Shown in pieces: positions 1 to 32,421 of a DNA stretch of 32,421 nt. The notes beneath the pieces are model-generated. The model made no database searches and was not told where the DNA came from. It worked only from the letters and a program-made list of their open reading frames with translations. The translations under genes were made by a program, and so were the position numbers. Origin of the DNA: Kiritimatiellia bacterium (GTDB lineage Bacteria > Verrucomicrobiota > Kiritimatiellia > SLAD01); contig SKLK01000067.1 in NCBI GenBank assembly GCA_007123265.1, positions 1 through 32,421 of the forward strand. Reading direction: 5' to 3'. Numbering within the stretch: the first letter of the stretch is position 1; each line of letters opens with the position of its first letter.

Positions 1-284
1 GACCCTGATCCCGCGCTTGCTCGCGGCTCGGCGGGACGCCTCGCCCTACCAACCTCGGCACACGCGGAGGTAGGGCGAACCCTCCGGGTGAGCCGGGATT
101 GAGGTCTGAGCATGGTCCGACCCTGATCCCGCGCTTGCTCTCAGCTCGGCGGGACGCCTCGCCCTACCAACCTCTGCCCACGCGAAGGTAGGGCGAACCC
201 TCCGGGTGAGCCGGGACAATGGTCTGAGCATGGTCCGACCCTGATCCCTCGCTTGCTCTCAGCTCGGCGGGACGCCTCGCCCCA
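1..284. repeat. Tandem repeat, ~118-bp period, about 2.4 copies, with internal inverted repeat
   Basis: GACCCTGATCCC(G/T)CGCTTGCTC... starts at 1, 119 and 237. Each full unit contains TCGCCCTACC...GGTAGGGCGA (41-50 / 69-78), a perfect 10-bp inverted repeat. The array may extend left of the window. Confidence 0.9.
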
Positions 285-307
285 ACCTCCGCCCGCGCTT
301 TGCCTGG

Positions 308-347
308 GTCATTCCGAGCGGAGCGAAGCGTAGTCGAGGAATCTCAT
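308..347. repeat. Short dispersed-repeat-like sequence (TCATTCCGAGCGGAGCGAAGCGTAGTCGAGGAATCTCATTGG)
   Basis: Resembles the common intergenic ATTCCGAGCGGAGCGAAG...GAGGAATCTC type of repeat; only one copy is visible here. Confidence 0.4.
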
Positions 348-446
348 TGGAAAGATGTGGCGAAATCCCCTTGTCGATGCGGGACGCTTGATTTAGCCTA
401 GTCCGTGAGTCCGGCTAATCCGTTTGGACCTCTTTCGGTGGGTAGC

Positions 447-734
447 ATGAGTTATTGGTCTTCCATATACCGCTTCGTTTGGTTGGCGTTGGGCGCGCTG
501 GTGCTCATCGGCATGGGGTTTATGTTTGTGCCTTTGATTCATCAGGACCGCGAGTATCACCGTCGCGAATCGACATTGCGCGAGGAGATTCGCCATGACG
601 AAGAACGCATACGCGAACTGCGTTTGAAACAGGAGCGGTTTCAGTCTGATCCCGCCTTTGTAGAGCGCATTGCCCATGAAATGGGGTTGGCCAAACCCGA
701 TGAGACCCTTTTCCGGTTTGTGAATGAAGATTGA
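447..734 (+). CDS. FtsB/DivIC-like septum formation initiator protein
   Basis: Small protein with one N-terminal TM, a coiled coil (REYHRRESTLREEIRHDEERIRELRLKQERFQSDP) and the C-terminal pattern FVERIAHEMGLAKPDETLFRF, typical of DivIC/FtsB. ATG at 447 preferred over 405. Confidence 0.75.
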   Translation: MSYWSSIYRFVWLALGALVLIGMGFMFVPLIHQDREYHRRESTLREEIRHDEERIRELRLKQERFQSDPAFVERIAHEMGLAKPDETLFRFVNED

Positions 735-918
735 TGCCGGGCATGACTTTGGCACCCGCGAATGTCCCGGGTGCGCCATGCAGGTCGAGGCTAACCATAA
801 CCGGTGTCCGGTCTGTGGCTATGAGTTTCCCCAGCCGGGAACCCTGCAAAAATCGACGCGCTGGGGCGCACTCGTGTTGCTGATCATCTTTGTCGTGGTC
901 CTGTTGCGCCTGCTCTAA
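724..918 (+). CDS. Zinc-ribbon protein with C-terminal transmembrane helix
   Basis: CPGC...CPVCGYEF zinc ribbon followed by hydrophobic GALVLLIIFVVVLLRLL; overlaps the upstream CDS. Confidence 0.65.
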   Translation: MKIDAGHDFGTRECPGCAMQVEANHNRCPVCGYEFPQPGTLQKSTRWGALVLLIIFVVVLLRLL

Positions 919-1898
919 TCCGCCGGGCTAAGCGGGTGCACTTGTCCTTGCCCATCCACCAGTTTGATCAGGCGCACGGGATCGGTGCGGGCAATGGTGG
1001 TTACGCCTCCGATCAGGCGCGGACTCCTGTCACCACGCTCCGTTTCAATCCAGCCACCATCCAGCTCGGTACAAAGCCGACCCTGTGCGGTCAACACCCG
1101 GATGCGCAGTTGTGATGTCCCCAAGGCATACGTGGCCACGACCAGACTGGAATCGGCGGTGGTGTACAATCCGCCCGGCATTCCATAGCGTTCGCGCTGC
1201 TCGGCGGCCATGCGATCCCAAATCCGACTGGATCGAACCGGCTCGGACAAGTACAGGGTGGGTCCCGACTCGCCGACGCATCGGTCCGGCTGTTGCGGAT
1301 ACAAGAGTTGATTCATGCGTTCCCGTTCCTGTTCCTTGTACAGGTGACGTGGATCGGCAGGGTGGTGAAGCGGCGGACCCACCCGACGCTGCTGTTCGGG
1401 GCTGCGTTCGGCATCGTTCAGCATCGTATGAAACAGGGCTTCGTTCCGCTGGTGTTGGGCCGGTGATAGTTGCTGCACCGGCCAGAACGGCGGGAAACGG
1501 TCCCACGGGAACCGGGTGCGCAACCAGCCACAGCATACGCGCAAGGCAGGGGCGCGTAAGCCGGTGAGCCATTCTTCAGGGAAAGCGGGAACAGTGAAAC
1601 GACTGAGCGGTAGGCACCACCCGGTTCTCGTCTCTTCCGCATCGGCGAGAACCAAGGCATAGCGCGGCGGCTGCTCGACCGGTGTCCCCGGCCGCAAGAG
1701 GATCACCTCGCCGGGGCGCGGCGGGTTCTTCAAGTAGGCGTACTGGCCGCGTTGAGCCGACGGTTGATCGTTGGATGGCGTTGTTGTGGCTACATCGGCC
1801 CCAAACTCCTGCAAGGCCAGCGCAATTTCCCATTCATGCAGCCATTCCGCCAGTTGTTTGCGTTGCCGGTTAATTTGCTCTTTGTTCGTTTTGCTCAT
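915..1898 (-). CDS. Hypothetical protein, partner of upstream sigma-like gene
   Basis: 327-aa ORF overlapping the upstream minus-strand CDS by 29 nt; no family recognised. Confidence 0.6.
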   Translation of the reverse strand: MSKTNKEQINRQRKQLAEWLHEWEIALALQEFGADVATTTPSNDQPSAQRGQYAYLKNPPRPGEVILLRPGTPVEQPPRYALVLADAEETRTGWCLPLSRFTVPAFPEEWLTGLRAPALRVCCGWLRTRFPWDRFPPFWPVQQLSPAQHQRNEALFHTMLNDAERSPEQQRRVGPPLHHPADPRHLYKEQERERMNQLLYPQQPDRCVGESGPTLYLSEPVRSSRIWDRMAAEQRERYGMPGGLYTTADSSLVVATYALGTSQLRIRVLTAQGRLCTELDGGWIETERGDRSPRLIGGVTTIARTDPVRLIKLVDGQGQVHPLSPAD

Positions 1899-2769
1899 CG
1901 GTCGAAATCCAACAATCCAGCCCTTTCTCCTTAAAGAAGCGAGCGGTCTCGATTTCCGGAGAAATTTTCAAAAAAATGAGCTCGCTCAACCGGGCCAGTC
2001 CTTTGCGCGCCAAACGTAACCAATAGGCGGGCGATTCATCGGCATGCTGGCACTTAATCTGGTCACAGAAGCGCTGAACCGCATGCACGTGGCTGGATTG
2101 CATAACGCTTTTGCCGCATTGCGCCCAGTTCAGGACATCCGGATCACTTAAGGCAAAGTGGTTGTGCCGCGCCCAGATCGCGATTTGTTCCCGCATAGAC
2201 AGGCTGGGCAGCATCTCCCGAGCGAGTTGATCGAGAACTTGATTCTCCTCTTGCTCGTCGAGCGGATGCTGTGGGGGCTGATCGTCCGGGATCAAATCGC
2301 TCAAGGTCAGCGATGAGCCCGGCGGACCGCTTGTTTGTCGCTGCGCGGCTAGGGGCGCATCCAGCGACTGCATGAAGCGAGGGCGATGTTCCCGACGCAG
2401 GAATTCGCGAACGGTGTCCCGGATCAGTAAGGACGCGCCCGACTCCATCGCGCGCGCCCATTCCCCCGCCATCGAATCGGCCCGTGTGGCCAGCCAGACC
2501 TTGTACTGCTTGCCATCGCGTTGGGTCCCGGTGCGCGCATGGGTCTCGAACCGGTGCCAGGCATCGCCGGGGTCCGGCCAGTCCGGTTCACCATCCACCC
2601 GGTCCATGCCGACCGCGTACCGGCGCAGATAGCCGGCAAACCGATGTTGGCCAAAGGCCTTCAACTCCGTCGCGATGTCGGGCGGACAACGACCAATCGC
2701 GCAGTGATCCAACCACGCCCGCCAAGCGGCTTGCGAGGTGATGGTTTCGGATGGTTGTCCGCTCCTCAT
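1870..2769 (-). CDS. Divergent sigma-70-family-like protein
   Basis: Contains SLDAPL...LTLSDLIPDDQPPQHPLDEQEENQVLDQLAREMLPSLSMREQIAIW, resembling the sigma region 3/4 linker and start of region 4. ATG at 2769 preferred; the ORF track start at 2802 would be TTG. Confidence 0.5.
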   Translation of the reverse strand: MRSGQPSETITSQAAWRAWLDHCAIGRCPPDIATELKAFGQHRFAGYLRRYAVGMDRVDGEPDWPDPGDAWHRFETHARTGTQRDGKQYKVWLATRADSMAGEWARAMESGASLLIRDTVREFLRREHRPRFMQSLDAPLAAQRQTSGPPGSSLTLSDLIPDDQPPQHPLDEQEENQVLDQLAREMLPSLSMREQIAIWARHNHFALSDPDVLNWAQCGKSVMQSSHVHAVQRFCDQIKCQHADESPAYWLRLARKGLARLSELIFLKISPEIETARFFKEKGLDCWISTDEQNEQRAN

Positions 2770-2820
2770 ATCCGACCTGCAGGGTAATGTGGACCCTGCC
2801 AAAAGCCAATGATTTTAAGG

Positions 2821-2845
2821 GATGCAGCAGAAAAGATGCTGCATC
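2821..2845. promoter_or_regulatory. Perfect 9-bp inverted repeat GATGCAGCA-N7-TGCTGCATC in divergent intergenic region
   Basis: Arms 2821-2829 and 2837-2845; lies between the divergent sigma-like gene and SNF2 gene starts. Confidence 0.6.
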
Positions 2846-2950
2846 TCATACGGGAAGATATACGCAAATCCGTCAAGTGTGCTAAAGTGTCCAATTCAAC
2901 TTTTTCGGGGGAAAAGGGGATCAAAAGCTGAAGAGGATAACCGATTGGCC

Positions 2951-5900
2951 ATGTTGAAGCTTTGTGACATTTCAAAGGCGGAGGTGCCGCAACCGGTACA
3001 ACGTCGGGGCGAAGGCTATTGGATTGCCGGGCGCGTACGTTTGATTGAACTGGCCGATGGCGTGGCGCAGGCCTATGTACGAGGCGCCCGCCGCTATCAA
3101 GTCGAGGTGAATCTAAACGAGCCCAACGAGCAGGTGGATTATCCTGTGGTGAAAGGCACGTGTTCCTGTCCGTATTTCCAAACGCATGGCTATTGCAAGC
3201 ACCTGTGGGCCGTGCTGCGTGCGGTGGATGAGATTGATCCCTGGTCACTGCGGCCCGGCACCGTCTACAGCCGCGTGTCCAAGGATGATTCACCGCAATC
3301 CGCGTTCAAGGTTTTGTCGCAAGCCGAGTGGATGAAAGATTTGAATCGATTGGGTGACGTAAAGACGTTTCGGCCGTCCGATAGCGACGATGCCGTGGCC
3401 GCGTTTGAAGATCTGCGCTTTGCCTTGAATCCCTATGATGTGGATTGGTCGGACTATTTGCGGATGGTTCCACAGGTCCGCCGACGTCTGAAGAATGGTG
3501 AATGGGGCAAGTGGCAGCCGATGCAAGCAAACCATATCAATGACGGAGTGCCGCCGCATGAATGGACTTTGGCGCTGGCACTGATCGGATTAAATCGAGG
3601 CGATGTTTCCGGCATGGGCGAGGGGGTGACCGATCGTCACGCCGGGCAATGGGTGCCGCAGATCGCGAGCACGGGGAAGTTGTATTATGTTGGGGAGGCG
3701 GAGGAGGAGGGGCCGCTGGCATGGGACAACGGTCCGCCGTGGCGATTGACGTTGGCCTTGGAACCGACGGAAACCGGGTACACGTTGCGCACGTATTTTG
3801 AGCGGGACAGCGAACGCCGCCCCTTGCGCTGGGCCTTCGCGATACGGGCGGGCGTGATTTTGGCGGAAGGCCAGCTTGGCCGCTTCCATCCGGCGGCGGC
3901 GTCACGTGCCTGGGCCAAAGCGATGTTGGGCCGCCGCGACATTGAGGTGCCGACCGAGGACGTGCGTCCGTTTATCGAATCGTTGACTGATCGGGATGAC
4001 TTGCCGCCTCTGCAACTGCCCGCTGAGGTGGACTTCGTCAAAACGGAGGCGCCGTCCCTGCTCGAGTTGGCGCTACTGCAATCCAATGCAAAGGACGGGA
4101 AATGGATCCCGGCGCGCGTCCTGTTTCATTACGGAGACGAACAGGTCCCGGCCTATTCCGCCCCCTCCCTGCACGTGCCCGGCGATGGCGAAGGAGACGT
4201 TATTCGACTCCGGGATCGCGGTGCCGAGGAGGCCGCGCTGGCCCAGCTACAGCAATGGCCGCACCGCCGGGCCAATTACTTCGAGCGCAGCGACGCCCAC
4301 GTGCAATTCGATGGCCAAGCGTTGGTTTCGCTGGTTGAGGGGTTGACGGACGCCGGCTGGCGGGTGACGGCGGAGGAAAAGCTCTATCGGCCACCGGGGA
4401 CCATGAAGGTGTCGGTCAAGTCCGGTATTGATTGGTTCGATCTACAGGCCGACTGCGATTTCGGCGGAGTACACGCCAGTTTACCCATGCTATTAAAGGC
4501 GGCGCGCGATCGGTCGCGCTGGGTGGAATTGGATGATGGCTCTTACGGCCTGTTGCCGGAGGAGTGGCTGGCGAAATGGGCGCCGCTGGCGGTCCTCGGA
4601 GAGGATACCGACGATCGTGTGCGTTTCACTGCGTCGCAAGCCGGGTTACTGGATGCGTGGTTACTGAAGCAACCGGAAGTGGATCTGGATGCCCGTTTTC
4701 AACAGATGCGCGAGCAATTGCGCGCCTTTGGCAGCTTGAAACCAGCGAAAACGCCATCTGGTTTCAAAGGCCAACTGCGCCCCTATCAACGGGAGGGGTT
4801 GGGTTGGCTGTTGTTCCTGCAATCGTTGGGTTTGGGCGGATGTCTGGCCGACGATATGGGCTTGGGCAAAACCGTGCAGGTATTGGCGTTGCTTGAGCGT
4901 CGGCGCACGCAGCGTAAGCGCCAAGGAGTACCGGCTTCACTGATTGTGGCGCCGCGGTCGTTGATTTTTAATTGGCTGCGCGAAGCCGAGCGGTTTGCGC
5001 CGCGCTTGAAAATCGTGGACCACACGGGCACCGGCCGCGATGTGGATCCGGATTGGGGAACGAAATGCGACGTGGTGTTGACCACCTACGGCACCCTTCG
5101 ACGCGATATCGGTGCGCTCAAGGAAATCGAATTCGACTATGTGATCCTGGACGAGTCGCAAGCCATCAAGAATGCGGTGGCGTTAACCGCCAAATCCGTG
5201 CGCCTGCTCAAGGCGCGGAACCGATTGGCCTTGAGCGGCACGCCGATCGAGAATCATCTGGGCGAGCTGTGGAGTTTGATGGAGTTTTTGAATCCCGGTC
5301 TGTTAGGCCGTTCCAAAGGGTTCGGTCAGCTTTGGGGCAGTACCGAGGCGGATCCCGCGCAGCGGGCTGTGCTGGCCCGGGCGATGCGGCCGTTTATCTT
5401 GCGTCGCACCAAGGAACAAGTCGCGACCGATCTGCCGGAGCGACAGGAAGATACGCTGATGTGCGCGTTGCTGCCGTCGCAACGGGAACAATACGACAGC
5501 TTGCTAGCGCATTATCGGCAGTCGCTGTTGAGCAAGATTGATCGAGGCGGTCTAGCCCGGAACAAGATGCACGTGCTGGAGGCGTTGCTGCGGTTGCGCC
5601 AGGCGGCTTGCCATCCGGGGCTGGTCGATCCCGCTTTGGGGGATCAGTCCAGTGCGAAATTCGAAATGCTTTGGCCACGCTTGGAGGAATTAATGGAGGA
5701 GGGGCACCGGGCCTTGATCTTCTCCCAGTTCACGTCCCTGCTGGCCCTGTTGCGCCGCCGATTGGACGCCGCCGGGATCGCCTACGCCTATCTGGACGGG
5801 CGCACACGAAATCGCGAAGCCTGCGTCGAGCGTTTCCAAACATCGCCCGACGTGCCGCTGTTTTTGATCAGCTTAAAGGCCGGCGGGCTGGGGCTGAACC

Positions 5901-6157
5901 TGACGGCGGCCGACTATGTGTTCCTGCTTGATCCGTGGTGGAATCCGGCTGTGGAAGCGCAGGCCATCAACCGGGCCCATCGCATTGGGCAGGTGAACCG
6001 GGTTTTGGCCTACCGCATGATCGCTGCCGACACCATTGAAGAAAAGGTCCTGCAATTGCAGGAACAAAAGCGCGAGCTGGCCGATGCGATACTGGGTGAG
6101 GACAATGCGCTGATCCGTAATCTGACGCGGGAAGATCTGGAGTGGCTGTTGACGTAG
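2951..6157 (+). CDS. SNF2-family helicase with N-terminal SWIM zinc finger
   Basis: CSCPYFQTHGYCKHLWAVL (SWIM), GCLADDMGLGKTVQVLAL (Walker A), DESQAIKN, LSGTPIENHLGELWSLMEFL, LKAGGLGLNLTAADYVFLLDPWWNPAVEAQAINRAHRIGQ. ATG at 2951 preferred over 2822. Confidence 0.93.
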   Translation: MLKLCDISKAEVPQPVQRRGEGYWIAGRVRLIELADGVAQAYVRGARRYQVEVNLNEPNEQVDYPVVKGTCSCPYFQTHGYCKHLWAVLRAVDEIDPWSLRPGTVYSRVSKDDSPQSAFKVLSQAEWMKDLNRLGDVKTFRPSDSDDAVAAFEDLRFALNPYDVDWSDYLRMVPQVRRRLKNGEWGKWQPMQANHINDGVPPHEWTLALALIGLNRGDVSGMGEGVTDRHAGQWVPQIASTGKLYYVGEAEEEGPLAWDNGPPWRLTLALEPTETGYTLRTYFERDSERRPLRWAFAIRAGVILAEGQLGRFHPAAASRAWAKAMLGRRDIEVPTEDVRPFIESLTDRDDLPPLQLPAEVDFVKTEAPSLLELALLQSNAKDGKWIPARVLFHYGDEQVPAYSAPSLHVPGDGEGDVIRLRDRGAEEAALAQLQQWPHRRANYFERSDAHVQFDGQALVSLVEGLTDAGWRVTAEEKLYRPPGTMKVSVKSGIDWFDLQADCDFGGVHASLPMLLKAARDRSRWVELDDGSYGLLPEEWLAKWAPLAVLGEDTDDRVRFTASQAGLLDAWLLKQPEVDLDARFQQMREQLRAFGSLKPAKTPSGFKGQLRPYQREGLGWLLFLQSLGLGGCLADDMGLGKTVQVLALLERRRTQRKRQGVPASLIVAPRSLIFNWLREAERFAPRLKIVDHTGTGRDVDPDWGTKCDVVLTTYGTLRRDIGALKEIEFDYVILDESQAIKNAVALTAKSVRLLKARNRLALSGTPIENHLGELWSLMEFLNPGLLGRSKGFGQLWGSTEADPAQRAVLARAMRPFILRRTKEQVATDLPERQEDTLMCALLPSQREQYDSLLAHYRQSLLSKIDRGGLARNKMHVLEALLRLRQAACHPGLVDPALGDQSSAKFEMLWPRLEELMEEGHRALIFSQFTSLLALLRRRLDAAGIAYAYLDGRTRNREACVERFQTSPDVPLFLISLKAGGLGLNLTAADYVFLLDPWWNPAVEAQAINRAHRIGQVNRVLAYRMIAADTIEEKVLQLQEQKRELADAILGEDNALIRNLTREDLEWLLT

Positions 6158-6169
6158 GAGACCGGACAC

Positions 6170-6595
6170 ATGTCGATGCCATCCGTTAACATATCCCCGC
6201 AGAAGGAAGCCGCGCTGAAGCGGCGCATGGCCGCGCTGGCCATTCGCGAAGCGGACCTCACCGAACGCTTCATCCGTGGCAGCGGTAAAGGGGGACAAAA
6301 AATCAACAAGACATCGTCTTGTGTCTATGTGTTCCATGCCCCTTCAGGGATCGAGGTGAAATGTCAGCGGCACCGCTCGCAGGCGATGAACCGGTTTTTG
6401 GCGCGGCGCGAATTGTGTGATCGCCTGGAGGCGCGCCAACAAGGCGAGCAAAGCAAACGCGAGCAGGAGCGGGCCCGTATTCGGCGGCAGAAGCGACGTC
6501 GTTCCCGTCGTCAAAAGGCGCGCATGCTCGACGATAAACGCAAGCAAGGCGAAAAGAAGGTCTTGCGGGCGCCGGTCCGGCACGCGGATGATTAG
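6170..6595 (+). CDS. Peptide chain release factor-like GGQ-domain protein (ArfB / mtRF-R type)
   Basis: IRGSGKGGQKINKTSSCVYVFHAPSGIEVKCQRHRSQAMNRFLARREL and a very basic C-terminal tail; no codon-recognition domain. Confidence 0.85.
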   Translation: MSMPSVNISPQKEAALKRRMAALAIREADLTERFIRGSGKGGQKINKTSSCVYVFHAPSGIEVKCQRHRSQAMNRFLARRELCDRLEARQQGEQSKREQERARIRRQKRRRSRRQKARMLDDKRKQGEKKVLRAPVRHADD

Positions 6596-6668
6596 ACGTC
6601 TGAATTAGTTTTTTTATGCGCGAGCTTGCCCCAATCGCCATGATTGCAGTGGAGGGAGGCGGCTTTCT

Positions 6669-7589
6669 ATGGTACCTTTCCAAAAGAAAAGCGACGGAGT
6701 AATCATTTTGAGTGTTAGTTCCACAATACCGCAAGTTCAGCCCTTGAGTGTGGGCGAAGCGTTGGACCAGTTGACCGCGGCGATGGCGACGCGTGAAGCA
6801 GCGCGTAACGCGGCGGAATGGTTAGTGGCGGCCCTGCTGGGTTGTCCGCGTCTTGACGTGTCCCAGCGGCTGTCGGATTTGCTGCCGCTAGAACAGCAGC
6901 GCCAATTGATATCGTGGCGGGAACGGGCGGCGGCGCATGAGCCAATCCAATACATCCTCGGCGAGACGGAATTTATGGGCATGCCGATAAAGTGCGATGC
7001 CCGGGCCCTGATCCCGCGTCCCGAGACGGAACAACTGGTCGAGCAGGTACTGGCCGATCCCTTGTTGGGCATCATCAGCGAACCGCACCTAGTCGATGTG
7101 GGGACCGGCACGGGCTGCATCGCCTTGGCCCTTGCCCAGCGTTTGCCGACGGCTCAGATTTTGGCCATCGACGCCAGCGCGGATGCCTTGACGTTGGCGC
7201 AGGAGAATGTGGAGCGCCAGTCCTGCGCCGGGCAAGTGACCTTGCAACAAGGCGACTTACTCGATCACGTGCCGTCCGGTATGGCCCATCTAATTGTCGC
7301 GAACCTGCCGTATATTTCGTCATCGGACTGTGAGCAATTGCCGCCCGAGGTGCGTGAGCATGAGCCGTTACAGGCCTTGGACGGCGGCATGACGGGACGT
7401 GAAATGATTGAGCGATTGGTCGCGCAAGCCATCGATGCGCTGCAAGCGGGTGGAGCCTTGTATTTGGAAGTGGGCGCGGGACAGGCCCAAGACGTGGCGT
7501 CCGTTTTGCGGGACCACCAGTATCAGGCCGTGGCCATGATGGAGGACTATGCCGGTAAAGACCGCTTTGTGAAAGGATATCGTCCATGA
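6669..7589 (+). CDS. prmC: Release factor glutamine N5-methyltransferase
   Basis: EPIQYILGETEFMG, LIPRPETEQLVE, VDVGTGTGCIALALA, VANLPYIS motifs. Exact start uncertain. Confidence 0.93.
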   Translation: MVPFQKKSDGVIILSVSSTIPQVQPLSVGEALDQLTAAMATREAARNAAEWLVAALLGCPRLDVSQRLSDLLPLEQQRQLISWRERAAAHEPIQYILGETEFMGMPIKCDARALIPRPETEQLVEQVLADPLLGIISEPHLVDVGTGTGCIALALAQRLPTAQILAIDASADALTLAQENVERQSCAGQVTLQQGDLLDHVPSGMAHLIVANLPYISSSDCEQLPPEVREHEPLQALDGGMTGREMIERLVAQAIDALQAGGALYLEVGAGQAQDVASVLRDHQYQAVAMMEDYAGKDRFVKGYRP

Positions 7590-8053
7590 CCGGCTCCCGT
7601 CGTCCGACCCCGCTGCGTCCTTCGATCCGGCATCGGCGTGTGCCGCGTCAGCAGAATCGCTTCGTCGCCCCGGTGATGTTGTTGGCCGTGTTGGCTCTGG
7701 TCATGCAAATGTATTGGATGCAAAACAATTGGGGCGAGATGGTGCGGCGCGAGGATCGTCAACCATTGAGTGCCGAGTTAATGGACCTGATGCGCGCCAA
7801 GGTCATCACTATGTACGAATGCGACTATTGTTCGGGCAGCGGTGTGCTCGATGACCCGGACGTGCCCGGCGAGCGAATGCTATGCGGCATTTGCCAAGGC
7901 GTCGGGTATCAATTGACCCGCCGCTTCACGCCTCAGGATCGCATGTGCCTGAATTGCGGCGGTATGGGCCGGATTTTTTCGGATGATCGGCAGCAGGAAG
8001 CCGATTTTTGCCCCCGCTGCGATGGCCGTGGACTGATCGAATTCGGGGATTGA
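7586..8053 (+). CDS. Membrane-anchored DnaJ-type CxxCxGxG zinc-finger protein lacking a J domain
   Basis: TM segment FVAPVMLLAVLALVMQMYW, then CDYCSGSG, CGICQGVG, CLNCGGMG, CPRCDGRG. ATGA overlap with the prmC stop. Confidence 0.75.
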   Translation: MTGSRRPTPLRPSIRHRRVPRQQNRFVAPVMLLAVLALVMQMYWMQNNWGEMVRREDRQPLSAELMDLMRAKVITMYECDYCSGSGVLDDPDVPGERMLCGICQGVGYQLTRRFTPQDRMCLNCGGMGRIFSDDRQQEADFCPRCDGRGLIEFGD

Positions 8054-8106
8054 TTTTAGCGGTCGATTCGACAGACTCAGCGGCCCATACGAATCGGAGT
8101 GCGACG

Positions 8107-9435
8107 ATGTTTGATACCCTGACAGGATCCCTGCAAAAGATATTTAAGAACCTGCGCGGCTACGGCAAGTTATCCGAGAGTAATATTAAGGACGCCTTGC
8201 GCGAAGTCCGGTTGGCCTTACTGGAGGCGGACGTACATTTTGAGGTGGTACGCGATTTTGTAAAGCGCGTGCGCGAACAATGTATGGGCGAGGACGTGTT
8301 GGCTTCCATCACCCCGGGCCAGCAGGTGATCAAGCGTATCCACGACGAATTGGTGCGTTTGCTGGGCGAGAACCGGAAGGACTTCGATCTTAACGCGCGT
8401 CCAGCGGCGGTGATGTTGCTGGGCTTGCACGGTGCCGGTAAGACGACCACAGCCGGTAAATTGGCGGCCCGCTGGAAGAAGGAAGGGCGTAAGGTGATGT
8501 TGGTCGCCTGCGATATCCGCCGTCCGGCGGCGGTTGATCAGTTGCAAATTCTGGGCCGTCAGATCGGCGTGGACGTGATCCCGCCGGAACCCGGCGAAAG
8601 CGTCCCCGCGCTGGGACGCCGCGCCCGAAAAGCCGGTGAGGCCGCTGCGGTGGATGTCATGATCTACGACACCGGCGGCCGCTTCCAAGTGGACGAGGAA
8701 TTAGTCGACGAACTGCGTCAGCTAAAGTCAGCCATCGAACCGCAGAATGTGGCGCTGGTGGTGGATGCGGCGATTGGCCAGGAATCGGTGCATGTGGCCG
8801 AGACCTTTCATGAGGCCGTCGGTTTGACGGGGTTGATTTTGACCAAGCTGGACGGTGACGCGCGCGGTGGTGCCGCCTTGTCGATCCAGCAGGTGACCGG
8901 GTGCCCGATCCTTTTGGTCGGCGTCGGGGAGCGGGCCGAGGATCTGGAGCCGTTCTATCCCGATCGTATGGCCTCCCGCATCCTTGGCATGGGCGATGTG
9001 GTGAGCTTGGTGGAAAAGGCGCAATCGGTTGTCAACGAGCAGGATATGCTGCGCATGGAAGACCGGATGCGGAAGAATACCTTCAATTTCGAGGATTTTT
9101 TGGCGCAATTGGAGCAGATGGAAAAGATGGGGCCGCTGGAAAATCTCTTGGATATGTTGCCGGGCGGGATGGAGCTGCCTGAACAGGCGCGCCAGCAATT
9201 GGGCCAGAATTCGCAGAGCGAATGGGGGCGTGCCAAGGCCATCATTCAAAGCATGACCCCCAAAGAGCGTCGTAACCCGCTGTTGATCAAGGGCCGTCGC
9301 CGGGACCGGATTGCCCGGGGCAGCGGCACCGATATCCGGGCCGTGAACGATTTGCTGAAGCGGTTCGAGCAAATGAAGCGGATGACGAAAAAGATGAAAA
9401 AGATGGAAAAAAGGTTGCGTAAGAGCCGGAAGTGA
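8107..9435 (+). CDS. ffh: Signal recognition particle GTPase
   Basis: GLHGAGKTTTAGKLA, TKLDGDARGGAALS, PDRMASRILGMGD, and Met-rich M domain FEQMKRMTKKMKKMEK. Confidence 0.95.
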   Translation: MFDTLTGSLQKIFKNLRGYGKLSESNIKDALREVRLALLEADVHFEVVRDFVKRVREQCMGEDVLASITPGQQVIKRIHDELVRLLGENRKDFDLNARPAAVMLLGLHGAGKTTTAGKLAARWKKEGRKVMLVACDIRRPAAVDQLQILGRQIGVDVIPPEPGESVPALGRRARKAGEAAAVDVMIYDTGGRFQVDEELVDELRQLKSAIEPQNVALVVDAAIGQESVHVAETFHEAVGLTGLILTKLDGDARGGAALSIQQVTGCPILLVGVGERAEDLEPFYPDRMASRILGMGDVVSLVEKAQSVVNEQDMLRMEDRMRKNTFNFEDFLAQLEQMEKMGPLENLLDMLPGGMELPEQARQQLGQNSQSEWGRAKAIIQSMTPKERRNPLLIKGRRRDRIARGSGTDIRAVNDLLKRFEQMKRMTKKMKKMEKRLRKSRK

Positions 9436-9448
9436 GATACACACTTCC
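9428..9448 (+). terminator. Possible weak terminator/attenuator hairpin at end of ffh
   Basis: GGAAGTG-agataca-CACTTCC, 7-bp stem overlapping the ffh stop and followed by CTCTTTC. Confidence 0.35.
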
Positions 9449-9522
9449 CTCTTTCATCGGGAACACGTCTGTCTGCGCATCAGGTTGCGCGGGGCATCGT
9501 GTCCAGCGGAGGATTAAACGGC

Positions 9523-9915
9523 ATGGCGGTAAAAGTAAGATTACGGCGGATGGGCCGGAAAAATACCCCTTTCTATCGAGTGGTAGCAAGCGATTCGCGG
9601 TGTTCAAACACCGGACGATTTCTGGAGTCATTGGGGTGGTACGACCCGGTCAAAAAAGATGTGAACTATTCGCTGAACATGGAGCGGGTCGATTATTGGC
9701 AGCAAAACGGCGCCATTTTTTCCGATACCGTGAAGAGTTTGGTGCGCAAGGCGCGTAAGAATCAACACGTGGCGCCTGCGGCACCTGTAGCAGCGGAGGC
9801 TGTTGCACCGGTGGCAGAGGCGGCGCCCGTTGCGGAGACCGCGCCGGTAGCCGACGCTGAGGCGGAAGCGCCTGCGGCGACGGAAACGGAAGAAAAGCCG
9901 ACTGACGCGTCATGA
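9523..9915 (+). CDS. rpsP: 30S ribosomal protein S16 with Ala/Pro/Glu-rich C-terminal extension
   Basis: MAVKVRLRRMGRKNTPFYRVVASDSR...GRFLESLGWYDP; extension APAAPVAAEAVAPVAEAAPVAETAPVADAEAEAPAATETEE. Confidence 0.95.
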   Translation: MAVKVRLRRMGRKNTPFYRVVASDSRCSNTGRFLESLGWYDPVKKDVNYSLNMERVDYWQQNGAIFSDTVKSLVRKARKNQHVAPAAPVAAEAVAPVAEAAPVAETAPVADAEAEAPAATETEEKPTDAS

Positions 9916-10142
9916 AGCGGACGTTGCTGAATGTGGTACGACAACTGGTCGACCATCCGGCCGATGTGCGCTTGACAGAAATGCATGGTGCGACGACCTC
10001 GATTTATGAGCTGCGTTGTCACAGTGGCGATGTCGGAAAGATTATTGGAAAGGATGGCAAGACCGTCAGCGCCATCCGCACTTTAGCCGGTGTCATGGCC
10101 GTCCGGCGTGGCCGGAAAGCGGTGTTGGAAGTGGTGGAATAA
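9912..10142 (+). CDS. khpA: KH-domain RNA-binding protein (KhpA/YlqC family)
   Basis: GDVGKIIGKDGKTVSAIRTL KH GxxG motif; position directly after rpsP with ATGA overlap. Confidence 0.88.
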   Translation: MKRTLLNVVRQLVDHPADVRLTEMHGATTSIYELRCHSGDVGKIIGKDGKTVSAIRTLAGVMAVRRGRKAVLEVVE

Positions 10143-10148
10143 GCGCGA

Positions 10149-10832
10149 ATGAGCGCGCCACTCAAGATGGATGTGATCACCATCTTCCCGGGCATGTTAT
10201 CGGGCTTCTTGGGTGAAAGCATGATCAAGCGCGCGATGCAAGCGGGCTTGGTCGACCTGAATCCGGTGGATTTGCGGGATTTCACGCACGATACGCACCG
10301 CACCACGGATGATCGGCCGTACGGCGGTGGTCCCGGTATGGTGATGAAGCCGGAACCGATTTTTGAGGCCGTGGCGGCGGTGAAAACGACGGCGGCCCGG
10401 GTGATTTTGATGTCGCCTCAAGGGCGGCCTTTTTCGCAGGCGCTGGCGCGGGAGCTGGCGCAAGAGCGTCACTTGGTGTTCATTTGCGGACACTATGAAG
10501 GGGTCGACGAGCGAGTGCGCGAGGCCTTGGTGACGGACGAAATATCGATTGGCGACTATGTGTTGACCAACGGGGTGCTGCCGGCGGCGGTGGTGATTGA
10601 CGCGGTAACGCGGTTAATTCCCGGCGTGCTGGGGCATGATCAGTCGGCACAGGACGAGTCGTTTGCGGACGGATTGTTGGAGTATCCACAGTATACGCGT
10701 CCGCCGGTGTATGACGGTCGTAGTGTGCCGGACGTCTTGCTTTCGGGCGACCACGGCGCAGTTGAGACTTGGCGTCGTCAGCAGGCGCGGGAACGAACGC
10801 GACGCTGGCGACCGGATTTGTTGAAGGAATAG
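10149..10832 (+). CDS. trmD: tRNA (guanine-N1)-methyltransferase
   Basis: [68 protein letters not shown]. Confidence 0.97.
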
Positions 10833-10908
10833 TGGCCACGTAAGCGTGGTGACAAATAGAGCGGCATAAAGCTGCCAGACGGTATAAATAGAATTCGAGG
10901 ACTGGAAG

Positions 10909-11262
10909 ATGAATAACGCGATTCTTGATAAAATTAACCGGGAACAGCTCAAAGAAGAGGCCATTCCTGAATTTGGTGTCGGCGATACCGTCAGTGTCCA
11001 TGTCCGCATTCGCGAGGGCGATAAAGAGCGTATTCAGGTCTACACCGGTGTGGTGATTGCCCGTGATGGCAGCGGCTCCACCGAGACCTTCACCGTGCGC
11101 CGAATCTCCTACGGCGAAGGCGTCGAGCGCGTGTTCCCCATTCATGCGCCCACCGTGGCCAAGATCGAGGTCCAGCGGTTGGGTAAAGTGCGGCGCGCCA
11201 AGCTCTATTACTTGCGCAACTTGAGCGGTAAAAAGGCCCGCATCAAAGAGCGCCGCCCCTGA
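10909..11262 (+). CDS. rplS: 50S ribosomal protein L19
   Basis: [31 protein letters not shown]...[44 protein letters not shown]. Confidence 0.97.
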
Positions 11263-11289
11263 TGCGGCGCGCCGGGCGCGGAGCAGCCC

Positions 11290-11928
11290 ATGCTTGCCTA
11301 CGAACGATCGGCTTGGAACGCAGGCGTCAAGCGATTGGCAGGGGTGGATGAAGCCGGTCGCGGCCCCTTGGCCGGTCCAGTAGTCGCAGCGGCGGTTCGA
11401 ATCGACCAGTCCTGGTTGGATTCCCCATCGGCGCCCAACGAACTTTCGGCGATTGCCGATTCCAAAAAATGCACCGCCCGTCGGCGTGAGCGGCTGTACG
11501 CATTTTTGACCGAATGGCCCCACGTTCACTATGCCGTGGCGACGATCCCGCCCGAAACCATTGACGCCATCAACATTCTGCAAGCTACCCACCGCGCCAT
11601 GGCCGAGGCGCTGGCCGGTTTGCGACCGGCTGCGGAGCATGCCTTGATCGATGGGCGGCCGGTGCCCGGTTTACCTTGTCCCTCCACCGCCATCGTCGGT
11701 GGCGATGGCCTGAGCCTATTGATCGCGGCCGCGAGTATCCTCGCCAAAGTGACCCGGGACCGGATCATGCTGGAGTGGGACGCGATCTATCCGCATTACG
11801 GCTTTGCCGCGCACAAAGGCTACGGGACCCAAGCCCATTTGGCAGCCCTGCGTCAACACGGGCCGTGCCCGTTGCACCGCCGCAGTTTTGCTCCAGTTGC
11901 CCAATGCCTCAGCGAGACGGAGCCATGA
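11290..11928 (+). CDS. rnhB: Ribonuclease HII
   Basis: [51 protein letters not shown]. Confidence 0.96.
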
Positions 11929-12344
11929 TCGGCCATTGGTTCCGGCGCCGCACCCAACCGGCCCATCTCCGCACCGGCGAATGGGGCGAGCGGGTCGCGT
12001 CCCGGTATTTGCGGCGACAGGGCTACAAGGTGCTGCGACAGCGAAGGCGGGTTGGCCGGGCGGAAATCGATCTGATTGTCCGGCGCAAGTCGCTGCTGGT
12101 ATTCGTAGAAGTCAAAACCCGCGCCTCCGAGGTGATGGGGCGCCCGCTGGCGGCGGTGGATCGCAAGAAGCAGCGGCTGTTGGCCATTGCGGCGCTTCGG
12201 TACATGCGCCGGTTACGGGTTAAACCGGCCCTATTCCGCTTCGACGTGATCGAAGTCATTGGCACCGAGGACGCCGGTCGCCCGGAAATCCGGCATATCG
12301 AAAACGCATTCAACCTGCCCCCCGGCTACCGTGTGCCGTGGTGA
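11925..12344 (+). CDS. yraN: UPF0102/YraN family endonuclease-like protein
   Basis: GEWGERVASRYLRRQGYKVLRQRRRVGRAEIDLIVRRKSLLVFVEVKTRA; ATGA overlap with rnhB. Confidence 0.9.
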   Translation: MIGHWFRRRTQPAHLRTGEWGERVASRYLRRQGYKVLRQRRRVGRAEIDLIVRRKSLLVFVEVKTRASEVMGRPLAAVDRKKQRLLAIAALRYMRRLRVKPALFRFDVIEVIGTEDAGRPEIRHIENAFNLPPGYRVPW

Positions 12345-12460
12345 GTCCGGGGTTTGCTTTTCTGCCGAACCGTTGTTCCGGTGGGTGACTACCCCCGCTT
12401 TGGAGTTGCAGGATGGCCAGACACTGTTCATCGTTGGCCCATTATGCATGTTGCTTTCTT
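12344..12460. repeat. Left copy of ~117-bp direct repeat (98-bp core 12363-12460)
   Basis: Core is 97/98 identical to 13618-13715 (offset 1255); single core difference C12389 vs T13644. The preceding 19 nt align without gaps but with 8 mismatches. Includes a duplicated ATGCATGTTGCTTTCTT gene start. Confidence 0.95.
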
Positions 12461-12568
12461 CCTGAGTTCAACACCCCTAATAAAAGCGCTCAAGACCCCT
12501 TTAAACATCGGATTACCCTTTTAGGTTGCTTGGCGATGCTTGAAAGAGCGCAATCTGCGTCAGAACGT

Positions 12569-12604
12569 GAGATAAGGGCGAAAGATTAAGGCGAAAGACA
12601 AGGG
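12569..12604. repeat. Left arm of ~36-bp inverted repeat
   Basis: GAGATAAGGGCGAAAGATTAAGGCGAAAGACAAGGG; reverse complement of 13427-13462 with 2 mismatches. Confidence 0.95.
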
Positions 12605-12609
12605 TTGAG

Positions 12610-13368
12610 ATGATGGCGCGTTACTTCCCGCATGAACAGCTTGATGTATACGGTGTTGCATTGAGGTTCGCAACGCTTGCGGACAGAATGTTGTCCACAT
12701 GGGAATCCTCCTGGGCTGTGCACAGTCAGTTTGACCGTGCGGTTGAGAGTATGGTGACCAATTTAGCCAAGGCCGCACGCCTTCGCGCCAGCGATGCCGG
12801 GATTTACAGCTTGGAGTGTTCGCTGGGGTCTGTTCTGGAATGCGCGGCATGCATGGATGTGGCTTTCTGCCGCGGATTGGTGGATGCGACGAGGATGAAC
12901 TCAGCCAAAGACCTGCTTCGGCAGATTGCCCGTATGGAGGTCGGATTACGCAAATCCTGGGATGCGTGTGTCAGTGAGCAACCTGACGCATATGGTGCGG
13001 ACTCAGAGAGATACTTCCGACACGAGACACTCGAAGTCTATCAACGCTCCCTGCAGATGCACGAGGCCTTGCATGCCATTTGGCAGATGGGTCAAAAGCG
13101 ATCGAGGCATGTAAAGAGAATCGATGAACTGACGACCAGCCTGACACTGAATATCGCGGAAGGTAACGGACGGTTCTCGAAGGTTGATCACCGCAATTTC
13201 ATCGGCACTGCAGAGGACGCAGCAACCAAGCTTGCCGCCTACCTGGATCTGCTTGCACCTGCGGCGCTGGTCGATACTAAACAAGTCAAGTGCTACTTGC
13301 GTGAAGTCATGGCTATGTTGTCCGGGCTGAGAGGGTATCTGGGTGAGTCGCGCAATGGGGAGCGATGA
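12610..13368 (+). CDS. Double-domain four-helix-bundle protein (23S rRNA intervening-sequence / S23-like)
   Basis: Two tandem related halves: YFPHEQLDVYGVALRF... and YFRHETLEVYQRSLQM...SLTLNIAEGNGRFSKVDHRNFIGTAEDAATKLAAYLDL; the second has the canonical S..NIAEG.GR signature. Confidence 0.85.
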   Translation: MMARYFPHEQLDVYGVALRFATLADRMLSTWESSWAVHSQFDRAVESMVTNLAKAARLRASDAGIYSLECSLGSVLECAACMDVAFCRGLVDATRMNSAKDLLRQIARMEVGLRKSWDACVSEQPDAYGADSERYFRHETLEVYQRSLQMHEALHAIWQMGQKRSRHVKRIDELTTSLTLNIAEGNGRFSKVDHRNFIGTAEDAATKLAAYLDLLAPAALVDTKQVKCYLREVMAMLSGLRGYLGESRNGER

Positions 13369-13426
13369 ATCAGGAAACGGTCGTTCGACGAGTTCAGAAA
13401 GAAGATTAAGATGAAGCGATCTTATT

Positions 13427-13462
13427 CCCTTGTCTTTCGCCTTCATCTTTCGCCTTTATCTC
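13427..13462. repeat. Right arm of ~36-bp inverted repeat
   Basis: CCCTTGTCTTTCGCCTTCATCTTTCGCCTTTATCTC pairs with 12569-12604. Confidence 0.95.
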
Positions 13463-13598
13463 TGGCTGCGGAAAGATGGCCGGTAAGAAAAAGAGGGGAG
13501 CAACTCTAATCCAGGTTAATCCGATGCAGAAATGGAAATAACATGAGCCGGGACTTCGATTAAGATTTCGCCTCGGGTGTCCCAATCCTGAACTCAGG

Positions 13599-13715
13599 AG
13601 TCCGCGGTTTTTCCCCATGCCGAACCGTTGTTCCGGTGGGTGATTACCCCCGCTTTGGAGTTGCAGGATGGCCAGACACTGTTCATCGTTGGCCCATTAT
13701 GCATGTTGCTTTCTT
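13599..13715. repeat. Right copy of ~117-bp direct repeat
   Basis: 98-bp core 13618-13715 is 97/98 identical to 12363-12460; contains the leader and first codons of the intact glycosyltransferase gene. Confidence 0.95.
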
Positions 13716-14796
13716 GATGCAAAACACCGGTTCGATTTACGGGGCGGAACGAGCCACCCTGGATACCATTGGTCTTCTGACGCGCGCGTCGGATATCCGC
13801 GTGTCGGTGTGGTTGATCCACGAAACCCGGGTCCAAGACCGGCCCCGCGATTTAGCCGACGCCCTTGCGGCGTTGAACGTGACGTTGCAGGAATTTCCCG
13901 TTAACCGGGCTTTGTCCCCGTCGCTCATGCGCGAGATACGCCGGGCGGTCGATACGCAGCAGGTCGATATCCTGCATACCGTCGGCTACAAAGCCGATAT
14001 TCATGGCGGCAGCGCGGTGGGGTGGGGGCGGGTGCGGCCCGTGGTCAGCACCGTGCATGGCTGGCTGTTTCGGCCGGATCGCAAGGAACGCTTCTATCAC
14101 TGGCTGAACCTGCTTTGGCTGCGGCGTTTTCCGCGGGTCATTGTGTTGTCGCGCTATTATCAGGATTACGTCCTTCGAAAAGGGATATCCGCCGATCGGG
14201 TGCGCCGGATTCCGTCCGGTTTCGAGGCGGGCCCGTTCCAGCCCCGTACGCCCGATGGGAGCGGGTTCACATGGGGCATGCTGGGACGGTTGAGCGAAGA
14301 AAAGAATCATCCATTGTTCATCGATGCGATGGCGCTCTTGCATGAGCGTGGCTATGCGGTGAAGGGGATCATTGCGGGAACGGGACCCCTCGATGATACG
14401 ATTCGTGCCCGGATCGCCGCGCGCGATCTGTCGGACGTCATCCATATGAAGGGGTATATGCCAACATCCACGTTTTTTGAGCAGGTGGATGCCTTGGCCG
14501 TGTGTTCACGGATTGAGAATTTGCCCTACAGCGTTTTGGAAGCCATGGCCCGTGGCGTGCCGGTGCAGGCCACCCACGTGGGTGGCTTGCCCGATTTGAT
14601 CGAGGACGGGGTGACGGGCGTTCTGGTGCCGTCGGATGATCCGGGCGCCTGGGCGGATCGCGCCGCCGAGTGGACGCAAGACGAGGCCTGTTATCGCCGG
14701 TTTGCGACCGCAGCACGGGCCAAGTTTGAGCGGGAATTTTCGTCGGCGCAACATCTTGAGGCCCATCGACGGCTGTACGAGGAGCTGATTTCGTGA
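13699..14796 (+). CDS. Glycosyltransferase family 4-like / group 1 glycosyltransferase
   Basis: MHVAFLMQNTGSIYGAERATLDTI... GMLGRLSEEKNHPLFIDAMALL...RIENLPYSVLEAMARGVPVQATHVGGLPDLIEDGVTGVLVPSDDP. ATG at 13699 preferred over 13636. Confidence 0.9.
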   Translation: MHVAFLMQNTGSIYGAERATLDTIGLLTRASDIRVSVWLIHETRVQDRPRDLADALAALNVTLQEFPVNRALSPSLMREIRRAVDTQQVDILHTVGYKADIHGGSAVGWGRVRPVVSTVHGWLFRPDRKERFYHWLNLLWLRRFPRVIVLSRYYQDYVLRKGISADRVRRIPSGFEAGPFQPRTPDGSGFTWGMLGRLSEEKNHPLFIDAMALLHERGYAVKGIIAGTGPLDDTIRARIAARDLSDVIHMKGYMPTSTFFEQVDALAVCSRIENLPYSVLEAMARGVPVQATHVGGLPDLIEDGVTGVLVPSDDPGAWADRAAEWTQDEACYRRFATAARAKFEREFSSAQHLEAHRRLYEELIS

Positions 14797-15383
14797 AGCG
14801 GGGCATTCGAATCACCGGTGGCCAGTATCGGGGACGTTACCTCGATGTGCCGCGTGGGGCGTTGGTGCGGCCCACCCAGGAACGGGTGCGCGAAGCCCTG
14901 TTTTCGGCGTTGGGTCAGGATTGGAGCGGGCGCACGGTGCTGGACCTGTTCGCCGGCTCGGGAGCGATGGGGTTGGAGGCATGGAGCCGGGGCGCCGACC
15001 GGGTCTGTTGGGTCGAACAGGATGCGCGCGCGTTTGCGTGTTTACAAGCCAATCTGCGGCAATTGGGGGTGCCGACGAATGAGGGGCAGGCCGTCCGCAG
15101 CAGCGTGGAACGCTTTCTGCGTCGCCCGTCGCCTGCCTTTGACTTCGTTCTTGCTGATCCACCGTACGATGCGCATACTTCCGAGCATTCACTTATTTTG
15201 CTGTTGCAGGCCATTGCCGCAGCGGGCTGTGTCGCGGACGGCGGATGGTTTATTCTGGAACAACGGGCCACCACGCCGGTTCAGTGCGTAGACCCGTGGG
15301 GGGTGGCAAAAGAAAAAGTCTATGGCGAGACCCGGTTGATTTTCTATCGAGCAACCGGCCCAATCACAAAGAGCGAACCATGA
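14793..15383 (+). CDS. rsmD: 16S rRNA (guanine966-N2)-methyltransferase
   Basis: RITGGQYRGRYLDVP...VRPTQERVREALFSALG, LDLFAGSGAMGLEAWSRGA, VLADPPYD. GTG start overlapping the upstream stop. Confidence 0.93.
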   Translation: MKRGIRITGGQYRGRYLDVPRGALVRPTQERVREALFSALGQDWSGRTVLDLFAGSGAMGLEAWSRGADRVCWVEQDARAFACLQANLRQLGVPTNEGQAVRSSVERFLRRPSPAFDFVLADPPYDAHTSEHSLILLLQAIAAAGCVADGGWFILEQRATTPVQCVDPWGVAKEKVYGETRLIFYRATGPITKSEP

Positions 15384-15892
15384 ATGCGGCTATTTATCCT
15401 GGAACCTTTGATCCGTTGACCTTCGGCCACTTGGATGTGATCGAGCGGGCCTCGCGCATATTTGACCGGTTAATTGTCGCGGTTGGCGTCAATGCTAGTA
15501 AAGAGCCGCTATTTACCATTCAGGAGCGGATGGATCTCGTGCGCGAAGTGGTGGCGCCACTCGCGAATGTGGAGGTCGACTCCTTCGACGGGCTTCTGGT
15601 TGAGTACTGCCGCCGCAAGCAGGTGCACGCGCTGATTCGCGGGCTACGCGCCTTTTCGGACTTTGAGTACGAATTTCAAATGGCCCTCACCAATCGTAAG
15701 TTAGCGCCCGAAATTGAGACCATCTTCTTGATGCCGAAGGAAACGCATAGTTATTTAAGCTCCAGCATGGTGCGGGGAATCGCCGCTATGAAGGGGAATA
15801 TCGAGGAGTTTGTTCCCCCCGCCGTCCGCGAGGCCCTGGAACGACGGGTGGTGCCCCGCGTGATTCGGAACGATGCGGCCTCAGAGGAGTAG
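15380..15892 (+). CDS. coaD: Phosphopantetheine adenylyltransferase
   Basis: AIYPGTFDPLTFGHLDVIERA, RGLRAFSDFEYEFQMALTNRKL, YLSSSMVRGIA; ATGA overlap with rsmD. Confidence 0.96.
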   Translation: MNAAIYPGTFDPLTFGHLDVIERASRIFDRLIVAVGVNASKEPLFTIQERMDLVREVVAPLANVEVDSFDGLLVEYCRRKQVHALIRGLRAFSDFEYEFQMALTNRKLAPEIETIFLMPKETHSYLSSSMVRGIAAMKGNIEEFVPPAVREALERRVVPRVIRNDAASEE

Positions 15893-15903
15893 GGAGTTAG
15901 GCG

Positions 15904-16407
15904 ATGGCCGAACGATTAATTATTGATATCCAGAAGATTTCCGAGGATGGGTCGACCTACGAAGGTCAGTTGCCCCCGGAAATTTTGGACCTCGCAGAGG
16001 ATAAATTCATCCAGCCGGAGGGGACGGTGGACTATGCCTTGACCGCCCAAGTGGTCTCGGATCAGTTGATTGTGCAGGGGACGATCGAGACCCAACTGCG
16101 CTTGTGCTGTGTGCGATGTGCAGAATTTTTCTCGACAACCGTGCAACTTTCCTCTTTTCTACGCGCTTACACCATCCAATCCAGCTGGGAAACGATCGAT
16201 CTTTCCGACGATATCCGCGAGGAAATACTGCTTATGGTGCCGTATTATCCAAAGGGGGAAGTGGATGAGAATGAGGTGTGTAAAGAATGTGGAAAGTGTA
16301 TGCGATCGGAGGAAGCTGAGTCATCCGCTGAGCGTGATACCTCAGGAGTTTGGGATTCATTGAATCAATTGCAGGTAAAGAGACAGGCGCGCGATGAGGG
16401 GGCGTAA
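15904..16407 (+). CDS. DUF177/YceD family protein
   Basis: CVRCAEFF...[15 protein letters not shown]...CKECGKC, directly upstream of rpmF, as expected for YceD. Confidence 0.82.
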
Positions 16408-16442
16408 GCCCGTCACAAAGAATAGAGAGCAGGAGCAGTGTC

Positions 16443-16628
16443 ATGGCCGTACCAAAAAGAAAAACATCAAAGAGCAAGATCCGCATGCGTAAGCGCTCGC
16501 ATCGGAAGCCATTTGTCTCGACCAGCACGTGCACCCAGTGCGGGGCGCCAACCCAGCCCCATCGGGTCTGTGCGGCGTGTGGGACCTATCGGGGCCGTCA
16601 GGTCTTGACGGTCGCCGTTGACGAATAA
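16443..16628 (+). CDS. rpmF: 50S ribosomal protein L32
   Basis: [22 protein letters not shown]...[25 protein letters not shown]. Confidence 0.96.
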
Positions 16629-16649
16629 ACCGTCCGCCAACCGAACACT

Positions 16650-17657
16650 ATGCGAATCGCCGTAGACGCTATGGGGGGAGATTTTGCCCCCGCCGAAATC
16701 GTCAAGGGCAGCGTGGAAGCTGGTCGGCGCTACACCGAGATCGATCGCATCTTTCTCGTTGGTGATGAGTCGGCGATCCAGGCAGAGCTGGAAAAGTGGG
16801 GCGATATCCCGCCGTCCATCCGGATTCACCACGCCTCGGAAGTGGTGGATATGGGCGAACCGCCCGCGGCCGCGATTCGACGCAAACGGGATTCATCGAT
16901 CTCGCGGGCCGTGGATCTGGTCAAGGAAGGAGAGGCCGATGCCGTCTTTTCCGCCGGCAGCACCGGCGCTGCGGTAGCGGCGGCCCAGTTAAAGTTGCGC
17001 ACGCTGGAAGGCGTGGACCGCCCCGCCATCGCGATTGTCATTCCGTCCATGACCGGCCCGTCGGTGTTGTTGGATGCCGGCGCCAACACCGATTGTGCGC
17101 CGGAATGGCTGTGCCAGTTCGCCGTCATGGGACTGGCCTATTCCCGTTTGATTCTGAAAAAGGAAAATCCCACCGTGGGCCTGTTGAATATCGGCGGCGA
17201 GGACTCCAAAGGCAATGAGTCGACGAAGGATGCCTTTCGCATGTTGGGTAAGTCGAATCTGAACTTCAAAGGCAACGTGGAAAGCCAGGATTTGTTCGAC
17301 GGCAGCGTCGATGTGGTGGTGACCGATGGATTTGTCGGTAACGTGGTGCTCAAGACCTCCGAAAGCGTTGCCCGCTCAATTGGCCGCTGGTTGAAGGAGG
17401 AGCTAACCCGCAACCCGCTGCGGATGGCCGGTGCCTTAATGTTGAAACGGGGCATCGACAGCATAAAACATCGTTCCGACCCGGAAAACCACGGGGGCGC
17501 CCCTTTGCTGGGCGTCAACGGCGTCTGCATTATTGGACATGGCTCGTCGTCGTCTGTGGCGGTGGCCAACGCCATCCGGGTCTCGGCCGAGTCGGTGAAA
17601 CAAAACATTAATGTGCAAATCGAGGCACAAGTTAAACAATTCGGAACCACCTCATGA
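16650..17657 (+). CDS. plsX: Phosphate acyltransferase
   Basis: MRIAVDAMGGDFAPAEIVKGSVEA, FSAGSTGAAVAAAQLKLRTLEGVDRPAIA, LLDAGANTDCAPEWLCQFAVMG, NIGGEDSKGNE. Confidence 0.96.
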   Translation: MRIAVDAMGGDFAPAEIVKGSVEAGRRYTEIDRIFLVGDESAIQAELEKWGDIPPSIRIHHASEVVDMGEPPAAAIRRKRDSSISRAVDLVKEGEADAVFSAGSTGAAVAAAQLKLRTLEGVDRPAIAIVIPSMTGPSVLLDAGANTDCAPEWLCQFAVMGLAYSRLILKKENPTVGLLNIGGEDSKGNESTKDAFRMLGKSNLNFKGNVESQDLFDGSVDVVVTDGFVGNVVLKTSESVARSIGRWLKEELTRNPLRMAGALMLKRGIDSIKHRSDPENHGGAPLLGVNGVCIIGHGSSSSVAVANAIRVSAESVKQNINVQIEAQVKQFGTTS

Positions 17658-18685
17658 GTGAGTCTAAACCGCCGGTTAACCCTGTAGCACCCTCATCGGG
17701 CGCCGCGCCCACGGTCTCCATCGTGGCCACCGGGTCCTATGTCCCGGAGCGGGTCTTGACCAACGCGGACCTCGAAAAGATGGTGGACACATCCGACGAA
17801 TGGATTTTCACGCGCTCTGGCATTCGCGAGCGACGCATCGCCGCCGAGGGTGAGGCCACCTCGGATATGGCTGCGGCCGCTGCCCAGCGCGCGCTGGACA
17901 GCATCGGCATGCGTGGCGAAGAGGTCGACCTGATCCTGGTCGCCACCTGTACGCCGGATATGATCTTCCCCAGCACGGCGTGCTATGTACAGCAACAGAT
18001 CGGCGCTCGCCGGGCCGCTTGTTTGGATGTGTCGGCGGCCTGCTCCGGCTTTCTGTATGCGATGGATATCGGGCGTCAGTACATCCTCACCGGCAGCGCC
18101 AAAACCGTCCTGATCATCGGCGCCGAAAAGATGAGCGCGATCGTGGATTGGACGGACCGGGGCACCTGCGTCCTCTTTGGCGATGGAGCGGGCGCGGCGA
18201 TTCTACAGGCGCGCGGCGCTACCCACGGGATATTGCCCAGCGTGCTGGGTTCCGATGGTGAATTGAGCGAATTGCTCACCTTGCCCGGTGGCGGCAGCCG
18301 TAACCCCGCCTCGCAAGAGGTTCTCGACGGCCGCTTGTGTTACGTCAAAATGGCCGGCCGCGAAGTCTTTAAGCACGCGGTCACCCACATGGCCAATGCC
18401 GCCACGCAGATCCTTGAGCGCTATGGGATGACCATCGACGATGTCGCCTGCATCATCCCGCACCAGGCCAATGCCCGGATCATTCAAGCGATTGCCCAGC
18501 GCATTGGTGCGCCCATGGAAAAGATCTACATGAATGTTGACCGTTACGGTAATACATCGGCCGCATCGGTGATTATGGCCATGGACGAAGCCAGTCGCAC
18601 CGGTCGCATCCGGCAGGGCGACATGGTGTTGTTGGTGGTTTTCGGTAGTGGGTTCACTTGGGCGGCCAGCTTGGTGGAATGGTAG
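17654..18685 (+). CDS. fabH: 3-oxoacyl-ACP synthase III
   Basis: SDEWIFTRSGIRERRIAAEGE, DVSAACSGFLYAM active-site Cys, IPHQANARIIQAIAQRIG, YGNTSAAS. Confidence 0.96.
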   Translation: MSESKPPVNPVAPSSGAAPTVSIVATGSYVPERVLTNADLEKMVDTSDEWIFTRSGIRERRIAAEGEATSDMAAAAAQRALDSIGMRGEEVDLILVATCTPDMIFPSTACYVQQQIGARRAACLDVSAACSGFLYAMDIGRQYILTGSAKTVLIIGAEKMSAIVDWTDRGTCVLFGDGAGAAILQARGATHGILPSVLGSDGELSELLTLPGGGSRNPASQEVLDGRLCYVKMAGREVFKHAVTHMANAATQILERYGMTIDDVACIIPHQANARIIQAIAQRIGAPMEKIYMNVDRYGNTSAASVIMAMDEASRTGRIRQGDMVLLVVFGSGFTWAASLVEW

Positions 18686-18742
18686 AGCCCAGTGGCGCCA
18701 TGCGCGAAGATAATCGAGCAACAGATACATGAAGGAAACCTT

Positions 18743-19684
18743 ATGAGCCAGACCGCACTACTTTTTCCGGGCCAAGGCGCCCAAACCGTCGGCATGGGCC
18801 GCGAATTGGCAGAGGCCTTTCCCGTCTGCCGTTCGTTATTCGATACGGCGAACGAGGTGTTGGGCTACGATCTTGCCAAGCTCTGTTTTGACGGGCCGGC
18901 CGAAGTCTTGACCGAGTCGAATCATGCGCAGCCCGCGATTTTTGTGGTCAGCGCCGCTGCCTGGGCTGCCTTAAAGGAGGCGCGCCCGGATTTGGAACCC
19001 CGCGCGCTCGCGGGACTCAGCTCCGGCGAGTGGGCGGCGCTCTATGCCGCCGACTGCGTTTCGTTTGCCGATACCTTGCGGGTGCTGGAAGCCCGTGGCC
19101 GATTCATGCAATTGGCCTGCGAACAGCAACCCGGCGGCATGCTCAGTGTCATCGGCTTGTCGGTCGATCAATTGACGCCGATCGCGGAGGCGTGCGACAT
19201 TCAAATCGCCAACCTGAATTCGCCGGAGCAGACCGTACTTTCCGGCACCGTCACAGGAATCGAGCAAGCGGAGGCCATGGCCAAGGAGGCCGGCGCCAAG
19301 CGGGCCATTCGATTGAACGTGGCCGGCGCCTTCCATTCCCGGCTCATGGCACCGGCAGCCGAGCAACTGGCGGCGGTCGTCGCCGACCTGCCGCTTCAGG
19401 AGCCCCGGATTCCCGTGGTCTCGAACGTCAAGGGCGCCGCCTTTGAGTCGGTCGCCGAAATCCGTGAATTGATGGTGCGACAAGTGACCGAATCCGTGCG
19501 TTGGGTAGACGATGTGCAGTGGATGATCGGGCAGGGCATCACCCGGATGATCGAATGCGGTCCCGGCAAGGTCTTGGCCGGGCTTGTGAAGCGTATTGAC
19601 AAGCAGTGCGCCATTCATACCATACAAGACCATGCCTCATTAGAGCAGGCGTTGGCACAACTGGATGGATCAACAGAAGGATAG
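18743..19684 (+). CDS. fabD: Malonyl-CoA:ACP transacylase
   Basis: ALLFPGQGAQTVGMGREL, AGLSSGEWAAL (GxSxG), ECGPGKVLAGLVKRID. ATG at 18743. Confidence 0.95.
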   Translation: MSQTALLFPGQGAQTVGMGRELAEAFPVCRSLFDTANEVLGYDLAKLCFDGPAEVLTESNHAQPAIFVVSAAAWAALKEARPDLEPRALAGLSSGEWAALYAADCVSFADTLRVLEARGRFMQLACEQQPGGMLSVIGLSVDQLTPIAEACDIQIANLNSPEQTVLSGTVTGIEQAEAMAKEAGAKRAIRLNVAGAFHSRLMAPAAEQLAAVVADLPLQEPRIPVVSNVKGAAFESVAEIRELMVRQVTESVRWVDDVQWMIGQGITRMIECGPGKVLAGLVKRIDKQCAIHTIQDHASLEQALAQLDGSTEG

Positions 19685-19687
19685 ATT

Positions 19688-20431
19688 ATGGGTTCCCTTG
19701 AAGGAAAAGTAGCGCTGGTCACGGGTGCCGCGCGTGGGATTGGACAAGCCGTAGCGGTCCGGCTCGCGACGGCTGGAGCCGACTTGGCGCTGTGCGATTT
19801 GCAGGTCGACTGGCTGTCGGAAACACAAGCCAAAGTACAAGCGTTGGGGCGTCGGGCCGAATGTTTTACCATGAACGTGGCCGAGGGCGCGGACGTGACC
19901 CGCGCGGTGGACGAGGTCGAAGCGGCTTTTGGCCGGATTGATGTTCTGGTGAACAACGCCGGCATCACGAAAGACGGCCTGATGATGCGGATGAACGAGG
20001 AGGACTGGGACGCCGTGCTCGACATCAATTTGAAGGGGACCTTCCTCTGCACCAAGGCCGTCAGCCGGATCATGATGAAGCAACGGTCGGGCTCCATCGT
20101 CAATGTGGCCTCGATTATCGGATTGATTGGCAACCCCGGACAATGTAATTACTCTGCTTCGAAAGCCGGAGTGATCGCGCTGACCAAAACGGTTGCGAAG
20201 GAGCTTGCGGCGCGGAATATCCGGGCCAATGCCGTCGCGCCGGGATTCATTCGCACCGCGATGACCGACAAGTTATCGCCCGAGGTGCAGCAGCGAATGA
20301 TGGACAATATTCCTTTGAAACGGTTTGGTACGCCGGATGACGTAGCCAATGTGATCGCATTCCTGGCCAGTGACGAGGCCGCGTATGTGTCTGGACAAGT
20401 TGTCACCGTTTGTGGCGGTATGGTAACCTGA
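19688..20431 (+). CDS. fabG: 3-oxoacyl-ACP reductase
   Basis: [75 protein letters not shown]. Confidence 0.96.
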
Positions 20432-20457
20432 TAGGGTAGAGAACAAGGAGAAAGAAC

Positions 20458-20700
20458 ATGGCACTGGAAGACAAAATCAAAGACATCATCGTTGAGCAGT
20501 TGGGTGTAAACGCCGACCAGGTGACGCCCGAAGCGTCCTTCATCGAAGATTTAGGCGCGGATTCGCTCGACACGGTCGAGTTGGTCATGGCCTTCGAAGA
20601 GGAATTTGGCGCTGAGATTCCCGACGAAGACGCTGAAAAGCTGACCAAAGTCGGCGCGGTCATCGATTACCTGAAGGAAAAAGGGTTCGGCGAAGGCTAA
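20458..20700 (+). CDS. acpP: Acyl carrier protein
   Basis: [34 protein letters not shown] with DSL phosphopantetheine site. Confidence 0.98.
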
Positions 20701-20720
20701 TCCGACGGATACGACGTACA

Positions 20721-20764
20721 CCGGCCATGTCTGCCTTGGCGCAGACATGAGCCGGTTGGTTTTA
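20721..20764 (+). terminator. Strong stem-loop after acpP (terminator/attenuator)
   Basis: CCGGC CATGTCTGC-cttggc-GCAGACATG a GCCGG followed by TTGGTTTTATT. Confidence 0.7.
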
Positions 20765-20807
20765 TTCGATACACCCGGCCATGCCGGTGTGTGTGGAGAC
20801 ATATGTC

Positions 20808-22055
20808 ATGTCTAGGCGGCGAGTAGTCGTAACGGGTTTGGGTGTCGTCACCCCGTTGGGGTGTGATGTGGAGCAGCTTTGGACCCGCCTGTTAAATGGT
20901 GAATCCGGCGTCCGCCGCGTTCAGCAAATGGATGTCAGCGAAGGCTACGACTCGCAAATCGCCGGCGAAGTGGTTGATTTTGATGTCGACGCATTCATCT
21001 CCAAGCGCGAGCAGCGGCGCATGGATCCCTTCACGCAGTTCGGCATTGCCGCTGCGAAGTTGGCGATAACCGACTCCGGCTTACGCTTTGACGAAGAGGA
21101 TACGGACCGGGCCGGCGTGGTCATTGGATCCGGAATTGGTGGGCTGCACGTGCTGACCAAACAGGCGCAGGTCCTCTTCGAAAAAGGGCCGACCCGCTTT
21201 TCCCCCTTCATGATCACCCAGATGATTGTGGATATTGTCGCTGGCTATGTGGCCATCGAACATGGCCTGCGCGGCCCGAATTTCTGTATCACGTCGGCTT
21301 GCGCGTCGGCGACTCATTGCCTTGGCGAATCGCTGCGGATTATTCAATCCGGCGATGCCGATATCATGATTAGCGGCGGCACCGAATCCTCTATCTGCGA
21401 AATGGGTTTAGGCGGATTCGCGTCGATGCGCGCGCTCAGTACCCGCAACGACGACCCCCAGGGCGCGTCGCGTCCCTTTGACGCCGATCGCGATGGCTTT
21501 GTGATTGCCGAGGGTGCCGCGATTCTGGTGCTGGAAGAATATGAACGGGCCAAGAAGCGCGGCGCGAAAATCTATTGTGAGTTAGCCGGTTACGGGCGCA
21601 CAGCGGATGCACACCACATCACCGCACCATTGGCAGACGGTGGGGGCGGGGCCAAAGCGATGTCACTCGCGGTGGCCGATGCCGGACTCACACCCGCCGA
21701 TATCGATTACGTCAGTGCGCATGGCACCAGCACGCCGCTGAATGACAAAGGCGAGACGCTGGCGATTAAGACCGCATTGGGCGAGACGCGCGCCCGCGAG
21801 ATTTGCATCAGTTCAGCCAAGTCCATGATTGGCCATACGCTGGGCGCGGCCGGCGCGGTCGAGTCGGTGGTGTGCGCGTTATCCATACGCGATAGCCGCG
21901 TGCATCCGACCATCAACTACGCCACGCCGGATCCCGAGTGTGATTTGGATTACGTCCCCAATCAGGGCCGTGACTGGCCGGTACGTGCGTGCCTGAACAA
22001 TTCGCTTGGATTCGGCGGACACAACGCCACGCTGTGCTTTAAGCGGATCGACTAA
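20808..22055 (+). CDS. fabF: 3-oxoacyl-ACP synthase II
   Basis: RRVVVTGLGVVTPLG, ITSACASATHCLGE, YVSAHGTSTPLNDKGE, SAKSMIGHTLGAAGAVES, NNSLGFGGHNA. ATG at 20808. Confidence 0.96.
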   Translation: MSRRRVVVTGLGVVTPLGCDVEQLWTRLLNGESGVRRVQQMDVSEGYDSQIAGEVVDFDVDAFISKREQRRMDPFTQFGIAAAKLAITDSGLRFDEEDTDRAGVVIGSGIGGLHVLTKQAQVLFEKGPTRFSPFMITQMIVDIVAGYVAIEHGLRGPNFCITSACASATHCLGESLRIIQSGDADIMISGGTESSICEMGLGGFASMRALSTRNDDPQGASRPFDADRDGFVIAEGAAILVLEEYERAKKRGAKIYCELAGYGRTADAHHITAPLADGGGGAKAMSLAVADAGLTPADIDYVSAHGTSTPLNDKGETLAIKTALGETRAREICISSAKSMIGHTLGAAGAVESVVCALSIRDSRVHPTINYATPDPECDLDYVPNQGRDWPVRACLNNSLGFGGHNATLCFKRID

Positions 22056-22069
22056 TTGCTGATCCGGTC

Positions 22070-22651
22070 TCAGCAGTTGCCCAGAGTCGGGTCGAGTGCG
22101 AGGATAAACGATTCCGCCAAGCCCATGGGCAAGCCAATCACGGTGTTGGGATCGCCTTCGATCCGTTCCACCATCACCGAGCCTTCCTGTTGCAGCGCAT
22201 AGGCGCCGGCGAATGCGAGCGGTTTGGCAATCTCAATGTGCCGTTCGATGTGGGCATCCGACCAGTTTCGCATGGTCACCAACACTTCATCGTGGCCGAC
22301 ACGTTTTTCCTCGCCGCCCGGGCCGATTGCGCAGACGCCCGTTAACAACCGATGCGTGCGGCCCCGTAAGACCTTCAACATCGCCACCGCCGCCTCCAGA
22401 TCCGTTGGCTTGCCGAAGGTGCGGCCGTCCATAAACAACACCGTATCGGCGCCGATCACCACATCCTGCGGATGCTCGCGCGCTACCGCGGTCGCCTTCT
22501 GTTCGGCCAGGTATTGCACATACGCCGCGGGATCTTCGCCGGGCACGTAGGGGCGCTCATCCACACCGGATGGCTGCTGCGTAAACGAATAGCCGGCGGC
22601 CCGTAACAGGTCCGCCCGTGCGCGTGAAAACGATGCCAGGACTAAGCTCAT
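22070..22651 (-). CDS. maf: Maf-like nucleotide pyrophosphatase
   Basis: LVLASFSRARADLLRAAG, VIGADTVLFMDGRTFGKP, GAYALQQEGSVMVERIEGDPNTVIGLPM. Confidence 0.92.
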   Translation of the reverse strand: MSLVLASFSRARADLLRAAGYSFTQQPSGVDERPYVPGEDPAAYVQYLAEQKATAVAREHPQDVVIGADTVLFMDGRTFGKPTDLEAAVAMLKVLRGRTHRLLTGVCAIGPGGEEKRVGHDEVLVTMRNWSDAHIERHIEIAKPLAFAGAYALQQEGSVMVERIEGDPNTVIGLPMGLAESFILALDPTLGNC

Positions 22652-22796
22652 CGGTTAGGATCTCCAATTGGGTTCATGGGCGGGGAGCCTACCGCTTCAA
22701 AAGGCCGGTTGGCAAGTCTGAGGACGCCATCCTTCCAGAGGCGAGCAGGGGCATTCAGTTCTCTGCAAGGAATTTCTAATGAACGATTTGTATCTA

Positions 22797-22891
22797 ATTT
22801 GGAGGGCGGAGCTCTGCGACGCCGCGATTGTGCATGGGCAAATAGAAAGTCCTGTGTGGCCTCTGGGCTCGCAGAGCTCGCCCCTCCAAAT
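22797..22891. repeat. 95-bp hairpin-forming intergenic repeat (MITE/REP-like)
   Basis: Arms ATTTGGAGGGCGGAGCTCTGCGA (22797-22819) and TCGCAGAGCTCGCCCCTCCAAAT (22869-22891), 21/23 complementary. Confidence 0.85.
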
Positions 22892-22977
22892 CTGTAGAAT
22901 CTATGTGCAAGTGTTTATCCAAAAATGCGTGAGCACGGAGAACGTATTGACCCTGCGGAGGCGATCCGCGGTCAGGG

Positions 22978-23562
22978 CTACGGCAAGGTTCCGAACAGCA
23001 GAATGCCTTCCCGTTCAACGCGCCGCCACAAGGTCTGATACTTTTCCGCGTCCATATTGTTGATGTCCAATAGCACCGGATCGATCGAGACGGCGTAGCG
23101 CAGTTGTGTGGCTTCGTTCAGCGGGTCGAGACTGGAAAAGGCGCGTATTCGGTTCCGGCCAGAGGAAAAGAGCAAGGTGAGTTGGACCCGCGTATTCAGC
23201 GCATTGTCGTCGCGCGCCAGGGGACCCGTCACAATCGCGGCCAGCGGTTTCGGTTTGATCAAGCGCCGTACGGTCTTGCGAAAATCGCTCCAAAACAAGT
23301 CCTCCGCCTCAAATGCCTGTTTTAATCCTTTGGCGATGAAGTAGTGATCGCGATTGAGGGTGTAGGCATGATGATGGGGCGATTCATCAAACAGCACCGC
23401 CGAGACAGCGACCAACGAGTTCAACGCCATCATCGTTGCGCGGTTGGAGAGGCCGGTGCGCCGTTCAACCTCCCGCCCTGTCAGCGGCTCATTTGCGTGG
23501 TATAAAGTGCGCAATACCAGCAACTGGCTATAGCGGGGCAGCAGCAGATTCAATCCATGCAT
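22978..23562 (-). CDS. Winged-helix protein with degenerate nucleotidyltransferase-like C-terminal region
   Basis: N-terminal HTH (LRTLYHANEPLTGREVERRTGLSNRATMMALNSL); C-terminal LAAIVTGPLARDDNALNTRVQLTLLFSS at the place of GSxARGe...SDIDLlv. Confidence 0.5.
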   Translation of the reverse strand: MHGLNLLLPRYSQLLVLRTLYHANEPLTGREVERRTGLSNRATMMALNSLVAVSAVLFDESPHHHAYTLNRDHYFIAKGLKQAFEAEDLFWSDFRKTVRRLIKPKPLAAIVTGPLARDDNALNTRVQLTLLFSSGRNRIRAFSSLDPLNEATQLRYAVSIDPVLLDINNMDAEKYQTLWRRVEREGILLFGTLP

Positions 23563-23681
23563 GCGGCAAAGTATGCAGCCAATAGCTGACTACCGCAATC
23601 CAGAACCGGTTCATCCTTTACAGCCGCTTCAACTCGGTCGTTTTAACTCTTGACCTTGAATCCGCAATTGCCGCACCATGA

Positions 23682-24758
<1,077 letters not shown>

Positions 24759-24807
24759 TCGGTTTAATTCCCGGTCCGCATCCCATACCTGTACCTGTCA
24801 TGGTGAC

Positions 24808-24830
24808 GGCGCTGAACAGTGTTCAGCGCC
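24808..24830. promoter_or_regulatory. Perfect 10-bp-stem hairpin between mreB and mreC
   Basis: GGCGCTGAAC-agt-GTTCAGCGCC, no following T-tract. Confidence 0.8.
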
Positions 24831-24860
24831 TGTATGCCGATTAGGCAATGAACAGGAACT

Positions 24861-25724
24861 GTGGTGAGAGAGCGAACGATTTCTATTTGGCTGATTTTGG
24901 CCGTTACCCTTGTGGTTGCGCTGAATCTTCCCGCCGCCGTATCCGATCGTGGCAAGGCCGTGATCCGCGAATTTCTTGCCCCCCTGCAGGAGCTGGTGAC
25001 GCAAACCACCCAAGGCGTCCGTGATTGGGTGGTGGCCGTCCGCAGTTTGGGGGAAATGGCTTTAGAGAATCAACGGAAGGCGGAAGAGCTAACGCGCCTG
25101 CGCAGCGAGCTTCGCTACTTGGAAGGGCTGGAGCAGGAAAACCGGGAATTGCGCGAGCAGTTGGGCTTCCTTAGCCGACCGGGTCGCGAACTGATTGCCG
25201 CGGAAGTGATTGGCCGGGATATGAGCGGCTGGTGGCAAACGGTGCGGATCGGCAAGGGGATTGCCGAAGGGGTGGAAGCGGGGATGGCCGTGGTGACGCC
25301 GGATGGATTGGTGGGACGCACCATGAATGTCTCTGCGGGAACCGCCGATATCCTGCTGATTACTGATCCTTCATGCAAAGTGTCTGGCATCCTGATGGGT
25401 TCCGGTGCGCATGGAATTGTTGCCGGACGCGGATTGGGCGTGCGTGGCCGTCCCAGCCTGCGTATGCGGTTCATCAACAAAGACGCGGTGGTACAGATTG
25501 GCGACGAGGTGGTGACCTCGGGCCTGGCCGATCAGTTGCCGCGTGGCCTGTTGATTGGGCACGTTACATCGGTGGCCCCGGATGAAAGCGGCTTGTATCA
25601 AGTAGCCACGTTGACGCCGGCGGCTGACTTGTCCCGGCTGAGCTATGGTTTCGTGGTCGCCGAGGTCGCGGATCCTATCGAACGGATTTTGCGAGGTCGC
25701 GATGTGAATGGCGGTGGCCTGTGA
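24861..25724 (+). CDS. mreC: Rod shape-determining protein MreC
   Basis: Coiled coil LRSELRYLEGLEQENRELREQLGF, EVIGRDMSGWWQTVRIGKGIAEGVEAGMAVVTPDGLVGRTMNV; between mreB and mreD. GTG start. Confidence 0.93.
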   Translation: MVRERTISIWLILAVTLVVALNLPAAVSDRGKAVIREFLAPLQELVTQTTQGVRDWVVAVRSLGEMALENQRKAEELTRLRSELRYLEGLEQENRELREQLGFLSRPGRELIAAEVIGRDMSGWWQTVRIGKGIAEGVEAGMAVVTPDGLVGRTMNVSAGTADILLITDPSCKVSGILMGSGAHGIVAGRGLGVRGRPSLRMRFINKDAVVQIGDEVVTSGLADQLPRGLLIGHVTSVAPDESGLYQVATLTPAADLSRLSYGFVVAEVADPIERILRGRDVNGGGL

Positions 25725-26242
25725 GTGCGTTGGTCATCTTGTTTGTGCTGACGATCGGCGCCTTGCTGCAAGCGGTGATCCCGGCGGTTTTGTCACTCGG
25801 CCAAGCAAAAGTACCTGCATTAGCAGCGGTAGTCGTGTATTATGCATTAGTCAGGGATCGCCGGACCCTGTTGAGTGTCGCGATCGTTGCGGGTATTGTT
25901 CAGGATGGGATGGGATTAATTCCCTTCGGTTATTCCTCGGTGGCCTTTGTTGTGTTGGGTTTGATGATAGCGCGATTTAAAGAACTGGTTTTTGTGCACG
26001 AAGTGTTGACGCATATGTTGTTCGGGCTGCTGATGGCGGCCGGGGCCACGGGCGTTTTATTTGTTTTGTTAACCTCTACTGATCTCGTCGAAATGTCTTT
26101 TTCACAGGCTTTTCATAAAATGATCGGCAGCGCGCTTTTGGGCGCGATTGCGACGCCGTTCATCTTCCAAGGCTGCGCGCGCTTGGACCGGTTGATGGGA
26201 TTGGTGGAATCAACGGATTCCACATGGCAAGAAGTTCCATAG
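25721..26242 (+). CDS. mreD: MreD-like rod shape-determining membrane protein
   Basis: Hydrophobic ~170-aa protein between mreC and mrdA. GTG start with ATG-less overlap. Confidence 0.75.
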   Translation: MSALVILFVLTIGALLQAVIPAVLSLGQAKVPALAAVVVYYALVRDRRTLLSVAIVAGIVQDGMGLIPFGYSSVAFVVLGLMIARFKELVFVHEVLTHMLFGLLMAAGATGVLFVLLTSTDLVEMSFSQAFHKMIGSALLGAIATPFIFQGCARLDRLMGLVESTDSTWQEVP

Positions 26243-28035
26243 AGAAAGAAGCGATCCGCATCCGTTTGTTGTTGGTGGGCATGTGCCTGGCGCTGGGGTT
26301 TGTCGTTTGGATGCTCTGGCGAATCCAGGTCCAGCACGGGCACCACTATGCGCATGATGAATTGCGGCAAAGTGTCCGCCGCGTACGGATCCCGGGTATG
26401 CGCGGCCGTATCTTCGATACCGCCGGACACGTGATTGCGGACAACCGGCCCTCCCATCATGTGGCCCTGTACTTGGAGGAGCTGCGCCAGCCCGGCGGAT
26501 GGGAGCCTACCCTGAACCATATTGAAGCGCTGCTGGATCAGTTAGCAGAGGACTTGGGCGTGGAACGGGAACTGGCCCGGGACGATATCCGTCTGCACAT
26601 TCGTCGTCGCCTGCCGATGCCGCTGATTGCTTGGCGCGACATCGATGACCGCACCTTGGCGCGTTGGGCCGAACGCTTATCCGGGCGCCGCGGCATTGAT
26701 ATCTATACGGAAGCCATCCGCACCTATCCCTTTGGCACGCTGGGGGCGCATGTGTTGGGCTATGTGGGGCGAGCCGACCCCATCCCCGACGATGCGGAAC
26801 CGTACCATTATTATCTACCGGAAATGGAGGGCCGCTCGGGGTTGGAACGCCGCTTTGATCCTTACATGCGTGCAGCGGCCGGCGCCCGCCTGGTCCGCGT
26901 CGATGCCATCGGCTATCGGCACGAGGATTTGGCCGTCCGCGAGGCCGGCATCGGCAAAGACCTGCAGTTGACATTGGACATGCGCGTGCAACAGATCGTC
27001 ACCGAGGCCTTGGGCGAGGAGCCCGCGGCGGCGGTGGTGATGGACCCGAACACTGGCGACGTGCTGGCTTTAGTAAGCGTGCCGGCTTTTGATCCGAACG
27101 AATTCGTGCCGATCATGACGCGGGCCCGTTGGAATGCGTTGACCTCGGATGAACGAAATCCGCTCCTGAACCGGGCGGTGGCGGGTTCCTTCGCGCCAGG
27201 TAGTATCTTCAAACCCGTGGTGGCGTTAGCCGCCTTGGAACAACGGGCCGGAACGGCCCGAACCATCATCGACTGTCCCGGCCATTTCGAGCTGGGCCGG
27301 GCCCGCTTCCGTTGTTGGGCGCGTCAGGGGCATGGCCCCTTGGATATGCGTCAATCCCTGGAACGGTCCTGCAACGTCTACTACTATCGTCTCTCCCTGC
27401 AAATTGGGTACGACGCCATTTACGAAATGGCGGCCAACCTGGGCTTGGGCCGACGCACGGGGATCGCCTTGGATTTCGAGGTCGGCGGCCTGTTACCCAA
27501 CGATGCATGGAAACGGCGCGTGTTCAACGATGCCTGGCGAGATGGCGACACAGTAAACCTCTCGATCGGGCAGGGGCCAATCACTGTCACCCCCCTGCAA
27601 ATGGCCGTGGCTACATCGGCGATTGCCAACGGCGGACGCGTCTACACCCCGCGCTTGGTGCGGGGCATGCGGGCCGCAGGAGAGGAGATTTTCTCCGAGT
27701 TGCCACCGGCCATGGTGCATGATTTGCAGTGGTCCCCCGAAGCCTTGCGCGTCGTGCGCGGTGGCATGCGCGATGTGATCATGGGCGAACGCGGTACCGC
27801 GCGCAACGCCCGCGTTCCGGGATTGACCTATGCGGCCAAGACCGGGACTGCCGAATACGGCCCCAAAGACGAAGGCCGCAAGCATGCGTGGATGGTGGCC
27901 TTCGCCCCGTACGAACAGCCGCAATATGCCATTGCCCTGCTGGTCGCGGATGGCCTGTCCGGGGGACAAACTGCTGGACCGAAAGTCGCGCAAATCCTCG
28001 AATCCCTTTTTACAACGCAGGTGGCGCAACAATGA
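26224..28035 (+). CDS. mrdA: Penicillin-binding protein 2
   Basis: GRIFDTAGHVIADNRPSHHVAL, GSFAPGSIFKPVVALAALEQ (SxxK), RSCNVYYYRL (SxN), AAKTGTAEYG (KTG). Confidence 0.95.
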   Translation: MARSSIEKEAIRIRLLLVGMCLALGFVVWMLWRIQVQHGHHYAHDELRQSVRRVRIPGMRGRIFDTAGHVIADNRPSHHVALYLEELRQPGGWEPTLNHIEALLDQLAEDLGVERELARDDIRLHIRRRLPMPLIAWRDIDDRTLARWAERLSGRRGIDIYTEAIRTYPFGTLGAHVLGYVGRADPIPDDAEPYHYYLPEMEGRSGLERRFDPYMRAAAGARLVRVDAIGYRHEDLAVREAGIGKDLQLTLDMRVQQIVTEALGEEPAAAVVMDPNTGDVLALVSVPAFDPNEFVPIMTRARWNALTSDERNPLLNRAVAGSFAPGSIFKPVVALAALEQRAGTARTIIDCPGHFELGRARFRCWARQGHGPLDMRQSLERSCNVYYYRLSLQIGYDAIYEMAANLGLGRRTGIALDFEVGGLLPNDAWKRRVFNDAWRDGDTVNLSIGQGPITVTPLQMAVATSAIANGGRVYTPRLVRGMRAAGEEIFSELPPAMVHDLQWSPEALRVVRGGMRDVIMGERGTARNARVPGLTYAAKTGTAEYGPKDEGRKHAWMVAFAPYEQPQYAIALLVADGLSGGQTAGPKVAQILESLFTTQVAQQ

Positions 28036-29144
28036 ACTGGGCATCGATAAAGTGGCATGCGCGGCGGTCGGACTGGATGCTCAGTCTGGCGGTTCTAGCG
28101 CTCATGGTGATCGGGGTCTTCTTCATTTATAGCGCGGCCTTCCAGCGCGCCGACATGCCGGTCAGTACCATGTACCGCCGCCAAATCGTCTGGGCCTTGG
28201 TCGGTTGGGCCGGCTACATCGGTTTGGCCATGACCGATTACCGTCGCCTAGCGGATGGTGCATGGTGGTGGTACGGATTGACCTTGGTGTTGTTGTTGGC
28301 CGTTCTTTCCTTTGGCACATCCGTCCACGGCGCACGGCGTTGGCTGAACCTGTTCAATATTCAGGTCCAACCGGCGGAACTCGCGAAGCTTGTCGTCGCG
28401 GTCACCGTGGCCCGCTACTGGTCGCGACCGGACCGTGAAATTCATCAATTGCAGAGCATGATTGTGGCGTTGGTCATCGCGGCGATCCCCTTTATCCTGA
28501 TTATGCGCCAGCCGGATCTCGGCACAGCGGCCACCCTCTTGCCGATTACCCTGTTTATCCTGTTCGCCGGCGGCATTCGAGTGAAGTACCTGTCCGTCCT
28601 GTTTTTGATTGGCATGCTATTGCTGCCCGTGGGGTGGATGGGGTTAGGGGACTATCAACGAGACCGGATTATGGTGTTTGTCGATCCCGGCCGCGATCCT
28701 TACGGGGCCGGCTGGAATAAGATGCAATCAGAAATTGCCGTCGGCTCTGGTGGGCTGACGGGGAAAGGATATCTACAAGGAACGCAGAATGTCCTGGGGT
28801 ATTTGCCCCGGACGGTTGCCCCGACCGACTTTATCTATTCGGTCGTGGCGGAGGAAAAAGGTTTCGTGGGGGCAGCGACGGTGATTGGACTGTTCGGGCT
28901 CGTCCTCATTAGTGGCATCCGCGCCGCCCTGGTGGCGCCGGACAAGTTGGGACGGCTGATTGCGGTGGGGATTACGGGCATGATATTTTTCCATGTCTTT
29001 ATTAACACCGCCATGACTATTGGGCTGATGCCCATCACCGGCTTGCCCCTGCCGCTAATGAGTTACGGAGGCTCGTTTATGGTCAGCACCATGTTGGGCC
29101 TCGGCCTGTTGCAAAGCATTACGATCCGGCGACCGCGCCGGTGA
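28032..29144 (+). CDS. rodA: Rod shape-determining protein RodA (SEDS)
   Basis: FFIYSAAFQRADMPVSTMYRRQIVWALVGW, QPAELAKL, MRQPDLGTAATL, LPRTVAPTDFIYSVVAEEKGFVG, TGLPLPLMSYGGSFM. ATG at 28032. Confidence 0.95.
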   Translation: MNWASIKWHARRSDWMLSLAVLALMVIGVFFIYSAAFQRADMPVSTMYRRQIVWALVGWAGYIGLAMTDYRRLADGAWWWYGLTLVLLLAVLSFGTSVHGARRWLNLFNIQVQPAELAKLVVAVTVARYWSRPDREIHQLQSMIVALVIAAIPFILIMRQPDLGTAATLLPITLFILFAGGIRVKYLSVLFLIGMLLLPVGWMGLGDYQRDRIMVFVDPGRDPYGAGWNKMQSEIAVGSGGLTGKGYLQGTQNVLGYLPRTVAPTDFIYSVVAEEKGFVGAATVIGLFGLVLISGIRAALVAPDKLGRLIAVGITGMIFFHVFINTAMTIGLMPITGLPLPLMSYGGSFMVSTMLGLGLLQSITIRRPRR

Positions 29145-29155
29145 TGGGAGGAAGT

Positions 29156-30757
29156 ATGAGTATGTTGGAATATTTTAAAATGTGGAAATTACGGAAGAAA
29201 GTGAAGAAGGAAATCGTCATCAACGAGGAAGGTCTGGAAACCCGGGTGGCGGTGCTCGAGGAGGGCAAGCTGGAAGGCTTTTTTGTGGAACGGGAAAGCG
29301 ACGACCGCATCGTCGGCAGTATCTTTAAAGGCCGGATCCAAAACGTCGAGGACGCCTTGCAAGCGGCCTTTGTCGATATCGGCATGAAGAAAAATGCGTT
29401 TATCCATTACTGGGATATGATTCCTGAAGACGCCGCTCGCCTTGAAGCCGAAGAAGGCGTTTCGCGGAATCGCAGCTCCCGCAAAAGAAAGTACGCCGCC
29501 GGCGAAATGGCCAAGAAGTTCCCGGTCGGATCGGAAATCGTCGTCCAAGTCACCAAAGGCGCCATTGGCACGAAAGGGCCGCGGGTGACCGCCAACCTCA
29601 GCGTGCCGGGACGCTATTTGGTGATGATGCCGGGCAGCCGGATGAAAGGCGTCTCGAAGAAGATCGACGATGCGAAAGAGCGCGACCGATTAAAGAAGGT
29701 GCTGACGCGATTACCGGCGCCGGACGACCTTGGACTCATCGTCCGCACTGCGGGGGCGGGTGCCCGACCGACCAGCTTCGTTCGCGATACCCGTCAATTG
29801 GTCGAGACCTGGCAAGAGATCGAAACCGGGATTCGCGAAAGCCCGGCCCCCTGTCGGTTGTATAAAGAGCCTGACCTGGTCGAGCGGGTGGTGCGCGATT
29901 CGTTGACGGAAGATATTGATCGGATTGTCATTGACGACAAGGACCAGTTCAACCGGATCAAGGAACTGGTCTCGCGTATCTCGCGGCGCGGGCGTAATCG
30001 GATTAAACTCTACGACGGCGCCGCCCCGATCTTCGAACATTTCGACGTGGAACGGCAACTGGAGAACGCCTTTCAACGCAAGGTCTGGCTCAAGTCCGGG
30101 GGCTACCTGATCTTTGATGAAACCGAGGCCCTCGTCGCAATTGATGTCAACACCGGTCGGCATAAAGGCGGGAAGACACAGGAAGAGGCCATTGTGGAGG
30201 TGAATATCGAAGCTGCAGAGGAAGTCGCGCGCCAATTGCGATTGCGCAATGTTGGCGGTTTGGTCGTCATCGATTTCATTGATATGAAGTCCAAGCGCCA
30301 TCAAAATCAGGTCTACCGCACCTTGAAAGAGGCCGTGCGTCGGGATAAAGCCCGCACCAACGTGCTGCCGGTATCGGATCTGGGATTGATCGAAATGACC
30401 CGTCAACGCGTGGAGGAAAGTATCCGCGCAGCGACGTTCACCGATTGTCCCTATTGCAAAGGCCGCGGCAAGATCAAGTCACCCTTGAGCATGAGTGTGG
30501 AAATCCAGCGTCGGTTGACCCAGCTTATGCGGGCACAAAATCGGCGGGACGACCTGTCGCTGCGCATTTCCGTCAATCCCGCAGTGCTCGACCGTTTACG
30601 CAGCGAGGACGAAGACATGCTGGTTGGTCTGGAACAAAAGTTCCATGCTCAGATGGCTTTCGTTTCCGACCCGCACATCCATATGGAACACTTCAGAGTG
30701 GTGGATACCCACACCAATGAAGAGCTTCATCCGGCCGGACACGCGGGCGACGCCTAA
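29156..30757 (+). CDS. rng: Ribonuclease E/G family protein
   Basis: KEIVINEEGLETRVAVLEEGKLEGFFVERE, FVDIGMKKNAFIHY, AIDVNTGRHKG, VVIDFIDM, DCPYCKGRGKIKS. Good SD GGAGG before ATG 29156. Confidence 0.95.
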   Translation: MSMLEYFKMWKLRKKVKKEIVINEEGLETRVAVLEEGKLEGFFVERESDDRIVGSIFKGRIQNVEDALQAAFVDIGMKKNAFIHYWDMIPEDAARLEAEEGVSRNRSSRKRKYAAGEMAKKFPVGSEIVVQVTKGAIGTKGPRVTANLSVPGRYLVMMPGSRMKGVSKKIDDAKERDRLKKVLTRLPAPDDLGLIVRTAGAGARPTSFVRDTRQLVETWQEIETGIRESPAPCRLYKEPDLVERVVRDSLTEDIDRIVIDDKDQFNRIKELVSRISRRGRNRIKLYDGAAPIFEHFDVERQLENAFQRKVWLKSGGYLIFDETEALVAIDVNTGRHKGGKTQEEAIVEVNIEAAEEVARQLRLRNVGGLVVIDFIDMKSKRHQNQVYRTLKEAVRRDKARTNVLPVSDLGLIEMTRQRVEESIRAATFTDCPYCKGRGKIKSPLSMSVEIQRRLTQLMRAQNRRDDLSLRISVNPAVLDRLRSEDEDMLVGLEQKFHAQMAFVSDPHIHMEHFRVVDTHTNEELHPAGHAGDA

Positions 30758-30765
30758 ACTGGAGT

Positions 30766-32421
30766 GTGACCTTGCTCGAGCGCGTTACAGAGCGACAGAC
30801 CCGAATCGGTTTGGCTGCGGTCATGCTGGCCTATATCGGCATTGTCTGGCCGTCTTTGTCCGCGCCGTTTTTTCCGCTTGATGATCTCGAACAGATTCAC
30901 CATATCCGCGCGGCGACTCATTGGCAGGAGCTCTTGACTCGTGACTTTTACGGCTTCTTTCGGCCGGTGAAGAATCTATTGTTCCTGCTCTTTATTCCGC
31001 TGGCGGAACACGGCATGATTTGGCCCCGCCTGATTGCTGTTGCCGTGGGCTTGTTGGCCATCGGTGCGGTCTATCAGTTCAGTCGCCAACTGTGGTCGGC
31101 GCCCGCCATCGCCCTGTTGGCGACGGCGGTCTGGGCATTGGCGCCCACCTTGGTGTCGAGCACCGCGTGGCTCAGTTGCGTAAATATCATGTTGATGACC
31201 GCGAGCGCCTGCTTGGGGTTGACCCTGCACCAGTGGGCGGCTACCTCTGGGCGGTCGGCGTCCCAAACGATTCAGCGCGGCAGCCTTGCCCTCCTACTCT
31301 TCCTGTTTGCTATTCTCGCGTACGAGGGCGGGATCAGCGTTTTGGCGATCGTCTTCATGCTCGATGCCATGCGTCAGCCGCACCGGTTCCGGGAGAGGCG
31401 GTTGTGGCCTGTGTATGGTGGCTACGTGGTACTGGGAGTGGTGTACATGGCGGTGCGGGTTCGCATGCAATCCGGTATCAGCCTAATTGCCAGCTTCTCT
31501 CAAACGTCGCCGCTGGAGGCTGTGGGGGCGTCGGCATGGTTTACCTGGCAGCACTTTTTTACGTGGTGGGCGCCGTTTGGCCGGTTTGCGATCATTGGCG
31601 GACACATTCATCCGCAGATGGCCACGGGACTCATTTTGTTTGGTTGGCTATTTGTCGTTGCGCTCGTGGCGGGCATCTTTTGGTGCTGGCGGCGGCAGCC
31701 CTTGATCAGCATCGGCTTGGCTTGGTTTTTGCTCGGATTCGCCCCCATGAGCAACATTGCCGGATTCCGCAACGGGCCGTGGGGCGATTACTACATCACG
31801 CTGGCCTCGGTCGGTTTGGCGATCCTGGTGGCCGAGTGTGTGCGCCTGTGGGCGTCATCGCGGCGGCCGCTGCTTCTTGTGGCCGTGTTCATGTTGCTTG
31901 GCCTGCGGGTGGCCGGTGCGGTTGAAGCGGTACGCTGGTCCGCTATATGGACTCAGCCCCATGCGGTGTATACCCGCACCGTTGCCACGTTTCCGCAGGC
32001 TTTCGACGCGTGGCTGGAGCTGGCGAAATTGGAAATCGACCAAGGCCGACCTGAACAAGGACTGGAATGGGCGTTGCGCGCGCATCAGTTAGCGCCGGAT
32101 CGGCATCGGCCATTGCCCGTGCTGGCCATGGCCCACTTGCGACTAGGCAATACAACCGCCGCGCGTGAACTCGTGACCACCTATTTAGTCGATCATCCGA
32201 ACGATCCGTGGGCGCTGGGTTTCCTCGGATTTATCGTTGAGACCGTCGACCAAAATCCGGATGAAGCATTCGCTTTGTACCAACGCGCAGTGGAACAGCA
32301 TCCGTGGGAAATGGACTCCCTGTACGCCGCGAACCGACTGGCGTTTCTGCATGTGGACGCAGAGGAATACGATCAAGCGCTTGAATTGTGGACGGCGATG
32401 CTTCGGTTCAGGCCCGACGAC
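30766..32421 (+). CDS. Polytopic membrane protein with C-terminal TPR repeats, truncated by window end
   Basis: Open frame (GTG 30766 / TTG 30772 / ATG 30823) to the window end: LAAVMLAYIGIVWPSLSAPFFPLDDLEQIHHIRAATHW...FYGFFRPVKNLLF...LELAKLEIDQGRPEQGLEWALRAHQLAPDRHRPLPVLAMAHLRLGN. Not in the ORF track, probably because no stop lies in the window. Confidence 0.85.
   Translation, partial: MTLLERVTERQTRIGLAAVMLAYIGIVWPSLSAPFFPLDDLEQIHHIRAATHWQELLTRDFYGFFRPVKNLLFLLFIPLAEHGMIWPRLIAVAVGLLAIGAVYQFSRQLWSAPAIALLATAVWALAPTLVSSTAWLSCVNIMLMTASACLGLTLHQWAATSGRSASQTIQRGSLALLLFLFAILAYEGGISVLAIVFMLDAMRQPHRFRERRLWPVYGGYVVLGVVYMAVRVRMQSGISLIASFSQTSPLEAVGASAWFTWQHFFTWWAPFGRFAIIGGHIHPQMATGLILFGWLFVVALVAGIFWCWRRQPLISIGLAWFLLGFAPMSNIAGFRNGPWGDYYITLASVGLAILVAECVRLWASSRRPLLLVAVFMLLGLRVAGAVEAVRWSAIWTQPHAVYTRTVATFPQAFDAWLELAKLEIDQGRPEQGLEWALRAHQLAPDRHRPLPVLAMAHLRLGNTTAARELVTTYLVDHPNDPWALGFLGFIVETVDQNPDEAFALYQRAVEQHPWEMDSLYAANRLAFLHVDAEEYDQALELWTAMLRFRPDD

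Follow-up and report, generated by a model that had tools for sequence, protein, structure and literature searches.

A four-helix (PF05635) gene enclosed by a repeat-built stem links a protein family of unknown function to tandem repeat families scattered through bacterial genomes

Introduction

A gene lying in the loop of a long inverted repeat recalls the intervening sequences (IVSs) of 23S rRNA, in which an ORF of the PF05635 (four-helix, "23S rRNA IVP") family occupies the loop of a stem, as in Coxiella and Leptospira. Such an arrangement was proposed, from the sequence alone, for a locus in a 32,421-nt contig (SKLK01000067.1, assembly GCA_007123265.1; the whole of this stretch is called the window below) of a Kiritimatiellia bacterium. 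This sequence-only reading described two 36-bp arms complementary at 34 positions and built from a tandem motif, and hypothesized a chromosomal IVS-type cassette whose transcript is processed at the stem, or whose protein binds the stem. It was asked here whether the inverted repeat is real, whether it is a peculiarity of this locus and which kind of element it belongs to.

Results

The inverted repeat and the gene it encloses

The features identified at the locus are as follows.

12345-12460 (no strand): left copy of the long direct repeat flanking the element, resembling a target site duplication; 98 bp at 99% identity plus a diverged 5' part, ending exactly at the left terminal inverted repeat
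12460-12473 (+): left terminal inverted repeat, TCCTGAGTTCAACA, of the outer shell; reverse complement of the right end of dispersed copies
12497-12519 (+): left half of a second, nested inverted repeat (partner 13513-13535), 78% complementary
12519-12568 (+): left segment shared with dispersed ORF-less copies in the same genome (85-92% identity)
12569-12604 (+): left arm, tandem 13-nt units, containing the AAGGG ribosome-binding-site-like sequence
12610-13368 (+): ORF of 252 aa with two tandem PF05635/TIGR02436 four-helix domains
13427-13462 (+): right arm, inverted copy of the left arm
13463-13599 (+): right segment shared with about 15 dispersed copies, mostly at 86-94% identity in the same genome, ending in the right terminal inverted repeat; complete right ends read ..CTCAGGA
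13513-13535 (+): right half of the nested inverted repeat
13600-13715 (no strand): right copy of the long direct repeat, containing ATG 13701 of the downstream glycosyltransferase gene

The inverted repeat was confirmed, with both arms at the positions proposed and complementary at 34 of 36 positions (94%). Its alignment score was 31, against a maximum of 11 in 100 shuffled sequences, so a chance inverted repeat was rejected. The left arm ends 5 nt before ATG 12610 and the right arm starts 58 nt after the stop at 13368. Each arm is a tandem array of 13-nt units (ATAAGGGCGAAAG ATTAAGGCGAAAG ACAAGGG), and in the predicted fold of the 946-nt RNA the arms pair and close the whole ORF in both the minimum-energy and the centroid structures.

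Profile searches assigned the ORF to PF05635 (Pfam, 1.7e-20, in two stretches) and to TIGR02436 (NCBIfam, 1.4e-16), with two separate domain hits, revealing a tandem duplication of the domain that had not been noticed in the sequence-only reading. No other family was detected above curated cut-offs, and therefore the protein lacks the Y1 (HUH) transposase of RAYT systems. A single-sequence AlphaFold model of the protein was too poor to be used (pLDDT 57).

The cassette thus has the protein family and the enclosing stem of a 23S rRNA IVS, but not its location: it lies between yraN and a glycosyltransferase gene, no Rfam match was found in the window, and none of the PF05635 loci examined here shows 23S sequence. 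Membership among the rRNA IVSs was rejected on these grounds.

ORF-less copies and an outer shell

When the genome of the window (G000; 2.43 Mb, 290 contigs) was searched at the DNA level, flanking pieces of the element were found on more than a dozen other contigs at about 90% identity, in several of them with the two arms only about 16 nt apart and without the ORF. One ORF-less copy folds with z = -4.8. Contig C14 (locus L016, G000:C14:493-835) carries two tandem left arms, each followed by the beginning of the four-helix ORF; in the copy read by eye an early stop interrupts the frame, i.e. a decaying ORF-bearing copy.

The window copy is also bracketed by 14-bp inverted ends and by a direct repeat of about 116 bp (12345-12460 and 13600-13715) that duplicates the start of the glycosyltransferase gene, another feature absent from the sequence-only reading. 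An ORF-less copy in a sister species (L070, G002:C136, around 1330-1675) has the same inverted ends and a direct repeat of about 53 bp, whereas no clear direct repeats were detected around other ORF-less copies in the window's genome. As long and variable direct repeats (8-514 bp) are reported for IS1634 and IS1549 (PMC2266710), the shell, with its matched inverted ends and long variable direct repeats, suggests an additional IS1634-like mobility. This attribution is inferred: in another genome (G054) an ORF end abuts the same 22-nt end, but at contig ends, a peptide search for the shell's transposase in plasmids gave nothing, and the IS with ends TCCTGAGTTCAACATTGGGACA was not recovered, so that the existence of a cognate IS1634 transposase is neither supported nor excluded by these observations. 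A search of plasmids for P0001 also gave nothing, and an empty site could not be recognized in sister genomes because the homologous DNA was too diverged.

These features allow the cassettes and hairpins to be regarded as mere passengers of ordinary transposons (here an IS1634-like MITE), with PF05635 unrelated to the repeats; in G000, the ORF-less copies with the shell may indeed have been spread by an IS1634-like transposase. However, bare hairpins of the same unit without any shell were found in sister species, so the hairpin is not simply part of that shell, and no such shell was noted at the Xanthomonas junctions described below. Hitch-hiking does not explain either why PF05635 genes in so many phyla have their own arms, and it is considered very unlikely. 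In one locus (L075, G004:C41) a window-type hairpin lies next to a different heptamer array (GTAAGCAGTGGTCAGTGTTCAGT), showing that hairpins of different units can cluster.

Inverted arms around PF05635 genes

To determine if the arrangement is general, inverted complementarity was scored between the two flanks of PF05635 genes and of ordinary genes from related genomes of the same class, allowing the arms to overlap the ORF ends. At a score of 16 or more, 78 of 111 PF05635 genes of the class and 53 of 76 from a multi-phylum set (Bacteroidota, Acidobacteriota, Planctomycetota, Gemmatimonadota, Clostridia, CPR and others) passed, compared to 2 of 186 control genes, one of which is a pair of tRNA genes (Fisher p<1e-30). 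The genes are not statistically independent, but the contrast is very large. In cyanobacterial plasmids, 9 of 10 PF05635 genes passed at a score of 15.5 or more. About 30% of the genes lack detectable arms, including the closest homologue of the window's gene (L097), and one two-domain gene (L125, G023:C77) has 54-bp near-perfect inverted flanks that, unlike the others, are not tandem.

The sequence of the arms differs from locus to locus, even among several PF05635 genes of one genome, as in Geobacter sp. AOG1 and Adhaeribacter, while complementarity is kept, that is, compensatory change at the scale of the whole arm. The IVS proposal had been made conditional on this point, as it was to be abandoned if arms were not conserved around homologous genes and showed no compensatory change; most homologues do have arms, and the proposal was not refuted. 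Its interpretation is therefore partly supported: the IVS-like architecture on the chromosome is right and turns out to be general, but too narrow in scope, and neither RNase III processing nor binding of the protein to the stem was assayed here, whereas the repeat units, the dispersed ORF-less copies and the Xanthomonas data point to a protein-repeat family system rather than only to a processed intron-like IVS.

Properties of the arms

The arms are tandem arrays whose period follows the number of domains in the protein. One-domain proteins were found with periods of 7 (85 loci), 8 (20 loci) or 9 nt (2 loci), with a few unclear, whereas two-domain proteins were found with 12, 13 or 15 nt in 10 of 10 cases with a clear period. 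Both kinds occur in the genome of the window, where loci L001 and L002 have 7-mers and 8-mers respectively, and the window locus 13-mers. As the two-domain proteins form a single clade, unit doubling is one evolutionary event, suggestive rather than proof that domains read units. The 5' arm was the G-rich strand in 120 of 131 loci.

Unit similarity tracked protein similarity only above about 50-60% identity (Mantel r 0.20) and was at background below about 50%. Therefore, a binding motif conserved across the family was rejected, and units drift fast, in concert between the two arms. In genomes other than those of Xanthomonas, arrays of a gene's own unit were 6.5 times denser in the same genome than elsewhere.

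These properties bear on two further explanations. In the first, the arms form an RNA stem that is cut by RNase III, removing the cassette from host transcripts so that insertions inside operons are tolerated, the dispersed hairpins being by-products. In its favour are the architecture and protein family shared with rRNA IVSs, whose 28-bp stem is cut by RNase III in Coxiella (PMC4990558), the pairing of the arms in the predicted RNA, and the position of cassettes inside operons (accB-accC, carA-carB and cas6-cas4). On the other hand, no locus is in rRNA, some cassettes lie antisense to or between convergent neighbours, and RNA processing explains neither the tandem units, nor their length following domain number, nor the hundreds of matching dispersed arrays. 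As the main explanation it is regarded as unlikely, although it is not exclusive of the one favoured below, since a removable stem would make insertion inside operons harmless.

In the second, the protein is a repressor whose operators are the arms, and the dispersed arrays are its regulatory sites. The left arm contains or abuts the ribosome-binding site and start codon, arms flank the gene tightly, and arrays lie near many unrelated genes (PMC4692102). However, the loss of unit similarity below about 50% protein identity argues against it, inverted pairing at both ends is not needed for repression, and a 3' arm overlapping the end of the ORF is unusual for an operator. Such an overlap was detected in Xanthomonas loci L299, L364, L366 and L367, where the 3' arm is translated as the C-terminal tail of the protein (e.g. 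GSRVPGPGSRIS, ESPIPNPQSHAR). This explanation is considered less likely still.

Dispersed units and resident genes in Xanthomonas

Between accB and accC, 31 of 35 genomes of the genus Xanthomonas carry the PF05635 gene or its remains, with GGGAATC-type arms. The gene is thus vertically inherited at a fixed place there, a property that was not shown for the window's gene. The protein is the orthologue of XCC0516 (phmmer, 1e-60), solved as PDB 2GSC with five chains and described as five four-helix bundles (Lin et al. 2006, title cited in PMC3936711). Four genomes have only a hairpin there, built from GGGACCC-like units.

Exact two-unit words were then counted on both strands in nine Xanthomonas genomes, the only ones counted. 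Genomes G059 and G073 hold 239 and 211 GGGAATC sites versus 0 and 1 GGGACCC sites, respectively. In contrast, G096, whose only PF05635 gene lies between carA and carB and has GGGACCC arms, with the 3' arm inside the ORF end, holds 27 GGGAATC versus 139 GGGACCC, and G060, which has both genes, holds 111 versus 19. The remaining counts were 0 versus 110 in G095, 51 versus 0 in G091, 31 versus 14 in G100, and 18 and 19 versus 2 and 1 in G089 and G090, the species with a degenerate gene. Controls with reversed sequences gave 0 but for a single site. Therefore, the dispersed unit follows the arms of the resident gene, with the unexplained exception of G095, in which no PF05635 gene was found (draft genome or loss).

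Discussion

Heptamer repeats like these had been described without an associated protein. The Xanthomonas GGGAATC and Nostoc GGGGA(C/T)T heptamers were reported by Rehm et al. 2015 (PMC4692102), with 70-75 convergent pairs per Xanthomonas genome, and their role was left open. TAACTGA repeats were described in Beggiatoaceae in 2015, with the speculation that a repeat-binding protein could be the mobile element (PMC4679880), 49 GGGACCG elements are listed for G. metallireducens (PMC2700814), and the cyanobacterial STRRs are 7-bp repeats of unknown function (PMC2670836). Two-unit words of these published repeats occur in loci of PF05635 genes, most of them at the arms. The three heptamer papers do not mention the four-helix protein, and no paper joining the two topics was found in the literature searched, although earlier work elsewhere cannot be excluded because only open-access papers were covered. 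The link joins two unexplained things: a widespread protein family named only for its occurrence in rRNA, with a solved structure of unknown function, and repeat families reported without a cause.

The explanation favoured here, with moderate confidence, is that the window holds an autonomous copy of a protein-repeat element working like REP/RAYT. In this view the protein, a pentamer in the solved relative, recognises the unit arrays as hairpin DNA or RNA and maintains or spreads the hairpins; the gene lives inside one of them, and arms and dispersed copies change unit together. The analysis itself demonstrated the arms around most PF05635 genes, their tandem units, the relation between unit length and domain number, the orientation rule, the dispersed copies, and the match between dispersed unit and resident gene in Xanthomonas. 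Physical binding, and that the protein (perhaps with a host reverse transcriptase or nuclease, by analogy with Avd) causes the spread, are inferences for which no binding or expression data were obtained; no nuclease or transposase motif is known in PF05635, and how copies would be made is not known. In G000 the cassette also rides in an outer shell with IS1634-like features.

The element resembles REP/REPIN-RAYT systems in having one fixed gene flanked by inverted copies of a repeat that is also dispersed as many non-autonomous hairpins of matching sequence, but its protein is a four-helix bundle instead of a Y1 transposase, and its hairpins are inverted tandem arrays of 7-13-nt units instead of REP palindromes. 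It resembles the rRNA IVSs in shape, but its arms are short tandem arrays with locus-specific units and ORF-less copies are dispersed. Regarding the IS1634 family and its MITEs, the resemblance is restricted to the outer shell, and the inner hairpin cassette is unrelated. A further comparison is with Avd of diversity-generating retroelements, which has a homologous fold (PMC10053308) and acts with its own reverse transcriptase and a template repeat at target sites that need a hairpin whose structure, not sequence, matters (PMC3240598). Together with the pentamer of small helical bundles, this makes hairpin DNA or RNA the likely ligand. No reverse transcriptase was seen next to the window's gene, but the ORF translations were only read by eye without a family search, which leaves a relation to these retroelements undecided either way.

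A broader reading, considered as likely as not, is that PF05635 proteins are the drivers of a bacterial class of repeat families, each protein recognising inverted arrays of its own short unit with roughly 6-8 nt per domain, living inside one such hairpin and spreading or maintaining the ORF-less ones. This would explain the heptamer repeats of Xanthomonas, Beggiatoa and Geobacter and the cyanobacterial STRRs. Insertion of such cassettes may also explain earlier reports of 23S_rRNA_IVP genes in cas loci (PMC3936711), as in plasmid pANA02 of Anabaena sp. 90 (L388) an arm-bounded PF05635 gene was found between cas6 and cas4 of a type I-D CRISPR locus.
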